64,000 nt of DNA from Prevotella sp. (lineage in GTDB: Bacteria > Bacteroidota > Bacteroidia > Bacteroidales > Bacteroidaceae). Position numbers and translations under genes: made by a program. The notes beneath the pieces are model-generated. The model did no database searches, had not been told where the DNA came from, and saw only the letters and a program-made list of their open reading frames with translations. The stretch covers positions 101,386-165,385 of the forward strand of contig JAFVGI010000038.1 of assembly GCA_017475005.1 (NCBI GenBank), in the 5' to 3' direction. Positions 1 to 64,000 of the stretch are shown in pieces (position 1 is the stretch's first letter; each line of letters opens with the position of its first letter).

Positions 1-743
1 TCCCAAGAGGTGGAGCACATGGGGCTTCTATAATACCAGTTGATTCTGAGCATAGCGCCATCTTCCAGAGTATAGTGGGAGAAAGTGGTAATGAAATAGA
101 AAAGATATTGTTGACTGCATCTGGAGGTCCTTTCCGTCTCAAAACCCTTGACGAGATGAAAACCATGACAGCAGCAGATGCCCTAAAGCATCCCACATGG
201 GATATGGGGGCAAAGATTACCATAGATTCAGCCTCAATGATGAACAAGGGATTTGAGGTAATTGAAGCTAAATGGCTATTTGGGGTAGATGCGGACAAAA
301 TACAAGTTCTTGTACACCCACAAAGCATAGTACATAGTGCTGTTCAATTTAAAGACGGAGCCATAAAGGCACAATTAGGAGTACCAGATATGCGTCTGCC
401 TATACAATATGCCTTCACATATCCTGACAGACTAAACATGAGTGGAGACAGATTGGATTTCTTTAAGCAGCCGTTAGAATTCTTTGAGCCAGACCTTAAG
501 AAATTTAAATGTCTTGCTCTTGCCTTTGAAGCAATCAAGAGAGGTGGTAACGCATGCTGTGTAGTAAATGCTGCCAACGAAATAGTTAACTTCGCCTTCA
601 GACAAGGGCGCATCGGATTCCTAGACATGGGAGATATTATAGAGAAGACACTCGAGCGTGCAACAGTAATTAAGAAACCAACATACGAAGATTATATTAA
701 CAGTGATAACGAAGCTAGAAAGATAGCAGAAGAACTACTATGA
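1..743 (+). CDS. dxr: 1-deoxy-D-xylulose 5-phosphate reductoisomerase, 3' part
   Basis: Second enzyme of the MEP isoprenoid pathway: NADPH-dependent conversion of DXP to MEP in the cytoplasm. The open frame enters from the left edge (codons begin at base 3), so the N-terminal NADPH-binding part is outside the window. Visible are the IIPVDSEHSAIFQ segment, LTASGGPFR, and the catalytic-domain stretch with TIDSASMMNKGFEVIEA followed by HPQSIVHS, all diagnostic for Dxr. The C-terminal helical domain is intact and ends at a TGA that overlaps the rseP ATG (ATGA), so the two genes are translationally coupled. A dxr-rseP order is common in bacteria. Identification is firm; only the start is missing. 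Confidence 0.96.
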   Translation, partial: PRGGAHGASIIPVDSEHSAIFQSIVGESGNEIEKILLTASGGPFRLKTLDEMKTMTAADALKHPTWDMGAKITIDSASMMNKGFEVIEAKWLFGVDADKIQVLVHPQSIVHSAVQFKDGAIKAQLGVPDMRLPIQYAFTYPDRLNMSGDRLDFFKQPLEFFEPDLKKFKCLALAFEAIKRGGNACCVVNAANEIVNFAFRQGRIGFLDMGDIIEKTLERATVIKKPTYEDYINSDNEARKIAEELL

Positions 744-2191
744 TGAGTCCATTTTTAATTAAAACACTTGAATTTATTCTCGCCATTACCATCCTCGTGG
801 CTCTCCACGAAGGAGGACACTTCTTTTTCTCTAAACTCTTTGGCGTAAGAGTAAATAAATTTTACGTTTTCTTTGATTATAAGTTCAAACTTTTCTCAAC
901 AAAGTTCAATTGGTGGAGAAAGCTACGCGGTCTGCCTCCTGCTAAAAAGAAAGAAGACGGCTCTTACGAATACGAAGGAACAGAATATGGTATTGGATGG
1001 ATCCCCCTTGGCGGATATTGTCAGATAGAGGGTATGATAGACGAGACACAACATGATGTCGCTAAATTACAAGAACCTGCACAACCTTGGGAATTTAGGA
1101 GTAAGCCTTGTTGGCAAAGATTATTGATAATGATAGGTGGCGTCTTGGTAAATTTCCTGCTCGCCTTGGTGATATATTGTGCAGTCTTCTTTGCATGGGG
1201 TGAAGACTATATCGCAGTAAAAGATATGCCTTATGGCATGAAATTCAATGAGGATGCCAAAGCATTAGGATTCAAGGACAACGACATTTTGACAGGATGC
1301 ACTGATGTCGATGGAAAAACAATAGAATTCCGCGAATTTGGTGCACAATTATTTAGAGACATCGCAGCAGCAAAGTCTGTCAACGTAATACGCGATGGCA
1401 AGGAAACAGCAATTGCCACACCAGGCAATCTGTCTCTGTTGGAAATGCTGAAAACAGACCCGGTATTCTGCAGACCATTTGTTCCGGCTGAGGTAGATAC
1501 AATTCTGACTGGTACCCCTGCAGCAAAAGTTGGTTTGAAGAAGGGTGATAAGATTATCTCACTTGGCGGAAAACCCATTGATTCGTGGAATACATTCACC
1601 TATGAAACAGGACGCATGACGGACATGCTTACTGATTGCAATACTAAAGCAGACTCAATAAAGGTTCTCACAAAGCAGATTGTTTATCAACGCGGAACAT
1701 CAACAGATACGGTCAATGTGACATTCGACAACGAAGTAAAATTGGGTGTCGGCATGACCACCATTGCTAAATATGCTAACATAACACACATTGAGCATGA
1801 CATCCTATCATGTATTCCTGCAGGATGTGGCTATGCAATAGATATGTTAGGCGGCTATGTTAGCGACCTGAAATATGTAGCAACAAAAGAAGGAGCTAAA
1901 AGCCTGGGGGGATTTGGAGCCATCGGAAGTATGTTTCCACCTGTATGGGATTGGTACATGTTCTGGATGATGACTGCATTTTTAAGTATCATACTCGCAT
2001 TTATGAACATACTGCCAATACCAGCCCTTGACGGAGGACATGTTATGTTCTTGCTTTATGAAATGATTTTCCGCAGAAAACCGGGACTAAAATTCATGTT
2101 AAGGGCAGAATATGTTGGCATGGGAATACTGCTTTTACTGATGGTTGTAGCAAATCTAAATGACATACTGAGATGGCTGGGAATGATGTAA
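740..2191 (+). CDS. rseP: RIP metalloprotease RseP (site-2 protease family)
   Basis: Intramembrane zinc protease that cleaves anti-sigma factors or leftover signal peptides inside the inner membrane. The 483-aa protein has the zinc motif HEGGH at residues 23-27 in the first membrane segment and the second motif LDGGH at about 430-434 in a C-terminal membrane segment. A PDZ-like region lies around residues 250-300 (GTPAAKVGLKKGDKI). Length and order of parts fit RseP. The ATG overlaps the dxr stop by 4 bp. Its TAA stop (2189-2191) forms the first bases of the left inverted repeat of the DUF559 element that follows. A possible substrate, the single-TM anti-sigma-like protein at 37337-38023, is in this window, but that link is inference. 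Confidence 0.95.
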   Translation: MMSPFLIKTLEFILAITILVALHEGGHFFFSKLFGVRVNKFYVFFDYKFKLFSTKFNWWRKLRGLPPAKKKEDGSYEYEGTEYGIGWIPLGGYCQIEGMIDETQHDVAKLQEPAQPWEFRSKPCWQRLLIMIGGVLVNFLLALVIYCAVFFAWGEDYIAVKDMPYGMKFNEDAKALGFKDNDILTGCTDVDGKTIEFREFGAQLFRDIAAAKSVNVIRDGKETAIATPGNLSLLEMLKTDPVFCRPFVPAEVDTILTGTPAAKVGLKKGDKIISLGGKPIDSWNTFTYETGRMTDMLTDCNTKADSIKVLTKQIVYQRGTSTDTVNVTFDNEVKLGVGMTTIAKYANITHIEHDILSCIPAGCGYAIDMLGGYVSDLKYVATKEGAKSLGGFGAIGSMFPPVWDWYMFWMMTAFLSIILAFMNILPIPALDGGHVMFLLYEMIFRRKPGLKFMLRAEYVGMGILLLLMVVANLNDILRWLGMM

Positions 2192-2218
2192 CCTCCCCTA
2201 CCCCCTCCCAAGGAGGGG
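2189..2218 (+). repeat. Left inverted repeat of the DUF559 element
   Basis: Thirty bases starting at the rseP stop TAA and containing a 7-bp palindromic stem (CCCCTCC/GGAGGGG, loop CAA). It is the inverted counterpart of 2633-2662. Confidence 0.75.
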
Positions 2219-2227
2219 AAGAGAGTA

Positions 2228-3214
2228 ATGAAAAATAATTTTGCATACATAACCTCAACAACAGGGAACTACACCCTGCTGAAACACCTGGCAAAAGAAA
2301 ACAGGAAGCACATGACAGAAGCCGAATCAGTTCTTTGGAATGTGCTTAGAGAAAAACAACTTGGCGTAAAGTTTCGGCGACAACATCCCATATGTGATTT
2401 CATTGTTGACTTTCTCTGTTTGCCCCTCAATCTTATTATTGAAGTTGATGGTGGATACCACAAAAACAAGGAACAACAAATATTAGACATCGAAAGAGAG
2501 GATATTCTAAAAAGAACAGGTTATACCATTTTAAGATATACGAACGAAGAAGTGATTCAAGACACACAAAGAGTTATTAACATGATTAATTCTAAAATAC
2601 AAGAAATACAAAACAAGCCAGATGGCGGTGCCCCCCTCCTTGGGAGGGGCAGGGGGAGGTTACTTATTTTCTCTGCTCCAAGTGGTAGTGGGAAATCCAC
2701 CATTATCAACTGGTTGATGAAAGAACATCCAGAGTTGAACATGAAGTTTAGCATCTCGTGTACATCACGTCCCCCACGTGGTCAAGAACAAAATGGCATA
2801 GAGTATTTTTTCCTCACCCCAGAGGAATTCCGCAAGAAGATTGCCAATGACGAGTTCGTAGAATACGAAGAAGTTTATACCGACCGCTACTACGGCACCT
2901 TGAAGAGTCAAGTGGAGAAACAACTGGTGAATGGTGAGAATGTAGTTTTCGACGTTGACGTGCATGGCGCTATGAACATCAAGAAAGCATATACTGAACA
3001 AGCTTTAAGTTTATTCATTCAGCCCCCATCAATTGAAGAATTACGCAAGCGCCTCACAGACAGAGGTACTGAGGTTCAAGAAGATATTGAGAAGAGAATC
3101 GGCCGAGCAGAATATGAGCTTACCTTCGCAGATAAATTCGACACCGTCATCATTAATGATGATTTAAATAAAGCAAAAGAAGAAACGCTGAAGAAAATAC
3201 AGGCATTTTTATAA
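2228..3214 (+). CDS. gmk: DUF559 nuclease-like domain fused in frame to guanylate kinase
   Basis: Guanylate kinase phosphorylates GMP to GDP and is normally essential. In this 328-aa frame, residues about 20-125 are a DUF559 domain (Vsr/PD-(D/E)XK-like fold) with D57, D61 and the E72-V-D74 strand typical of the family. Residues about 145-328 are a complete Gmk with the P-loop PSGSGKST (about 151-158), the TSRPPRGQE GMP-binding stretch and the YYGT motif. The right inverted repeat is translated as the Pro/Gly/Arg-rich junction. No ATG, GTG or TTG lies in frame between the repeat and the conserved Gmk start. Gmk must therefore come from the fusion, from the internal ATG at 2582 (residue 119), or by processing. 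The gene lies 36 bp after rseP and 9 bp before the next gene. Confidence 0.9.
   Translation: MKNNFAYITSTTGNYTLLKHLAKENRKHMTEAESVLWNVLREKQLGVKFRRQHPICDFIVDFLCLPLNLIIEVDGGYHKNKEQQILDIEREDILKRTGYTILRYTNEEVIQDTQRVINMINSKIQEIQNKPDGGAPLLGRGRGRLLIFSAPSGSGKSTIINWLMKEHPELNMKFSISCTSRPPRGQEQNGIEYFFLTPEEFRKKIANDEFVEYEEVYTDRYYGTLKSQVEKQLVNGENVVFDVDVHGAMNIKKAYTEQALSLFIQPPSIEELRKRLTDRGTEVQEDIEKRIGRAEYELTFADKFDTVIINDDLNKAKEETLKKIQAFL
2633..2662 (-). repeat. Right inverted repeat of the DUF559 element, translated inside gmk
   Basis: Inverted copy of 2189-2218 with the same 17-mer palindrome. It is read through in frame and encodes the linker directly before the Gmk residues LLIFSAPSG. Confidence 0.75.
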
Positions 3215-3223
3215 AGTACCAAA

Positions 3224-4159
3224 ATGAAGAAAATAACGATTCTTCTACCCACATACAATGAAGAGCCATCCTTTTCCATGATTAAGGAATGTATGGCGCA
3301 AGTTTTGAAGGATAACCCAGGATATGAATGGGAGTTCCTTTTCATAAATGACGGAAGTACGGACAATACTTTACAACAAATCATTCGCTTACATAATGAA
3401 GATTCTCACTATAGTTACATAGACCTATCACGGAATTATGGTAAGGAGATTGCTATGATGGCAGGATTTGACTATGTGTCAAGTGATGCTGTTATAATTA
3501 TGGATTCAGACATGCAACATCCAGTTGAAGTCATCCCAGAGATGATAAAATGGTGGGAACAAGGTTACGATGATGTTTATGCAGAGCGTATGAATTCACA
3601 AGAAACATGGTTCAAGAAGAAATCTTCACAATGGTATTACCAAATTCTTCAACATTTAACTCGGGTTCCCATACAACGAAACACAGGTGATTTTAGGCTT
3701 TTGGATCGTTCATGTATAGAAGCTCTCAAACAAATGCGTGAAACAGAACGTAACACAAAAGGCATGTATTCATGGATTGGATTCCATAAAAAAGGCATTA
3801 CCTATAAACAAAAAGAGCGATTGGAAGGCAACACAAAATGGAGCTTTATGAGTTTACTTAATCTAGCATTAAACGGTATCATGAGCTATACCATTGCCCC
3901 TTTGCGCATTGTATCTGTTATTGGGCTATTAGTATCACTCATTGCATTCGCATATTTGTTATATATTCTCATCACAACATGGATATATGGTGACCCAGTT
4001 GCTGGCTATCCGACTATAATGGTGACCATACTATTTCTTGGTGGAATACAGTTACTCGGAATTGGCATCGTAGGAGAATATCTTGGAAGAGTATTCAATG
4101 AAGTGAAGAGAAGACCCGGATATTTTGTAAATAAAGTCGTAATGGGAAAGAAAAACTAA
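3224..4159 (+). CDS. GT2 polyprenyl-phosphate sugar synthase-like glycosyltransferase (GtrB/DPM1 type)
   Basis: Probably transfers a sugar from a nucleotide donor to undecaprenyl phosphate at the inner leaflet, giving a donor for membrane glycosyltransferases. The N-terminal GT-A domain shows LLPTYNEE, INDGSTDNT, SRNYGKE and the metal-binding D94-S-D96 followed by MQHP, the usual signature of the DPM1/GtrB/ArnC group. Two hydrophobic segments at about residues 228-250 and 262-285 match the two C-terminal helices of GtrB. Its neighbour is a GT87-like multi-membrane protein, a class that uses polyprenyl-phosphate sugars, so the pair may work together. The transferred sugar cannot be read from sequence. 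Confidence 0.88.
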   Translation: MKKITILLPTYNEEPSFSMIKECMAQVLKDNPGYEWEFLFINDGSTDNTLQQIIRLHNEDSHYSYIDLSRNYGKEIAMMAGFDYVSSDAVIIMDSDMQHPVEVIPEMIKWWEQGYDDVYAERMNSQETWFKKKSSQWYYQILQHLTRVPIQRNTGDFRLLDRSCIEALKQMRETERNTKGMYSWIGFHKKGITYKQKERLEGNTKWSFMSLLNLALNGIMSYTIAPLRIVSVIGLLVSLIAFAYLLYILITTWIYGDPVAGYPTIMVTILFLGGIQLLGIGIVGEYLGRVFNEVKRRPGYFVNKVVMGKKN

Positions 4160-4175
4160 TATAATAAAGAATATT

Positions 4176-5396
4176 ATGAACATCGGAAGAATCAAAATAT
4201 TCCTGTCTGACAGACGAACAATGTTCGGCTTGTGGATCCTGTTAGGGATTATAAGTGCCCTGACAAAACTGACACGTCACAACAACTTTGACATCTTCCG
4301 CTATGTCTTCTATAATACTTGGAACCAGACATCGCTATATGCGGAGAACACTGACGGGGGACATTGGGACATAAACCACTACGGGCCATTCTTCTCAATG
4401 ATTATTGCGCCCTTTGCAGTCATTCCGACATGGTTAGGACTGATACTTTGGAACACCTGCCTGACAGTATTTCTTTATTGGGCAATAGCAAGGCTTACGA
4501 GCCTCAAGATAGAGTCCTCGACATTCCAGCCATACCTTAACATTCTGATTGTTTACTTCTGTGCACACGAATTGCTGACTGCACTTTTCATGCAGCAGTT
4601 TAACATAGCCATTGCAGCAATCATAATGTTGTCATTCTACTTCGTGGAGAAAGAACGTGACGAGTATGCCACATTCTTCATTGTTGTAGGTACCTTGGTG
4701 AAACTGTATGGCATTGTAGGCTTAGTATTCTTTTTCTTCTCAAAGCACAAAGTACGCTATCTGATATCGCTTATTATTTGGTCAGTAGTGCTCTTTTGCC
4801 TTCCGATGCTTATATCTTCCCCAGAATTCCAAATACAGCAGTATCAGGAATGGTTTACCAATCTAATGGATAAAAATGCAGAAAATATTCTTTCTGGAGC
4901 ACAGAACATATCATTAATGGGAATGATAACAAAGATAACCTACGGCATCAGCGGAGGAAAGATAATTCATGATGCTTCTTGGATTATACTTCTTGGCATG
5001 CTACTGATGGCAATAGGCTATTTCAGGATATGTCAATGGAAAAGTCAGTTGTTCCGCATACAGATACTTGCTGCCGTTATGATGTTCGTAGTGCTTTTCT
5101 CTACAGGTTCCGAATCGAGCGGCTACATCACACCATTCGTCGGCATATGTATATGGTATTGCTGCGTACCCTGGCAAAGGACCCGTTGGGATATCGCATT
5201 GATGATATTTGCCTTTTTCGTTACGTCCATGTCGCCATCTGACATATTTCCTGCATACATCAGGAAAGAATGGATTCAGCCTTATGCCCTCAAGGCTCTG
5301 CCCATAACTATAATATGGCTGAAGCAGGCATATGAGATAATATGTAAGTCCTATATAGTTAATCCACAATCCGCAAATGATACTGCTAAGCTTTGA
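4176..5396 (+). CDS. Integral membrane glycosyltransferase, GT87/DUF2029-like
   Basis: A 406-aa polytopic protein with about nine to ten hydrophobic segments and the early periplasmic-loop pattern ending in NHYGPFFSMIIAPFA, characteristic of GT87 (DUF2029) proteins. That family uses polyprenyl-phosphate-linked sugars to modify glycans or lipids outside the inner membrane. It begins 16 bp after the GtrB-like gene that could make its donor. The 3' end overlaps the next gene (start 5377) by 20 bp, suggesting translational coupling. The family call rests on hydrophobicity and this motif and is less certain than those of its neighbours. Confidence 0.75.
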   Translation: MNIGRIKIFLSDRRTMFGLWILLGIISALTKLTRHNNFDIFRYVFYNTWNQTSLYAENTDGGHWDINHYGPFFSMIIAPFAVIPTWLGLILWNTCLTVFLYWAIARLTSLKIESSTFQPYLNILIVYFCAHELLTALFMQQFNIAIAAIIMLSFYFVEKERDEYATFFIVVGTLVKLYGIVGLVFFFFSKHKVRYLISLIIWSVVLFCLPMLISSPEFQIQQYQEWFTNLMDKNAENILSGAQNISLMGMITKITYGISGGKIIHDASWIILLGMLLMAIGYFRICQWKSQLFRIQILAAVMMFVVLFSTGSESSGYITPFVGICIWYCCVPWQRTRWDIALMIFAFFVTSMSPSDIFPAYIRKEWIQPYALKALPITIIWLKQAYEIICKSYIVNPQSANDTAKL

Positions 5397-6171
5397 CACA
5401 GAGGAATTTGACGTACCACGTGAGCATGACGTTGACTATGACACGCTGAAGGAGGGTATGGAGGTATCGAAATATGGTACCAACCGCATACTCGACTGCC
5501 TGGAAGAATGCGGAGTAAAGGGTACATTCTTTTGCACGACTAACTTCGCCACCCACGCTCCGGAAGTGATGCAGCGCATCATCAATGGGGGTCACGAAGT
5601 TGCAGCACACGGATGCGACCACTGGAACCCTAAGGCAGACGACGTAATAAATTCCAAACGCATTCTCGAGGACATCACAGGACAATCAATCAAAGGTTAC
5701 AGACAGCCCAGGATGTTCAAGGTTGACATTGCAGAGCAGGCACGGCAGGGGTATTTATATAACGCAAGTCTTAACCCCGCATTTATCCCAGGACGATATA
5801 TGCACCTTACAACTCCACGCACATACTTCATGGAGAAAGGAGTGCTACAAATACCGGCATCTGTTTCACCGATATTAAGAATACCTATGTTCTGGCTATC
5901 ATTACATAATTTCCCAATATGGCTATATAAGGCTCTGATGTTCCGCATACTGAAGCATGATGGTTATTTCAATACATATTTCCACCCATGGGAATTCTAT
6001 CCGCTTGGAGAGCACCCAGAGCTTAAGATGCCATATATCATCCGACACAACGCTGGGCAAGGAATGTATGAAAGGCTGAAAGATGTTATTCTGAGCCTCA
6101 AGGCAAAGGGAGAAAAGTTCGGAACATACAAAGATTTCGCTGAGAGAATAATCAACAATGAAACCCATTAA
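5377..6171 (+). CDS. Polysaccharide deacetylase (NodB homology) family
   Basis: Predicted metal-dependent deacetylase (CE4-type fold) acting on an N-acetylated sugar. The first catalytic motif is SFDTEE at residues 5-10. The zinc-binding HxxxH is H78-GCD-H82. The arginine-containing YRQPRMFKV segment follows, with a late FHPWEF motif. This is the subgroup seen in exopolysaccharide loci (DUF3473-like C-terminus). There is no signal peptide, so it probably acts on a cytoplasmic or lipid-linked intermediate. It overlaps both neighbours (20 bp upstream, 14 bp downstream), placing it in one operon with the membrane glycosyltransferase and the sulfatase-fold enzyme. Confidence 0.9.
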   Translation: MILLSFDTEEFDVPREHDVDYDTLKEGMEVSKYGTNRILDCLEECGVKGTFFCTTNFATHAPEVMQRIINGGHEVAAHGCDHWNPKADDVINSKRILEDITGQSIKGYRQPRMFKVDIAEQARQGYLYNASLNPAFIPGRYMHLTTPRTYFMEKGVLQIPASVSPILRIPMFWLSLHNFPIWLYKALMFRILKHDGYFNTYFHPWEFYPLGEHPELKMPYIIRHNAGQGMYERLKDVILSLKAKGEKFGTYKDFAERIINNETH

Positions 6172-7945
6172 AGCCCTTATAACTATCTTCGTCTTATGGA
6201 CGTTAGTAGGAGTTGCGAGCAAGATTCCATTCCTGCTAATGTACAATGCCCCCGTTAGTACCGACGGACTGCTCGTTATATGGCATGGATTAAGGCTGGA
6301 CATAGCAATAGCAGGATACCTCAGTATGATTCCCGGATTAATACTAATAATTCAGGAGATTAGGGCATATAGATGGTATTATTGGCTATGGAAAGCATAT
6401 TTCTATATCACGTCACTTTTATACTCCCTTGCCATAATTGCCAATCTGGAATTGTATGGCTATTGGGGGTTTCCACTTGACAACACGCCCCTACTCTATC
6501 TCAGGACATCACCCAAAGATGCTTTCGCAAGTGCCCCTGCATGGCAAACAATATTTTTATTTTTCGTCATCCTTTTCGTTGCTTGGATTATATACAAGAT
6601 ATTCGTCAGAGTTACCAAACAATCAGAGTCTCCCCATACACCTATACATCGCCTATATTATGCTGTAGGATTACTAATTCTTACTCTTGCATTGATAATT
6701 CCCATACGAGGAGGATTCAGCACAGGAACAAACCATACAGGCTCCGTTTATTTCTCATCAGACATTAAACTGAACCATGCATCTGTTAATCCTGCATTCT
6801 GCTTTTTTGAGTCTGTCTCTCACCAGAAACAAGACCTCTCGACGATGTATCGTTTTATGGAAGACAAAGATGCTGAAAAGATATTTCAAGGGATGATTAA
6901 GACTGCAAGTATTAAGGGGACAAGAAATGCAAAAAACGTACTTCTTATCATACTTGAGAGTTTCTCTGATTCTATCATGCACATTCCTGGTGCTACACCG
7001 CAAATCAATAAATTATCCACAGAAGGCCTTTACTTTCCCAATTTCTATGCTAACAGTACAAGGACCGACAGAGCATTAGCCTCAATATTAAGTGGAGTTC
7101 CTGCTCAACCCACTATGACCATTTTGGATGTCCCGCGTATCAGCAATAGGCTGCCATCGCTTGCAAGTTCGCTCAAGCAACATGGATATGCCACCCATTT
7201 CTATTATGGCGGAGATACAAACTACAGCAATATGCAGTCGTATCTTATGGCAACTGGATTTCAGAAGGTAACAAGTGAAACTGATTTCCCTACCAAAGAA
7301 TTAATATGCAAGTGGGGAGCCCCCGATGAATATGTATATAACAGGCTACTCCATGACATCAAAGAAGAGACTTATGGCAAAGGGCAGAAGTGGTTCAAGG
7401 CAATACTTACAGAAAGCAGCCATGAACCGTTCGATGTACCATACAAAAGCAAGAACACAAATATTTCCTCATCAGATGTACTTAACGCTTTTGCCTATTC
7501 TGACAGATGCCTCGGTGATTTTATCAACGAAATGAGGGTTCTGCCTTGTTGGGACAATACGATAGTAGTTATTGTAGCAGACCACCTTGGAGCATATCCT
7601 GAAGATATTGACAACTACAAACAATGGAGATATCATATACCTTTTATTATATTGAATGCGGATATGGACATTGACGTCAATGTCATAGCCGGCCAGATAG
7701 ATATTCCCGCCACGATATTAAGCATTCTAGGATATGACCACCATGAATTCCTTTTCTCCAAAGACATGCGTGATGCAGATGCGCCACACTTTGCATTCTT
7801 CAGTTTCCCTGATGCTATGGGAATGGTAAAAGACGGGAGTTTTATGGTCTATGACAATAACAACAATCAGTTGCAAGGAACGCAAGAACTGGAGAATCAG
7901 GCAAAGGCATACTTGCAGAAACTATACGACTATCTTTCAAAATAA
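6158..7945 (+). CDS. LTA synthase-family membrane sulfatase-fold transferase
   Basis: A 595-aa protein with about five N-terminal membrane helices (residues 1-190) and a large extracytoplasmic alkaline phosphatase/sulfatase domain. The domain starts with LLIILESFSDS and contains the nucleophile-region motif NSTRTDRAL, then SSHEPFDVP and VIVADHLGAYP near the C-terminal metal site. LtaS/EptA relatives move phosphoglycerol or phosphoethanolamine from phospholipid onto glycans or lipid A. In this glycan cluster, decoration of LPS or capsule with a charged group is likely. The transferred group cannot be deduced. It overlaps the deacetylase by 14 bp. Confidence 0.9.
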   Translation: MKPIKALITIFVLWTLVGVASKIPFLLMYNAPVSTDGLLVIWHGLRLDIAIAGYLSMIPGLILIIQEIRAYRWYYWLWKAYFYITSLLYSLAIIANLELYGYWGFPLDNTPLLYLRTSPKDAFASAPAWQTIFLFFVILFVAWIIYKIFVRVTKQSESPHTPIHRLYYAVGLLILTLALIIPIRGGFSTGTNHTGSVYFSSDIKLNHASVNPAFCFFESVSHQKQDLSTMYRFMEDKDAEKIFQGMIKTASIKGTRNAKNVLLIILESFSDSIMHIPGATPQINKLSTEGLYFPNFYANSTRTDRALASILSGVPAQPTMTILDVPRISNRLPSLASSLKQHGYATHFYYGGDTNYSNMQSYLMATGFQKVTSETDFPTKELICKWGAPDEYVYNRLLHDIKEETYGKGQKWFKAILTESSHEPFDVPYKSKNTNISSSDVLNAFAYSDRCLGDFINEMRVLPCWDNTIVVIVADHLGAYPEDIDNYKQWRYHIPFIILNADMDIDVNVIAGQIDIPATILSILGYDHHEFLFSKDMRDADAPHFAFFSFPDAMGMVKDGSFMVYDNNNNQLQGTQELENQAKAYLQKLYDYLSK

Positions 7946-7952
7946 TAACAAT

Positions 7953-8690
7953 ATGAGAGCAATAATTCTGGCAGCTGGAATGGCATCACGCCTTCGTCCT
8001 TTAACAAACAACACTCCAAAGTGTCTACTTAAGATTGGTGAGCGTAGCCTACTGCAACGTTCTATTGATGCCCTGACAAGTAATGGCATTAAGGAAATCG
8101 TAATTGTTACAGGATATCTGCATAACCTAATAGAGGACTTCGTTAAGGAGCAATATCCCGATATAAACGTGTCATTTATCCATAATGATGTATATGATTC
8201 CACAAACAACATATACTCACTATGGCTAGCAGGTCCAAAAGCCGATGGAGAAGAAATACTGCTCCTTGACAGCGACCTGTTGTATGACCCGGAGATTATA
8301 ACACGTGTTCTCAACACACCTGCAGAGAATATTCTCACCCTCATACGTCACGACCTTGGTGAAGAGGAAATGAAGGTTGTAACAGACGGGGGCTCGGAGG
8401 GTAACATCACAGAAATCAGCAAAACCTGTTCTCCCACCGATGCCATCGGTGAAAGCCTTGGTATTGAAAAGATGGGAAAATCATACACCTCTGCTTTATA
8501 CAAAGAATTAGAGCCAATGATGAACCAAGAACATCTGGAGAATGTTTTCTACGAGAAAGCATTTGAACGTCTCATACCGAAAGGGCATACCTTCAAAGTG
8601 CTCGATGTGACAGATTTGTTCTCATGCGAGTTGGACACTGTCGAAGACTTTCAGAATGCCAAAGAGAGAATACCGCAGTCACTATATTAA
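7953..8690 (+). CDS. LicC-like sugar/choline-phosphate nucleotidyltransferase
   Basis: Cytoplasmic NTP transferase of the LicC/RmlA-like fold that activates phosphocholine or a sugar phosphate. Start chosen at 7953 because the protein then begins MRAIILAAGMASRLRPLT, the family N-terminus; the frame is open about 100 bp further up but that would overlap the previous gene. The nucleotide-binding loop is followed by PKCLLKIG, and a metal-binding acidic motif LLLDSDLLYD lies near residue 105. A run like STNNIYSLWLA is typical of LicC-type enzymes. With the LTA-synthase-like neighbour it hints at a zwitterionic modification of the surface glycan. A plain hexose-1-phosphate substrate is equally possible. 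Confidence 0.82.
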   Translation: MRAIILAAGMASRLRPLTNNTPKCLLKIGERSLLQRSIDALTSNGIKEIVIVTGYLHNLIEDFVKEQYPDINVSFIHNDVYDSTNNIYSLWLAGPKADGEEILLLDSDLLYDPEIITRVLNTPAENILTLIRHDLGEEEMKVVTDGGSEGNITEISKTCSPTDAIGESLGIEKMGKSYTSALYKELEPMMNQEHLENVFYEKAFERLIPKGHTFKVLDVTDLFSCELDTVEDFQNAKERIPQSLY

Positions 8691-8733
8691 AATTTGCAGA
8701 AATTCACATAACGAGTCTTTATCTTTTTCTAAC

Positions 8734-10743
8734 ATGATATTCGTACGAGACAAGGGGCAAATGTGTAATAACATTTTGCAATATGCCCATGTTTATGCTT
8801 GGGCCAGAGAGAATCACAGACATTGTATGTCTATGCGTTTTGCATACAAATACCAATTCTTTAAAATCTGCGATTCAAAAAATCACAATTTGTTTATGTA
8901 CCTTGTTGGCAAATATGCCGCAAAGTACAAAATATTGCCTACAGTCACCTACGGACTGATAGAGACAAGTACTCAAGAGAAAGAGAACTTCACGCTCTCA
9001 CATCATAATCTCATTATTGAAGGTTGGGGAGTACGACACTATGATTTATTCTTAAAATATAAATCTGAAATATTAGAACTGTTTGATTTTAAGCAAGAAA
9101 TACATCATAAAGTTGATAAAATAATATCAACTACGAGTAATGAGGATACTATAAAAATTGGTGTACACATTCGAAGAGGTGATTACCAAACATTCTTTAA
9201 TGGCATATACTATTTTTATGACTATTCCTTCATTCATTATATTCGCCAAACCATGAACCTCTTTCCTGATAAGAGATTCACCATATACATTTGTTCAAAT
9301 GATAATAATCTGAAGAAAGATTATTATATTAAAGGCTTATCCAATGCTCAAGTCGTATTTCCGAATGGCAATGCAGGAGAAGATTTATGTCTATTGTCAA
9401 AATGCGACTACCTTATTGGACCTCCCAGTTCGTACTCTCTTATTGCATCTATGTATGGCAAAGCAAAATTGCATTGGATGGTAGAAGATATGGGAACAAT
9501 AGATTCAACCTCATTCAAGACATTTGAAGACCTCTTTACAACATTTGACAATTTTTGGGTAAACCCACCTCAACCACCAAAGAAAGTACTATTCCTAATA
9601 AGCAGATTTTTAGATGGAGGTATAGATACCGTCCTTGTTGAATATATTAATAATTTATGTAATCTCACCAAACATCGAGTATCTTTGGCTATTATGTTGA
9701 AGATGCCTGAATATGAAGTTTTCGCTAACAGATTACCAAAGAATATCAATATTTACTATCTCGTACAGAATAAATATTTAACATGGTACAAACGCAGCAA
9801 AATATTAAACCATAAACACACTTTCAGTTTTCTTGACGAGATTATTATAAATCCGATACGACGTATTTTAACAGCTTTTCGTCTATTCCAGTTTACAAAA
9901 GGACACGATGTAATAATAGACTTTGACTCCACCTTTGGTTCTCTTATAAATTTCTCTTCAAAAGCGAAAAAAATCTGTTTCTTTCATTTCAGTTTTGCAA
10001 AAGAATATGAAAGGGAGCCACGACATATGAAACGAAGAGTAAAAAACATGAACAACTATGACTATGTAGTAACTCTAAGTGATGATATGCAAAAGGAGGC
10101 ACTTGAAATGTTCCCAAATCTGCATAATAAATTGATACGAATATATAATTCTATAAATCTTAATCGCATAACTGTACAAGCAAAAGAAGAGGTCTTTGAT
10201 TCTCGTATCAATGAACAATTTATTTTGGCAGTAGAGCGCCTTGAGGAAACACAAAAAGACCTTACATCTCTTATTGATGCATACAAGGAACTAACAAAAA
10301 GAAATATCCATAATTTACCCAAATTATTCATTATTGGTGAGGGTAAAAGTCGGTCAGTATTAGAAGAACACATTCACAAACTAGAACTTGAAGGACATGT
10401 CATTCTTCTTGGTTTTATAGAAAATCCTTATCCTTGGATGGCAAAGGCACAAGCTATAGTCCATAGTTCAAAATTTGAAGGTTTACCGACAGTACTAATA
10501 GAAGCTCTTATGCTTGACAAACTCATTATCTCAAGTGATTGTCCCACAGGTCCTGCTGAAATATTAAAAAATGGCAAAGCGGGAATTCTTGTTCCTGTAG
10601 GAGACATCGTGGGATTTGCAGATGCTATAGAACGAGTTCTTTCAGATAAGACTCTTCAAGAGTCCCTTCAAACAGAATTAAGACAACACAGAAAATTATT
10701 TATGGCAGAAAATAGTATATCTGCTCTTGAACAACTTTTCTAA
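8734..10743 (+). CDS. Bifunctional glycosyltransferase: GT11/fucosyltransferase-like plus GT4
   Basis: Two glycosyltransferases in one chain of 669 aa. Residues about 1-290 resemble alpha-1,2-fucosyltransferases: the start MIFVRDKGQMCNN fits the usual GxGNQ-like opening and H145-IRRGDY is the GDP-fucose-binding HxRRGDY motif. The later NSSFSWW block of classical GT11 is replaced by GPPSSYSLIASMYG, so this is a diverged branch. Residues about 305-669 form a GT4 retaining enzyme with AVERLEETQKD, GEGKSRSVLE and the donor-site EGLPTVLIEAL. The frame is open to an earlier ATG at 8656, which would overlap the upstream gene by 35 bp; 8734 is preferred from the family alignment. Confidence 0.8.
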   Translation: MIFVRDKGQMCNNILQYAHVYAWARENHRHCMSMRFAYKYQFFKICDSKNHNLFMYLVGKYAAKYKILPTVTYGLIETSTQEKENFTLSHHNLIIEGWGVRHYDLFLKYKSEILELFDFKQEIHHKVDKIISTTSNEDTIKIGVHIRRGDYQTFFNGIYYFYDYSFIHYIRQTMNLFPDKRFTIYICSNDNNLKKDYYIKGLSNAQVVFPNGNAGEDLCLLSKCDYLIGPPSSYSLIASMYGKAKLHWMVEDMGTIDSTSFKTFEDLFTTFDNFWVNPPQPPKKVLFLISRFLDGGIDTVLVEYINNLCNLTKHRVSLAIMLKMPEYEVFANRLPKNINIYYLVQNKYLTWYKRSKILNHKHTFSFLDEIIINPIRRILTAFRLFQFTKGHDVIIDFDSTFGSLINFSSKAKKICFFHFSFAKEYEREPRHMKRRVKNMNNYDYVVTLSDDMQKEALEMFPNLHNKLIRIYNSINLNRITVQAKEEVFDSRINEQFILAVERLEETQKDLTSLIDAYKELTKRNIHNLPKLFIIGEGKSRSVLEEHIHKLELEGHVILLGFIENPYPWMAKAQAIVHSSKFEGLPTVLIEALMLDKLIISSDCPTGPAEILKNGKAGILVPVGDIVGFADAIERVLSDKTLQESLQTELRQHRKLFMAENSISALEQLF

Positions 10744-10759
10744 AATAACATTCGATAAT

Positions 10760-11518
10760 ATGATTAGCGTTGTCATAAATACATATAATGCAGAACAATA
10801 TCTCAAGAAAGTTCTTGAATCGGTAAAGGGTTTTGACGAAATTGTCATATGCGACATGGAAAGTACAGACAGCACCCTTGAAATAGCAAAAGAATATGGG
10901 TGTAAAACTGTTTGCTTCCCTAAAAGAGAATATACTATTGTTGAGCCTGCACGTAACTTTGCTATTCAGAATGCCTCACACGAATGGGTTCTAGTAGTAG
11001 ATGCTGATGAGATTGTTCCCCCAACCTTGAAAGAATATCTCTATAACATCATATCTGACAATACGTCAGATATACACGGTATTTATATTCCACGCCGCAA
11101 CTATTTCATGGGAACTTTCATGCACTCACTATATCCTGATTACATTCTTCGTTTTTTTAAAAAAGATTGTGTTGACTGGCCTCCTATAATACATGTTCAA
11201 CCAAATGTAGTGGGTAAAGTCATTTATGCCCCAAAGAATGCAGAAACTTCTTTCGAGCATCTTGCTAATGACACAATATCCACTCGACTGAAGAAGACGG
11301 ATATATATACAGACAATGAGTGCATAAAAAAGGCAAATAAACATTACGGAACACTTGCTTTTCTATTCCGACCTACACATAGGTTTATTAAAAGTTACTT
11401 TATAAAAGGCGGATTTCGTGATGGGATACCAGGTTTTATTTATGCATGTCTCGATGCGATGTATCAAATCATCATGATGGGGAAGCTAAAAGAACAATAT
11501 CAAGCACATACAATATAA
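10760..11518 (+). CDS. GT2 glycosyltransferase (KdtX/WaaE-like)
   Basis: Inverting GT-A glycosyltransferase of about 252 aa. It opens with ISVVINTYNAEQYL, has EIVICDMESTDST and the DXD-type metal motif VVDADEIVPP, then the PRRNYFMG stretch seen in LPS-core beta-1,4-glucosyltransferase-like proteins. The start at 10760 is preferred to an in-frame ATG at 10727 because it begins right at the first beta strand and avoids a 17-bp overlap with the upstream fusion. It probably adds a core or O-chain sugar. Donor and acceptor are not predictable. Confidence 0.87.
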   Translation: MISVVINTYNAEQYLKKVLESVKGFDEIVICDMESTDSTLEIAKEYGCKTVCFPKREYTIVEPARNFAIQNASHEWVLVVDADEIVPPTLKEYLYNIISDNTSDIHGIYIPRRNYFMGTFMHSLYPDYILRFFKKDCVDWPPIIHVQPNVVGKVIYAPKNAETSFEHLANDTISTRLKKTDIYTDNECIKKANKHYGTLAFLFRPTHRFIKSYFIKGGFRDGIPGFIYACLDAMYQIIMMGKLKEQYQAHTI

Positions 11519-11547
11519 TTCATATATTAATTCAATAAAATAATCAG

Positions 11548-12468
11548 ATGTACTATATTACTTTCACATTATGGTATTTGCTATCGCTATTACCCCTACG
11601 CATACATTATGTTCTTTCTGACATACTATACACTATATTATACTATGTTATTAGATATCGACTGAAAGTTGTCAGGCACAATTTATCCACCTCTTTCCCG
11701 GAAAAAACAACTCAAGAATTACGACAAATAGAGAGACGCTTCTATCACTGGTTTTGTGACTATATCGTAGAAACAATAAAAATGTTTTCTATGTCAGAGA
11801 CACAAATGCGCAAAAGGATGCAATTCGAAGGTCTTGAACAGATTAATGAGGATATCAGCAAAGGTAAATCTGTTACCGTTTATTTAGGTCATTACTGCAA
11901 TTGGGAATGGATAAGTTCCCTCCCCCTACATTTCGCAGGAGATAGCATTGGAGCACAATTATATCATCCCATAGAAAATAAAACAATGGATCGACTTTTT
12001 TTATATTCGAGGGGACGTTTCCATGCTAAATCGTTAGAGATGAAAGAAGCATTTGGAATTCTACGAAACTGGCAAAAAACAGGAATTACATCTATTACCG
12101 GTTATATTTCTGACCAAGTACCAGGATATAGTAGCATGCACTACTGGCCATTTTTTCTCAATCACGACACTCCAGCATATACGGGAGCAGAGCGCATTGC
12201 TCACATATTGAATACTACAGTATATTATCTTGATATTTATCGTCCTCAAAGAGGTTATTATGTTGCCAAAATAATAAAAATGAGCGAAGAAGCTCAGAAA
12301 GAAGAAAAATTCTATTTGACTGAAAAATATTACCGATTATTGGAAAACAGTATTAAGCGGGCTCCGGAATTCTGGTTATGGAGTCATAATCGGTGGAAGC
12401 GCACCCGAGAAGAATTCAATGCTCTCTACCCAGAGACAGAACGAAAACGAATATTAAACAAACTTTAA
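11548..12468 (+). CDS. Lysophospholipid/lipid A acyltransferase, LpxL/HtrB family
   Basis: Inner-membrane acyltransferase that adds a secondary acyl chain to lipid A or a related lipid. The 306-aa protein has an N-terminal membrane segment (residues 3-35) and the catalytic HX4E motif as H115-YCNW-E120. A downstream ISDQVPG block and a late RAPEFWLWSHNRWK segment match the family well. Its place inside a glycosyltransferase operon, between a GT2 and a GT6, supports a role in making LPS rather than bulk phospholipid. The window has no lpx genes to show whether this is the main LpxL. Confidence 0.92.
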   Translation: MYYITFTLWYLLSLLPLRIHYVLSDILYTILYYVIRYRLKVVRHNLSTSFPEKTTQELRQIERRFYHWFCDYIVETIKMFSMSETQMRKRMQFEGLEQINEDISKGKSVTVYLGHYCNWEWISSLPLHFAGDSIGAQLYHPIENKTMDRLFLYSRGRFHAKSLEMKEAFGILRNWQKTGITSITGYISDQVPGYSSMHYWPFFLNHDTPAYTGAERIAHILNTTVYYLDIYRPQRGYYVAKIIKMSEEAQKEEKFYLTEKYYRLLENSIKRAPEFWLWSHNRWKRTREEFNALYPETERKRILNKL

Positions 12469-12477
12469 ATTATCATT

Positions 12478-13242
12478 ATGAAAATAGGTATCTTATACAT
12501 TGGCATTGGACGTTATATCTGTTTTTGGAAAGATTTTTATGATAGCTGTGAGAAGTTTTTGATACCAGAAGCAGAGAAACACTACTACATTTTCACCGAC
12601 AATGAAAATTCTATCGAATCATCGGAGCGGATTCACATATTCCATCAAGATGACATGGGGTGGCCGTGCAACTCCCTACTCCGCTTCAAAATGTTCCGTC
12701 GCATTAAAGATTTTGTAAATAATAACGATTACCTTTTTTTCTTCAACTCCAACGCAAAAATACTGTTTCCAATTTCTACCTATGACTTATTACCAGGAGA
12801 AGATGAGGATTACTCAGCCATGTGCATTGATGAAAGCCCTAATTGTTCAGGTTTCGAGCGACGTCCTGTGTCTGCGTGCTACGTAAAAGATGGAGAAACA
12901 CCATATTATTTTTCCGGTGCCTTGAATGGAGGGAAAACCGAGCCCTTTATTCAACTGATAGAGGCGTGCGATGACATTGTTGATACAGAACTGCGTAATG
13001 GTATTATGCCCATATGGCACGACGAATCCGTTCTAAATCGATTTCTTATCGGAAAACGTGTCAAAGTTATGTATCGCGACATGGGCAAGCCTGCTAATTG
13101 GCGCGAACCGAAAAATGCTAAAATAATACTCCGACGGAAAGAGGATATTTTGGGGCGTAATTGGTTGCGCAACTACAAAGGACGTGAGCATACGAATACT
13201 TGGCTACGTAAGCTGTTACGTAAACTACACATTATCGATTAA
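12478..13242 (+). CDS. GT6 family glycosyltransferase (alpha-1,3-Gal/GalNAc transferase-like)
   Basis: Relative of the mammalian blood-group A/B and alpha-1,3-galactosyltransferases, which retain configuration and add Gal or GalNAc. Visible family features are the opening KIGILYIGIGRY, the FTDNE strand, HQDDMGWP, the sugar-binding stretch YYFSGALNGG and the C-terminal IWHDESVLNRF. Where animal enzymes have the metal-binding DXD, this protein has N90-S-N92. That NXN form is known for bacterial GT6 enzymes and goes with metal-independent catalysis. The gene follows the acyltransferase by 9 bp and closes the plus-strand run. With the fucosyltransferase-like protein it could build a host-like antigen cap, which is inference. 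Confidence 0.85.
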   Translation: MKIGILYIGIGRYICFWKDFYDSCEKFLIPEAEKHYYIFTDNENSIESSERIHIFHQDDMGWPCNSLLRFKMFRRIKDFVNNNDYLFFFNSNAKILFPISTYDLLPGEDEDYSAMCIDESPNCSGFERRPVSACYVKDGETPYYFSGALNGGKTEPFIQLIEACDDIVDTELRNGIMPIWHDESVLNRFLIGKRVKVMYRDMGKPANWREPKNAKIILRRKEDILGRNWLRNYKGREHTNTWLRKLLRKLHIID

Positions 13243-13260
13243 TGTGATTTTTAATTCCTT

Positions 13261-13311
13261 AAACCATTCTCTCATTTATAAGAATACTATCTATTCATAT
13301 GAGAGAGGTTT
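13261..13311. terminator. Candidate shared terminator between convergent genes
   Basis: An imperfect inverted repeat (13261-13275 against 13299-13311, core CTCTCAT/ATGAGAG) lies between and across the ends of the converging GT6 and GT2 genes. No strong T run follows, so termination is only suggested. Confidence 0.35.
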
Positions 13312-14243
13312 AATACCTTGTCGATAGTATATAGTATCTTATCAACAGTGTTTCCACCATATATGTGTGGAAACCTTTCTTTTAGTTCCTCTATATATAT
13401 TGTATATATAGCATCGGAACTACGTCTAAGTGCTTTTTCAATACGTTTTGTTTGACGCCCTCTAAGACATCTTCTATTGTAAGAACACAAATTAAGGTTA
13501 TTGCTTATGATTGTCTGAATTTCAGCCATCTCCTCAAAATCCCGCCCTGAAGACCGTGAGTCATTACTCACCTTATTAGGATGCTGCCGGAATTTGTTCA
13601 ATTTCTGCGGCACCTCACATACCTTACCCTGCATACACATCTCAAACCAGAACAGCCAGTCCCCACTATGGCGGAATTGCATGTAATGAGGGGATACCTT
13701 CTCATAATATTTCTTACGAAATACAATCATCGACGCATTATACATCAAGTTCTTATATACCAAACGATGCAGGCAAAAATCCTCTCCCTCATATACTCCT
13801 GGAGCCTTATAGCGCCATGTCTCATCCCAGGAATAATCAAGTACCTTACTATCCGAAGCAATCATTTCACTCCATGTAAACGCTGCTACAGCATCAGGAT
13901 TAGCCAACAGACGAGCCATACACTCCCTTAAAAATGAAGGTTCTGCCACATCATCGCTTTCTGCAATCCATATAAATTTACCCTTTGCAAGAGATATTCC
14001 TTTCGCCCATTGCTTAAAAGTATTCCCAGAGTTGCTTTCATTTGCTACAAAACGCACCTCTCTGCCTTGACAATTATACTTGCCTGAGGCATAAGCCTGC
14101 ATTATTTCAGCGCTATTGTCAGTAGAGCAGTCATCCAGCAATATCACTTCCATATCAGGATATTCCTGATTCAGCACACTCTCTATGCGTTCCCTCAGAT
14201 ATGGTGCATGATTATATCCAGGTATGATAACAGAAACTAACAT
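13287..14243 (-). CDS. GT2 family glycosyltransferase
   Basis: A 318-aa GT-A glycosyltransferase. The N-terminus has VSVIIPGYNHAPYL and LLDDCSTDNS, followed by the metal motif AESDDVAEPSF around residue 100 (DDV in place of DXD). A conserved HSGDWLFWFEM near residue 205 is typical of GT2 proteins with a WLFW acceptor-site loop. It is the last gene of the minus-strand run. A 19-bp perfect hairpin lies just before its start, in the gap behind the upstream gene. The sugar specificity is unknown. Confidence 0.88.
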   Translation of the reverse strand: MLVSVIIPGYNHAPYLRERIESVLNQEYPDMEVILLDDCSTDNSAEIMQAYASGKYNCQGREVRFVANESNSGNTFKQWAKGISLAKGKFIWIAESDDVAEPSFLRECMARLLANPDAVAAFTWSEMIASDSKVLDYSWDETWRYKAPGVYEGEDFCLHRLVYKNLMYNASMIVFRKKYYEKVSPHYMQFRHSGDWLFWFEMCMQGKVCEVPQKLNKFRQHPNKVSNDSRSSGRDFEEMAEIQTIISNNLNLCSYNRRCLRGRQTKRIEKALRRSSDAIYTIYIEELKERFPHIYGGNTVDKILYTIDKVLNLSHMNR

Positions 14244-14252
14244 TATTTATAC

Positions 14253-14294
14253 AAAATCATTAGTGTCCAATTTTTATTGGACACTAATGATTTT
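14253..14294 (-). promoter_or_regulatory. Perfect 19-bp stem-loop between two glycosyltransferase genes
   Basis: Bases 14253-14271 pair perfectly with 14276-14294 around a 4-base loop. The 14274 gene ends inside the stem, so its stop codon is within the hairpin, and the next gene starts 9 bp downstream at 14243. It may terminate or process the transcript or set the expression ratio; on the minus strand only a short T run follows. Confidence 0.7.
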
Positions 14295-15455
14295 CTCTAT
14301 TTCATCAATCTGCATGACAATAGATTTATATTTTGCTTTAAGCCTCTTACGCACCCCAAAAAGACTAATCTTATATAGGAATTTATAAAGTAAGCGCTTA
14401 ACACATAATTTCACTATATCGCCAACTTCTGTTTTTTTACGCTCAGTAACATTCGCCTTCATCCACAGATAGCATTCGTTACCAAACGGATTGTCAAAAT
14501 AATTATATACATCAAGTCTTTCTCTAAAAACTTGTCGTTCTTTATTCGTTATCTTTTCTCCATTTTCGTAAAATGCATACTTATATGTTACCTTTCCCAG
14601 TTCTTCCTGCCCCATGTCGAACATCATTTTCTCATACATTAAACTCAGATTCCACACAGGGTCACCTTCTTTGGCAAACAAAGCTAACATTACCCTATGA
14701 TCCCCTGAATCAAATCCTGTAAAATGGTAAAATTTTAATGGACGTCCATTTACTTTCCAACCATCTTTTTCATCACCTGTCAACTTACGATGTGAGAGGT
14801 TCCATGTTGCAACATTGTATTCAGGATCATGAATAATCTTAACAAAATCAAAAAGCGCTGGTGCTATATCTCCCCATTTCTGATCAGTAAACAATCCGTG
14901 TGGAATATCATCATAACAGAATTCCATAAGTCTGTCATTCCACCAATTCAAGAAGCGAAGGCCATTTTCATCATTTTTGACAGCAAAGAAACCGAAATTA
15001 TAAACGCCATGCATTAAAGAGCAAATCTCATCATTCATGACATTCTGTCGAGTTGTAGCAGGTTCGGTCTGGTGTGGAGTCAGTAATACACTATTAGAAT
15101 CCAACATGGTGCTAAGTGGAGTAAGGTCATCAAAAACACCTATATCAGGATCTAGATACACAATCTTATCTGTTTTTGTTTCTTGGAGTATATGTAAAGC
15201 TGCAGCACCTTTCACTGCAGTACACAATTCTACCACAGAATGTTCAAAAAACCACTTCTTATTGTTATCTGTTTTAATAAAATCCTCAGCATTCCAAACA
15301 TAGTCAAAATCTTCTTTATCTATGTCAAAGTTCTCTGGAAGATTATCAGAAACGACAAGATGCATAACAGCATCAGGATTATACCTTTTTAAGGTATAAG
15401 CTAAAACACGTGCCTTAGGCAGATAGCATGTTGTTATAGACGTAAAGAAATGCAT
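14274..15455 (-). CDS. Glycosyltransferase, GT8-like GT-A fold
   Basis: A 393-aa protein opening with the TSITTCYLPKARVLAYTLK pattern (repeat visits to an acceptor enzyme family often annotated simply as glycosyltransferase). It has a clear metal-binding motif, KIVYLDPDIGVFDDL near residue 100, and a later FYHFTGFDSG element typical of this group of polysaccharide-locus enzymes. The C-terminal basic segment (LLYKFLYKISLFGVRKRLKAK) may touch the membrane. The stop codon lies inside a perfect 19-bp hairpin shared with the spacer. The assignment to a numbered CAZy family is uncertain. Confidence 0.75.
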   Translation of the reverse strand: MHFFTSITTCYLPKARVLAYTLKRYNPDAVMHLVVSDNLPENFDIDKEDFDYVWNAEDFIKTDNNKKWFFEHSVVELCTAVKGAAALHILQETKTDKIVYLDPDIGVFDDLTPLSTMLDSNSVLLTPHQTEPATTRQNVMNDEICSLMHGVYNFGFFAVKNDENGLRFLNWWNDRLMEFCYDDIPHGLFTDQKWGDIAPALFDFVKIIHDPEYNVATWNLSHRKLTGDEKDGWKVNGRPLKFYHFTGFDSGDHRVMLALFAKEGDPVWNLSLMYEKMMFDMGQEELGKVTYKYAFYENGEKITNKERQVFRERLDVYNYFDNPFGNECYLWMKANVTERKKTEVGDIVKLCVKRLLYKFLYKISLFGVRKRLKAKYKSIVMQIDEIEKIISVQ

Positions 15456-15465
15456 AGTATAAAAA

Positions 15466-16761
15466 TTATTTATTAAGAAACTGTTTTATGTTATCAACTA
15501 TATATTTTGTATTAAAACTTTCCAAAATCAAACCCTTTGAGTATTTGCTCACCCTCTCGTATGGAGCGCCAAAATTAAAACAAGCAATTGGTATATTCAT
15601 CGACATTGCTTCTGAAGTCGTATACGAGAATGTTTCTGGACAAATCGAGGAAATAAAAATAATATCAATTTTCTCCTTCTGGATTAGCATAGGTAAATTA
15701 TCTGGAGTATATCTACCTGTCACATGTAATTTAGGGTGCGAAACATCAAAAGTACCAATAATCTTAAGATTTATATCATTATCATATGATTCTATATAAT
15801 TGAGCAAATCTATAACGATACTTCTACCTTTACAAATCTGCCCCATATCTCCAAGAAAACCAATATTAATGCCTTTGTGAGAAGGAACTTCAACTGTAGG
15901 ATATTCTCTCGTTTTGTGTGGAACTATTATTGTCTTATTCTCAAGTTGAGGATATATTGATATAAATAATTTTGAAACCTCACTTGAAAAAGCCACAAAT
16001 TCATCTAATGTTGTACTGAAAAAATCCCCCCAGGCATGTCGCCATTCCGCCAATGTAGTAGCACCAGAACGTAATATTCCATTTTCCCAATCAGACTCAT
16101 GAAATCTTTTTTTACTAAGACAAGTCTCACAGTTTTGAGATTGAAGACGACAATAAATATCGTTGTAATCAAGCAAATAAAAACTTGGACATATCGCATG
16201 ATAGTCATGTCCCCTAAATGACACTTTCGTCTTCCTATGCGTTTCTTTAAACTCCTTAACTTTTTCAAGGATGTCTGTTGATTTCGGATAGCCAACAAGA
16301 TTATTAACTATTATCTCAGATATCTTTAGTCCTCCTAGAAAATCCCAAATCTCTTGCAATGAAGCAAATACCAGTTTTTTTTCACCTTCTATATTTATGC
16401 TCGAAAGTTGGTATGAAAAATTATATGCAAAAAATTGCATGCGAATAAAATTTGTAGAAGAAAGCCCTTCCTCAAAAACATTTCGCGAATAGGTATCTGT
16501 TCCACCACCTAAAGAATGATCTATCCATAACACTGTTTTCTTTTGAGGAGATATAGAATCTAGAAAGAGCCGAATATTCTCCTGTGAAGTTGGGATATTC
16601 TGTATATGTTTTTTATTCTTAAATTTTGCGAATCTTATTCCCAGAATCCACATAGAAACATACACAGAAATCTCTTTTTTAAAAAGAGTTATTCCACAGA
16701 ATTTATATTTCCGACATACATAGTTTGGCTTGTGAATCCTTATTTTCTTATAAAACTTCAT
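15466..16761 (-). CDS. GT4-like (GT-B) glycosyltransferase
   Basis: A 431-aa protein. The first 55 residues are very basic (MKFYKKIRIHKPNYVCRK onward), as in many Bacteroidota glycosyltransferases. The remainder looks like a GT-B enzyme: TVLWIDHSLGGGTDTYSRN opens the first Rossmann domain and NIGFLGDMGQICKG the second. The donor-site glutamates appear in SSICPETFSYTTSEAMSM. It ends 11 bp before the next minus-strand gene. Its upstream region (16762-16932) is AT-rich and holds a TAnnTTTG-like box, so it may have its own promoter. Sugar specificity is unknown. Confidence 0.8.
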   Translation of the reverse strand: MKFYKKIRIHKPNYVCRKYKFCGITLFKKEISVYVSMWILGIRFAKFKNKKHIQNIPTSQENIRLFLDSISPQKKTVLWIDHSLGGGTDTYSRNVFEEGLSSTNFIRMQFFAYNFSYQLSSINIEGEKKLVFASLQEIWDFLGGLKISEIIVNNLVGYPKSTDILEKVKEFKETHRKTKVSFRGHDYHAICPSFYLLDYNDIYCRLQSQNCETCLSKKRFHESDWENGILRSGATTLAEWRHAWGDFFSTTLDEFVAFSSEVSKLFISIYPQLENKTIIVPHKTREYPTVEVPSHKGINIGFLGDMGQICKGRSIVIDLLNYIESYDNDINLKIIGTFDVSHPKLHVTGRYTPDNLPMLIQKEKIDIIFISSICPETFSYTTSEAMSMNIPIACFNFGAPYERVSKYSKGLILESFNTKYIVDNIKQFLNK

Positions 16762-16826
16762 TCTTCAATCAATATGAAAAATTCAAAATATTCATTCTTT
16801 TTCTAACATCTTGTACTTCGTTTTTG

Positions 16827-16834
16827 CAAAATTA
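16827..16834 (-). promoter_or_regulatory. Possible -7 box upstream of the GT4-like gene
   Basis: On the minus strand this reads TAATTTTG, matching TAnnTTTG, 66 bp before the ATG at 16761. No TTTG lies at the expected 19-20 bp upstream, so support is partial. Confidence 0.35.
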
Positions 16835-16932
16835 CAAAAAAATTATGAAAAAATTATGAAAATAACAAATTATTTCGTGAAAAATTAATATTTATATCTT
16901 TTTTAGTAAAAAAAACAACATATTCCCTATTA

Positions 16933-18423
16933 CTATAATAAATACACATATACCAACAGTGAAATACAAATTGAAAGCAAAACACAAGTTACAAGAAAAA
17001 GTTTACGATAGAATTTATTCCGCTTCAAATAATATATTACACGTGCCTCTAATTCTTTTACACGTGCTTCTAATTCTTGATTGTGTCTCAACAGTCCCTG
17101 TATATGATCATTTTGGCTTTCCATTTCTCTATCTTTCCTCAAAAGGCATTCTGAAGCATTCTTAAGTTGAGTTTGCAATTCGTTTATAATACTGTGGGTT
17201 TTCCTTGTATTTGTGTAAAAACGATATGTCCTTATGTTCTTTTGATACGTATCATCAGAATTCTCTGGTATTAACTTGTAAGGAAAAGCAAGGATATTAA
17301 CATGAATACTTATTACTCTTCTATATAAATCCTGATTATCTTCATATGCTTCATTCCCGTATAAAATAGAGATATATTGGCTATCTATATTAGTAAGATA
17401 TTCTTCAAAAGAGTCTTTCACAAAAACAATGCGATCAGGATATTGCGACATCATTTCTTCAATGATCATCTGAATATTATCTGATGACACATTGTCTATA
17501 ACTACAATATTATGTTTGAAGTTTCCTATTTGCCAAAGTGCAGATTCAATGGTTCTTGCAATTGTATCCTTATTATTATGAGCTAAAATTATTGTTGTTA
17601 CTGTTGTGCCATCAAAAGCATCAGAATTTACCTTATAAATATATTTTTCAGCAAAGTCTCTTATTGTATACAAATAGTCAGGATTACATCTTACAGATTT
17701 GGAATTCTCTCTATACATAACCAGTTTTTTATCTAAGAAACCAATATGATATCCAAGAGAAGTTACATTGATATTAAAAGGATAATCCTCAAGCAATTTG
17801 CATTCTTCGTCATATCCGCCAATTTGATTCCATATTATTCTTTTATATATAAGTGATGCTGCTGGAATAAAATTACCCTGTAATAAAGCTTTATTTTGTG
17901 ACGAGGCATCTTGCAGAATCCTTAATTTATCAATTGATACATTCCAGAAATCTACCATTGCAGAAGCCCCTTCTCCAAAAAGTTCGATATCACAACAAGC
18001 TATATCACAACCTGTTTTATAGCAATAGTTTACGATTTCTTCAACATATGTCGGTTTCAGTATATCATCACCTCCCAACACCTTTAACCATTCACCTTCA
18101 GCGATACGACAACCTCGGTTACAGTTAGAAGAAATACCTGTATTACAAGGTGTTGTAATTAATTCGGCTTTGACAAAACGTTCTTTATTCTGTTTTATCC
18201 ATTCTTTTACAGATTCTACCGTGTTATCTGTTGGAGAACAGTCATCTGAAACTATTAGTTCGATATTCTTATATGTCTGTGCTTTTATACTATTAAGAGT
18301 TTCAATAATATAAGGCATAGAATTATAAGTGATAACTACAATTGAAACTAATGGGCAACAGGTATTTTCTTTTCTCATCGTATAATAATCATTATCTATT
18401 TTCAAATTTAAGTTAAAATACAA
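16933..18423 (-). CDS. GT2 glycosyltransferase with C-terminal coiled coil and membrane anchor
   Basis: The N-terminal GT-A domain (VSIVVITYNSMPYI, IVSDDCSPTDNT, KVLGGDDILKPTY) is followed by a second, shorter GT2-like strand set (VTTIILAHNNKDTIARTIESAL) without a clear DXD. A coiled coil rich in Glu, Leu and Arg lies at about residues 410-465 (NQELEARVKELEARV), and a final hydrophobic segment of about 20 residues suggests membrane anchoring. The start could be 18423 or, more likely, the ATG at 18378 (MRKENTCCP), which begins just before the first strand and leaves a normal gap after the aminotransferase stop. Two GT2-like halves raise the possibility of a duplicated domain. Confidence 0.8.
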   Translation of the reverse strand: MYFNLNLKIDNDYYTMRKENTCCPLVSIVVITYNSMPYIIETLNSIKAQTYKNIELIVSDDCSPTDNTVESVKEWIKQNKERFVKAELITTPCNTGISSNCNRGCRIAEGEWLKVLGGDDILKPTYVEEIVNYCYKTGCDIACCDIELFGEGASAMVDFWNVSIDKLRILQDASSQNKALLQGNFIPAASLIYKRIIWNQIGGYDEECKLLEDYPFNINVTSLGYHIGFLDKKLVMYRENSKSVRCNPDYLYTIRDFAEKYIYKVNSDAFDGTTVTTIILAHNNKDTIARTIESALWQIGNFKHNIVVIDNVSSDNIQMIIEEMMSQYPDRIVFVKDSFEEYLTNIDSQYISILYGNEAYEDNQDLYRRVISIHVNILAFPYKLIPENSDDTYQKNIRTYRFYTNTRKTHSIINELQTQLKNASECLLRKDREMESQNDHIQGLLRHNQELEARVKELEARVIYYLKRNKFYRKLFLVTCVLLSICISLLVYVYLL

Positions 18424-18425
18424 TA

Positions 18426-19562
18426 TTACAACATCTGAAACCGATTAATAATCTCCACAACCCGTGCCACATTCTCTAAATCGATAGCTGGGCCGATAGG
18501 CAGAGACAGTTCCTCATCAGCCAAGCGTTCTGTAACAGGTAACGAGAGTTGAGGAATGTTCCATGCCTCCTTACTGTAGCACTCTTGCTTGTGAGGTGGG
18601 ATTGGGTAGTGGCATACAGTACCCACGCCATTTTCTTCGAGATAGTCGTGCAGACGATCACGATTCTCCTTACCTTTCACAATGATTGGGAAGAGGTGAT
18701 ATGCGTTCTGCTCGTCAGGAAGGAGATCTGGCAGGGTGATGAGAGAATTATTGATGTGCTCATAGTAGTAGTGAGCAACTTCCTTTCGATGTTGATTGTC
18801 CTCATTGAGGTACTTTAGTTTCACATCCAGCACAGCAGCTTGTATTTCGTCAAGACGACTATTGCGTCCTGCATACTTGAAAACATACTTCTTTTGAGAG
18901 CCATAATTGGCTAATGCTCGTACTGCAGCAGCGAGTTCCGAATCATTTGTTGTAACAGCTCCTCCATCACCAAGTGCGCCTAAATTCTTACCTGGGTAAA
19001 AACTGTGACCAGCGGCATCACCTATAGAACCAGTTACTCGCCCATCTTTGAACTTACATCCATGACTCTGTGCACAATCTTCAACCAACTTCAGGTTATA
19101 CTTCTTGCACAACTCGCCAATCTTTTCCGTATATGCTATGCGTCCATACAGGTGTACTATAGCGATGGCTTTGGTCTTTGGTGTTATCAGGCTTTCAATC
19201 AGATCGTCATCAATCTCCAAAGTGTTTGCCTTTGGCTCACAAAGTACTGGCACCAAATCATTCTCTGTTATGGCAAGAATGGTTGCAATGTATGTGTTGG
19301 CTGGGACAATTACCTCATCGCCTGGTTTCATTACTCCCATCTCGATATATGCACGAAATATCCATATGAGGGCATCCAAACCATTGGCACAACCAATGGT
19401 GTAATTTGTACCAACAAACTTTGAATAGTCCTTCTCGAACTTTTTGTTTTCAGCACCTTGAAGGTACCAGCCATTGTTTACCACTCGAGTAACAGCTTCG
19501 GTAATTTCTTCACCATGAAGAGCGGTGACTTCCTTGAGGGACAGGAAAGGTATCTCTATCAT
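18426..19562 (-). CDS. DegT/DnrJ/EryC1/StrS sugar aminotransferase (FdtB/QdtB-like)
   Basis: PLP enzyme that converts a keto group of a dTDP-6-deoxyhexulose to an amine. The 378-aa protein shows the typical [24 protein letters not shown] and EDCAQSHG motifs, and the PLP lysine K192 in [16 protein letters not shown]. Its neighbours upstream are an FdtC-like acetyltransferase and two FdtA-like 3,4-ketoisomerases. That order is the pathway from dTDP-4-keto-6-deoxyglucose to dTDP-Fuc3NAc or dTDP-Qui3NAc, so a C3 aminotransferase is the likely role. RmlA and RmlB, which make the precursor, are not in the window. Confidence 0.9.
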
Positions 19563-19579
19563 GATTGATTTTTTATTGT

Positions 19580-20110
19580 TTAATAGTTGATTTCAGAATT
19601 GTCGTGTACATTACCATCCTTGTCGCGGAATTGAAGATCAAGGGTCTTGTTGTCCTTGGTAATATATCCCTTCATCTGAGCAGGATTGCCCATCCAGAGG
19701 GTGTTCTTTGGGATATTCTTGGTGATAACAGAACCTGCTCCAATCATAGCGTGACTGCCGATGGTAATGCCTGGAAGAATGGTAGAACCTGCACCAATAG
19801 ATGCACCTTTACAAATCTTTGTGGTAAGCAGCTTCCAGTCCTTATTCTTTGCTCGAGGATAGAGATCGTTAGTGAAGGTACAGTTTGCACCAATCATCAC
19901 GTTGTCTTCAAGCTCTATACCGTCCCAAATCTGCACACCACACTTTATGGTACAGTTGTTACCTATCTTCACCTCATTTTCTATGAGGCAATGAGAACAA
20001 ATATTACAGTTCTCACCAATCTTAGCATTAGGGAACACTACACAGAACTGCCATATATTTGTTGACTCTGGGATATTATCGCACATACAATCTGCTAATC
20101 TATGTATCAT
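19580..20110 (-). CDS. Left-handed beta-helix sugar N-acetyltransferase (FdtC/QdtC-like)
   Basis: Acetyl-CoA-dependent transferase that would N-acetylate the 3-amino group made by the adjacent aminotransferase. Hexapeptide repeats ([LIV]-G-x4 type) run through most of the protein: [45 protein letters not shown], ending in the classic [15 protein letters not shown]. Start 20110 (MIHRLADCM) is chosen because FdtC homologues begin there. An in-frame ATG at 20161 would add 17 residues with no family match. It is 62 bp after the first FdtA-like gene from this start, and 17 bp before the aminotransferase. Confidence 0.88.
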
Positions 20111-20172
20111 AAACTTTCTATTTAAAATATTTACTCCGATAGACTCGGTAAAATAGTCCACTAAAAAAGGAA

Positions 20173-20592
20173 CTAAGATTTCCGATATTCCAGAAATTCT
20201 TCATAGTCACGAATGTAGTCTTCAGCATTATATAGATCCGAGGCAAGTACCATACAAACTGCTCCAGAAGAGAAATCTCCAAGATTACGCCACATTCCAG
20301 GCTTAACATAAAGCCCTTGATATGGTCTATTCAGAAAGAAACTCCGTTTACATTTCCCATCATCAAGTGTTACTGTAAATGAACCGCTGGCTGCAACAAT
20401 CAATTGTTCCAAATCCCTATGAGCATGCGAACCACGATTCTCGCCACCAGGAACATCATATAGATAATACACACGTTTTACGTCAAATGGGAGAGTCACT
20501 CCATTTTCTACCACTGAAAGATTACCTTTACGATCGCTGTGATGACGATTCAGTTCTATTATTGAGCAATCAAAAACATTATATTTTTCCAT
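20173..20592 (-). CDS. FdtA/QdtA-like dTDP-sugar 3,4-ketoisomerase
   Basis: Small cupin of 139 aa that isomerises dTDP-4-keto-6-deoxyglucose to the 3-keto sugar. The body matches Fdt[12 protein letters not shown], the strand [26 protein letters not shown] with both active-site histidines H56 and H58, TVTLDDG and [11 protein letters not shown], ending in [10 protein letters not shown]. It overlaps the second, upstream paralogue (20579-20998) by 14 bp, so they are co-translated. Retention of both histidines suggests that this copy is the catalytically normal one. Confidence 0.9.
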
Positions 20593-20998
20593 TATCTTTC
20601 AATGTTAGGTATTCTTGGTAATCACGAACATAGTCATTTACATCATAATGCATGGAGCCAAATTCCAACGCTAAAGAATTGGTAGAAAAGTTCTCAATCT
20701 CACGCCACAACCCTGCTGGAACATATAGACCATAATAAGAACGGCTCAATGTAAACTTCTTCTTCATATTTCCATCATCAACAATCACATCGAATGCACC
20801 AGAAAGGGCTACTATGAACTCCTGATTCTGTTTGAAGGCATGTCCTCCTCGCACCTCACCACCAGGAACATCATATATCCAATATGTTCGTTTTATCTCA
20901 AAAGGAATATGATCCAACTGCTCTATAAAAGAGAGGTTTCCACGTGCGTCCAGAAACTTTGGAAGCTCTATAATTTTTACGTCCTCTATTTTGCTCAT
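20579..20998 (-). CDS. FdtA-like cupin paralogue with altered active-site motif
   Basis: A second 139-aa FdtA/WxcM-type cupin, the first gene of the minus-strand operon. It aligns along its full length with its neighbour (DARGNLSFIEQ, IKRTYWIYDVPGGEVRGGHAF, VDDGNMKKKF, PAGLWREIENFS, DYVRDYQEYL). The second active-site histidine of the HAH motif is replaced by phenylalanine (H53-A-F55), and the following KKLEQ-like segment is KQNQE. It may have a different regiospecificity (Fuc3N versus Qui3N branch), bind without catalysis, or pair with the other copy. A perfect Bacteroidota promoter (21056-21086) sits about 60 bp upstream. Confidence 0.87.
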   Translation of the reverse strand: MSKIEDVKIIELPKFLDARGNLSFIEQLDHIPFEIKRTYWIYDVPGGEVRGGHAFKQNQEFIVALSGAFDVIVDDGNMKKKFTLSRSYYGLYVPAGLWREIENFSTNSLALEFGSMHYDVNDYVRDYQEYLTLKDNGKI

Positions 20999-21055
20999 AT
21001 GTTATATTTGTCTGTAGCGATGACCTACTTCTCGTTAATTCTTTTTTTCTGCTTG

Positions 21056-21086
21056 CAAATTTACAAATTAAAAATGAACTGGCAAA
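21056..21086 (-). promoter_or_regulatory. Consensus promoter for the ketoisomerase/aminosugar operon
   Basis: On the minus strand TTTG (21083-21086), a 19-bp spacer and TAAATTTG (21056-21063) match the Bacteroidota housekeeping consensus exactly. Predicted transcription start near 21050, about 50 nt before the ATG at 20998. Confidence 0.75.
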
Positions 21087-21210
21087 ATCTTTATTCGTTT
21101 TTTTGCACATATTGTAGTTTTTGTGGCGTTTATTCGTCGATTTTCGCCTTCTTTACTTCATACTGAAGTACCCATCGCAGAGAAACTTTCTAAAAAAGTG
21201 AGAGGAAAAT

Positions 21211-21241
21211 TTTGTTGATTCAAAATTATTTTTTATTTTTG
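21211..21241 (+). promoter_or_regulatory. Consensus promoter for the micro-ORF and HU-like gene
   Basis: TTTG (21211-21214), a 19-bp spacer and TATTTTTG (21234-21241) form a perfect Bacteroidota promoter on the plus strand. The predicted start near 21247 leaves only about 9 nt before the micro-ORF ATG at 21256. Confidence 0.75.
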
Positions 21242-21255
21242 CAGGCGGAAAAGTT

Positions 21256-21372
21256 ATGTTCAAGGGCCTAAAACACCTGTCCAAGGCCTATAAACTACTG
21301 TACAAGGGCTTTGGACACATGTTCACGGGCCTGAAATGGAAAATCCCCCGAGGGGGAAGAAAAAAACTATAA
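21256..21372 (+). CDS. Candidate 38-aa basic, heptad-repeat microprotein upstream of HU-like gene
   Basis: ATG at 21256, TAA at 21370-21372. The first 28 residues are four degenerate 7-residue units of the form (M/L)-(F/S/Y)-(K/T)-(G/A)-(L/Y/F)-(K/G)-(H/L/W), such as MFKGLKH and LYKGFGH. A basic tail ends in GGRKKL. The DNA is correspondingly four 21-bp units from 21257 to 21340. Substitutions between units are mostly conservative at the protein level, which argues for translation. The ORF starts a few bases after a predicted transcription start and ends 24 bp before the HU-like ATG, so it could be a leader peptide or a cationic amphipathic protein. I do not recognise a named family. Confidence 0.5.
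   Translation: MFKGLKHLSKAYKLLYKGFGHMFTGLKWKIPRGGRKKL
21257..21340 (+). repeat. Four 21-bp degenerate tandem repeats
   Basis: Units begin at 21257, 21278, 21299 and 21320 with TGTNCAAGGSCYT-like sequence. The period of exactly seven codons fits the micro-ORF reading frame. Confidence 0.8.
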
Positions 21373-21396
21373 CCAACTAAAAACAAATAAAAGACT

Positions 21397-22065
21397 ATGG
21401 CAAATTACATTTTACAGGAACTCCCAGCGGGAATGTCTGACGGAAAGAAGGTTGTATTCCCTAAAATGGATGCATACAACATGCTTGAATATGATAAAGT
21501 CCTGGAAGAGATAAGCAATCAGGACAGCACATTACATAAGGGCACTATCCGAAACGTTTTGGATGCTCTCACAAAAATGATGATAACCTGGCTGCCAGAA
21601 GGACACTCTATGAAGATTGACGGATTGGGTATTTTCTCTCTTTCTTTGGAATTTGACACCACTACTCCTTCCGAGAACAAAGAGGCAAAGCAACAGAAGA
21701 AAGGTGATGCCAACGATGATCCGAAGACCAGCTATCGTCATGTAAGAATAAAGAAGATAAACTTCAAGCCTGACGCAAAGTTGATAGCTGAAATGAATAA
21801 AAAATCTGACTTCGAGCGTGCTACTCCCGAAGTTCTTGTTCCAAGGAAAGAGAAATATAACCTTCAGGAAAGAATAGCGATAGCATTGGACATCATAAAG
21901 AAGAAGGGCTTTATGACTCTGCCTGACTACACATCAGCTACGAAGCAAAGTCGCAGTGGTGCTTCCAATGACCTGAAGAAGATTGTTGCTTCTCCCGATT
22001 CTCCTATTGCTGTTCAGGGTAGTCATTCCCACAAGGTCTGGATAAAAAAGGTCAATAAGGAATAG
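21397..22065 (+). CDS. HU family DNA-binding protein (HU-HIG type) with C-terminal extension
   Basis: A 222-aa nucleoid-type protein common in Bacteroidales in several paralogues. Residues about 1-130 form the HU-like domain: helices rich in DKVLEEISNQDSTLHKGT, then the beta-arm strands HSMKIDGLGIFSLSLEF and RHVRIKKINFKPD. Residues about 145-222 look like a winged-helix or similar small domain (YNLQERIAIALDIIKKKGFMTLPDYTSATKQS). A low-complexity, charged loop (about 90-105) joins parts of the HU fold. It has a leader with a consensus promoter and micro-ORF and a strong terminator behind, so it is probably transcribed alone. Its location beside a surface-glycan cluster may be meaningful but no function can be read. 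Confidence 0.88.
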   Translation: MANYILQELPAGMSDGKKVVFPKMDAYNMLEYDKVLEEISNQDSTLHKGTIRNVLDALTKMMITWLPEGHSMKIDGLGIFSLSLEFDTTTPSENKEAKQQKKGDANDDPKTSYRHVRIKKINFKPDAKLIAEMNKKSDFERATPEVLVPRKEKYNLQERIAIALDIIKKKGFMTLPDYTSATKQSRSGASNDLKKIVASPDSPIAVQGSHSHKVWIKKVNKE

Positions 22066-22092
22066 TTTTTGGGGGACACCTTTATATATAAT

Positions 22093-22132
22093 AACATCCC
22101 ACACATTTGAACTCATGTGTGGGATGTTTTTT
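22093..22132. terminator. Strong intrinsic terminator, probably bidirectional
   Basis: A 14-bp stem (22093-22106 with 22115-22128, core ATCCCACACAT/ATGTGTGGGAT) and 8-base loop is followed by a T run on the plus strand. It lies between the converging HU-like gene and trxA. Confidence 0.85.
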
Positions 22133-22155
22133 ATCTGCTTTTGCTGTAAGAAGAC

Positions 22156-22470
22156 TTACAGATTTGCCTCGAATTTTGCCTGAAGGGTTGCTTTGTTGCC
22201 AGCACCAACGAATTTGTCAACAATCTCACCATTCTTGAAGAAGATGAGTGTAGGAATATTGCGAATTCCTAATTCCATAGCGATATCTTCGCAATCCTCT
22301 ACATTACACTTGCCAACAACCATTTTGCCGTCATACTCTTCAGCCAACTGAGAGATAACTGGGCCTATCATCTTACAAGGGCCACACCATTCTGCCCAGA
22401 AATCAACTACGAGAGGCAACTGACCGTTCTTCAGTTCTTCGAAGTTTTCGTTTGTGATTCTTACTTCCAT
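22156..22470 (-). CDS. trxA: Thioredoxin
   Basis: Standard 104-aa cytoplasmic thioredoxin. The active site is W28-CGPC (Cys29 and Cys32) in VVDFWAEWCGPCKM. The cis-proline loop appears in GIRNIPTLIFF and a C-terminal helix completes the fold. No signal peptide. It starts 45 bp after the porW-like stop, so it may be the last gene of an aroA-porW-trxA transcript; no promoter with both boxes is visible in the gap. Length and motifs leave no reasonable alternative. Confidence 0.97.
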   Translation of the reverse strand: MEVRITNENFEELKNGQLPLVVDFWAEWCGPCKMIGPVISQLAEEYDGKMVVGKCNVEDCEDIAMELGIRNIPTLIFFKNGEIVDKFVGAGNKATLQAKFEANL

Positions 22471-22515
22471 AATTTTAATGTTTTAAAGTTAATAATATGA
22501 TTTTCTCATTATGTC

Positions 22516-25500
22516 TTAGAAACCATCGAGTTCGAAGTATTCATCCTCCAAGTCTCGAGTAGATTTCTTCTTTTTGTCATCATTCTCTTCTTCGATGATA
22601 AACTCTTCCACCTCTTGAGTTGGGGTTTCTGTCTGAGTATCTTCTATCTCTATTGTCTCAAAATCTTCTGTCTGCTTTGTTGTTGTCCTACTATCTTCAA
22701 TGATAAACTCATCCTGGGTCGCAGGCGTCGTTGGAGCAGATTCTGTCGGAACTGTTATCTCCATCTCTTGTGTTGCAGGAGTTGTTGGAGCAGCTTCCGT
22801 TGGAACTGTTATCTCCATCTCTCGTGTTGCAGGAGTTGTTGGAGCAGCTTCCGTTGGAACTGTTATTTCCATCTCTTCTGTTGCAGGAGTTGTTGGAGCA
22901 GCTTCCGTTGGAACTGTTATCTCCATCTCTTGTGTTACTGGAGTCGTTGGAGCAGCTTCCGTTGGAACTGTTATCTCCATCTCTTGAGTTGCTGGAGTCG
23001 TTGGAGCAGCTTCCGTTGGAACTGTTATTTCCATCTCTTCTGTTGCAGGAGTTGTTGGAGCAGCTTCTGTTGGAACTGTTATTTCCGTCTGTGCTGGAGC
23101 TACGATAGTATTGTCATCATCTCTTGTTTCCTCCTCATTCTTTGGTTCTACAGGCAAAGCCAAACCAGGAGCCACATCTTCTGTTGGAAGTATTGGTTTC
23201 ACAGGATCCCTCTCTTCTTCCTTCATCGCATTTCGTTCTGCTTCGCGCTCGTCTGTTGGAGCATCAGACTTCTTTTCCTTCACCTCTACTGGCAAAGGCT
23301 CATAGAGTTTTTCTGCATTTACTGGCGCCAGAGGTTCGAAGTTGGCAACATAGAATGAATCATAATCATTATATGAATACCTGCCATTTATGAGGGCAAG
23401 ATTCGAATGGCTGATGACAATCGGACGAGCCTTTTGCGATGCCTGCTTGATACTCTCCTGCTGCAGTAGCATACGAGAATACAGGCGAGCCTCATCAAAA
23501 TTCCTGAATCCATCGACTATCATATGATGCATACCATAAGAGTCTTCAATGCTGATATTGAAATTACGGACGAGGAAGTTAGTAAAGTTATATCGTGCCA
23601 GTTGGAAGAGCAAACGGTTTTCATCCAAAGAATCAGGAGCATAAGCAAAGAGGAAAGCGAAATCCACATCACGATCTTTCGACAATCCTGCCTCAGCGAT
23701 GCTATCACCTTCATTGAGGGTGATATTTCGCCTGTCCCACATATTTGCGAGATCGAAGTTGGAGCCTCTCAACTGACGTCCGGCCTTCACACCATTTATT
23801 ATCATTCCAGCCATCTCGCTGACCTTGCTCTGCGGATATTCAGACACCACCAACTGCATAGCCTCAAGACAGCCTTCCGGATTTCCATCATTAAGTTTTG
23901 TCAGACCTTCTATAAATATGAAACGGTCTCGGTTGTCACCAAGTGGGAAGCGCTTTTCAGAAACCTCCGCATTACCATAAACCTCCTTGAATCTATCACC
24001 TCGGAAGGCATCATAAGTAGCGCCATACAGAGAGTCCTCCAATTCCTTTCCGAATCGTGCATTATCAGCATAATATGGGTCTGTAAGAAGAATTGTCCAC
24101 TTCGACTCGGGATAGTACTGACTCAAACTGTCCACACAGCTTTGTGCTGTCGCAGGATCATCTTTTCGCGAGTAAAGCAGGAACAGATGATAGTACAACT
24201 CATCCTTTGGTTCAAATTCCGGATAGTCATTCATGAGTCTGTCGAACTGCTTTTGGCTAAGAGTCAGATTATCGAGCTTATCCTTAAAGATGACACCAGA
24301 ATGATACAAGCCGTCTTTTATCACCTCATGAGCGGCAGCCTTCGCTTCGTCAGAGAAAGGTATCTGCGCCAGATAGTACTCTCGCTTATGTGGATCATTA
24401 ACAGCCGAATCCAAACGCTCTTCTTCCTTCTGCTTTGCTTCTTCTACAGCAGCAAGGGAGTCGCGTTGCTCATCAGTCATCATTTCGAGACTGTCTGTCT
24501 CAAAAACATTCTCTACAACAGTCTTGTTGTATCGTCGCCAGTCATCAACATTTTCACGCTTACCCCACAAGCGTTGGAATGTTTGCTTTCCCTGCAATAC
24601 AGCCTGAGGATTATAGAAATACCATGTTGTAGAACCACCTTGGTTCATGACAGGCATCGTAGGAGTAGTATTCTTGTTAAGGTTACTGTTGTTGGAATAT
24701 TTCTGCTGCAGTTGCGAAACCGTTTGTTCGGCTTCCAAAGCCTCCTGTTCCTTCTCCTTCTTCCGCAGTTCCGCTATCACCCTGTCAATAGCAGCATTTC
24801 GAGTATCCTCATCCGCTACAGAAAGTTCGAGAAGCGAGTCCTGCAACTCTATAGCATCAGTATATGGCACCAATTCGTCGAGCACCTTAGAACGATTTGA
24901 TAACTGCGCGTAATCTGGGCGGTCCTTATCCAACAGACCTATCGCCTCACCATAACATCTTCGGGCATCTGCAAATTTCTCTTTCGCCCAATAGAGGTCA
25001 CCAAGATGAAGAAGCAAGACACCTTTTTCTATTCCCGCACGAGTGGCCTTTTCATTACCTTTCTCATAAGCTGATATCGCATTTGCTGTATCTTTTTCTG
25101 CGAGATAGATATTTCCGATAGCGTAATATACCTGGTCAAGATATTCTTTATTGTTTCTGTTGCGAGCCATTCGCTTCAGTCGGGATATCATCTTCTTTGC
25201 CTGCCCTTGAGCCATCACCTCTGTCATAGAGATGCGGGCATTAAAGGCAAGTTCATAAGGGGGACTCTGACGAAGCACCTTCCTAAAAGCTTGATAGGCC
25301 TCCTGCTTATGCCCCATACTGCCTTCTATCTGTCCCAGCAGATAATACTCACGAGCTCGCTGTTTGCTTCGCATCTCGTGCTTTATAACCTTACGAAGAT
25401 ATTCTGCTGCCTTATCAAGTTCTTCAGTATGAAGATAGTAGTCACAAAGGGTATAATCCCATTCTTTCTGCGCTCTCCAGGCAATGCTGTCGCGTTGCAT

Positions 25501-26088
25501 ATTGCGGATTACGTCTTCAGCATCATAAAGGAAATTATTCTCTACAAAACATTTTGCCAACCAGGCTCTCGCCTTACCATAGATGGCTGGCTGTCCCTTG
25601 TAGAGTCGGGACATATACGAGAATGTTGCAGCAGCCTCTTCAAACTCACCCTTATAGAATTGTGAGCGTCCCATCAGCATCCAGGCACGCCAGATAAAGG
25701 GGTTGTATTCTTTTCGCGAAAGCCACTCTATGTCCTTCTCCGTCTTGCGACGATTCTTGTTCCACGTAGGTTTCGCCTTTATGCTGTGGAGCTGAATAGT
25801 CTTCTGCGACTTGGTAATAGCAACATCATAATTCGACTTACCCAAATCTCTGGAAGCCTTATTGCCAACAGTATATAGAGGTATCCTTTCAGTAAAGTTA
25901 TCCTTATTGCCCTTTTCCTTCTCAAGCGAAGCATCAATATATGCCACGGTACCATTATAATACGTATTATAACGGCCCGTGAAAGCGTGCCATTGGCGAG
26001 TTATGCTCGTATTCTTTTTCGTAGAACAAGAGACAACCGTCAACAGTACCAGACAAATAATGGCAATATCTTTAATTAATCTCTTCAA
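22516..26088 (-). CDS. porW: TPR lipoprotein, PorW/SprE-like type IX secretion component
   Basis: A 1190-aa lipoprotein: a signal peptide ends in the lipobox TVVSC with Cys21. The following region (ITRQWHAFTGRYNTYYNG, then YDVAITKSQKTIQLHSIKAKP) matches PorW/SprE, a periplasmic or outer-membrane TPR lipoprotein needed for type IX secretion. TPR-like helix pairs fill about residues 120-450. A second repetitive helical region follows, with a Glu-rich stretch near 545-590. Before the C-terminus are seven 18-residue tandem repeats (ITVPTEAAPTTPATQEME-like). The tail is strongly acidic then basic then acidic (EEENDDKKKKSTRDLEDEYF). Its start overlaps aroA by 17 bp, so both belong to one operon. 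Confidence 0.87.
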   Translation of the reverse strand: MKRLIKDIAIICLVLLTVVSCSTKKNTSITRQWHAFTGRYNTYYNGTVAYIDASLEKEKGNKDNFTERIPLYTVGNKASRDLGKSNYDVAITKSQKTIQLHSIKAKPTWNKNRRKTEKDIEWLSRKEYNPFIWRAWMLMGRSQFYKGEFEEAAATFSYMSRLYKGQPAIYGKARAWLAKCFVENNFLYDAEDVIRNMQRDSIAWRAQKEWDYTLCDYYLHTEELDKAAEYLRKVIKHEMRSKQRAREYYLLGQIEGSMGHKQEAYQAFRKVLRQSPPYELAFNARISMTEVMAQGQAKKMISRLKRMARNRNNKEYLDQVYYAIGNIYLAEKDTANAISAYEKGNEKATRAGIEKGVLLLHLGDLYWAKEKFADARRCYGEAIGLLDKDRPDYAQLSNRSKVLDELVPYTDAIELQDSLLELSVADEDTRNAAIDRVIAELRKKEKEQEALEAEQTVSQLQQKYSNNSNLNKNTTPTMPVMNQGGSTTWYFYNPQAVLQGKQTFQRLWGKRENVDDWRRYNKTVVENVFETDSLEMMTDEQRDSLAAVEEAKQKEEERLDSAVNDPHKREYYLAQIPFSDEAKAAAHEVIKDGLYHSGVIFKDKLDNLTLSQKQFDRLMNDYPEFEPKDELYYHLFLLYSRKDDPATAQSCVDSLSQYYPESKWTILLTDPYYADNARFGKELEDSLYGATYDAFRGDRFKEVYGNAEVSEKRFPLGDNRDRFIFIEGLTKLNDGNPEGCLEAMQLVVSEYPQSKVSEMAGMIINGVKAGRQLRGSNFDLANMWDRRNITLNEGDSIAEAGLSKDRDVDFAFLFAYAPDSLDENRLLFQLARYNFTNFLVRNFNISIEDSYGMHHMIVDGFRNFDEARLYSRMLLQQESIKQASQKARPIVISHSNLALINGRYSYNDYDSFYVANFEPLAPVNAEKLYEPLPVEVKEKKSDAPTDEREAERNAMKEEERDPVKPILPTEDVAPGLALPVEPKNEEETRDDDNTIVAPAQTEITVPTEAAPTTPATEEMEITVPTEAAPTTPATQEMEITVPTEAAPTTPVTQEMEITVPTEAAPTTPATEEMEITVPTEAAPTTPATREMEITVPTEAAPTTPATQEMEITVPTESAPTTPATQDEFIIEDSRTTTKQTEDFETIEIEDTQTETPTQEVEEFIIEEENDDKKKKSTRDLEDEYFELDGF
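22718..23092 (-). repeat. Seven 54-bp tandem repeats coding an 18-residue Thr/Pro/Ala linker
   Basis: Inside the porW-like gene, seven near-identical 54-bp units encode EITVPTEAAPTTPATQEM-like peptides. Variation is limited to a few codons (ATE, ATQ, ATR, VTQ). The period is a multiple of 3, so copy-number change would alter linker length without a frameshift. Confidence 0.9.
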
Positions 26089-27331
26089 TCTGGAATCCTA
26101 CTCGTTTCAAATCATTCCAAAAGTTTGGATAACTCTTGGTTACCACACCTGGATTATCAATCTTCAACCCAGGGAACATAATACATGCAGGGGCAAACGC
26201 CATAGCCATACGATGATCCTCATAAGTATCTATCACTGGGTCCGTCATTGGCTCGCACTTTGTACCATCCCAAGAGAGAACCCCTTCCTGAGAGTCGTCA
26301 ATCACATACCCCAGTTTTGCAATCTCTGTCTTTAGGGCTGCTATACGGTCTGTCTCTTTTATGCGAAGACTCTTAAGCCCGGTAAAGCGGAAAGGTATAT
26401 TCATCAGAGCTGTCGTAACGACTGCCGTCTGTGCCAAATCAGGATGATTGATAAAGTCAATATCCAAACGAGGCAGCATCCTCTTATGTGGAGTCAATAT
26501 GGCGGCATTATCCTCAAAATGAGTCTTAACACCCAGCATGCTGAAGATATATCGTATTGAGGAATCTCCCTGCCTTGAACCATCCAAAAGACCTGGTAGC
26601 GCTACCTTCCCCATACCTTCATATTCAGCATCTGCTACTCTCTCTCGCAAAGCGAGAATCTCATACCAATAAGAAGCAGCACTCCAGTCATTCTCAATAA
26701 CAAAAGGAACAGCCTTGTATGGTGTTGGTTTTATCGCGATAGTAGCAGCATCAAGCCATTCTACCTCTGCCCCGAACTCCTGCATAGTACATATAGTAAG
26801 GTCTATATATGGTCGCGAAATCATCTCGCTGGTGAGGTGTATCGTCAAGCCGTTGGTAAATACAGGACCTACCATCAGTAGGGCTGAGATGAATTGTGAC
26901 GAAATATGTCCTGGCACGGAGATATGTCCACCTTCAAGATTACGTCCGACAATCTTTAATGGAGGGAAACCTTCTTCCTCAAGATATGAGATGTCTGCTC
27001 CGAGGCTGCGCATAGCATCCACGAGTAATCCTATCGGACGGTGCTTCATGCGTTCTGTACCCGTGATGATATGTTCACCACAAGGTGTTGATGACAGATA
27101 AGCTGTCAAGAAACGCATTGCCGTACCGCATGCCTTGATGTCTATTTCATAAGGCATATCACGCAGAGCTGCTATCATAACATCGGTATCATCACAACAA
27201 CTGAGGTTCTCCGGAACAACGCTGTTTCCGGCCAATGCATTGATAATTAACGCCCTGTTACTAATACTCTTCGACGCTGGAAGAGTGATAATTGAATCAA
27301 TATATTTTGGAGCTGATATAGAAACTTGCAT
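26072..27331 (-). CDS. aroA: 3-phosphoshikimate 1-carboxyvinyltransferase (EPSP synthase)
   Basis: Sixth step of the shikimate pathway: transfers enolpyruvyl from PEP to shikimate-3-phosphate. The 419-aa protein carries LPASKSISNRALIINALAG near the N-terminus, a CGTAMRFLTAYLS phosphate-binding loop in the position of the usual GNAGTxxR region, HISSQFISALLM, and the late LRIKETDRIAAL and DTYEDHRMAMAFA motifs. The loop CGTAMRFLT departs from the glycine-rich Gram-negative form but is usual in Bacteroidota. A good promoter ends so near the ATG that the mRNA may be leaderless. It overlaps the porW-like gene by 17 bp. Confidence 0.96.
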   Translation of the reverse strand: MQVSISAPKYIDSIITLPASKSISNRALIINALAGNSVVPENLSCCDDTDVMIAALRDMPYEIDIKACGTAMRFLTAYLSSTPCGEHIITGTERMKHRPIGLLVDAMRSLGADISYLEEEGFPPLKIVGRNLEGGHISVPGHISSQFISALLMVGPVFTNGLTIHLTSEMISRPYIDLTICTMQEFGAEVEWLDAATIAIKPTPYKAVPFVIENDWSAASYWYEILALRERVADAEYEGMGKVALPGLLDGSRQGDSSIRYIFSMLGVKTHFEDNAAILTPHKRMLPRLDIDFINHPDLAQTAVVTTALMNIPFRFTGLKSLRIKETDRIAALKTEIAKLGYVIDDSQEGVLSWDGTKCEPMTDPVIDTYEDHRMAMAFAPACIMFPGLKIDNPGVVTKSYPNFWNDLKRVGFQIEEIN

Positions 27332-27335
27332 ACTG

Positions 27336-27367
27336 CAAAGTTAGTTTTTTTATCTGTGTTACACAAA
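27336..27367 (-). promoter_or_regulatory. Promoter of the aroA-porW operon
   Basis: On the minus strand TTTG (27364-27367), 20-bp spacer, then TAACTTTG (27336-27343). Transcription should begin about 5-7 nt further on, at or beside the aroA ATG (27329-27331). Confidence 0.7.
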
Positions 27368-27426
27368 CATTAATTAGAAAAAGCGTGCTTTTTCACACTT
27401 TTTCACGAAAAAATGACAATACCCAC

Positions 27427-27457
27427 TTGTGCGCATCGTTATTTTTAAGTAATTTTG
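27427..27457 (+). promoter_or_regulatory. Promoter of tRNA-Pro
   Basis: TTG (27427-27429), 20-bp spacer and TAATTTTG (27450-27457) on the plus strand, 36 bp before the tRNA 5' end. Confidence 0.65.
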
Positions 27458-27493
27458 CACCTGATAATTTCAAGCCATGCTGCATAGCATTAT

Positions 27494-27567
27494 CGGGATG
27501 TAGCGCAGTTGGTTAGCGTACACGTCTGGGGGGCGTGTGGTCGCCGGTTCGAGTCCGGTCATCCCGA
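27494..27567 (+). tRNA. tRNA-Pro (anticodon GGG)
   Basis: Seventy-four bases fold as a canonical cloverleaf. The acceptor stem is CGGGATG/CATCCCG with discriminator A. The D arm GCGC...GCGT follows T8-A9. The anticodon stem CACGT/GCGTG holds the loop CTGGGGG with anticodon GGG. The T arm GCCGG-TTCGAGT-CCGGT is standard. CCA is not encoded. Confidence 0.97.
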
Positions 27568-27591
27568 CAACACAATCGATCTGTATTTACT

Positions 27592-27625
27592 CACCTGCTA
27601 TGATGTCAGCATAGCAGGTGTTTTT
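27592..27625 (+). terminator. Terminator after tRNA-Pro
   Basis: An 11-bp perfect stem CACCTGCTATG/CATAGCAGGTG with a 7-base loop (27603-27609) is followed by TTTTT. It separates the tRNA from the histidine kinase whose GTG lies 12 bp on. Confidence 0.88.
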
Positions 27626-27636
27626 ACTTAAGTGAA

Positions 27637-28779
27637 GTGAAACGGCAACTGAAAATAGCTCTGATAATCGCAGCAATCGTCATCGCTGCTGCATCATTGG
27701 TGGTAAGCCACTACCTTGTACGCGACCTTGAGGACGAGGAGCGTGCAAGGATGGAGATATGGGCCGAAGCGATGCATACACTGAATACAGCTGACGAGAA
27801 TGCCGACCTGAATCTTGTGCTGAAGGTATTGGAGCAAAACCATAACATTCCCGTCATCGTGACAGATGACAACGGCGAAGTACAGATATCACGAAACATA
27901 GTGATGCCCTCAACCACCACAGGTAGCGACAGCATAGCAACGCTGAAGAGAATGGCTGCGAGTATGGAAGCGCAGAAAAGGGTGATAAAGGTGCAGATTG
28001 GGGATAACGAATTCCTGAAGGTGTGCTATGACGACTCTCTTTTGTTAACAAGGCTGGAGTATTATCCATATATACAGTTGGCAGTAGTAATGCTCTTCAT
28101 TATCATTGCCATCTTTGCCCTGCTGACATCTAAACGTGCTGAGCAAAATAAAGTGTGGGTAGGACTGTCAAAAGAGACAGCGCACCAATTGGGAACTCCT
28201 ATATCGTCCCTGATGGCGTGGACGGAGATACTGCGCGAGAACTATCCTGATGATGAGCTGATACCGGAGATGGATAAAGACGTAAAGCGTCTGCAACTTA
28301 TCGCTGACAGATTCTCAAAGATAGGCTCTGCGCCAGAGATTCAGGATGTAGAATTAGGAGAGCTGCTCCAGCATGTGGTAGAATACATGAACCGTCGCAC
28401 CTCACAAAAGGTTGAGATAACCTACTCCACCCCCGAAATCATCGTTCAGGTCAATCCGCAGCTCTTCGAATGGGTATTTGAAAACCTTTGCAAGAATGCC
28501 GTTGATGCTATGGAAGGAAAGGGGGCAATACATATCTCCGCACATGCTGACGAGCACCTTACCATAATAGATGTAACAGATACCGGCAAGGGCATCACAA
28601 GCAAGAATCTGCAGGATGTCTTCACTCCTGGATACACGACAAAGAAACGTGGATGGGGCCTGGGATTATCGTTGGCAAAACGTATCGTAGAAGAATATCA
28701 CAACGGAAAGATATATGTTCTGTCCTCAGAAAGGGGCAAAGGAACGACCTTCCGCATTGAAATGAAGCTGAAAAGATAA
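27637..28779 (+). CDS. Membrane sensor histidine kinase (orphan)
   Basis: A 380-aa sensor kinase with a GTG start (no ATG lies upstream in frame after the tRNA terminator). Two membrane helices at about residues 5-25 and 145-163 enclose a small periplasmic sensor domain of about 115 residues. The H box is ETAHQLGTPISSLMAW with H183, a variant typical of the Bacteroidota HisKA group (HQLGTP). The N box NLCKNAVDAM, the G1 box DTGKG and the G2 region GWGLGLSLAKR are all intact. No response regulator gene is adjacent. The next gene starts 1 bp after the stop, so it is co-transcribed with a radical SAM protein. Confidence 0.93.
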   Translation: MKRQLKIALIIAAIVIAAASLVVSHYLVRDLEDEERARMEIWAEAMHTLNTADENADLNLVLKVLEQNHNIPVIVTDDNGEVQISRNIVMPSTTTGSDSIATLKRMAASMEAQKRVIKVQIGDNEFLKVCYDDSLLLTRLEYYPYIQLAVVMLFIIIAIFALLTSKRAEQNKVWVGLSKETAHQLGTPISSLMAWTEILRENYPDDELIPEMDKDVKRLQLIADRFSKIGSAPEIQDVELGELLQHVVEYMNRRTSQKVEITYSTPEIIVQVNPQLFEWVFENLCKNAVDAMEGKGAIHISAHADEHLTIIDVTDTGKGITSKNLQDVFTPGYTTKKRGWGLGLSLAKRIVEEYHNGKIYVLSSERGKGTTFRIEMKLKR

Positions 28780-28780
28780 T

Positions 28781-29545
28781 ATGACAATACTATATAACAG
28801 CCCTATATTCGGTCCCGTTCACTCAAGACGTCTTGGTGTTTCGTTAGGTGTAAACCTGATGCCTGCCGACGGAAAGATTTGTTCCTTCGACTGCATCTAT
28901 TGTGAATGCGGCCTTAATGGCGACCACCAGACAAAAAGCAAGAGGCCCACACGCGAGGAGGTTTGCGAAGGATTAACGAAAGTACTTCGCGAACGTCATG
29001 AAAAAGGTGAGCCTCTGGATGTCATCACATTCGCCGGAAACGGAGAACCTACAGGACATCCCGATTTTGCCGGCATCATAGATGATACAATAGCGGTAAG
29101 AGACAAGTATTTCCCTTATGCAAAGGTTTCCGTGCTGAGCAATGCCACAATGCTGCATAAGCCAGACGTCTTCGAAGCCTTAAAGAAAGTGGATAACAAC
29201 ATACAGAAACTCGATACCGTCGATATGGCATACATCACGAAGGTTGACAGACCTTGTTCTCCTTCTTATGACATAAGAAAAGTCATAGAACATCTAAAGG
29301 CTTATGACGGTAAGGTAATAATACAGACCATCTTCATGCGCGGAGAAGGCGTTGACAATACCGGCGAGGAATATGTTGCGCCTTGGATAGAGGCTGTCAA
29401 GGAGATTGCTCCTAAGCAGGTGATGATATATACTATTGACAGAGAGACACCGACAAAGGGATTAAAGAAAGCAGAACCAGCCGTATTGGATCAGATATGT
29501 GAAAGAATAAAACAACTCAACATCCCATGTACAGCAAGCTACTAA
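28781..29545 (+). CDS. Radical SAM protein of unknown substrate
   Basis: A 254-aa radical SAM enzyme with the [4Fe-4S] motif CSFDCIYC (Cys34, Cys38, Cys41; CxxxCxxC). The GNGEPTGHPDF motif is the SAM-binding GGE-equivalent. The N-terminus YNSPIFGPVHSRRLGVSLGVNLMP belongs to a widespread group often annotated only as radical SAM. There is no SPASM-like second cysteine cluster; the C-terminus ends at a CTASY. It lies 1 bp after the histidine kinase and overlaps the GH105 gene by 19 bp, so three unrelated functions appear in one transcript. Confidence 0.9.
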   Translation: MTILYNSPIFGPVHSRRLGVSLGVNLMPADGKICSFDCIYCECGLNGDHQTKSKRPTREEVCEGLTKVLRERHEKGEPLDVITFAGNGEPTGHPDFAGIIDDTIAVRDKYFPYAKVSVLSNATMLHKPDVFEALKKVDNNIQKLDTVDMAYITKVDRPCSPSYDIRKVIEHLKAYDGKVIIQTIFMRGEGVDNTGEEYVAPWIEAVKEIAPKQVMIYTIDRETPTKGLKKAEPAVLDQICERIKQLNIPCTASY

Positions 29546-30630
29546 CTATTACAACAGTACTACTCCTTACCATCGGCACCTATGCGCAAAGCCCGATAGA
29601 ACTGGCGCAGCGTGCCAACAACTATTTCATGGCGAAGTGGAGCGACCCGACTGCTCCTACGAACTTCAAGAAGTACCGTCCCAGCAACCTGTGGACGAGA
29701 GGCGTGTATTATGAAGGTCTGATGGCCCTTAACGAAGTGGCGCCTGAAGCCCGCTATATGGAGTATGTTGACAAATGGGGCGCTTTCCACAAGTGGGATG
29801 TCTATGGAGGCAAATACACAACAGTCGATGCCGACCACCAATGCTGCGCACAGACATATTTTGCCCGCTATAATATGGTTGGTGGAACGGAGAAATACAC
29901 AACTGTTCAGAAGAACTTCGATTATCAGATAGCGCAGGGCAACACCCATCACTGGACCTGGATTGATGCCATACAGATGGCGATGCCTGCATACGCAATG
30001 CTGACACAAATCACGGGCGACAGAAAATACCTCGACTACGCCATAAAGTCATATCTCTGGACACGCGACAGCTGTGGCGGAGGACTCTTTAATGTCAAAG
30101 AAGGGTTATGGTGGAGAGACAAGAACTTCGTGCCGCCATACAAGGAGAGCGACGGCAAGAACTGCTATTGGAGCAGAGGCAACGGCTGGGTGTATGCCGC
30201 CCTGTGTCGCACCATGAGTACCCTTGACAAGAAAGACAAATACTATAAGCTTCTGAAGAAAGACTACCTCGCTATGACTGCTGCCCTTGAGAAGCTGCAG
30301 AGAGAAGACGGCTTCTGGAATGCCAGCCTCGCCTCACAGGATTATGCAGGTCCCGAGTTGAGCGGCACGTCACTCTTCCTTTACGGTATGGCGTGGGGAG
30401 TGAACAACGGGCTCCTTAAGCGCAGCAAATATCAACCTCTTCTCGACAAGGCGTGGAAGGCGTGCGCCTCATGCGTTCATAATGATGGTTTCTTGGGATA
30501 TGTGCAAGGCTCCGGCGACAGACCAGCCTCATCACAACCCTGCACCTACGTCAGGGAACCCGATTTCGACGACTACGGCTTAGGCTGCTTCCTCCTCGGA
30601 GCAACGGAATATTGCAGAAGTAAGAAGTAG
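29527..30630 (+). CDS. GH105 unsaturated rhamnogalacturonyl/glucuronyl hydrolase
   Basis: Removes the unsaturated uronic acid from the non-reducing end of oligosaccharides produced by pectin lyases. A signal peptide (residues 1-20, cleaved after TYAQ) directs it to the periplasm or surface. The mature part is an (alpha/alpha)6 barrel: RPSNLWTRGVYYEGLMAL, DADHQCCAQTYFARY with the catalytic-region Asp, HHWTWIDAIQMAMP, and WSRGNGWVYAALCR, all usual in YteR/GH105. The last codons, including stop TAG (30628-30630), lie inside a 7-bp tandem repeat, so the exact C-terminus may vary. It is about 10 kb from the main pectin locus but likely belongs to the same pathway. Confidence 0.9.
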   Translation: MYSKLLTITTVLLLTIGTYAQSPIELAQRANNYFMAKWSDPTAPTNFKKYRPSNLWTRGVYYEGLMALNEVAPEARYMEYVDKWGAFHKWDVYGGKYTTVDADHQCCAQTYFARYNMVGGTEKYTTVQKNFDYQIAQGNTHHWTWIDAIQMAMPAYAMLTQITGDRKYLDYAIKSYLWTRDSCGGGLFNVKEGLWWRDKNFVPPYKESDGKNCYWSRGNGWVYAALCRTMSTLDKKDKYYKLLKKDYLAMTAALEKLQREDGFWNASLASQDYAGPELSGTSLFLYGMAWGVNNGLLKRSKYQPLLDKAWKACASCVHNDGFLGYVQGSGDRPASSQPCTYVREPDFDDYGLGCFLLGATEYCRSKK

Positions 30631-30693
30631 GAAGTAAGAGGTAGAAGGTATCGCTACGCGAGGAAAAAGTACAAAGTATAAAGTACGATGTAC
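30616..30693. repeat. Two heptanucleotide tandem repeat tracts at the GH105 3' end
   Basis: Five units of AGAAGTA type (30616-30650) contain the GH105 stop codon. Four units of AAAGTAC type (30666-30693) follow. Period is exactly 7 in both. Confidence 0.85.
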
Positions 30694-30752
30694 TTCAACC
30701 TTCACCCTCGCAGCTAAGCGAGAATACATCAACCTTCAAAATTCAAAATTGG

Positions 30753-31445
30753 TTACCTATAGAACGTCAGCCAGTTGGTTCTGTACTTGTAGCTTGAAGC
30801 CGTTTTGCTTTCAGGAAAAATCTCCGTTACCTTACCATCCTTGTCACGATACCAGGCATAGTTCCAACCCTTGCCCATATCCATATAAAGGGCATTCGTG
30901 ACACCATAGGTTTTCAGGCAGTTTACGAAAGCCTCGCACGACATCACCTTCCTTGCCTCAATGACACACAACTTGCCGTCTTTCTCGCACAGAGCCCTGA
31001 AGATGCTTCTGCTCCTTCTCATCTTCGCCTCGATGGGTCTAATGGTACCATCCTGAATGAGCAGAATCTGACAGAACCCCATATTCCATCCGTTGGCAGA
31101 GGTAGGATAGTCCGCCTTCTGCATAAATTTCCATTTTCCCCCATCCCATACGAATCCTCCGGTATTCGCTCTGCAGCGGTAACCCTTCATCATTACGCCG
31201 CTGCATATATGGTTGTCGGCGATATTCGAGTGTTTGAAGGCATTTAGCAGTTCTCCCGTGAAAGCAGCCTCGCAGCAGAACTCCACATCCTTCTGCGCCG
31301 CCGTCGGCATCTTTCCGCACACCAGGTCAATCCTCGTATATTCAGGATAGTAAATATTCAGGTTCGCCGTTGTCTCCACAGTCGCCGCCCATCCTGTCAA
31401 AGCGACGAAGGCAAGCAGTGCGGTTATGATTGATTGCTTATTCAT
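30753..31445 (-). CDS. Secreted phosphodiester glycosidase (NAGPA)-like protein
   Basis: A 230-aa exported protein with signal peptide MNKQSIITALLAFVALTGWA. The body recalls the NAGPA/phosphodiester glycosidase domain: a segment with QILLIQDGTIRPIEAK, then RSIFRALCEKDGKLCVIEAR, and a late YMDMGKGWNYAWYRD where the family usually has a DGGGS-like site. No full catalytic signature can be proved by eye. The signal peptide is nearly the same in amino acids and DNA as those of two TlpA-like genes upstream on this strand. A TATTTTTG box at 31577-31584 would give a leader of about 125 nt. Confidence 0.6.
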   Translation of the reverse strand: MNKQSIITALLAFVALTGWAATVETTANLNIYYPEYTRIDLVCGKMPTAAQKDVEFCCEAAFTGELLNAFKHSNIADNHICSGVMMKGYRCRANTGGFVWDGGKWKFMQKADYPTSANGWNMGFCQILLIQDGTIRPIEAKMRRSRSIFRALCEKDGKLCVIEARKVMSCEAFVNCLKTYGVTNALYMDMGKGWNYAWYRDKDGKVTEIFPESKTASSYKYRTNWLTFYR

Positions 31446-31468
31446 TGTTCAATTCAATTTATTCAACT

Positions 31469-31570
31469 TTAAAAATACTCTCCTACCGCAAACTCAAACT
31501 GGTCGATGAATATCTGCTTGAAGGCGTACAGATTGTTTTGTTCGTAGAATCCATAACTTTGAGTGTTTAA
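31469..31570 (-). pseudogene. Possible degenerate coding remnant
   Basis: On the minus strand an open stretch ends YAFKQIFIDQFEFAVGEYF then TAA, with no usable start and a stop just upstream. It looks like the 3' end of a lost gene or a leader ORF; the parent family is not recognised. Confidence 0.25.
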
Positions 31571-31576
31571 TCGGTG

Positions 31577-31584
31577 CAAAAATA
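31577..31584 (-). promoter_or_regulatory. -7 box for the NAGPA-like gene
   Basis: Reads TATTTTTG on the minus strand. The position of the -33 box is occupied by the inverted repeat starting at 31602, which could be an operator. Confidence 0.5.
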
Positions 31585-31858
31585 ATAAATATTATTCAAT
31601 TATCGGCTCACTATGAGCTAAAAAATGCGTAAATCGTACCTTATTTGAGCCGATTTGGCCACCTTCATCATAAATTATTAATTCTTTTAGTCGGCTGAAG
31701 CCTTTGGACTCCGAGCTTGGTCAATGGTCTTTACACCCCCTTCGGTTCCCCCGTTTCGCGGGGGACAGAAACGCCTGAGCACCTGCGGAGCGCAAGAAAA
31801 GCGTCACAAGTGCCGAGCGGAACATTGACCTCTAACCTCTTACCTTTCACCTTCTACC

Positions 31859-31892
31859 TATATATACACCAAAAATAAAATAACATTGCAAT
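31859..31892 (-). promoter_or_regulatory. 34-bp element shared with the ECF sigma promoter, copy 2
   Basis: Matches 38609-38642 at 31 of 34 positions without gaps. On the minus strand it reads ATTGCAATG, an AT-rich spacer, then GGTGTATATATA. It is about 415 bp before the NAGPA-like gene and 140 bp after the TlpA-like gene stop. Confidence 0.6.
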
Positions 31893-32003
31893 AAGTGGTG
31901 ACAAAAGTACTTCTTTTTTTGCATTTATACAAATCTTTCACAAAAAATGGATAACGATAATGGCGCAAGAAGCAATCATCAAGCATCCTGCGCCATCGTC
32001 TAT

Positions 32004-32031
32004 AACCTTTAACCGTTAACCTTTAACCGTT
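32004..32031. repeat. Heptanucleotide repeats after the large TlpA-like gene
   Basis: AACCTTT and AACCGTT alternate (four units, so two 14-bp units) directly behind the gene's stop codon. Confidence 0.8.
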
Positions 32032-32032
32032 A

Positions 32033-34423
32033 TCACTTCATCGTATCAAGTTTCTTTTTGAACTCGGACAGGTTCTCGTCATCGGTCCAATTGAGGTGAT
32101 GCATATTGCCCTGCTTGTCGAAAAGACGATAGGTCGGATAGCCTGTCAGTCCGACATACTGCTCAATGGCATGCTGTTGGTCGGCAGGCAGGTTATAGTG
32201 AACGCAGTTGGGCTCTGTGAGATTATACTCCGCAATGACATTCTTCCACGACTGCTCAGGCGAATGGTTTGCCAGATAGAGATATACCATGTCGTAGTCC
32301 TTCAGCTCTGCCTTGAGTTCGTGCGCCTTGCTCAACTTGCGTTTGCATGGCGCACACCACGTTCCCCAGATGTCGAGATACACAATCTTACCCCGATACG
32401 GCTCGATAATCTTGGCGATGATAGCCTTGCCGTCGGTGAGGCCCTCCACGTCGGATGACGGATGGATGACAGAATTCACCGCCTCTGCCTTTTCCTTCAT
32501 CACCTGCTTGTAGTAGTTGTTCTTCTTGATGATGACATTCCTGAAGTAAGGCTCCTTGATGAGTGCGATATATGGCTCCATTTCCTCTGGTAGTGCACAT
32601 CTTTCGTGGTCAATATATTCGTTGAGAATCTGTGCGTGGTGAATGCTGTTGACGATTGGGTCGGTGACAAGCGAGTCGATGATGTCATTGGCAATACCTT
32701 GCTGTCCGCCGGCGCACAGTGTGCTCACCGCCTTTTGATAGTCATCACTCTCTTGGATTTTAACGACAGCATCGATATACTCCGTGTATTTCTCCTGAAT
32801 GCTGCTGATGGAATCCCTGAGCGTACGGCGGTCTGTTATCTGAGAATACAGGGTATAGATCTCTCTTCTCATCTTCTCAATCTGACTGATGGCGACATTG
32901 TCTTCCTCGCTAAGACGAAGCATACCTTTCGATGCAAGCCAAGGCAGGGCAGAGACTTCTCTCTGCAGCACATGTATTCGCGGGTCAGACTGTATATAGC
33001 ACTCGCGCTGGTATCTCAGCATCGAAGCCATTCCGCTAATGAGATTGACAGGCAGTGAAGTGTCAACGGCAGAGTGCTCTTCTACCCACTGCATGATGTC
33101 GGCTGGCAATACGCGGCTATAGGTATCATAGTGCATCATCAGCAGTGAGGAACAGACGCTTGTGCGATAATTCTCGCTTAAATAGTCACGATAGCGTTTG
33201 CTCATGTTGGGATGCTGAGCCAGGAAACCCTTGTACTTAGCCAGACACCGCTCATAACTGTTCATCCACTTCTGTGCCACGACCCTTACAGAGTCATCGC
33301 TAACAGGGTTATCAATGTATCCCATATAATCTACGCTCGGACTCTCCGCCTGCAATTCGTTCTGCAATCGGGCGTCATTACCCATAAAGAGTGTCTGCGA
33401 TGACTTGTAGTCTTTCAGCATGAAATATTTCTCGCCGGGAGTCAGTACAATGCTAACGCCGTCGAAAACTTCATTCTTGCCGGTGGTTCGTATAAGCAGG
33501 GAGACCCCCTGTGTGCCAACGAGCGGAACATTCAATTTGAAGCGTCCCAGAGAGTCGGTTTGAGTAGAGAAATGAGCATAGTCATCGACAGCTACGTCAC
33601 CATGAGATACCTCTACTGTCAGACTTTTTTTGAGAATCTCCTTAGGATACCTCAGCCAACCGCTCACAATGGCGTTTCCTTCCTTCAACTCTGGGCTGAA
33701 GGCCGTATCGTCGGCCACAGGATAGTCGGCAACAGAGGTGGCGGTAATAGCAGCGAGCGTCAGCTTCTTACCGCCAATCTTGAATACGCGCTTGCCGTCT
33801 TTCTCCTTGCCGATAGTGATGGCTGTCTTCTCATCGCCGGAGGATAGCACAACCTTCTTGTCCGACTTCTTGTCATACTGCCAGACCTTACTGTCATATA
33901 CGGCATAATCATTGAAGAGACTGATGACCCATTCACCCGTCTCTGTGTTGCTCCAGCTGCTGTTGAATAGCGACGCCTTCTTCTTGTATGCAGGGTCGGT
34001 GATGTCCCATATCTTGAAGTAGTTGCGTGCATAACCTTCGATAAGGTCAAACTGCCTGACATCTTGCGGCAATGGCTGAAAGTGGAGTGCCACGTCGGTC
34101 TTGCCAGACTTTGGAAGAGGGATATGCTTGTCAAGCGCAAGGTCTGTCTCGCCATCGCGTGTCTTATTTGCGCTGATGATGGGGTACGACTTGTCATCCT
34201 CCGTCATTAGCACAGTGCTCTTGCCGAAAGAGAACCATGCGTCAGGACGGTTCCTGACTGTGATGTGAAGCACCGTCTCGTCAGGACGGAACTCCACTTC
34301 GTTAACATCAAACTGAAATCCTTTAGGTACGTTACGATACCCCGGATTAGTCCAAACCTTCTGTCCCCATCCCGTCATTGCAACGAGGGCAAGGAGTGCG
34401 GTGATAATGATTTGCTTGTTCAT
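32033..34423 (-). CDS. Large exported protein with C-terminal TlpA-like thioredoxin domain
   Basis: A 796-aa exported protein. The signal peptide (about 1-21) ends TGWGQ. The first 250 residues are beta-rich, including a segment near 255-330 (AIVSGWLRYPKEILKKSLTVEV) resembling a carboxypeptidase-regulatory-like beta-sandwich. A long helical middle part (about 340-650) has no recognised family. The C-terminal thioredoxin-like domain has the redox motif WCAPC in YLDIWGTWCAPCKRK near residue 690 and a cis-Pro region GLTGYPTYRLF. It probably works in periplasmic disulfide exchange. It begins 10 bp after the stop of another TlpA-like gene, so both share an operon. Confidence 0.82.
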   Translation of the reverse strand: MNKQIIITALLALVAMTGWGQKVWTNPGYRNVPKGFQFDVNEVEFRPDETVLHITVRNRPDAWFSFGKSTVLMTEDDKSYPIISANKTRDGETDLALDKHIPLPKSGKTDVALHFQPLPQDVRQFDLIEGYARNYFKIWDITDPAYKKKASLFNSSWSNTETGEWVISLFNDYAVYDSKVWQYDKKSDKKVVLSSGDEKTAITIGKEKDGKRVFKIGGKKLTLAAITATSVADYPVADDTAFSPELKEGNAIVSGWLRYPKEILKKSLTVEVSHGDVAVDDYAHFSTQTDSLGRFKLNVPLVGTQGVSLLIRTTGKNEVFDGVSIVLTPGEKYFMLKDYKSSQTLFMGNDARLQNELQAESPSVDYMGYIDNPVSDDSVRVVAQKWMNSYERCLAKYKGFLAQHPNMSKRYRDYLSENYRTSVCSSLLMMHYDTYSRVLPADIMQWVEEHSAVDTSLPVNLISGMASMLRYQRECYIQSDPRIHVLQREVSALPWLASKGMLRLSEEDNVAISQIEKMRREIYTLYSQITDRRTLRDSISSIQEKYTEYIDAVVKIQESDDYQKAVSTLCAGGQQGIANDIIDSLVTDPIVNSIHHAQILNEYIDHERCALPEEMEPYIALIKEPYFRNVIIKKNNYYKQVMKEKAEAVNSVIHPSSDVEGLTDGKAIIAKIIEPYRGKIVYLDIWGTWCAPCKRKLSKAHELKAELKDYDMVYLYLANHSPEQSWKNVIAEYNLTEPNCVHYNLPADQQHAIEQYVGLTGYPTYRLFDKQGNMHHLNWTDDENLSEFKKKLDTMK

Positions 34424-34433
34424 TTATTCTATT

Positions 34434-35726
34434 CTATTCTATGTTTAGTGCTTTCTTGATGAGTGGCTCCAGTTCCTCGGCATCGGTGGAAGTGGAGAGG
34501 ATGGTGCCGTCGCGGTCAATGAGGTACATGGCACCGCCGGCATTGTCAGCTCCGTTCTTGCGCCACACACCGTTCTCGTCGTTCATTTCCAACAGGCTCT
34601 GCCAGGGGTAGCCGTCCTTCTTCACTGCATTTTCCATCGCTTGGCGGTTACGCTCACGGGCAATGGCGATGACGGTGAAGCCTTTGTCCTTGTATCGCTC
34701 ATAGACAGGAATCATGGCCTTGCTATGCCGACGGCAAGGGCCGCACCACGACGCCCAGAGGTCTATGAGTGTTACCTTGCCTTTCGTGAGGGTGGAAATA
34801 GGCACGAGCTGGCCGTCGTTGTTGCGCACAGTGTAGTCGATGTAGGGCTTGCCTGGCTGTAGGCGGTAGGCCGTCTCAGCAGTGGCAATCTGGTCGTGAA
34901 CGGGATGGTCAGGATAGTAATTGATGAGTTTGTCATGATAGAGCGTCAAGTACGGTTCCCACTGCGACGGATTGAATTTCACATAGATATGCGCCCGTTT
35001 GAGTACGCGGATGGCATCGAGCACATCGTATAGCGTCCAAAGCATGGGGTGCTCTGCGTCGTAGGCAAAGCGGAAGGGAACCAAGTCGGCGGTAATGCTG
35101 TCGCGACGCTGTTTCAACTGCCAGCCAGCGTCGGTATATCTTGCGCGTTCATTCTGCATATAGTAATCGTACACTTGACGGATAGAATCGACATACGTCT
35201 GCGGCAGACTATCCACATTCAAAGATCGTGCCTTGGTAACAGTGGATATGAAGCCCGCATTGTAGAACTCCGCCCTGCGGCTCTCGTCGTCTATCTGATT
35301 GTCTATAACCTCGACGGGATTCCGGAAGCGCACGTCCTCGATGCTGTCCTTCACCGCGTGTTTACGGCCTTCCTCGCCACTGGTAACAATACGTGGCCTC
35401 TTGTCTTTATACATCGTGACATTCACGTTGCAGTTCTCGGCGATGAACTTGCCCGTGAAGCTGCGTCCCGTCTCATATTGCTTCAAGAAGAATACCTCAT
35501 AGAGTTTTGGGAAGTCAGTCTCGATGTCGTAAGTGAAATGTCTGTCCTTGGCTTTCACGTGAAGGCGTGGCTCGTCCACCACGCGCAGGTCTGTCCCTGC
35601 CTCGCAGATGATGATTTCGTTGCCCCATGCATCGGTCTCCAATGTTCCCTCGACGTGGCATTTCACTTGTCCCCATCCTGTCATTGCGACGAGGGCAAAC
35701 AGTGCGGTTATGATTGTTTTCTTCAT
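34434..35726 (-). CDS. TlpA family thiol-disulfide oxidoreductase with N-terminal DUF4369-like domain
   Basis: A 430-aa exported protein: signal peptide MKKTIITALFALVAMTGWGQ, then a beta-rich domain (residues about 25-110) with the order of DUF4369 (VEGTLETDAWGNEIII), a helical linker, and a C-terminal TlpA/ResA-like domain. The redox site is WASWCGPCRR near residue 325, followed by FTVIAIARER and an AMYLIDRDGTI cis-Pro region. Such proteins reduce periplasmic disulfides. It is the first gene of a two-gene minus-strand operon. The upstream region holds a diverged copy of the sigma-type element and three 14-bp near-palindromes at 22-bp spacing. Confidence 0.87.
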   Translation of the reverse strand: MKKTIITALFALVAMTGWGQVKCHVEGTLETDAWGNEIIICEAGTDLRVVDEPRLHVKAKDRHFTYDIETDFPKLYEVFFLKQYETGRSFTGKFIAENCNVNVTMYKDKRPRIVTSGEEGRKHAVKDSIEDVRFRNPVEVIDNQIDDESRRAEFYNAGFISTVTKARSLNVDSLPQTYVDSIRQVYDYYMQNERARYTDAGWQLKQRRDSITADLVPFRFAYDAEHPMLWTLYDVLDAIRVLKRAHIYVKFNPSQWEPYLTLYHDKLINYYPDHPVHDQIATAETAYRLQPGKPYIDYTVRNNDGQLVPISTLTKGKVTLIDLWASWCGPCRRHSKAMIPVYERYKDKGFTVIAIARERNRQAMENAVKKDGYPWQSLLEMNDENGVWRKNGADNAGGAMYLIDRDGTILSTSTDAEELEPLIKKALNIE

Positions 35727-35756
35727 TTTTTAATATCCTCCCTTTTATCTCCTTGC

Positions 35757-35794
35757 TATATATACATACGCAGAATAGTTCTATTTATTGTAAT
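35757..35794 (-). promoter_or_regulatory. Diverged third copy of the sigma-type promoter element
   Basis: TATATATACA (35757-35766) and ATTGTAAT (35787-35794) match the ends of the 34-bp element, with a spacer 4 bp longer. It is 31 bp before the TlpA-like ATG. Confidence 0.35.
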
Positions 35795-35852
35795 CTGGTG
35801 CGCGCCAGTTCTCAAGTTGGTGCGCGCCAATTCCTAAGTTGGTGCGCGCCAA
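35795..35852. repeat. Three 14-bp near-palindromes at exact 22-bp period
   Basis: CTGGTGCGCGCCAG (35795-35808), TTGGTGCGCGCCAA (35817-35830) and the same again (35839-35852). Each has one mismatched pair. Equal 22-bp spacing puts them on one face of the helix, like an operator set upstream of the TlpA operon. Confidence 0.85.
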
Positions 35853-35900
35853 TTATTTAATCGGACGTGGTCAGTTGCTTTTTATACACCAACTGCTATA

Positions 35901-37322
35901 TCACAGTTTCCCTATTTCCTTTATATATTTCTCGGTTAGCTTGCTGATGTAATCCTGAGCTGTTTTTGCAGACTTTGGCAGGACTCCCACTTTCTTGTAC
36001 AACTCCGCGTAACCTTTGTTCTGTTTGGTGTAGAAATCCAGAATTGCTGAGTAAATGGCTTGCATTCCTTCACGTTTAGAAGCTTGTTCTTCGGGAGAAG
36101 CTTCGATGGAACTCATATATTTAATGAGTTCCTGAAAATTTCCATCCACTTCTTTGTTGAGTTTTATGATTTGCTTGAAGTAATTGTCCGAACCTTCAAG
36201 AGACCGCATATCGACGAAAGGCTTCAGGCTTTCGTATATGGCTTTCATGCCTTTCATCTGTGCTTCTATGGCAGTCCACATCATCATAATCTTTACCATC
36301 TGTTCTGTCGTCGGTTTGAATTCTGATGCGCGATGAACGTTTTCTGCTGGCAGTATAGTGTCAATCTCTACTTTGTCCAGAACCTTTATGTCATCAATTC
36401 CTTGTCTTTGCCGTCTGTTCAGCAGGCTCTTTCCGGAATTGCGTCCTACGCGGCGCTCGTAGTCTCTGTCTTCGTCATAGTAGCCGTTATGTACTGTGAT
36501 GCGGTATGTCTCGCCAGGCACGAAGTCGAGGTTTATCCATGCAGAGCACAGCGAGCCGTCAGGGAAGATGCAACGCAGGCGTCCAACGACTGGATGGTCC
36601 AGTTCCGTCTGCCATTCGAAGCGTTTGTTTATGACAGGCACACAAGCTACATAGTCGTCATCGCCGATGTTTTCCAGTTCCTCGGCAGAGTTGGCAATGT
36701 AGATATTGTAGAGTGAGTCCTTGATGTCAGCATCCACTCTGCCCTCAATCTTAAACGTCTTCTTCGAAGTCTCCAGTTCCTTCTCATAGATGTCGGGACG
36801 CAGGGAGGTAACCATATATACGGTGCCTTTTATCTCGTCCGTACGCTCCCACACGATGGCATAGGCGTCACGCAGCTGAGGATTCTCAGGGTTCTTGCAG
36901 CACATAAACCACATCTCCTGTTCTTTTTTGGTACGGATATGCAGCGAACTGTTCTTCTCGCTGTTGTTGGTAATGACATTCAACAGTAAATATTCTGTGC
37001 TGCCTGGCTGGGCATGCAGGAATTGATAAGACAGCGGCTCGTCTTTCTGAAAGCAAGTGGCAAGTGGCTTCAACAGGTTGTTCTGCTGATTATTTGCCGG
37101 ACAGTTGAAAGGCACAATCCTCATGCTTGACTCGATGCCACCCGTATTGGGATTGCGGTTGACAGAGTACACTTGGCCCTCGTCATTTCCATATTTATTG
37201 ATAATGGCGTTCAGGGCGGCAATGACGCTTTCAGGCTTCTTTGTGTTATTTGCCTTCTGCTGGGCACTAACGGTTGTTATAACGCTGCAAGCAATGAGCA
37301 GCAAGGTGAGTAACTTTTTCAT
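35901..37322 (-). CDS. Exported protein of unknown function in ECF sigma operon
   Basis: About 473 aa from the ATG at 37322, where a good signal peptide starts (MKKLLTLLLIACSVITTVSAQ); the frame is open 75 bp further but that would run into the anti-sigma stop region. A beta-rich domain at about residues 185-320 (FKIEGRVDADIKDSLYNIYI and YRITVHNGYYD) is similar in plan to DUF4369. The C-terminal 130 residues are helical and probably coiled. No catalytic motif is recognised. It starts 15 bp after the anti-sigma-like gene, the third member of the operon. It may be the surface or periplasmic output of this regulatory system. Confidence 0.75.
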   Translation of the reverse strand: MKKLLTLLLIACSVITTVSAQQKANNTKKPESVIAALNAIINKYGNDEGQVYSVNRNPNTGGIESSMRIVPFNCPANNQQNNLLKPLATCFQKDEPLSYQFLHAQPGSTEYLLLNVITNNSEKNSSLHIRTKKEQEMWFMCCKNPENPQLRDAYAIVWERTDEIKGTVYMVTSLRPDIYEKELETSKKTFKIEGRVDADIKDSLYNIYIANSAEELENIGDDDYVACVPVINKRFEWQTELDHPVVGRLRCIFPDGSLCSAWINLDFVPGETYRITVHNGYYDEDRDYERRVGRNSGKSLLNRRQRQGIDDIKVLDKVEIDTILPAENVHRASEFKPTTEQMVKIMMMWTAIEAQMKGMKAIYESLKPFVDMRSLEGSDNYFKQIIKLNKEVDGNFQELIKYMSSIEASPEEQASKREGMQAIYSAILDFYTKQNKGYAELYKKVGVLPKSAKTAQDYISKLTEKYIKEIGKL

Positions 37323-37336
37323 AATATTGTTGTTTT

Positions 37337-38023
37337 TTATTTTTGTGCAGTTTGTTGTAAATGATGGTTTGCAATCTCCAGTTCCAGTTCCACCCATTTC
37401 AGGTATGCCTCGTTAGCCTGTTTCTTCATGAGTGCTATTTCCTCCGGAGTATATTGATAGTTCTCAGGTCGGGTGATAGGTATGTCTCTTTCTGTCAGCA
37501 TCTTTGGCTTCAGCTGCTCGTGGTTTCGCATCACTTCCACCTCCTTCGCTTCCGCTTCTGTCGTTTCTGCCGGCATTGTGTCCGCTGACGTTGTGACAGG
37601 CATCACTGTTGTTGCAGGAACCTGCTTTGGTGCCTTTGGACTTTCATACACCTTCGCCTTTGGTGTTGTCTCAGCTGCAGCTATTGTCTTCGGTTCTTCC
37701 GTTATTGTCACCTCTGACTTTTTATTCGTCTGTTTCTTTTCTGTCTGTGCTACAGTCGGCTGCGAAGGCATCACCCCGTCGTGACTCTCTCTTGGCGGCA
37801 TCAGCAGCACTACCATGATGGCAGCTACACAGGCGGCAGCAATCCAGGGCCATATCACCCTCCGTGTCTTTGCCGGCTTTGCTGGCACCTCTTCCTTTAT
37901 GCGCTGCATCAGTCTGTCGTTCAGGTCGGCAGGCATAGGGGGTATTTTCTCCTCCCGTTGGCGGACGGCCTTGCGAAGGGTGTTGTCAGTTTTCAGTATT
38001 CTGTCAAAATCTTTTTCGTTCAT
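37337..38023 (-). CDS. Probable anti-sigma factor (single-pass membrane protein)
   Basis: A 228-aa protein with an N-terminal cytoplasmic segment of about 55 residues (MNEKDFDRILKTDNTLR onward), one membrane helix at about 58-78 (VIWPWIAAACVAAIMVVLLM) and a low-complexity periplasmic part rich in Thr, Lys, Pro and Glu. A helical end (ANEAYLKWVELELEIANHHL) follows. It overlaps the ECF sigma gene by 4 bp. Position and topology fit an anti-sigma factor, but no zinc-binding anti-sigma (ZAS) motif is visible, so the assignment is by context. The RseP in this window could be involved in its degradation. Confidence 0.68.
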   Translation of the reverse strand: MNEKDFDRILKTDNTLRKAVRQREEKIPPMPADLNDRLMQRIKEEVPAKPAKTRRVIWPWIAAACVAAIMVVLLMPPRESHDGVMPSQPTVAQTEKKQTNKKSEVTITEEPKTIAAAETTPKAKVYESPKAPKQVPATTVMPVTTSADTMPAETTEAEAKEVEVMRNHEQLKPKMLTERDIPITRPENYQYTPEEIALMKKQANEAYLKWVELELEIANHHLQQTAQK

Positions 38024-38562
38024 AGGTGGGTTGTTTTAATAATCTGGTAAAGTTTTTTGCGTATCCGGCACAACTGTGAGCCGACGGTAGAAGGAATAGA
38101 GCCTGTAACGTAGGCAATGTCTGCAAGGCTCATGTCGTCATAGTAAAACATCGTCACGATGGCCTGTTCATGTGGTGGCAACTTCTCCAGCGCTTTCTCC
38201 AGGGCCTCTATTGTCTGGCTGTCGTGGATATCCTCTTCTCGTGTCTCGTCTATATTGCCGAGGTTCATGTCCTTCTCGTCCATGTAAACGATGTTCGGAT
38301 GCCGTCGTCGGACGAAGTTCAGCGCCTCGTGGTAGGCAATGCGGTTAATCCAGGTAGCGAGCGATGCCTTCTTGCTGTCATAACTCCCGATGCCCTGCAG
38401 AGCTTTTACAAACACATCCTGATAGACCTCCTCAGCATCCTCCTGCTGCACCACTATACGTCGCACCATCTGGAAGACACCATACCCATAGTCATTAACC
38501 AGCCGTTGGCAAGCATTACGCTCGCCCCTTCGCAGCTGTTCTATGAATATGTTCTCTGTCAC
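38020..38562 (-). CDS. RNA polymerase ECF sigma factor
   Basis: A 180-aa sigma-70 family protein of the extracytoplasmic-function class. Region 2 is at about residues 10-80 (AEEVYQDVFVKALQGIGSYD and ATWINRIAYHEALN). Region 4 at about 120-172 has the helix-turn-helix (LPPHEQAIVTMFYYDDMSLADIAYVTGS then TVGSQLCRIRKKL). Regions 1.1, 3 are absent as in ECF factors. Its own upstream region has a 34-bp element repeated elsewhere in the window, a candidate autoregulatory promoter. The 3' end overlaps the anti-sigma-like gene by 4 bp. Confidence 0.95.
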   Translation of the reverse strand: MTENIFIEQLRRGERNACQRLVNDYGYGVFQMVRRIVVQQEDAEEVYQDVFVKALQGIGSYDSKKASLATWINRIAYHEALNFVRRRHPNIVYMDEKDMNLGNIDETREEDIHDSQTIEALEKALEKLPPHEQAIVTMFYYDDMSLADIAYVTGSIPSTVGSQLCRIRKKLYQIIKTTHL

Positions 38563-38608
38563 CTTTTTATATATTTATAATTATGCGCATTGCGTCTCAC
38601 CTCTCACT

Positions 38609-38642
38609 TATATATACACCCAAAATGAAAAAACATTGCAAT
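38609..38642 (-). promoter_or_regulatory. 34-bp promoter-like element before the ECF sigma operon, copy 1
   Basis: On the minus strand ATTGCAATG, spacer, GGGTGTATATATA, ending 47 bp before the sigma ATG. 31/34 identity with 31859-31892. The -35/-10-like layout does not resemble the housekeeping TTTG/TAnnTTTG pattern, which suggests use by an alternative sigma. Confidence 0.6.
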
Positions 38643-38687
38643 TACAACAAAAAAAAACATTTTTTCCTGATTTGCAAAAGTAATTTC

Positions 38688-39290
38688 TTATCGGGGTTGG
38701 AAATATATGGTATCTGAGGTTTGACCTTTCTTGTTGCGCAAGAAGGCATAACAGTGTAGCGTATTAGCACGCCAGGTTTCGGGAATTACAGCAGTAATGA
38801 CCCCGTCACTGCGCCTTACATAGAGTGCCAGTCCTCCCTCCTGAAGTTCCGGACAATATATGAAGAGGTGAAAAGTGTCTGCCGCATCCTTCGAGGTACC
38901 ATAGCTGTCGAAAGTCACCTTCAGCACTCCGTTCCCGTCCATCTGCGCAGACGTTATCTCAGCCGAAGGGACAGAGCCGTAGCTGACAGCAATTCCGGGA
39001 TAGTCGATGCCGTTTTCGTTATAACGGTCCTTATTAATTTTCTTGAAGACACAATGGGTGTTGAGTTTCTCGCGCATTGCCTTCCAATGCAGACCTATGA
39101 GGTGGGCAGCCTTCATCTTTGATGAGAGACGCGAAATCTCAGCGAAGGCATTACGATGTCCCTGCTGGGCCTCTGTCCGAGGATTAGCCACACTCTCCGG
39201 CCTACGCCTTGTATATGGCCTGCCATTCCACGAACTATGTATTTCATTACCGAGCTTTCCGCTCAAATTTCCGTTTTTCTTTGTTGCCAC
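38688..39290 (-). CDS. DUF6266-like protein
   Basis: A 200-aa protein without signal peptide. The opening KKNGNLSGKLGNEIHSSWNGRPYTRRRPESVANPRTEAQ is the hallmark of DUF6266, a Bacteroidota family of unknown role with a conserved G-K-x-G...N-G-R-x-Y start and a beta-sandwich C-terminus (LYVRRSDGVITAVIPETW here). It is monocistronic. A consensus promoter at 39733-39764 implies a leader of about 440 nt containing long 7-bp and 11-bp repeat arrays, which is unusual. The function is unknown. Confidence 0.72.
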   Translation of the reverse strand: MATKKNGNLSGKLGNEIHSSWNGRPYTRRRPESVANPRTEAQQGHRNAFAEISRLSSKMKAAHLIGLHWKAMREKLNTHCVFKKINKDRYNENGIDYPGIAVSYGSVPSAEITSAQMDGNGVLKVTFDSYGTSKDAADTFHLFIYCPELQEGGLALYVRRSDGVITAVIPETWRANTLHCYAFLRNKKGQTSDTIYFQPR

Positions 39291-39305
39291 AACTTTTATA
39301 ATTTT

Positions 39306-39373
39306 GAATTAAGAATTAAGAATTTTGATGTATCGGCTTTGCCGAGGTGGAGGTTTGAAGGTGGAAGTTGGAA
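39306..39373. repeat. Heptanucleotide tandem repeats before the DUF6266-like gene
   Basis: Three GAATTAA-type units (39306-39326) and four GGTGGAA/GTTTGAA-type units (39346-39373), both with period 7. Confidence 0.8.
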
Positions 39374-39463
39374 GCACCTCGCACATTATACTTCTTACTT
39401 CGTAATCGCGCAAGCGACACATCGTACCTTCTACCTCGTACGTCTTTCTTTATACTCCGCAAT

Positions 39464-39659
39464 GAGTCCCATCTGAGTCCTGCCTGTGTCCCACGTGTGT
39501 CCCACGTATGAGCAGGAGTTACATAGAAGTTGCATGGGAGTTATGTAGGAATTCCATCGGAGTTGCGTTAGAGTTGCGTTAGAGTTGCTTCGGAATTACC
39601 TCAGAGTTGCAATAGACTTGGTATAGAGTTGGTATAGGGTTGGTATAGAGTTGATATAG
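39464..39659. repeat. 11-bp-period degenerate tandem array, about 17 units
   Basis: Units such as AGTTGCGTTAG (39561-39571 and 39572-39582) and AGTTGGTATAG repeat every 11 bp. The first four have GAGTCCCATCT/GTGTCCCACGT sequence, then after one 9-bp unit the AGTTGNNNNAG form runs 13 times. The period equals about one helical turn and is not a codon multiple. Confidence 0.85.
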
Positions 39660-39732
39660 ATTTTGTTGGGGATAGTAAGGGAGTATTTTTTGTTTCTCAA
39701 TACGAAGTCGTATTGCGTATGCTTTTCTGCTG

Positions 39733-39764
39733 CAAAGATACGATTAAGTTATGAGAAATACAAA
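39733..39764 (-). promoter_or_regulatory. Promoter of the DUF6266-like gene
   Basis: Minus strand TTTG (39761-39764), 20-bp spacer, TATCTTTG (39733-39740). Transcription would pass through the 11-bp array before reaching the ATG at 39290. Confidence 0.65.
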
Positions 39765-39868
39765 TAAAAATAAGAAAATTTTTAATTTTATTTGTATTTC
39801 CATGACGGAAGTACCTTGGACAAATGTCAAAGTTACATTTTTTTTGTTTTTCTGCAAGAAAAATGCAG

Positions 39869-39905
39869 AAAAAACATTGCCCCCACGAGATTTCTCTCGC
39901 AGGGG
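39869..39905 (-). terminator. Terminator of the GH3 gene
   Basis: On the minus strand a CCCC...CGAGA-GAAA-TCTCG...GGGG stem (39880-39905) is followed shortly by six T. It lies about 115 bp after the GH3 stop. Confidence 0.65.
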
Positions 39906-39924
39906 CAGGGGTCTGTATTCTTAT

Positions 39925-39957
39925 GAGTGGAAAAGGAGTGAGAGAGGAGTGGAAGTC
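39925..39957. repeat. Three 11-bp units of GAGTGNNANAG type
   Basis: GAGTGGAAAAG, GAGTGAGAGAG and GAGTGGAAGTC follow one another directly, between the GH3 terminator and stop. Confidence 0.7.
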
Positions 39958-40018
39958 TTCACCAATGTAAGTAGTAGGAACATGAAAGAAAATTTCAAAC
40001 TCTTCATAACTAATATAT

Positions 40019-43000
40019 TTATTTCTTGATGTACTTAACTCCGTTGAGGACGTAGATGCCATTAGGCAGTGTGTTGAAACAGCTGGCAGGACCGACGTAA
40101 GCACCCATAACACTGTAGATGTGGTCGGACTTCAGCAGCTGACTCTGCGTCTTGGCTGGAATCTCGTCGATGTGAGTAGAGATATATGTCTCTTGTGCTA
40201 CTCCTGCTGCAGGAGTGATGCTGACAGTCTTCTGAATATCGGCATCGGCAGATGATGTAGAAACCTGCAATGTTATATTCTTGCCATCTACGAGATACTG
40301 ATGACGGCTCTCGTCATAGTATGACAGTGAGCGGTAACTGAGCGGAATGTCAACAGTCTGCTCCTCATTAGGATTGAGTTCCACGCGCTTGAAGCCCACC
40401 AGACGCTTGTTCAAGGTTCCGAAGTTGGTGTTACCATTGAAGTCGGCATATATCTGAATGACGTCAGCACCCTTTCTTTCACCCGTATTCTTTATTGTAA
40501 CTCTTACATTTCCCTCCTTGTCGTATGCTGGTGCTGTAGCACTGGCGTCGGAGTAAGAGAATGTGGTGTATGACAGGCCGTGTCCGAATGGGAACTGCGG
40601 TGTACCCTTCTGCTGTTTCTTGGTAGCCTTGCCATAATACATATAGGTGTAGCCCCAATCGTCGATGTTGTATTCCATCAGTCCGTTGGAACCATTCTTG
40701 CCGAGCTTTGACTCGGAAGCCTGCGGAAGTTCATTAACATCAGCATACCAAGTAGAGGTCAGGTGACCAGAAGGATTGATATCGCCGAATATAGCGTCGC
40801 AGATTGCCTGTCCCTGTGCCTGTCCGCCATACCATGCTTCGAGGATTGCAGGAACAGTATTGATTGCTGTGAGGTCGAGTGACGAACCGCTCTCCAGTAC
40901 CACAATAGTATTCGGATTGGCATTGTGCAGGGCATTGATGACATCAGCCTGATTACCTGGCAGGGTAATCACCCAGCGGTCGTGTCCTTCTGTACCTGTC
41001 TCGTGAGAATCTGGCTTGCTATAGTCAGTACCGCCTACGAAGACAACATAGTCTGCTTTCTGTGCGGCAGCGACAGCACGCTGAATCATTGCATCGGTAG
41101 CCTTCTCATTGACGGCACTGCTTGTCTGCACCATATAGAGAGGACCTTGTGTCTCTGTGGCAGGAATCAGTTCCTCATCAGGATTAGAGAAGTGGAAATA
41201 CTGGTAGTTGCCTACATAACTGTTGGTACCGCCAAACTTCACATACAAGTCGTGAGTTCCTTTCGTGATTGTCTGTGCATCAGCACTGAGATCAGCCGTA
41301 ACAGTCGTCCATTTCGTCCAGTTGCCCGTATCCTCGTTACCAACCGTCAGGAACGGCTCGTTGTCTTTGTCGTCGAGGATAAAGCTAACAGTACCTACGC
41401 CCGTACTCTTAGCACCGCATGACATCTCAAACTTGGTGCATCCCATTTCTCCGAAATAAACATCCTTATACAGGAAGATATCGCCAGGAGCGGTATTCTC
41501 CAGGTTGCCGGCACCCTTGTCGTTGTTGTTTGCGCCACGCTTTGAGACAACAGCCTCAGAAAAAGGAACAGCATTCAGGGAGTTTGCCACCTTGCCCTCA
41601 ACCAACTCGAAGTTCATTTTCTTTGAGAAAGCCTCATAAGGAGTAGTGGTATAAGTAGGAGTGCCAGAATAGTCACCCAGCATTATAGCGTTTGCATACG
41701 GACCGATGAGAGCCACTTTCTTGTCGGCAGCAATAGGCAGCAAGTTGCCTTCGTTCTTCATCAGCGTCATAGATTCCTGTGCAGCCTTCAGTGCGAGTGC
41801 CTGATGCTCTTCTTTTTCAATATCGCTCTCCGATACATTGTTCCAAGGGACATTCACATAGTCCTCATCAAACTCACCCAAGGCGAAACGGGTGGTCAGC
41901 AGTTCGATGAGTGCCTTGTCAACAGTCTCCTCAGTGAGGTTGACAAAGCCCAATTCGTCTTTTTCTTTGTATTCATTTGACAAAGCATTGCGCAACGCAC
42001 GCTGCAGCACGGCAGAAGAACTGTATTGTTCGCAGTTAGAGTTAAGACCGGCATTCAGGCACAATGCTGTAGCACGAGCCTCCATCATCTTATCACCATC
42101 AGAAGCATTCTGATATGGGTCTTTCCATTCTGCTGCTCCTGTTGCAACGGTTCCGGCGGTATAGCTGCCGAAATACAGGTGTTTGGTAGCACGATACACG
42201 TCACTGACGGCAGCGCAGTCGCTGGTGACATAACCACCGAAGCCCCACTCATTACGCAGGATATCGGTCAGCAGCATCTTATTGCCGGAGCAAGGCAGAC
42301 CTCCCTTGCCGTCAACAGCTCCTGCACCAGCGGCAGTCTTCTCGTTGATATCGTTAGAAAGGGCATTATATGCAGACATCACACTCTGTACGTTAGCATC
42401 ACGAACGCACATCTCGAAAGCAGGCAGGTAGTATTCACGCATGTTCTTCTCCGTTACAAACGAAGTAGTAGAGTGACGACCCTGCTCGTAGTTATTGGCA
42501 GCAAAGTGCTTAGCACATGCCACAATCTTGAAATATGGGTTGTCTATTGTCTGTTCACCCTGTATGCCCTTAACGAATTGTGTGGCAAGCACGCCGCAGA
42601 GGAAGGGGTCCTCGCCGTAATTCTCCTCTTCACGTCCCCAACGAGGGTCGCGAGCCATATTGATGGTTGGCGACCACACATTCAGGCCTATCTTCCATCC
42701 CTTTACAAGAGAGTTGCGCTGATTAGTTCTATACATATGGTACGCACGTGCCTCAGTTGAAATGGCATCAGCGCACTGATACACCAGTTCGGGGTTCCAC
42801 GTAGCTGACATACCCTTAGATTCAGGGAAACTGGTAGCATTACCCATACGAGCATATCCATGTATAGCCTCGTTCCAGTATTGGTAGTGAGGCAGAATGA
42901 TGACACCGTTGCGCTCCACCTGATCGGTGACAACAGAGCCAAACTGTCCGGCCTTCTCCTCCAAAGTAAGTTCTTTTACAAGCAACGCAGCGCGTTCCTC

Positions 43001-43108
43001 GAAGGACTTGCTACGATCGAGCCATGGAAAACTGTTGATGTCTTGTGCTCCTGCTGTCAGCGTAGTAGCCAAAGTAAAGAGGAGCATAATGTTTTTGAAC
43101 TGTTTCAT
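40019..43108 (-). CDS. GH3 glycosidase with CBM6-like insert, Fn3-like domain and T9SS-like tail
   Basis: A 1029-aa secreted beta-glycosidase, likely a beta-xylosidase or beta-glucosidase. Signal peptide 1-21 (TLTAGAQ). The GH3 N-domain has NVWSPTINMARDPRWGR and ACAKHFAANNYE, and the nucleophile Asp is in GGYVTSDCAAVSD near residue 300. The C-domain begins about 430 and is interrupted at about 545-655 by a beta-sandwich like CBM6 (FSMSC-type start, GTHDLYVKFGG end). A fibronectin-like domain (about 870-960) and a tail ending LPNGIYVLNGVKYIKK follow; the tail has the plan of a type IX sorting signal. A TACCTTTG box lies just upstream. It may remove xylose side chains from pectin. Confidence 0.92.
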   Translation of the reverse strand: MKQFKNIMLLFTLATTLTAGAQDINSFPWLDRSKSFEERAALLVKELTLEEKAGQFGSVVTDQVERNGVIILPHYQYWNEAIHGYARMGNATSFPESKGMSATWNPELVYQCADAISTEARAYHMYRTNQRNSLVKGWKIGLNVWSPTINMARDPRWGREEENYGEDPFLCGVLATQFVKGIQGEQTIDNPYFKIVACAKHFAANNYEQGRHSTTSFVTEKNMREYYLPAFEMCVRDANVQSVMSAYNALSNDINEKTAAGAGAVDGKGGLPCSGNKMLLTDILRNEWGFGGYVTSDCAAVSDVYRATKHLYFGSYTAGTVATGAAEWKDPYQNASDGDKMMEARATALCLNAGLNSNCEQYSSSAVLQRALRNALSNEYKEKDELGFVNLTEETVDKALIELLTTRFALGEFDEDYVNVPWNNVSESDIEKEEHQALALKAAQESMTLMKNEGNLLPIAADKKVALIGPYANAIMLGDYSGTPTYTTTPYEAFSKKMNFELVEGKVANSLNAVPFSEAVVSKRGANNNDKGAGNLENTAPGDIFLYKDVYFGEMGCTKFEMSCGAKSTGVGTVSFILDDKDNEPFLTVGNEDTGNWTKWTTVTADLSADAQTITKGTHDLYVKFGGTNSYVGNYQYFHFSNPDEELIPATETQGPLYMVQTSSAVNEKATDAMIQRAVAAAQKADYVVFVGGTDYSKPDSHETGTEGHDRWVITLPGNQADVINALHNANPNTIVVLESGSSLDLTAINTVPAILEAWYGGQAQGQAICDAIFGDINPSGHLTSTWYADVNELPQASESKLGKNGSNGLMEYNIDDWGYTYMYYGKATKKQQKGTPQFPFGHGLSYTTFSYSDASATAPAYDKEGNVRVTIKNTGERKGADVIQIYADFNGNTNFGTLNKRLVGFKRVELNPNEEQTVDIPLSYRSLSYYDESRHQYLVDGKNITLQVSTSSADADIQKTVSITPAAGVAQETYISTHIDEIPAKTQSQLLKSDHIYSVMGAYVGPASCFNTLPNGIYVLNGVKYIKK

Positions 43109-43147
43109 ACGTGTTATGAATTAATGTTGTTGTTAGGTTTTCTGGTG

Positions 43148-43176
43148 CAAAGGTACTCCTTCTATAAGGGCTCAAA
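43148..43176 (-). promoter_or_regulatory. Promoter of the GH3 gene
   Basis: Minus strand TTTG (43173-43176), 17-bp spacer, TACCTTTG (43148-43155), about 40 bp before the ATG at 43108. The spacer is slightly short. Confidence 0.55.
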
Positions 43177-43247
43177 GGGGGAAATATTGGCGCGAAAGGG
43201 GGAAAAACAGAAAATCCCCCCGATTTCATCAATGAGTTAGAGGGGAT

Positions 43248-43285
43248 AAAAAAGGATGTGTCCCTACTGAGACACATCCTTTTTT
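43248..43285. terminator. Terminator of the CE12-CE8 gene, bidirectional form
   Basis: AAAAAAGGATGTGTC pairs with GACACATCCTTTTTT around an 8-base loop, giving A and T runs on both sides. It sits 19 bp after the gene's stop. Confidence 0.88.
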
Positions 43286-43303
43286 CTACGTTTTTAATCT
43301 TTC

Positions 43304-46300
43304 TTACTGACCGATGACGATCTTCTTGACAGTGCCGTCGCTCATGCGAACGATGTTGATGCCCTTCTGAGGATTATTCACACGGCGACCCTGCAGGTCG
43401 TAGTAATTGTCAATTGTCAATTGTCCATTAACAATTGCCTTAATGCCAGTAATCTCACTTACCGTAACAGTCTGAGACATCTCGCCCAAGCCACCCATTT
43501 CGTTGGCAGCACGGACTGCATACTCACCTACCTCTGTTGCAGTATATGAAGGAACTGTTGTGAAGGCAATCACCTTACCATCCTTGCATACAACCCACAG
43601 CAGAGCATAGTTGCTGTCATCCCAAGTGATGGTAGAAGCATTAGCAGCAACATTGCCAGGAACAGGAGCCTGCTCTGTAAGGAGTGTTGGCTGCCAGTCG
43701 TCGTCCTGACCCATTACAGCATTGAGAGTAGGCACAGCAGCCTCATCAGCAGTCAATATCGGGTTGTTGTACTCTGTGCGACGGTTGACGTAGATGTCGC
43801 CATCCTTGCTGTCATAAGCATCGTATTCTGTCTTACGGTTGCTGAGGTCAACAACAACACCCTTAGAGGTGTGTGAGCCATACTCAGCGAAACGCTTTGG
43901 ATAGCCACCACTCATCTCGTTCCATCCGGCAGCTGTTGGCTGTATCTCCATCTCTGTATCGATGAACAGAGCAATCGGAGTTCCCTTACCCCAAGGACGT
44001 CCGAGGGTGTAAGTGCCATCAGCATCTTGTGTATCGCCAACAATCTTACAGCTCTGGAAGATGTAGCCATACTGCTTAGGAACAGAAGGAACAGCAAGAT
44101 AGCCGCTCTTCACCTGACGGAAGGTCACCTTATTATAATATACATCGCCCTTACCGCAAACATAGTCGGTACGTCCACGGATGACACCACCCTCGAAGTA
44201 GAACTTACCATTCTGGTTGTTAGAAACGTAAGTATCCTGATAAGCCCACAGACAAGCATCCTTGAAGATGGTGCGGTTTGACTGGTCGTTAACAGCGATG
44301 TCACGGCCATGAGCATCACCCATAGAAGACTTGATGGTCAGGTTCTGGAAGTAGCTGTTGGCACCCTTAATCTGAAGGACATCACCCTTACCGATACCCT
44401 CCAGCGGACATGCAGGTCCGAAACCATTGTCCCATGTAGCATCAGGAGTAATGTTGGTAATTGTCACACCCTCCATAGACTCACCAATGAAGCTGGTGTT
44501 GGCAGCAGTCAGTACGGAGATTGGATTGTCATACTCATTACCATCACCGCCAGTCACCTTGCCTGCAGGATGGAATACGTAAGGCTCTGTACTGTTCTTG
44601 ATGAACACACGATAGCGGCTTGCCTTGTCGGCACGGCCGTTGGCAGCAGCCAAAGCCTCATCGATGGTACCATCGTCAGGAACGACGAAGTCATACATAG
44701 CCTTTGTCACAGACGGACGGTTCATTGTGGTGAACACAATCTTAACAGGCTCTGTAGAGATATTGCCGAAACGGTCCTGTACATAGCCACCAGGCATCTG
44801 GAAGGTATATTCCGTGTTATAGTCGAGACCAGAATAGTCGAAGCTGACAGAACGGTTGCTCCAAGTAGGAGTCAGTACCATATCATTCAGAGTTACAGCA
44901 CCATTGCTGTTAGCAGACTCTATCTTCTCGTCATAAGAGATGGTAATCTTGCCAGTAGCACTGATGCCTGTAGCACCATCGACAGGAACAGTAGCAGTAA
45001 CTACAGGAGCATCCTTATCCTCTTCCACCTGTGCATCGCCAAGGATATAGACATTACCTACGCCTGCCTGTGCATTGGTACTGTAGTTCAGCCCCTCAAA
45101 CACCTGATTGTCCTTAAAGTCATACTCGCCATTCTTCGTGTCAAACACATCTGTGCCTTCACCAGTTATGCGCACCCATACAGTTTCTTTGCCAATGGCC
45201 TCGGCAGGTAACGAGCGAATAATGGCACTCACCTTGTTAGCTTCAACATCCCACGCATCACCCAACGGCTCATAGTTGATATTATCGAGGCTGACAAGAG
45301 CCTTCCACCTCTTAGCGGAAGCATTCTTTGCCGTCATGTCAGCCATAAAGGTTGCCGTCGTAAAGCCCATTGTCGAGAACTGATACTGGAAAGCAATATC
45401 GGTAGAGCGATATCCGTTTTGGTAGAGACCACTAATCTCTTTAATGACAGCACCATCATTACGATTACGTACTACAGGAGTACTGCCTTGCCCCCTCAGG
45501 GCAGTTCCGTCGCTCACCTTCACCACGCAGGCTTTGGCATTACGGTTTGCATCCCACGTTGCGTCAGCAGCAAAAGGATAAGTATCACCAGCACGGTCAG
45601 CATACGCTGATGTCTTACTTGCATTAAATGCAGCAATGAAGTCCTGCACCTCATAGTTTGCTACCAGAGTCATATCACTATTGATAGTCAGCTCGCGAGT
45701 AGCCGCAGCACCTTTATTCTCATTCTCGTCAGTCCAAGAAAGGAACTTCAAGATAGGCAGTTCATTGGCAGTAGCAGTAATCTTTGTGCCTGCCTCATAC
45801 TGACCATTATGTTCGTTAGGAGTAAGAGTAATGCTACCCAGTTCACGATCTGCATCGTTGGTAACACTTGTCTTAACAGTATAAACAGGAACAGCCTCAA
45901 AGACAGCCTTCATGGTCTTCTCTGCATCCATCGTGACAACTGTCTCAGCATCCGTTGAAACAGAAGCACCTGTCTCATCCTGCCATTCCTTGAACTTATA
46001 GCCAAAGTTCTTGGTAGCCGTAAGGGTTACATTTGAGCCTTCCTTATACTGTTCCATATCAGGAGTGCGAGAGATAGAGCCGGCTTCAGCAGATGGCACT
46101 ACCTGAGTATTCAGGACATACTTAGTAACCTGAGAAGCAGAACCTACGAGAGTACCCTCGATGACAAGGTTAGAAAGACCCATTTCTTTAGTCTTACCCA
46201 AGCCCAAGAATGAGAAGTTCACCTTCAGCGGCTTCTCTGCAGTAGCTGTCACGCCACTTATTTCCTCAGAGAAAGAAGCTACGGTAAGACTCTTGCCGTC

Positions 46301-48433
46301 ACGGTTCACGCCAACATTGTCCAACAGACCTACGTGGGTATCGCCTGCATCCACAGAAGCACTGATGTTACCGCCGTCCGTACCATAGCGGGCAGCCTGG
46401 AAGCTGAGTCTTGTTGGTACAAATGAGAATCCTTCCTCAGGGAAGAGGGTCAGTGTAAGAGTATTGTCGGCACCTGCTGTAGCTGGGAATGAAGCACCAG
46501 TACCATTGTAAATACGAGTCTGAGGGATATTAGCCTCACCAGAAGCGCCACGATAGCTCTTAGTGTTTTCAACAGTCAGAGCACTGCCAGCAGTCCATGT
46601 CTTGCCGGCAAAGCCAGCACTCAGTTCATTAGGCTCCATCACAGCATCGTCACCCTGATTCAGACCGCCCTTATCAAGTGCATAGGAAATTGTGCCTTCG
46701 ATGTTCACACCTGCAGCATCCTTTGACTGTCCTTCAACAACGACATCCTGCACGCAAAGGTATTTGCCTGTTGCAGTAGAAGTGTACCAAGGATATACAC
46801 GAATCTGGAACTGTTCACCCTCTTCAAGCTGTACGACAGGAGAAGCAGCTACCTCGTTCATCACATTGCTGGTCATAGAGGCAGGAGAATAGAACGTAGT
46901 ACGCGTTACGAAGCCGTCAGTAGAATAGTATGCATGGCAATGCATACCGCCACCACCTCTTCCACCAATCTTCATGTTTATGCTGCTGATATCGAGCTTC
47001 TTGCCCTCAGGACATGTGACAGTAAACTCCACATACTGATTAGGAGAGTCATCCTCTGCCTTTACCCATGCACCGCCTTCACCGGTGCTTACCAACAGGC
47101 CGTTAGTAGAAGTATTGCCATACTTCACCATTCCTGCCACCTTAGCAGCTGCTGCTGTGGCATTGCCATCGACAACAGCATTGTCATCGCTTGACAGAGC
47201 CCAGGTAGCAGTAAACGGATCGCCACCACCAAGCTCTATGGCATTCATCGTAACATCTGCAACAGCAGCCTTATTACCCAGAGTAGCTGTAATTGTGCCA
47301 TAGAACTTACCAACAGCAGTTGCAGCAACCTTTGCATAGAAAGTCTTTACGACTGTTCCACTCTCATAGTTAACCTCCAAAGCATCCATCCAGTTCTCCT
47401 TGTCAAGAGAGAGTAGAATACCCTCAGAGGCACTGACAGTAATCTTACCAGCAGAAGGATCGAGTCCCAAACCTGTAAGAGTCAGTTCCTTTGTGGCAGA
47501 CTGTCCTACATATACATCGCCCATATCTGCAGCAGAAGGAGAGAAAGAAAGGTCTGTTGGTATCTCTATATTATCAGCCAAGATACCACCATCCTTCATC
47601 AGCTGTGCACAGAGGCGGGCAGCCATCAAGGCTCCTGTGAGATTGTAGTGTGTATTGTCAGTCTCAGCGCCCTTGTCAAAAAGAGCGGCATAACACTTGT
47701 CGTATGTTTCGTAGCTTTCATAGAGATTCTTAGTAGCTGTGGTCATGTCGATGAAAGCGATATTCTCCTCTGTTGCCAACTGTTGCATGTGATAGCTGTA
47801 GTCCATAGTATGGTCATCAGCAGCAATTTTCTGAGCCGTCTTAAGTTCACCATTTACGATGGCATCATACTTATCACCCAAGTCATGACGGCCTGGACGA
47901 GTAATAGGCGCAGCACCACTAGTGAAATAGCAACGGCAAACTGCAGACACCAATACAGGAGTAGCTCCCTTTTCCTTCACAGCATCAATAATCTGCTTCA
48001 GACACTGCTTGTAGGTAGTAGATGGCGTAGTGCCACGTCCGTCGCTCTTGACTGCGGCAGCATTCGTAGCATCACCAGCATTGGTGTAATACTCCTGCAA
48101 CTCGAGGTTGTCAATACCATTATACTTCCCGTCGTTGTGAGCGAACTGGATAAGTACATAGTCACCTGCCTCAACGTTGTTCTTGGCATTCTGCCACAAT
48201 TCATTGTAGCCACCGCGAGAGTCACGTCCTCCCTTGGCATAGTTGACACTTGTCCAACCATTGGTCAAGAAATTCCCGAAGTACATACCCCAACCACGAG
48301 TATTAGTGACAGCCTCATCATAGAATGCCATCGTGGAATCACCAAGGGTGTGTACTTTTTTTGCTGCATGGACACTGCTGAATGTCAGCAATGCCATAAA
48401 AGCAAACAAAATACGAATACACGTTTGTTTCAT
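43304..48433 (-). CDS. CE12-type acetylesterase fused to CE8 pectin methylesterase, multi-domain, T9SS-like tail
   Basis: A 1709-aa secreted enzyme. After the signal peptide (1-23), residues about 25-285 are an SGNH/GDSL esterase like rhamnogalacturonan acetylesterase: LGDS with Ser33, AKGGRDSRG, FAHND and DNTHYN. Residues about 285-790 are beta-sandwich domains of unknown role. An InlB-like repeat pair (YTVKTSVTNDADRELG and YKFKEWQDETG regions) is at about 790-950. A Big_5-type Ig domain (VPVDGATGISATGKITISYD) is near 1165-1265. A CE8 domain occupies about 1290-1600 with QDTYVSNN, GRTDYVCGKG and LGRPWGKG. The end YYDLQGRRVNNPQKG onward is a T9SS-like tail, preceded by heptanucleotide repeats. 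One protein could thus remove both acetyl and methyl esters from pectin. Confidence 0.9.
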   Translation of the reverse strand: MKQTCIRILFAFMALLTFSSVHAAKKVHTLGDSTMAFYDEAVTNTRGWGMYFGNFLTNGWTSVNYAKGGRDSRGGYNELWQNAKNNVEAGDYVLIQFAHNDGKYNGIDNLELQEYYTNAGDATNAAAVKSDGRGTTPSTTYKQCLKQIIDAVKEKGATPVLVSAVCRCYFTSGAAPITRPGRHDLGDKYDAIVNGELKTAQKIAADDHTMDYSYHMQQLATEENIAFIDMTTATKNLYESYETYDKCYAALFDKGAETDNTHYNLTGALMAARLCAQLMKDGGILADNIEIPTDLSFSPSAADMGDVYVGQSATKELTLTGLGLDPSAGKITVSASEGILLSLDKENWMDALEVNYESGTVVKTFYAKVAATAVGKFYGTITATLGNKAAVADVTMNAIELGGGDPFTATWALSSDDNAVVDGNATAAAAKVAGMVKYGNTSTNGLLVSTGEGGAWVKAEDDSPNQYVEFTVTCPEGKKLDISSINMKIGGRGGGGMHCHAYYSTDGFVTRTTFYSPASMTSNVMNEVAASPVVQLEEGEQFQIRVYPWYTSTATGKYLCVQDVVVEGQSKDAAGVNIEGTISYALDKGGLNQGDDAVMEPNELSAGFAGKTWTAGSALTVENTKSYRGASGEANIPQTRIYNGTGASFPATAGADNTLTLTLFPEEGFSFVPTRLSFQAARYGTDGGNISASVDAGDTHVGLLDNVGVNRDGKSLTVASFSEEISGVTATAEKPLKVNFSFLGLGKTKEMGLSNLVIEGTLVGSASQVTKYVLNTQVVPSAEAGSISRTPDMEQYKEGSNVTLTATKNFGYKFKEWQDETGASVSTDAETVVTMDAEKTMKAVFEAVPVYTVKTSVTNDADRELGSITLTPNEHNGQYEAGTKITATANELPILKFLSWTDENENKGAAATRELTINSDMTLVANYEVQDFIAAFNASKTSAYADRAGDTYPFAADATWDANRNAKACVVKVSDGTALRGQGSTPVVRNRNDGAVIKEISGLYQNGYRSTDIAFQYQFSTMGFTTATFMADMTAKNASAKRWKALVSLDNINYEPLGDAWDVEANKVSAIIRSLPAEAIGKETVWVRITGEGTDVFDTKNGEYDFKDNQVFEGLNYSTNAQAGVGNVYILGDAQVEEDKDAPVVTATVPVDGATGISATGKITISYDEKIESANSNGAVTLNDMVLTPTWSNRSVSFDYSGLDYNTEYTFQMPGGYVQDRFGNISTEPVKIVFTTMNRPSVTKAMYDFVVPDDGTIDEALAAANGRADKASRYRVFIKNSTEPYVFHPAGKVTGGDGNEYDNPISVLTAANTSFIGESMEGVTITNITPDATWDNGFGPACPLEGIGKGDVLQIKGANSYFQNLTIKSSMGDAHGRDIAVNDQSNRTIFKDACLWAYQDTYVSNNQNGKFYFEGGVIRGRTDYVCGKGDVYYNKVTFRQVKSGYLAVPSVPKQYGYIFQSCKIVGDTQDADGTYTLGRPWGKGTPIALFIDTEMEIQPTAAGWNEMSGGYPKRFAEYGSHTSKGVVVDLSNRKTEYDAYDSKDGDIYVNRRTEYNNPILTADEAAVPTLNAVMGQDDDWQPTLLTEQAPVPGNVAANASTITWDDSNYALLWVVCKDGKVIAFTTVPSYTATEVGEYAVRAANEMGGLGEMSQTVTVSEITGIKAIVNGQLTIDNYYDLQGRRVNNPQKGINIVRMSDGTVKKIVIGQ
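43405..43439. repeat. Heptanucleotide repeats at the junction to the C-terminal tail
   Basis: Three exact AATTGTC units (43405-43425), then CATTAAC and AATTGCC. They code the linker immediately before YYDLQGRR. Confidence 0.85.
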
Positions 48434-48517
48434 AAGTTTGAAATTTTAGTTTGTTTGTTAGTTTGTTTGTTAATATAGTGAGTAATCGGATAGTACTAAT
48501 AGAATTTAATTCGTGTG

Positions 48518-48525
48518 CAAATGTA
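48518..48525 (-). promoter_or_regulatory. -7 box for the CE12-CE8 gene
   Basis: TACATTTG on the minus strand, 85 bp before the ATG at 48433. No matching TTTG at the expected distance. Confidence 0.4.
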
Positions 48526-48649
48526 CTTAATTTCAATCTTTGTTTTGGGTGAATTTTTACCGCAAATGGTGGAAAGAGGACTTTTATGCAGCAAAAAAGA
48601 GGTGCGCCTTGCTGGCACACCTCCATTTGTTCTTATTGTCTCATTTATG

Positions 48650-48745
48650 TCACTTAGCCATCTTCACGCCGTTAACGATGAATATTCCCTTCTGAGGATT
48701 AGTTACACGACGACCCTGCAGGTCGTAGTAACTTTGAACTTTGAA
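48650..48745 (-). pseudogene. Detached T9SS-like C-terminal tail behind an in-frame stop
   Basis: Immediately after the CE8 gene's TAG (48746-48748) the same frame continues: a few repeat-coded residues, then YYDLQGRRVTNPQKG, IFIVNG and a final TGA at 48650-48652. The TAG arises from one base in a variant heptamer (ACTATGA among ACTTTGA units). This looks like a sorting tail lost by a nonsense change, or a switchable one. Confidence 0.75.
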
Positions 48746-48758
48746 CTATGAACTTTGA
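48731..48758. repeat. Heptanucleotide repeats carrying the CE8 stop codon
   Basis: ACTTTGA, ACTTTGA, ACTATGA, ACTTTGA (four units). On the minus strand the variant third unit supplies the TAG that ends the CE8 protein. Confidence 0.88.
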
Positions 48759-51700
48759 ACTGCATCTTTGATGCCCGTAATCTCACCATCTACCTTTACT
48801 GCGATGGTAGCAGCAGATGAGTCTCCGGTAAAGTATGCATTGAAAGGATTTACAGTTGTCTCATCGCCTGTTACCTTAGAGAGAGAATTATCAGTCAGGA
48901 CATAAGAATCAGCAGGAACGTTGCCGCTGGCGTATGTTCCCTGGAAGGTGAAACCCTCAAGAGTAATCTGTGGGTCAGCATTTGCAATGGTTACACCGCT
49001 GAAAAGCTTGACGCTGTTGACATCGGCATCAATCTTTATCAGGTAAGGCTCGTTAGCATTCAACTCACTGACTGTAGAGAAGTTCAGAGCATCACTCTCA
49101 ACACTCTTGAACTGTGCCACCGTAGCAGTAGTGCCAAAGGCTGTCTCCAGGTCGCTCTTGCTGACTGCAAACGGCAGTACGATAGTGTTCCAGCTGCCTG
49201 CTGCAATAGCACGATTCAGGACAACGCTACGCTGAACATTATTGTTGGCAGCAATACGACATACATTATATGCGCTATTCTCGCTGAGTTCAAGGTTGCC
49301 ATCATATATCTTCTCAGGAGTGAAGCCAAGACGGGTAACCACGCCTGCATAGAGACTGAGAGCCTCATCGTCGCTAAGCAGACCATTGACGTTAGCGCCT
49401 GTAGCACCAGTTGTATTGTAGTTAGCATTGACAACAGGATCGAAATCATAGATATGCAGGTTTGCTGTTCCAGCAGAAACGCCACCACCCATATTAGTCC
49501 ACTTATACTCCAGATTATCGCCGATTTCGTTCTTCAGATTGAAGAAATAAACCGTTGCAGCAGCACCGCCCCAGTCACGTCCGAGATTTGCAGAGACATA
49601 AGCACGGTCAGTAGCTTTCACAGTACAATCTCTGAATATGAACGCTTCACCAGAGTTACCCTTTTGAGCTGTAATATAAGCCGATGTCTTCTTATCGCTA
49701 TACCCGCCTATTACGAGATTACAGTTGTCAAATACCACCTGACCACCACCGAAGATATAGTCGGTATTACCTACGATATCGCAATCCTTGACATACAGTG
49801 TTCCACTGCCATAGAAAGTATCTTGAGAACCTATGAAGCGACAGTTATAAAGTTGACAACCTGTAGGACTATTTTCAAAGCCAATAGCAGCAGCTCGTTC
49901 TGTAACATCCTTGGCGTCAGCATCCTTATAGCCTGTTTCGCCTGGTTTCAAAGTACGATTATAGGTAATTGAAGCATCACCTACCTGAGTAGCCTGGACT
50001 CCATCTGCAACCTCTTCTTCAGTGTAATACTGATTGAAACTATTCTCAAAGATTATGTTCTCTGCCTTGAAATTATTACCAGTTTTTCTGACAAGCACAG
50101 TAGCGCCCCAACGTGCAGGATTAACTTTCTTAAGACTGTTACGAGTCATTGCACGGTCCTTATCATAGTAACCATCAGAGTTCAAACTATAGTAACTGTA
50201 ACCGATGCCATAGTAGAATGTGACGGTAGCCTTTTCAGCTCCGCTGGTCTTCAATGTTACGTTAGGTTGGTCAACGATAACCTGCTCGCGATAGGTCTGT
50301 CCACTGGTCAGGATGATAACTGGACTAGAGATATTACCCGCCTTGGCAGCAGCCAGAGCGTCTGTGATGGTATTATAGACGTTAGCCGCAACAGCAGCAG
50401 TATTGTCAACAGTAATTTCTGCCTGTGTAGCAGCAGGAACAGCAGGCTCTGGGAAATAGATATTGTGAGAAACTGCAGCATTGACAACCTTGAAGCTCTC
50501 TACAGACAGTGGTGACAAAGTACCCACGCTAGAGCTGATGGTGTAAGTGTCTGGCATAAGATCCTTTGTGTATGATGTAGCACCAGCTTCACAGTTAACT
50601 GTTTCTACATTTTTTGCACCAGTGAAAGTCAGTATGAAAGCCTCAGCAGGAGCATTTGCGATGGTACCTGATACCGTCTGTGCAGAAGCCTCTGATATCG
50701 TAATAACACCAATTTCGCCATCCTCTGACACCGCAACTGACTCAGGAGCGCTGACAATGAATGGTACATCAGCACCAACTCCAATTGTATATACATCAGC
50801 AGGAAGTTTCATATTGAAAGCATTATCAGCAACTGTTGCAGAAAACTCCTGACCATTGCCAGCAGCTTTCAATATAATAGCCTTGCCATTGATGTCGCCA
50901 CCAGAAATAGTACCAGATACCTCATATACAGACACAGGATTAACCTTTATGTTACTGAGATAGCTAATGCCCGTAGCAGTTATCTCTACAGTGTCCCCCT
51001 CTGTTGCAACATAGTATTCGTTGTACAGTTCTCCATTGATGGTGAAACCAGTTTCGCTACCACCAGCATATTTTCCCCATGTTACCTTTGCACCCTCAAA
51101 GACGGGCACTTTGAACATTGTACCATTATTACACTGAGCCCACTGGTCGGTGCGTTTTGAATTATCCAACTTTCCTGCATCAGTATTGATAACCAAAGAA
51201 TAATCACCGACAGTATAGGTATATTCAGGACTCTTCTGAAGTGCGAACTCCTCAGCACCATTGCCCTTGCCAAACTGCCATGTATTAGAATAGCCGTTTT
51301 GAATAACGACAAATGCCTTACCATCTACAGTAATACTCTGGATATAGCCACTTGTTGTACATGTCATAGTGACATTCTCGTCTTTGGTAGTGGTATAGGT
51401 TTGTCCGTTAGTATATGCAACTCCATTGATGGTAAGAGCTGTCGTACTGTATAGCACGAATGATATTGTTGCGCCCTCTGGCACACCAGGGATAGTGAGT
51501 ATTGTACCAGAATTTAGCTGTGCCCAGTCAGCACTATTCTTTCCCAATTTACCTTTGGTTGCATCAACTCCCAGCAGTGGTGCGTTAGCCGCCTCGTCTG
51601 CTGTTGTTGGAGCCAAAGAGCCAGTAGCAGTATTGCCCTCAAAATTCGATGGTGCTTCCATCATTGAGGCAGCAAGGTTATATATCGTAGTAAAATTCTG

Positions 51701-52321
51701 GATTGCGCCATTCGCCTTACCTGAAATAATTACATTAGCAAGAGCCACCTGTTTGTTGGTAGCTAATTTACCAATATATATTCTAACTGCAGTCTCACCA
51801 GTTGTTGCGGTTATCCCTGTTATCGTAGTCAGATCGAAAGACTGATGCTCGCTAGGAGTATCTTCACTATTCTTCCTGATAACAACAGCCTCAGCTACAG
51901 ACGTGGTCGTTGAGCCCTGTATTACCTCAACCCAGATTTTCGGATCACCTGTACCGACCTTCGTGATATCAAAGTCAATAGCAGTCGGTGTTACCGTAAC
52001 ACCAGCAACAGGAGCGAAAGAAAATTCAATGTAGTTATCGTCAATTTTTGTGCGAACATTATCTTTCTTTTCTTTATTTGTGAAGCGAGTATAGGTATTG
52101 CCAAAATAGGTACCTGTAGCCGTTGCATCGACAACAATGTTACTGCCCATCGACCATGATGTCGATGAAATTGCTGCGGCAGGACTTGCGACAGCAGTAC
52201 TTGTCGCGCCGTCTGTCATACTCCATTTAACACTCAGATCTTCATCTGTATAAGTCTGGGCACTTGCCCCAATTACTCCTGCGATGAGTAATGTCAGTAG
52301 GGAAATAAATACTTTCTTCAT
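48746..52321 (-). CDS. CE8 pectin methylesterase with long N-terminal beta-rich region
   Basis: A 1191-aa secreted enzyme that removes methyl esters from homogalacturonan. Signal peptide 1-21. Residues about 22-560 consist of beta-sandwich repeats with no catalytic motif (repeated TIPGVPEGATISFVLY- and TGISYLSNIKVNP-like units), probably carbohydrate binding or spacers. The CE8 right-handed beta-helix occupies about 625-1010: ITDALAAAKAGNISSPVIIL, FENSPTGCQLYNCRFIGSQDTFYG, GNTDYIFGGG and LGRDWGG replacing the common LGRPW. A final domain of about 170 residues follows. The gene stops at TAG inside a heptamer repeat, just before an in-frame T9SS-like tail. It starts 42 bp after a GH28 gene, probably one transcript. 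Confidence 0.9.
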   Translation of the reverse strand: MKKVFISLLTLLIAGVIGASAQTYTDEDLSVKWSMTDGATSTAVASPAAAISSTSWSMGSNIVVDATATGTYFGNTYTRFTNKEKKDNVRTKIDDNYIEFSFAPVAGVTVTPTAIDFDITKVGTGDPKIWVEVIQGSTTTSVAEAVVIRKNSEDTPSEHQSFDLTTITGITATTGETAVRIYIGKLATNKQVALANVIISGKANGAIQNFTTIYNLAASMMEAPSNFEGNTATGSLAPTTADEAANAPLLGVDATKGKLGKNSADWAQLNSGTILTIPGVPEGATISFVLYSTTALTINGVAYTNGQTYTTTKDENVTMTCTTSGYIQSITVDGKAFVVIQNGYSNTWQFGKGNGAEEFALQKSPEYTYTVGDYSLVINTDAGKLDNSKRTDQWAQCNNGTMFKVPVFEGAKVTWGKYAGGSETGFTINGELYNEYYVATEGDTVEITATGISYLSNIKVNPVSVYEVSGTISGGDINGKAIILKAAGNGQEFSATVADNAFNMKLPADVYTIGVGADVPFIVSAPESVAVSEDGEIGVITISEASAQTVSGTIANAPAEAFILTFTGAKNVETVNCEAGATSYTKDLMPDTYTISSSVGTLSPLSVESFKVVNAAVSHNIYFPEPAVPAATQAEITVDNTAAVAANVYNTITDALAAAKAGNISSPVIILTSGQTYREQVIVDQPNVTLKTSGAEKATVTFYYGIGYSYYSLNSDGYYDKDRAMTRNSLKKVNPARWGATVLVRKTGNNFKAENIIFENSFNQYYTEEEVADGVQATQVGDASITYNRTLKPGETGYKDADAKDVTERAAAIGFENSPTGCQLYNCRFIGSQDTFYGSGTLYVKDCDIVGNTDYIFGGGQVVFDNCNLVIGGYSDKKTSAYITAQKGNSGEAFIFRDCTVKATDRAYVSANLGRDWGGAAATVYFFNLKNEIGDNLEYKWTNMGGGVSAGTANLHIYDFDPVVNANYNTTGATGANVNGLLSDDEALSLYAGVVTRLGFTPEKIYDGNLELSENSAYNVCRIAANNNVQRSVVLNRAIAAGSWNTIVLPFAVSKSDLETAFGTTATVAQFKSVESDALNFSTVSELNANEPYLIKIDADVNSVKLFSGVTIANADPQITLEGFTFQGTYASGNVPADSYVLTDNSLSKVTGDETTVNPFNAYFTGDSSAATIAVKVDGEITGIKDAVQSS

Positions 52322-52363
52322 AGTTTTATTTAATTAGGATTAAAAAATATTTTCAAGGAAATT

Positions 52364-53827
52364 TTACTGTACTGTTTTATTCTTCCAAGTGTAGGAGCCG
52401 TTAAATCTCTCCACCATCACGTTCTCAAGGTCTTTGGTTGCCACAGCATTCAACTCTTTCTTCTTGGGGTTCCTAACCTCGAAGCTGCAGTTGTCGAGGA
52501 ATTTTATTCCCTCACAGAAATTCATCTTAATGCCCTTGCTGTGAGTAATCTGCACATTGTCGAAGGTAACGTCCTTCACCGGAGCCTCGGGACGTCCGTA
52601 AATGAAGATGCCGAAATAGTTCTTCGGGCTTCCACTATATTTCGAATATCCCATAACTCTAACATTCTGGAGGAGTACGCCATGGAAACGCGGTGTTGTC
52701 TCCAACAACTCGTCAGGAGCATCAGCAGCATCTTTTGGAGTTCCTGGAATCTTGTCATACCAACTGGTGATGACAAAAGGACTTGCAACATTGAACATAT
52801 TGCAGTTGCGGAACACGATGTTATACACATCGCCACTCCTGTCGCGGTTACTCTTCAGACGAAAGCCACAGTCTGTGCCCAAGAAGTTAAGATCCTCATA
52901 TATGATATCATGCATATTCTTGGTATAACTACCAAGAGAAGCACCATGACCAGCTTTCAGCTGACAGTTCCATACATGCACATACTGGGCATCATTGTCA
53001 CACACGACATTATCATCGCCGGTATCAATATCACAGTCGTAGATATTGACATACTGCGACCAGATGGGGAAACCGTCAGTATTATGTGATGGGTCGTCAG
53101 CTGTAGAAGCAGGATTCTTTATGTTGATGCCATGAGCTGTTGCATGACCACCCTTGCCACTACGACCAATGGTGATATTGGTATTGGGGGCGTTCTGTAC
53201 ACAGAAATTACGGAACAGATAGCGGCTGCCCTGCCAGAAACGTATCATTGCATGGCGTTTGGTAGATTTCTTTGCAGCCTTTGCTGTCTCCACCTGATCC
53301 CACCATGGGGCACCCTGTCCATCAATAATGGATGTGGTACGGCTCTCACCCTCTATTACGATGTCAGAAGCCTCCTTCTTACCTGTAATAAATGGCGCTT
53401 CCATCATGCGATAGCCATTTTCGTCTGTTGGGAAAGTGTCAAAAGCCTTCATCTTCAGCATAGCGCCATCGCAGAGGTGCAACACGGTCTTGCTGCCCAT
53501 CTGGAGGCTACCAGACACGAAGGTGCCCTTTGGTATCACTACCATACCACCGCCAGCTTCGGCAGCAGCATCGAGGGCAGCCTGGATGGCAGCAGTATTG
53601 TCGTCAGACGATGTAGAGGCATTGAAGGGAGCAGCCGTAATGATAAACGTATTGGCTGCCATGAATGACAGAGGCATACCCTGCGGCAGTTGCACAGGAA
53701 TCCACCCTTCCGGAGTATTCTGATTAGCAACTTCTTCTGCCATCGAGAAAGCAATCCGGGCATTCAACTGCTGAGTTGCTGCACAAAGTAACAGCAAACT
53801 AAGTACTTTAAAAAATTGTCGTTTCAT
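52364..53827 (-). CDS. GH28 polygalacturonase-like enzyme
   Basis: A 487-aa secreted glycoside hydrolase that cleaves alpha-1,4-galacturonan by inversion. The signal peptide ends near residue 23 (QQLNARIA). The beta-helix carries all GH28 signatures: HNTDGFPIW (NTDG), DCDIDTGDDNVVCD (catalytic DD), KAGHGASLGS (GHG), and CGFRLKSNRDRSG (RLK for RIK). It ends soon after the beta-helix with no added domain. It shares long identical stretches with the GH28 at 54350-56425, so they are duplicates. It leads the GH28-CE8 transcript. Confidence 0.93.
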   Translation of the reverse strand: MKRQFFKVLSLLLLCAATQQLNARIAFSMAEEVANQNTPEGWIPVQLPQGMPLSFMAANTFIITAAPFNASTSSDDNTAAIQAALDAAAEAGGGMVVIPKGTFVSGSLQMGSKTVLHLCDGAMLKMKAFDTFPTDENGYRMMEAPFITGKKEASDIVIEGESRTTSIIDGQGAPWWDQVETAKAAKKSTKRHAMIRFWQGSRYLFRNFCVQNAPNTNITIGRSGKGGHATAHGINIKNPASTADDPSHNTDGFPIWSQYVNIYDCDIDTGDDNVVCDNDAQYVHVWNCQLKAGHGASLGSYTKNMHDIIYEDLNFLGTDCGFRLKSNRDRSGDVYNIVFRNCNMFNVASPFVITSWYDKIPGTPKDAADAPDELLETTPRFHGVLLQNVRVMGYSKYSGSPKNYFGIFIYGRPEAPVKDVTFDNVQITHSKGIKMNFCEGIKFLDNCSFEVRNPKKKELNAVATKDLENVMVERFNGSYTWKNKTVQ

Positions 53828-54349
53828 TTGTATTGAGAATTGAATTAAACATTCGATTGTTCATATTTTGACAAAAACCATAAAAACCCCTGTCAATGGC
53901 ATAAGTCTTTTTAGACTTTTGTAGCACTTCAAGTAAAAGTGCCATTATAAGTGCACTCATATCTCCCTTTTCCGTGAATTTCTACACCTTCCTTTGTCAG
54001 GTTATGTCCTTGCCAGGCAAAAACCTCGGTTCTACGAACCTGAAAAACACTTTATTCAACCATAACTTTAACGTTAACCTTAACCATTTTTTCTGTTCTA
54101 TAATATTATGATAAACATAAAAGAGTTTTTATATGAAGTTATTGTTTTTTAGCGAAGCGGTGTTTTTGCCGATGAGGGCAGTAAACTGCTGTGAGCAGGA
54201 GTATCAATTTAAGAGATTAAGACTTATAAACTCGCTTATAAAGGATTAAGATATTAAATGGATACATGAGTCCAAAAGACTTAACTGACCTCATCGGGGT
54301 TTTTTCTGTTTTTTTTATTATTCATAAATTTGAAATCTATTTTTTCTGG
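53828..54349. other. Intergenic region with possible small RNA
   Basis: No protein gene. It contains AAGTCT-TTTT-AGACTT near 53910, a GGTTC-TAC-GAACC hairpin at 54032-54044, and a plus-strand candidate RNA ending in a T run at about 54306. Confidence 0.55.
54110..54307 (+). ncRNA. Candidate small RNA with long-range terminal stem
   Basis: CCGATGAGG (54169-54177) is complementary to CCTCATCGG (54289-54297), which is followed by a run of T. Between them are GCAGT-AA-ACTGC and overlapping CTGCT-GTG-AGCAG hairpins and two CTTATAAA motifs. No gene on this strand lies nearby and no consensus promoter is evident. The 5' end is uncertain. Confidence 0.3.
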
Positions 54350-56425
54350 TTATTCGTCCGGGAACTTGCCATTGAGGATGTAATTTACGATGAACATTAC
54401 GTCGGGCATCCCTATTTTACCGTCGAGATTAGCATCAGCATTCTCTAGGTTGAAATAGTCGGCAGAGATGCCGAGGATGTAACCTACCACTAAATTTGCG
54501 TCTGTCATATCGATTTTTCCATCATCGTTAGCATCGCCACGTAGATATGACTGCTCTGCAGTGAGTCTTATATCCCAACATGCCTGGTTGCCACCCGGCA
54601 TAAAAGTAAGTTTACGGGTAACAGGTTTGTCAAAGGTCAGCGTATATATATTCGTGAAGCCATTCTTTCTCGTAACGAAGTGATACGCATCTTCACTATA
54701 GTCCGTACCATTGAGATTTGCCAGCCAGCAGTCACCGGTATCGGAATTGCTATATCCCGTAAACGTGAGTGAAGAGACAGCCATTCCTGCAGGGATATTG
54801 ATGGTGTATTCCACGTCCTTACTATACTTTATGGTATTATAACTGCCATAGCCATATCTTTTATTTGCAGTATTACTGATTGAATAGCCATTCTTGAACA
54901 GATAGCTCGTTATGCTCTCTACGGTTTGGCTGCTGCTATATGTATTACTATTGAATATCAAGCCCTGCACACCAGTTTCCTCCTTCCAACTATATGAGCC
55001 GTCATACTTCTCTTCCATCACATTCTCAAGGCTGGTCGTTGCAACAGCATTCTTTGACGTCTTGTTGGTGTTCTTAACCTCAAAGCTACAGTTGTCGAGG
55101 AATTTTATTCCCTCACAGAAATCCATCTTAATGCCCTTGCTGTGGGTAATCTGCACATTGTCGAAGGTAACATCCTTCACCTTGCTCTCAGGACGACCAT
55201 AAATGAAGAGGCCATAGTAGTTCTTATCGCTGCTCTTGTAGGTTGTGTGACCAGAAACATAAACATTCTGTATCAAGATATCATGGAAACGAGGTGTCGT
55301 TGATATCAGTGGGTCAGGAGATGCCGCAGCTGCTGCAGGGCTATCAGGAAGTGTATCGTACCAACTGGTGATGACGAAAGGACTCGGCACGTTATACATA
55401 AAGCAGTTACGGAAGATGATGTTATATACATCGCCACTCCTGTCGCGGTTACTCTTCAGGCGGAAGCCGCAGTCAGTACCCGTAAAGGTAAGATTCTCGT
55501 ATATGATGTCGTGCATATTTGTCGTATAACTGCCGAAGGAAGCACCATGACCAGCTTTCAGTTGACAATTCCATACATGCACATACTGAGCATCCTCATC
55601 GCAAACAATATTATCGTCACCAGTATCTATTTCGCAGTCGTAGATGTTAACATACTGCGTCCAGATAGGGAAGCCATCGGTATTATGAGAAGGGTCCGTA
55701 GCAGAAGAGGAAGGATTCTTGATGGTAATGTCATGAACAGTTGTATTGCTGCCATTACCATTACGGCCAATGGTGATATTGGTATTAGGAGTATTCTGCA
55801 CACAGAAATTGCGGAACAGATAACGACTGCCCTGCCAAAAACGAATCATCGCGCTGCGGGTAGTCGATTTGCCTGCTGTTTTCGCTGCCTCTACTTGATC
55901 CCACCATGGGGCACCCTGTCCATCAATGATTGATGTGGTACGGCTCTCACCCTCAATCACGATGTCAGACGCACCACTCTTACCGGTAATAAACGGTGAT
56001 GACATCTGGTGATAACCATTAGCATCTGTAGGAAAGGTGCCAATGGCCTTCATCTTCAGCGTAGCTCCTTCGCAGAGATGTAATATCGTCTTACTGCCCA
56101 TCTGGAGACAGCCTGTCAAGAATGTTCCAGCGGGTATTACCACCATACCACCGCCTGCAGAGGCAGCAGCATTGAGGGCAGCCTGAATGGCAGATGTATT
56201 GTCCTCTGATGAAGTGGAGGCATTGTAGGGAGATGCCGTGATATAGAAAGTATTGGCTGCCGTAATAGCAGGCAGACCCTGAGGCAGTTCCACCGCCTTC
56301 CACCCTTCCGGCGTATTTTTATCAACTGCTTCTTCTGCTATAGAAAATGCTATCTGAGCATTCAGCTGTAAGGCAGTCGCACAGAGCAGCAGTAAAAAAG
56401 ATGTTATCAGAAAAGGCCTTTTCAT
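54350..56425 (-). CDS. GH28 polygalacturonase-like enzyme with C-terminal module and dockerin-like repeats
   Basis: About 691 aa from the ATG at 56425, which begins a good signal peptide (MKRPFLITSFLLLLCATALQ); the frame is open 42 bp upstream but those residues are not signal-like. The GH28 beta-helix has NTDGFPIW, DTGDDNIVCD, GHGASFGS and CGFRLKSN. A beta-sandwich-like module of about 110 residues follows (near 510-620: YSKDVEYTINIPAGMAVSSL). The end holds two dockerin-type Ca-binding repeats, GDANDDGKIDMTDANLVV and ADANLDGKIGMPDVMFIV. Dockerin-like tails in this group need not imply a cellulosome. It diverges from the susC gene. Confidence 0.92.
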   Translation of the reverse strand: MKRPFLITSFLLLLCATALQLNAQIAFSIAEEAVDKNTPEGWKAVELPQGLPAITAANTFYITASPYNASTSSEDNTSAIQAALNAAASAGGGMVVIPAGTFLTGCLQMGSKTILHLCEGATLKMKAIGTFPTDANGYHQMSSPFITGKSGASDIVIEGESRTTSIIDGQGAPWWDQVEAAKTAGKSTTRSAMIRFWQGSRYLFRNFCVQNTPNTNITIGRNGNGSNTTVHDITIKNPSSSATDPSHNTDGFPIWTQYVNIYDCEIDTGDDNIVCDEDAQYVHVWNCQLKAGHGASFGSYTTNMHDIIYENLTFTGTDCGFRLKSNRDRSGDVYNIIFRNCFMYNVPSPFVITSWYDTLPDSPAAAAASPDPLISTTPRFHDILIQNVYVSGHTTYKSSDKNYYGLFIYGRPESKVKDVTFDNVQITHSKGIKMDFCEGIKFLDNCSFEVKNTNKTSKNAVATTSLENVMEEKYDGSYSWKEETGVQGLIFNSNTYSSSQTVESITSYLFKNGYSISNTANKRYGYGSYNTIKYSKDVEYTINIPAGMAVSSLTFTGYSNSDTGDCWLANLNGTDYSEDAYHFVTRKNGFTNIYTLTFDKPVTRKLTFMPGGNQACWDIRLTAEQSYLRGDANDDGKIDMTDANLVVGYILGISADYFNLENADANLDGKIGMPDVMFIVNYILNGKFPDE

Positions 56426-56645
56426 CGGTTTAGTATCCAAATATAATATTTTAAGTTTCGCATACACTCAACTTCTAAGGGAGTGATAGAGGAGTGGTAG
56501 TGTAGTGATAGGGACATTAAGATTTGCTGATTGGAGGTTTTGTGAGTGAGGACTTATGTTTTGTCCTTTTCACTCCCTTTTCACTCCCATTACACTCCAA
56601 AGGAAGCAGAGCTTCCGAAAGTTGAATAATATCTTATTTCGGGCG

Positions 56646-56653
56646 CAAAGATA
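56646..56653 (-). promoter_or_regulatory. -7 box for the dockerin-GH28 gene
   Basis: Minus strand TATCTTTG, about 220 bp before the ATG at 56425, so the leader would contain the inverted 11-bp repeats. No good -33 TTTG. Confidence 0.45.
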
Positions 56654-56793
56654 ATAATAATAAATAATGTGTAGGTGGAAAGTTTGTTTGGAAATGAGGA
56701 AAAATGACGATTTCATGGTAAAAAATGAAGATATTGAAAGAAAATACCCCCTAAAACGACAAAAAGGAACTCCCGTAATAATAAAATAATGTG

Positions 56794-56801
56794 TATTTTT
56801 G
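56794..56801 (+). promoter_or_regulatory. -7 box for susC
   Basis: TATTTTTG, 37 bp before the susC ATG. No TTTG is at the expected -33 position, which fits a promoter needing an activator, as is usual for polysaccharide-utilisation loci. Confidence 0.5.
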
Positions 56802-56838
56802 CAAAAATTTTTATTACTAACTTAAATAGATTTAATTT

Positions 56839-59800
56839 ATGTCACTAGAACAAAAGAGTATTCGAACGATGCTACTGTTAGCCCTACTGATGTTTGTGGG
56901 CAGCATAGCAGCCCAGACTGTTAAGGTCAACGTGAAAGACTCGCAAGGTGAGGCAGTCATCGGCGCCAGCGTCCTGGAAGCAGGAACAACAAACGGCGGT
57001 GTTACCGATTTTGACGGTAACTACACGATTAAACTCACAGGAAAGAGTACTAACATCTTGGTGTCATTCATCGGAATGAAAAGTAAGAAAGTCGATGTGA
57101 AAGGAAAAACCTCTGTTGACATTGTGCTGGAAGAAGATGAAAACACCACATTGAATGATGTTGTTGTCATCGGTTACACCACAGTCCGTAAGAAAGACCT
57201 GACAGGTGCTGTTGCCCAAGTTAACGGCAAGCAGATTGAGGACATTCCTGTTACCAACGTCACAGAGGCCTTGACAGGTAAGATGGCAGGTGTGAACGTT
57301 ACTACAACGGAAGGTTCTCCTGATGCAGAAATCAACATTCGCGTGCGTGGTGGCGGTTCTATCTCACAGGACAACTCACCACTGTATATTGTCGATGGAT
57401 TCGAGGTTTCTTCAATTAATGACATTCCATCTTCAGACATTGAGACCATCGACGTCCTGAAGGACGCAGCTTCCACAGCCATCTATGGTGCTCGTGGTGC
57501 TAACGGTGTCATCATCGTCACAACTAAGAGTGGTAAGACCGATGGTAGCGTGCAAATCAACCTCAACGCATCTCTCGGATGGGATAAGGTGGTAAAGGAC
57601 ATCGGTGTTATGGACCCATACAACTTCGCTCAGTATCAGTACGAACTCGCCTCTGGAACACAATTTAGTACAGACAAGGGCAGTTACGGTATCTATTCAG
57701 AGATGGATCAGTGGAAAGGTGCTGAAGGCAGGAACTGGCAGGACATGATATTTGGTCGTACCGGAACTCAAAAAAACATAGACCTCAGCGTTGCTGGCGG
57801 TAACAAGAAATTAAGCTACAATGTTTCTTATGCTCACATCAATAAGGATGCCATAATGCTTGGTTCCGGTTTGGTACGTAATAACATCACTGCCAAGCTC
57901 ACTGGAAATATCAACAAGTGGTTATCTGCTGACTTCAAGTTTGCTCTCTCACACACAAAAGTTGAAGGTTTGGCAAAGGGTACGGATAACAATGAGAGCA
58001 ATGCCACTAATTCGTGGTCAAACAGAAGTATTCGTTACGCTCCAATTAATGCAATTTCCAACGATGGTTCAGACCTTGACGAGGAGTACAGCACACGTGT
58101 TGACCCGCTGACAAGTGTACAAGGAACATCCAAAACATCCAAGCAGCTGAAACACAACTACAACTTCGGTCTGACATGGAAGCCTTGGAAGGGTTGGAAG
58201 TTCAAGACACAGTTCTCTATGGGATGGGATAATAAGGACACTGACGAGGCATGGCTGGCACGTGCCAACAACAACTCTAAGTATGAGAATGCCGGTATGG
58301 GTCTTACTGTCTTCCAGACTGATTACAAGAAGTCCCTTACCAACACCAATACAGCCACTTATGACAAGAAGAAAGTTTTCCTCAAAGATGATAAGCTGAC
58401 AGCGCTCTTAGGTCAGGAATGGAAGCAGACAAAGCAGACAAAGACAGAAGATGTATATACCGGCTATGCCAACGAATACAACACCTTCGACCTTCTCTTC
58501 GACAATACTCAAGCAGCCAAGCCTATGGCTCCATGGAACTACACATATCCCGATGATCGCATGGCATCATTCTTTGGCCAGGTACTCTATACCATCAGCG
58601 ACAAGTACTATCTGAACGCTACCCTGCGTGCCGACGGTTCTTCAAAGTTCGGTGAGGGCAATCGTTGGGGATGGTTCCCTGCAGCACAGCTTGCATGGCG
58701 TATCTCTGAAGAGAAGTTTATGAAGAAGTACGAATGGATTAGCAACCTGAAATTACGTCTCTCTCTGGGTACCGCAGGTAACAACCGTATCGACCCAGGT
58801 CTGCAGGTAACTCAGTACATACAGTCATCCACCACAGGTGCAGCACCTTATTTTGATGAGAATCGCACCACGTATCTGAAGACCAACGGATACCTGTATA
58901 ACCCAAACCTGAAATGGGAGACTACCATCACTCGTAACTTCGGTATCGACTATGGATTCTTCAATGGACGTGTCAATGGTAGCTTGGACATCTACTGGAA
59001 CTCTACCAACGACCTACTGATGCGGTCTCGCGTACAGAGTTCTTCAGGTTACCTGTACCAGTATCAGAACTTTGGTTCAACATCTAACAAAGGTGTTGAG
59101 TTGACTACGAACGTTGTTATCATTGAGAATAAGCGTCTCTCTTTGAACGGCAATCTCAACATAGCTTATAACAAAAACAAGATTACCAAACTGACCAACG
59201 ACGATCCATATCAAAGTTCAAGTTTTGCTGGCTCTACTATTGCTGAATACAACGACTTCTACATTACAGAAGGAGGTCGTCTCGGTGAAATCTGGGGATT
59301 CCAGTACAACGGCTACTATACCGCCGACGAACTGGTACTCGGTGGCGACGGCAAATGGACCACTAAGGACGGTAACAACTACACTTATAGTGAAGCAACC
59401 CTATACCCTGGTGCTCCTAAATATGTTGACCAAAATGGTGATGGCAAGATTGATGCCAAAAACGACAAGGTTCGCCTAGGCAACACTGTTCCAACCTGGA
59501 CTGGAGGTTTCGGATTTGACGCTACATGGAAGAATAGTTGGGGTACTATAGATGCCAACATTTTCTTCAACTACTCACTCGGCAACAAGATTCTGAACGG
59601 TACCAAACTCGCTAACTCTTTCTATGCAGGTTCAAGCGCAGGCTACAACCTCGTTTCAGAGTTCAATGTTGACAACCGTTATGCATGGGTTGACCCGGCA
59701 ACAGGTCTGAATCTCGGCCGACCAAGTCCTAACACAATCATCGCCTACGGTGGTGCCAGTGCTGTAATAGATCGTCTGGGTGAGATTAATGCAGGAAAAG

Positions 59801-60102
59801 CACTATGGTGCCCATCAGCTACTACTGCTATGGTCATCTCTGACTGGGCTCTTGAAGATGCAAGTTTCCTCCGTCTCCAAAGCATTACTATCGGCTACTC
59901 ATTGCCGAAGTTATGGCTGAAGAAAATCCATCTGCAGAAAGTAAGAATCTATTTCACTGGTCATAATCTAGCATGCTGGACGAAGTATTCAGGCTATGAT
60001 CCAGAGGTTAGTGCAAGTTCCAATCCAATGTGTCCTGGTATAGACTTTGCAATGTATCCAAAGTCTCGTTCATACACTATGGGACTTAATGTACAATTTT
60101 AA
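56839..60102 (+). CDS. susC: SusC/RagA family TonB-dependent outer-membrane transporter
   Basis: A 1087-aa outer-membrane protein importing oligosaccharides with its SusD partner. Signal peptide ends at IAAQ (about 25). An N-terminal carboxypeptidase-D-like domain follows (VKVNVKDSQGEAVIGASV...GGVTDFDGNYTI, about 27-110). The plug domain (LNDVVVIGYTTVRKKDLTGAV at about 112-132, then NIRVRGGGSISQDNSPLYIVDGFEV) ends with YGARGANGVIIVTTK. The rest is a beta-barrel finishing in aromatic YTMGLNVQF, the outer-membrane insertion signal. The next gene, susD-like, starts 19 bp downstream. In this pectin locus the cargo is probably galacturonan or rhamnogalacturonan fragments. Confidence 0.96.
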   Translation: MSLEQKSIRTMLLLALLMFVGSIAAQTVKVNVKDSQGEAVIGASVLEAGTTNGGVTDFDGNYTIKLTGKSTNILVSFIGMKSKKVDVKGKTSVDIVLEEDENTTLNDVVVIGYTTVRKKDLTGAVAQVNGKQIEDIPVTNVTEALTGKMAGVNVTTTEGSPDAEINIRVRGGGSISQDNSPLYIVDGFEVSSINDIPSSDIETIDVLKDAASTAIYGARGANGVIIVTTKSGKTDGSVQINLNASLGWDKVVKDIGVMDPYNFAQYQYELASGTQFSTDKGSYGIYSEMDQWKGAEGRNWQDMIFGRTGTQKNIDLSVAGGNKKLSYNVSYAHINKDAIMLGSGLVRNNITAKLTGNINKWLSADFKFALSHTKVEGLAKGTDNNESNATNSWSNRSIRYAPINAISNDGSDLDEEYSTRVDPLTSVQGTSKTSKQLKHNYNFGLTWKPWKGWKFKTQFSMGWDNKDTDEAWLARANNNSKYENAGMGLTVFQTDYKKSLTNTNTATYDKKKVFLKDDKLTALLGQEWKQTKQTKTEDVYTGYANEYNTFDLLFDNTQAAKPMAPWNYTYPDDRMASFFGQVLYTISDKYYLNATLRADGSSKFGEGNRWGWFPAAQLAWRISEEKFMKKYEWISNLKLRLSLGTAGNNRIDPGLQVTQYIQSSTTGAAPYFDENRTTYLKTNGYLYNPNLKWETTITRNFGIDYGFFNGRVNGSLDIYWNSTNDLLMRSRVQSSSGYLYQYQNFGSTSNKGVELTTNVVIIENKRLSLNGNLNIAYNKNKITKLTNDDPYQSSSFAGSTIAEYNDFYITEGGRLGEIWGFQYNGYYTADELVLGGDGKWTTKDGNNYTYSEATLYPGAPKYVDQNGDGKIDAKNDKVRLGNTVPTWTGGFGFDATWKNSWGTIDANIFFNYSLGNKILNGTKLANSFYAGSSAGYNLVSEFNVDNRYAWVDPATGLNLGRPSPNTIIAYGGASAVIDRLGEINAGKALWCPSATTAMVISDWALEDASFLRLQSITIGYSLPKLWLKKIHLQKVRIYFTGHNLACWTKYSGYDPEVSASSNPMCPGIDFAMYPKSRSYTMGLNVQF

Positions 60103-60104
60103 TT

Positions 60105-60112
60105 AAAGGAGG
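60105..60112 (+). promoter_or_regulatory. Unusually strong Shine-Dalgarno before the susD-like gene
   Basis: AAAGGAGG lies 9 bp before the ATG at 60122. Nearly all other starts in the window lack such a sequence. Confidence 0.7.
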
Positions 60113-60121
60113 ACATACAGC

Positions 60122-62401
60122 ATGAAAAATTTATTTAGAACAACAATAATATGTGTAGGAGCGCTTGCCATTACCTCTTGTAATGACTGGCTCGACACGA
60201 AATCAGATTCTCAGCTGGAAGAGTCTGCACTTTATTCCAGCATTGAAGATATCAAGTTGGCCACATATGGTGTCTATGCAGACCTGTGTGACGAGCCATA
60301 CACACAGTTGATGACCATACATCAGGGTGCAGGTACAGACATTGAACTGATTGACGGTATCGGCCAGACCGCTGTCGGTGACAATGAGCGTGGTGGTCTG
60401 AACTACAATGCCACCACCTCATGGGCTAAGTTGGGCACCCTATGGGAGAAACAGTACAAGACTATTGAGGACTGCAACCGCATTGCCGATGGCATTGCAA
60501 CAAGCTCTCTGGCCACAGATCCTGAAGTTATGAAATACTCCGCAGAGGTTCGCGTCATTCGTGCTATGGTTTATTTAGACCTGATACGCGTATTTGGTGA
60601 CATACCTTTCCAGTGGAATGGTGCCAAATCCGACCTCTCCAATGTCAATGTCAGCAAGACAGACCGCGACGTGATTCTTGATGCACTCATCGAAGATCTC
60701 GAAAAGGTTGTAGCAGAGGACAAACTTCCATGGTGCGGTAACGATGTCACTTCTGAGCATGTTAACATGGGTTATGCTAGAGGCCTATTGGCTAATATCT
60801 ATATGACCCGCGCTGGATTTGCACTCCGTGAGAACGACAATGCGAATGCAGAGGCTGGCGGCTACTCTTCTTCAAAGAAAATAGCAGCAGGGTATGTCAA
60901 GACTGACCCATATTCCGGCACAGACACCTACTCTGATGATATATACCAGACGCTTCGTCCGTCAGACGCTGACCGCGCTGCTTTATATACCAAAGCTCTC
61001 GAGCATTTGAAGGCTGTTATCGACAAGGGCGTACACCAAATGAACCCTTCTTTTGCCGATGAATGGGATAAACTAAACAAATTGGAACTTGACAAAACAT
61101 ATTATGAGAATATGTTCGAGATTCCAATGGGCTTCGGTATCTCTGGCGAGTTAGGATACTCTATTGGCGTCCGTATGAATGGTGTCACTACTGACTATGG
61201 TTTCTCCAACTCTTCCGGCAAGGTAAAGACGACGGCAGTTCACTTGTACAGCTATGCTCCATGTGACACCCGCCGTGACATCTCATGCATAGCATTCGAA
61301 CTGAAGAACTTCGACCGTACAGGCCTCACTTCGTCAAATATGGAAGAAGAAATCGGTGGTGTTACCGTTCCTGTAGAGACCGAAACCGGTAGTGCCGTAA
61401 CAGCAGAGAGCCTTGTCAAGAACAAACCATGGGGACTATATCTTGGCAAATGGGATGTTCGCAAGATGTCCGACCGTTGGAAGATACAAAACCGCACAGC
61501 ATCTCTAAAGTTCGGCTATGGTATCAATACCGTCCGTATGCGTTACCCACAGATTCTGCTATGGTATGCAGAGTGTGAAAACGAGCTAAACGGCCCTACT
61601 ACAGCTGCTAAGGATGCGCTGAAAGCAGTGCATGCAAGAGCATATAATGACGCACCAGAACATGCATATAATTTTGACAAAACTGGAATAACCGCAAACG
61701 ATGAGTTATCTGACTTCAATAATGATGTTGACAATGCTTCCACTAAGGATGAATTCCTAAAACTCATCAGCAAGGAGAATGCGCTGGAGTTCTGTGGCGA
61801 AGGTTTCCGCAAGTGGGACCTTATCCGTTGGAACAAACTCCATGATGCTATCGTACAGTTCAAGAAGGACTATATTGCAAAACGAGAGGGAGAAGTTGAT
61901 ACTGAAAAAGGCATATTGGTAGCTCCAAAGGTATTCCAGGAAAAGGTATATTTCAAGTATAAGGACTATGAAGAAGTTACCGACGAAAATGGAAATGTCG
62001 TAAAACTTATGGCACCTGAGAAGAGGATTGACTGGAGTTCTGTAACATGGTATGGAACAGACGGTACGAACATGCCTCCTCTCGGTTCTGATCCAAGTAA
62101 AGATAAGGATTGGATTAACGACAACGGCTATCGCTATGCAAAAACCGGATATAAGTATCCTGGTTTTGGAAAAGATCATAAAGACTTTAACGCACAGAGT
62201 TACGTCATGAACTCATTCGGTCAGGAATATGCAAACTTCGATACAGAGTTCTCTACTATATGCGGTGGACTTGTAGGAACTTGGGATGGCACCGATTGTG
62301 ACGATTCTGGATTGAAAGTAAAGAACCGCTATCTCATGCCTATATACAATAATGTATTAAGTTCCTCTAACGGACGTCTATACAATTCCTATGGCTACTA
62401 A
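60122..62401 (+). CDS. susD: SusD/RagB family outer-membrane lipoprotein
   Basis: Glycan-binding lid of the SusCD importer. The lipobox is AITSC with Cys20. The N-terminal region NDWLDTKSDSQLEESALYSSIEDIKLATYGVYADL and the TPR helices (LWEKQYKTIEDCNRIADG; VRVIRAMVYLDLIRVFGDIPF) are typical. The late RYPQILLWYAECENEL and FCGEGFRKWDLIRWNKLHD motifs are the SusD/RagB C-terminal signature. At 759 aa it is longer than usual (about 500-600), with extra sequence at about 390-470 and in the last 130 residues. It is preceded by a strong Shine-Dalgarno site. Confidence 0.95.
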   Translation: MKNLFRTTIICVGALAITSCNDWLDTKSDSQLEESALYSSIEDIKLATYGVYADLCDEPYTQLMTIHQGAGTDIELIDGIGQTAVGDNERGGLNYNATTSWAKLGTLWEKQYKTIEDCNRIADGIATSSLATDPEVMKYSAEVRVIRAMVYLDLIRVFGDIPFQWNGAKSDLSNVNVSKTDRDVILDALIEDLEKVVAEDKLPWCGNDVTSEHVNMGYARGLLANIYMTRAGFALRENDNANAEAGGYSSSKKIAAGYVKTDPYSGTDTYSDDIYQTLRPSDADRAALYTKALEHLKAVIDKGVHQMNPSFADEWDKLNKLELDKTYYENMFEIPMGFGISGELGYSIGVRMNGVTTDYGFSNSSGKVKTTAVHLYSYAPCDTRRDISCIAFELKNFDRTGLTSSNMEEEIGGVTVPVETETGSAVTAESLVKNKPWGLYLGKWDVRKMSDRWKIQNRTASLKFGYGINTVRMRYPQILLWYAECENELNGPTTAAKDALKAVHARAYNDAPEHAYNFDKTGITANDELSDFNNDVDNASTKDEFLKLISKENALEFCGEGFRKWDLIRWNKLHDAIVQFKKDYIAKREGEVDTEKGILVAPKVFQEKVYFKYKDYEEVTDENGNVVKLMAPEKRIDWSSVTWYGTDGTNMPPLGSDPSKDKDWINDNGYRYAKTGYKYPGFGKDHKDFNAQSYVMNSFGQEYANFDTEFSTICGGLVGTWDGTDCDDSGLKVKNRYLMPIYNNVLSSSNGRLYNSYGY

Positions 62402-62423
62402 TCATTAAAGCACAAGAAAGAAT

Positions 62424-63773
62424 ATGAAAAAGACATATAATTATATAATCGCAGCGGCAATAATACTGACAAGTATGTTGCAACTCGTTTCGTGCAAGGA
62501 TTCTAACAACGACTGGACGACAGACCCTTCTGTCATCCAGCAGCGTCCGCCATCGAGTCTTACTATTGAGGTAGATAGTGCCACATTGGACATGAGCATC
62601 CAGATTGGAACTATTGCTAAAGCAGCTTATTATGAGCTGCAAATGAGTGAATCACCGTTGACCAGTAATGAAGATATTCCCGTTGAAGGTACGGTATATA
62701 CTATCAATAACATTACTGAGGATCAGTTCGTTGATGGAAAAATATCAATTAAACGCCAAAATGAGTACTGTGAATTTAAAGAAGACCACACTTACTACTT
62801 CCGCGTTCGTGCTATCGGCCAGGATGGTACAATCAGTAACTGGTACACCAACGGCATGCTATACTCTGGTGATATAGGAAATGCACAGACTGCAAAGAGA
62901 ATGACAGAGAACACCTATTGCATGGTGGAAACTCCCTCAATATTGTGGATTGACGACAGCGAAATTGATCCCGACGCCCTTACCACCAGATGGCATGAAA
63001 CGGACTATATAACTGTTGCCAAAATACGCAATGAAACAACAAACGTTGAACACGATGTTTCTGAAGCTACTAAGGATACAGATTACACAAAGGTCAAGGT
63101 ATGGTATTATAAGTGGGAAGGCTTGGAAGTCAACAAAGCATACACTTTCTCTCTGCTCGATGCTGCAGGAAATGTTATTAAAACCATAACCCAGAGTACA
63201 GAGTATGCTCCAAACATGTCTCTTGCTCACTCTATCCTAGCATGGAAAAAGGAGGACGTAATCGGTGCCAAGGGAGAATCCAAGGTGGTATATGATCCGG
63301 ACAACTACTTCTCTATAACCTTTAACGAAGAATCTGCTGCTAATTCAAACTATGTAGGTCCAAGTGACAATAAAAAATACTATTGCCAGACTCCGGACAA
63401 GAAGGTTTATATCTCTAATTATCGCGTACAAGTCAAGAATACCAATACGCTGGAAGTTAAGGTTCCAGAGAGTGGTCGCCTCTATCTCTATGCAAATGGA
63501 AGTCCGACAACCTATGAGGTATCAAAGTTTATAGGTAAGGATGATGACGATAATGATCAGTGGGAGCGTATCCAGAAAGTTACTGTCAAGAAGGATGATA
63601 AGACTCCTATTCAGGACGAGGGAGGTTCAACAAGGCAATGTTACAAGTTTGCCAAACTGAAGCTCTCAGGTGCTGTTGATGGTAGATACAAGATTGCTCC
63701 TACAGCATCCAAGTCTTGTTATTACTATGGCTTCGTATTCGTTCCTGACGATCCTAACGCTGGACAAGAATAA
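62424..63773 (+). CDS. Surface glycan-binding-like lipoprotein of the SusCD locus
   Basis: A 449-aa lipoprotein with lipobox QLVSC (Cys24). Residues about 40-150 resemble a fibronectin type III-like sandwich (AAYYELQMSESPL; HTYYFRVRAIGQDGTISNWY). The remainder is two beta-rich domains with no catalytic motif (late VPESGRLYLYANGSPTTYEVSKF and CYYYGFVFVP). The position third after susC and susD, 22 bp after the latter, is that of SusE/F-type surface glycan-binding proteins. Ligand inferred from the locus to be a pectin glycan. A strong terminator closes the operon. Confidence 0.8.
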   Translation: MKKTYNYIIAAAIILTSMLQLVSCKDSNNDWTTDPSVIQQRPPSSLTIEVDSATLDMSIQIGTIAKAAYYELQMSESPLTSNEDIPVEGTVYTINNITEDQFVDGKISIKRQNEYCEFKEDHTYYFRVRAIGQDGTISNWYTNGMLYSGDIGNAQTAKRMTENTYCMVETPSILWIDDSEIDPDALTTRWHETDYITVAKIRNETTNVEHDVSEATKDTDYTKVKVWYYKWEGLEVNKAYTFSLLDAAGNVIKTITQSTEYAPNMSLAHSILAWKKEDVIGAKGESKVVYDPDNYFSITFNEESAANSNYVGPSDNKKYYCQTPDKKVYISNYRVQVKNTNTLEVKVPESGRLYLYANGSPTTYEVSKFIGKDDDDNDQWERIQKVTVKKDDKTPIQDEGGSTRQCYKFAKLKLSGAVDGRYKIAPTASKSCYYYGFVFVPDDPNAGQE

Positions 63774-63810
63774 GCGATGATGTAGAAATATAATTGAAGT
63801 TAATAAAACA

Positions 63811-63846
63811 AATAATCCCTGGCAAGAAATCTTGTCAGGGATTATT
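63811..63846. terminator. Strong terminator of the susCD operon
   Basis: A 16-bp stem (63811-63826 with 63831-63846; one G-T pair) and 4-base loop, with TATT-rich sequence after it. Confidence 0.88.
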
Positions 63847-63915
63847 GTATTATCTTTGATGACTTGTACTGATATAGGTAGACACATTTAGTAACAATTA
63901 AAAATGTGTATAACT

Positions 63916-64000
63916 ATGACAAAAGTAATTCAAGGCCATCACAGTTGTTATGATGAGTCTTATCGTTTAAAAATGCTTAGTGAGTATTTTGAGTCAGGTA
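63916..64000 (+). CDS. Transposase-like ORF, 5' fragment
   Basis: ATG at 63916 begins MTKVIQGHHSCYDESYRLK and continues MLSEYFESG to the window edge (28 codons). This resembles the helix-turn-helix start of IS3-type OrfA proteins in Bacteroidota (SYDESYR-x-K-x3-EYF). If so, an insertion sequence begins between the terminator at 63846 and here. The rest lies outside, so the family is not certain. Confidence 0.55.
   Translation, partial: MTKVIQGHHSCYDESYRLKMLSEYFESG

Follow-up and report, generated by a model that had tools for sequence, protein, structure and literature searches.

A DUF559 nuclease gene between inverted triplex-motif ends at the start of gmk in Prevotella, a candidate transposase-free mobile element

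In a 64,000-nucleotide stretch of Prevotella sp. DNA (hereafter, the window), a gene for a DUF559 nuclease bounded by inverted repeats occupies the start of the guanylate kinase gene gmk. The unit is one of a family and not a lone fusion: the same architecture recurs at many sites in several phyla, and empty sites are found in close relatives. We consider it probable that the unit is a transposase-free, homing-like mobile element, in which the DUF559 protein would cleave DNA, recognise the ends, and move both itself and nuclease-less copies of the repeats.

An inverted-repeat search within positions 1500–3600 of the window returned one inverted pair (2188–2218 and 2633–2663; 31 nt, 90% complementary, spacing 414 nt), and the whole unit, consisting of both arms and the DUF559 gene, spans 2188–2663 (476 bp). 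An earlier sequence-only reading had placed the borders at 2189–2662 with 27 of 30 bases matched, which is correct to within a base. Local alignment of the left flank with the reverse complement of the right flank scored 23.5, compared with a maximum of 14.0 in 500 dinucleotide shuffles, and the arms have a G+C content of 68% and 71%, versus 43% for the window. Each arm consists of CCTCCCC, a short spacer, and a hairpin CCCCTCC-loop-GGAGGGG, with CCTCCCC mirroring the stem. In the left end (2188–2218, plus strand), the mirror third strand CCTCCCC is located at 2192–2198 and the hairpin CCCCTCC-CAA-GGAGGGG at 2202–2218, while the inverted right end (2633–2663, minus strand) is composed of the hairpin CCCCTCC-TTG-GGAGGGG at 2633–2649 and the mirror third strand GGGGAGG at 2653–2659. 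The 17-bp hairpin that had been read in both repeats is present in each arm, with a stem of 7 bp and a loop of 3 nt. It is the predicted DNA minimum fold of the left arm on both strands and of the right arm on the minus strand, and the plus strand of the right arm has another predicted minimum fold. Folding of the window ends, as RNA or DNA, is unexceptional for such a composition (z from -1.4 to +0.4). The upstream gene rseP (740–2191, plus strand; ORF with a Pfam Peptidase_M50 match), which encodes a site-2 protease, ends within the left arm, its stop codon TAA occupying 2189–2191, as the sequence-only reading had noticed. The left hairpin also contains AAGGAGG (2210–2216, plus strand), a putative Shine-Dalgarno-like motif located 11 nt upstream of the DUF559 ATG.

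The fused DUF559-Gmk ORF (2228–3214, plus strand; 328 aa) is open through the right arm, which, read as protein, forms part of the linker preceding Gmk; the earlier claim that the right end is translated into gmk was borne out. The ORF comprises a PD-(D/E)XK, Vsr-like nuclease domain (2282–2599, plus strand; residues 19–124, Pfam PF04480, E 1e-31) and a guanylate kinase part (2654–3214, plus strand; residues 143–319, E 7.8e-44), and its Pfam matches are Guanylate_kin and DUF559 plus weaker matches to other families. Inspection of the ORFs and a Pfam scan found no transposase in the window element, Y1 HUH tyrosine transposases included, and none had been seen between the arms by the earlier reader. 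Pfam and NCBIfam scans of the window protein found no splicing (HINT) domain. The native start of Gmk that is seen in empty relatives is absent, and the first ordinary residues are LLIFSAPSG. Since the element replaced the gmk start, Gmk would be made as the fusion or from an internal in-frame start, for which GTG 2552 and ATG 2582 are candidates; the fused copy is the sole gmk match in the assembly of the window genome (81% complete). Residues D45, E56, and H62 are invariant across 46 aligned homologues, and the DUF559 profile matched 3hrl (E 9.3e-35) and 3r3p (E 7.3e-7) in the PDB by hmmsearch. The profile search and the invariant residues together indicate that the catalytic domain is homologous to EDxHD/Vsr-like homing endonucleases. 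The dN/dS values were 0.06–0.09 in 3 of 17 pairs, those with estimable dS.

Analysis of the ends across the family revealed that they consist of a hairpin plus a mirror-image strand and belong to the class of intrastrand triplex motifs. When the 3' stem was compared with the outer strand in 213 arms of distinct elements, a mirror match was better than a direct one in 151, worse in 9, and tied in 53; before the removal of duplicates, the corresponding numbers were 159, 9, and 55 of 223 arms. The ends start with RCCYC/GACCCC-type sequences, and by reading of the ends no GTAG or CGTC tag stands beside the palindrome. Intrastrand triplex motifs (TM/PIT), as described in the accessible text of Holder 2015 (PMC4666352), are pyrimidine-rich hairpins with a mirror third strand, found singly or as inverted pairs in many genomes, and triplex formation in solution is published there for one G/C-rich motif. 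According to the same text, those of E. coli are always intergenic; unlike them, the repeats here bound DUF559 genes and are translated. The parts of that paper available to us report no mobility gene near the E. coli motifs, and the word nuclease is absent from the text. E. coli motif no. 9 (1351204–1351239; PMC4666352, available in part) lies between fabI and the DUF559 gene ycjD. This is a match of position and not proof of origin, as ycjD has no inverted pair above shuffles.

In G109 and G098, which of 120 genomes searched are the closest relatives by gmk (92% and 90% identity), the unit is missing from the rseP-gmk junction. The gmk tree groups the window with these two genomes at 100/97, and of the three only the window carries the unit. 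The 10 changes counted on this tree are an approximate number; one locus (L066) is labelled as empty by motif search despite having the element, and another (L076) is absent from the tree. Comparison of the junctions at 15 of the 17 gmk loci revealed a common pattern: the unit starts shortly after the end of the upstream gene and ends at most 14 nt from the part of gmk that encodes (L/V/I)I(F/V)S; the native start of empty relatives (ATG..GGNAAA or similar) is gone, and in 13 of the 15 the ORF is fused DUF559-Gmk. In the DUF559 tree, which has few columns and bootstrap values that have not settled, the 15 gmk-site rows require four site changes, at least three of them forced by starred branches. 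The window copy and L105, whose gmk copy also adjoins rseP, form a starred clade of their own, separate from the other 13 gmk-site copies, which are mostly located downstream of yicC; with weaker support, this clade sits beside a helicase-inserted copy. Two distant nuclease lineages thus occupy the gmk start. Repeated independent occupation of gmk is the simpler and likely reading, although three changes could be one gain and two losses. Copies associated with argB and spoU fall inside the ispF group of the tree, and copies associated with gpsA and an acyl-CoA-dehydrogenase-like gene fall beside the vor group, both of which suggest jumps between sites; these four neighbours are what we take the genes to be from reading their sequences.

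A different account of these loci is that DUF559-Gmk is an ancient two-domain protein, fixed and domesticated, with the repeats as a scar. The conserved domain and the recurrence of the gmk fusion in many species fit this account, which is nonetheless very unlikely: the closest relatives lack the unit, the gmk fusions hold distant nuclease lineages, and similar units lie in or before ispF, leuS, valS, hsdR, uup, and other genes. The sequence-only reading had itself specified that DUF559 with the same repeats at this exact place in all strains, and no other copies, would indicate a fixed fusion. The junction was found empty in the two closest relatives, a second DUF559 element is present elsewhere in the window genome, and related ends bound elements at many other sites. 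These results support its proposal of a possible mobile unit, and from them we infer transposition.

DUF559 matches were found in 147 of 249 genomes of the genus, with one to eight in each and a few of them weak, and in 170 of 296 genomes of the phylum, representing 92 of 140 genera. A further set was drawn from the best 80 of 533 relatives on named contigs, which belong to Prevotella, other Bacteroidales, and Paludibacter, among others, with 2 dropped at contig edges; 74 of its 80 elements had inverted ends scoring above all 240 shuffles, and without the 8 elements that overlap the genus set, the number was 66 of 72. In the genus set, composed of the 30 best-scoring loci and others picked partly for long open frames, the inverted ends of 60 of 71 elements beat all 355 shuffles. 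As a control, 1 of 22 gmk loci without DUF559 scored above 15. When this genus-set limit was applied to the phylum set as a threshold only, with no shuffles, the end score exceeded 15 in 18 of 30 loci and was 15 or lower in 12. Outside Bacteroidota, E. coli K-12 and 18 plasmid records chosen from the 42–44 with matches provided 19 DUF559 loci, of which 12 scored above 100 shuffles (Cyanobacteriota, Deinococcota, and Alphaproteobacteria) and 7, E. coli ycjD included, had no inverted ends above shuffles. With one query each, 44 of 72,556 plasmid records and 3 of 50,697 phage records matched. The second DUF559 gene of the window genome, which presumably lies between argG and argC, is likewise located within inverted hairpin ends that are less regular (score 13.0).

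The earlier picture of an insertion that is translated into gmk holds, and it is not special to gmk, as the same habit recurs at other genes. Insertion at the start of a gene was observed for gmk and ispF; other hosts are the ABC-F protein Uup, MazG, LeuRS, MetH, ValRS (one site in three contigs), and HsdR, in which the insertion lies just before the Walker A motif in three genomes and further upstream in a fourth. Except for gmk, rseP, the LeuRS of L083, the HsdR of L130, and the ABC-F protein of L048, these host names are our own recognition from sequence. The frequency of in-frame insertion was drawn from the named-contig set alone: in 63 of its 80 elements the frame does not continue 50 aa past the ends, in 9 it stays open for at least 50 aa into both flanks (6 of 72 without the genus-set overlap), and in 8 it runs into a single flank, which in some cases may be chance. 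A joined-flank test, meant to reveal insertion out of frame or antisense, did not discriminate, as random points taken from these loci yielded spanning frames about as often (72 of 141). Alignment with solved structures revealed that LeuRS, HsdR, and ABC-F each continue as host sequence beyond the insert. The LeuRS of L083 aligns with 1h3n in four blocks separated by three inserts, with DUF559 in the third insert only, and the HsdR of L130 and the ABC-F protein of L048 have aligned blocks on both sides of DUF559. At both borders, one nuclease-less insert in LeuRS has repeat-encoded linkers of the type found around the DUF559 insert; judged from the sequence, this suggests a non-autonomous in-frame copy.

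Such positions raise the possibility that the insert is excised or skipped at the RNA or protein level, as an intron that has gone unrecognised, an intein-like element, or a bypassed segment, with normal Gmk, LeuRS, or HsdR as the result. Inteins often sit at such sites in conserved proteins, and the HsdR insertions, which in three genomes immediately precede the Walker A motif, are an example; the inverted ends could join the two borders in RNA. In the ORFs inspected, on the contrary, only DUF559 and repeat-encoded linkers lie between the host parts. In addition, the window protein lacks a splicing domain, many copies occupy the start of a gene and have no host part upstream, and the frames stay open while the length of the insert varies. 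We regard removal as very unlikely. On the reading that we prefer, a mobile element that stays in the product, in-frame insertions would be survivable since translation can pass through the C/G-rich ends without meeting a stop codon, which leaves the host protein as one chain with the nuclease as an extra domain.

Inverted hairpin repeats both flank the DUF559 gene and are scattered through the genome, and dispersed ends are found with and without a partner. The end GACCCCACCCCGCCCCTCCC of the second copy in the window genome occurs at 26 genomic places with at most 3 mismatches, compared with 4 for the reversed pattern; these repeats stand alone or form inverted pairs, and in the copies inspected their outer border is sharp and lies close to GACCCC. 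Among the 120 genomes, with 8 that have weak DUF559 matches left out, the median number of repeats per genome was 10 in the 63 with a strong DUF559 match and 0 in the 49 without (p 4e-10, uncorrected for phylogeny). After subtraction of two ends per DUF559 copy, the medians were 8 and 0, and any repeat was present in 40 of 63 versus 17 of 49 genomes (p 2e-5, likewise uncorrected for phylogeny). For genomes at least 90% complete, any repeat was present in 29 of 31 with DUF559 versus 4 of 22 without. After the same subtraction, 23 of the 63 DUF559 genomes had no repeats left. The 17 genomes in which repeats persist without a strong DUF559 match include G101 (51 repeats) and G098 (13 repeats).

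The last group of genomes, whose repeats have no listed DUF559 match, would fit a scenario in which the repeats are REP-like and owe their movement to some other enzyme or to slippage of replication at triplex-forming DNA, with DUF559 as a passenger or a host repair nuclease. The absence of repeats at some DUF559 loci points the same way, as does the link of triplex motifs to genomic instability with no mobility gene involved, reported in the accessible part of PMC4666352. A host role also has a precedent in Caulobacter, where, in the text of PMC12907096 that could be consulted, the DUF559 protein VsrA is tied to methylation-dependent damage and proposed as a nuclease for mismatch (VSP) repair; some DUF559 proteins may have host roles of this kind. 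We nevertheless consider the passenger scenario unlikely. In Bacteroidota the DUF559 gene nearly always lies within an inverted pair (74 of 80), the ends track the nuclease lineage across different sites, and the number of repeats tracks the presence of DUF559; the DUF559-less genomes, several of which are incomplete, may have lost the gene.

The ends are alike when the nucleases are alike. For 127 elements with clear ends, end similarity correlated with nuclease similarity at different sites (Spearman 0.23, 7563 pairs), with none of 999 permutations as high, and the mean end similarity was 0.60 for the most similar nucleases versus 0.29–0.40 for the others. Comparison in 100-bp steps revealed that the elements of L024 and L038 are 96–100% identical while their flanks are 77–96% identical; in L095 and L099, identity is 83–99% over roughly 3 kb that include the element and 60–80% in the steps outside. 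Both patterns fit recent transfer, and ordinary recombination could also produce them. Short matches across the ends, the mark that target-site duplication would leave, show a weak excess. Five bases were shared in 26 of 139 distinct elements, compared with 20.1 expected from mismatched pairs, and six bases in 11 of 139, compared with 5.1 expected, with 1 of 50 mismatched sets as high. In many same-site pairs (gmk, vor, and gpsA), the flanks are at least as similar as the nucleases, which indicates long vertical residence. A mechanism consistent with these results would begin with recognition by the DUF559 nuclease of its own folded ends, or of a site resembling them, followed by a nick or break. 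Host repair would then copy into the site either the unit or, in trans, a pair of ends that lacks the nuclease gene, in a homing-like manner or by single-strand transfer. Surviving insertions would mostly be those that spare the host, lying either in the gap that separates a stop codon from a start or within a gene and in its frame.

The suggestion of the sequence-only reading that the unit follows a REP/RAYT logic with a different enzyme is fair in functional terms, and its description of the ends as hairpins was too general, as they are hairpins with a mirror third strand. REPtrons, in the accessible text of PMC3733652, consist of GTAG/CGTC-tagged REPs with RAYT tyrosine transposases. Judged from that text, the two systems share a single small gene flanked by short hairpin repeats, copies dispersed alone or in pairs, ends able to supply stop codons, and some copies within genes. 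The DUF559 element differs in having a PD-(D/E)XK nuclease in place of the tyrosine transposase, in its C/G-rich mirror (triplex) hairpin ends without the GTAG tag, and in the in-frame fusion of the DUF559 gene itself to host proteins.

The nuclease has relatives among homing enzymes. In the portions of the sources that were available, I-Bth0305I is an EDxHD homing endonuclease (PMC3943268; PDB 3r3p), DUF559 is called a member of the EDxHD group (PMC9403480), and YcjD is placed near Vsr (PMC1189080). With I-Bth0305I the element shares homology at the profile level (E 7e-7), the occupation of conserved genes, the sparing of the host gene, and a patchy distribution; unlike it, the element has no intron or intein and has inverted repeats at its borders and dispersed nuclease-less ends. 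The Rickettsia palindromic elements (RPEs) are not known to have an autonomous partner, whereas in the present family ends of one type enclose the gene for a candidate partner nuclease. The RPEs, as outlined in the available part of PMC3733652, resemble the present repeats in being palindromic and in frame in proteins.

We give an even chance to the broader proposal that DUF559 proteins are Vsr/I-Bth0305I-related mobility enzymes of a widespread transposase-free class with intrastrand-triplex ends, adapted for in-frame insertion and with nuclease-less copies far more numerous than those with the gene. A search of titles, abstract openings, and passages, which reached few subscription papers, found no link in the literature between DUF559 and triplex-motif repeats. 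DUF559 (PF04480) is widespread, and its annotation still assigns it no function, while the published descriptions of triplex-motif repeats name no mover; pairing the two would supply a function for each and can be tested in E. coli (ycjD and the nearby motif) or in Bacteroidota. Annotators should be aware that "DUF559-Gmk" and "DUF559-IspF" fusions, like LeuRS or HsdR proteins with an interruption, probably reflect insertion of an element. If DUF559 proteins are such a mobility class, this would explain the long-known triplex/PIT repeats and provide a model for the spread of in-frame palindromic elements. If essential genes are invaded in frame without splicing, this would be a different solution to the problem faced by introns and inteins, and a way for proteins to acquire domains and linkers.

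Dispersed copies of the triplex-motif ends are unevenly distributed across the genus: among the 120 genomes counted, the load per genome reaches 154-210 repeats in a few of them (G097, G072, and G019), and 47 of the 120 carry none. G098, a close relative of the window genome by gmk, contains 13 repeats, with no DUF559 match among the matches listed. Its empty rseP-gmk junction (L053) holds a small palindrome, GCCTCAAAGAGGC, which could be the footprint of a lost element or a chance occurrence.

Comparison of loci with an RNase H-linked element in two genomes, L095 (about 900-4000) and L099, revealed that a tract of ~3 kb around the element is 83-99% identical, and that the adjoining DNA is just 60-80% identical. 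At five further loci (L086, L146, L152, L262, and L263), each element end is apparently an inverted pair rather than a single end, in the manner of a composite element.

Alignment of the LeuRS of L083 (869-4507), a locus from a genome of the genus, to the solved structure 1h3n revealed three inserts, only one of which contains DUF559; L083 and L222 (Prevotella sp.) represent one and the same element. At least one of the other inserts looks like a nuclease-less copy, with repeat-encoded linkers as in the DUF559 insert. In IspF at L046 and L094, a short Gly/Pro-rich in-frame insert resembling a translated repeat is present in addition to the DUF559 fusion.

In E. coli K-12, two motifs lie beside the DUF559 gene ycjD, intrastrand triplex motif no. 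9 and a degenerate palindrome, at about 1704-1740 and 1893-1925 of L151. Motif no. 9, which is a published motif (PMC4666352), is located just downstream of ycjD, and the degenerate palindrome abuts the 3' end of the gene. Together with these two motifs, ycjD is possibly a decayed element.
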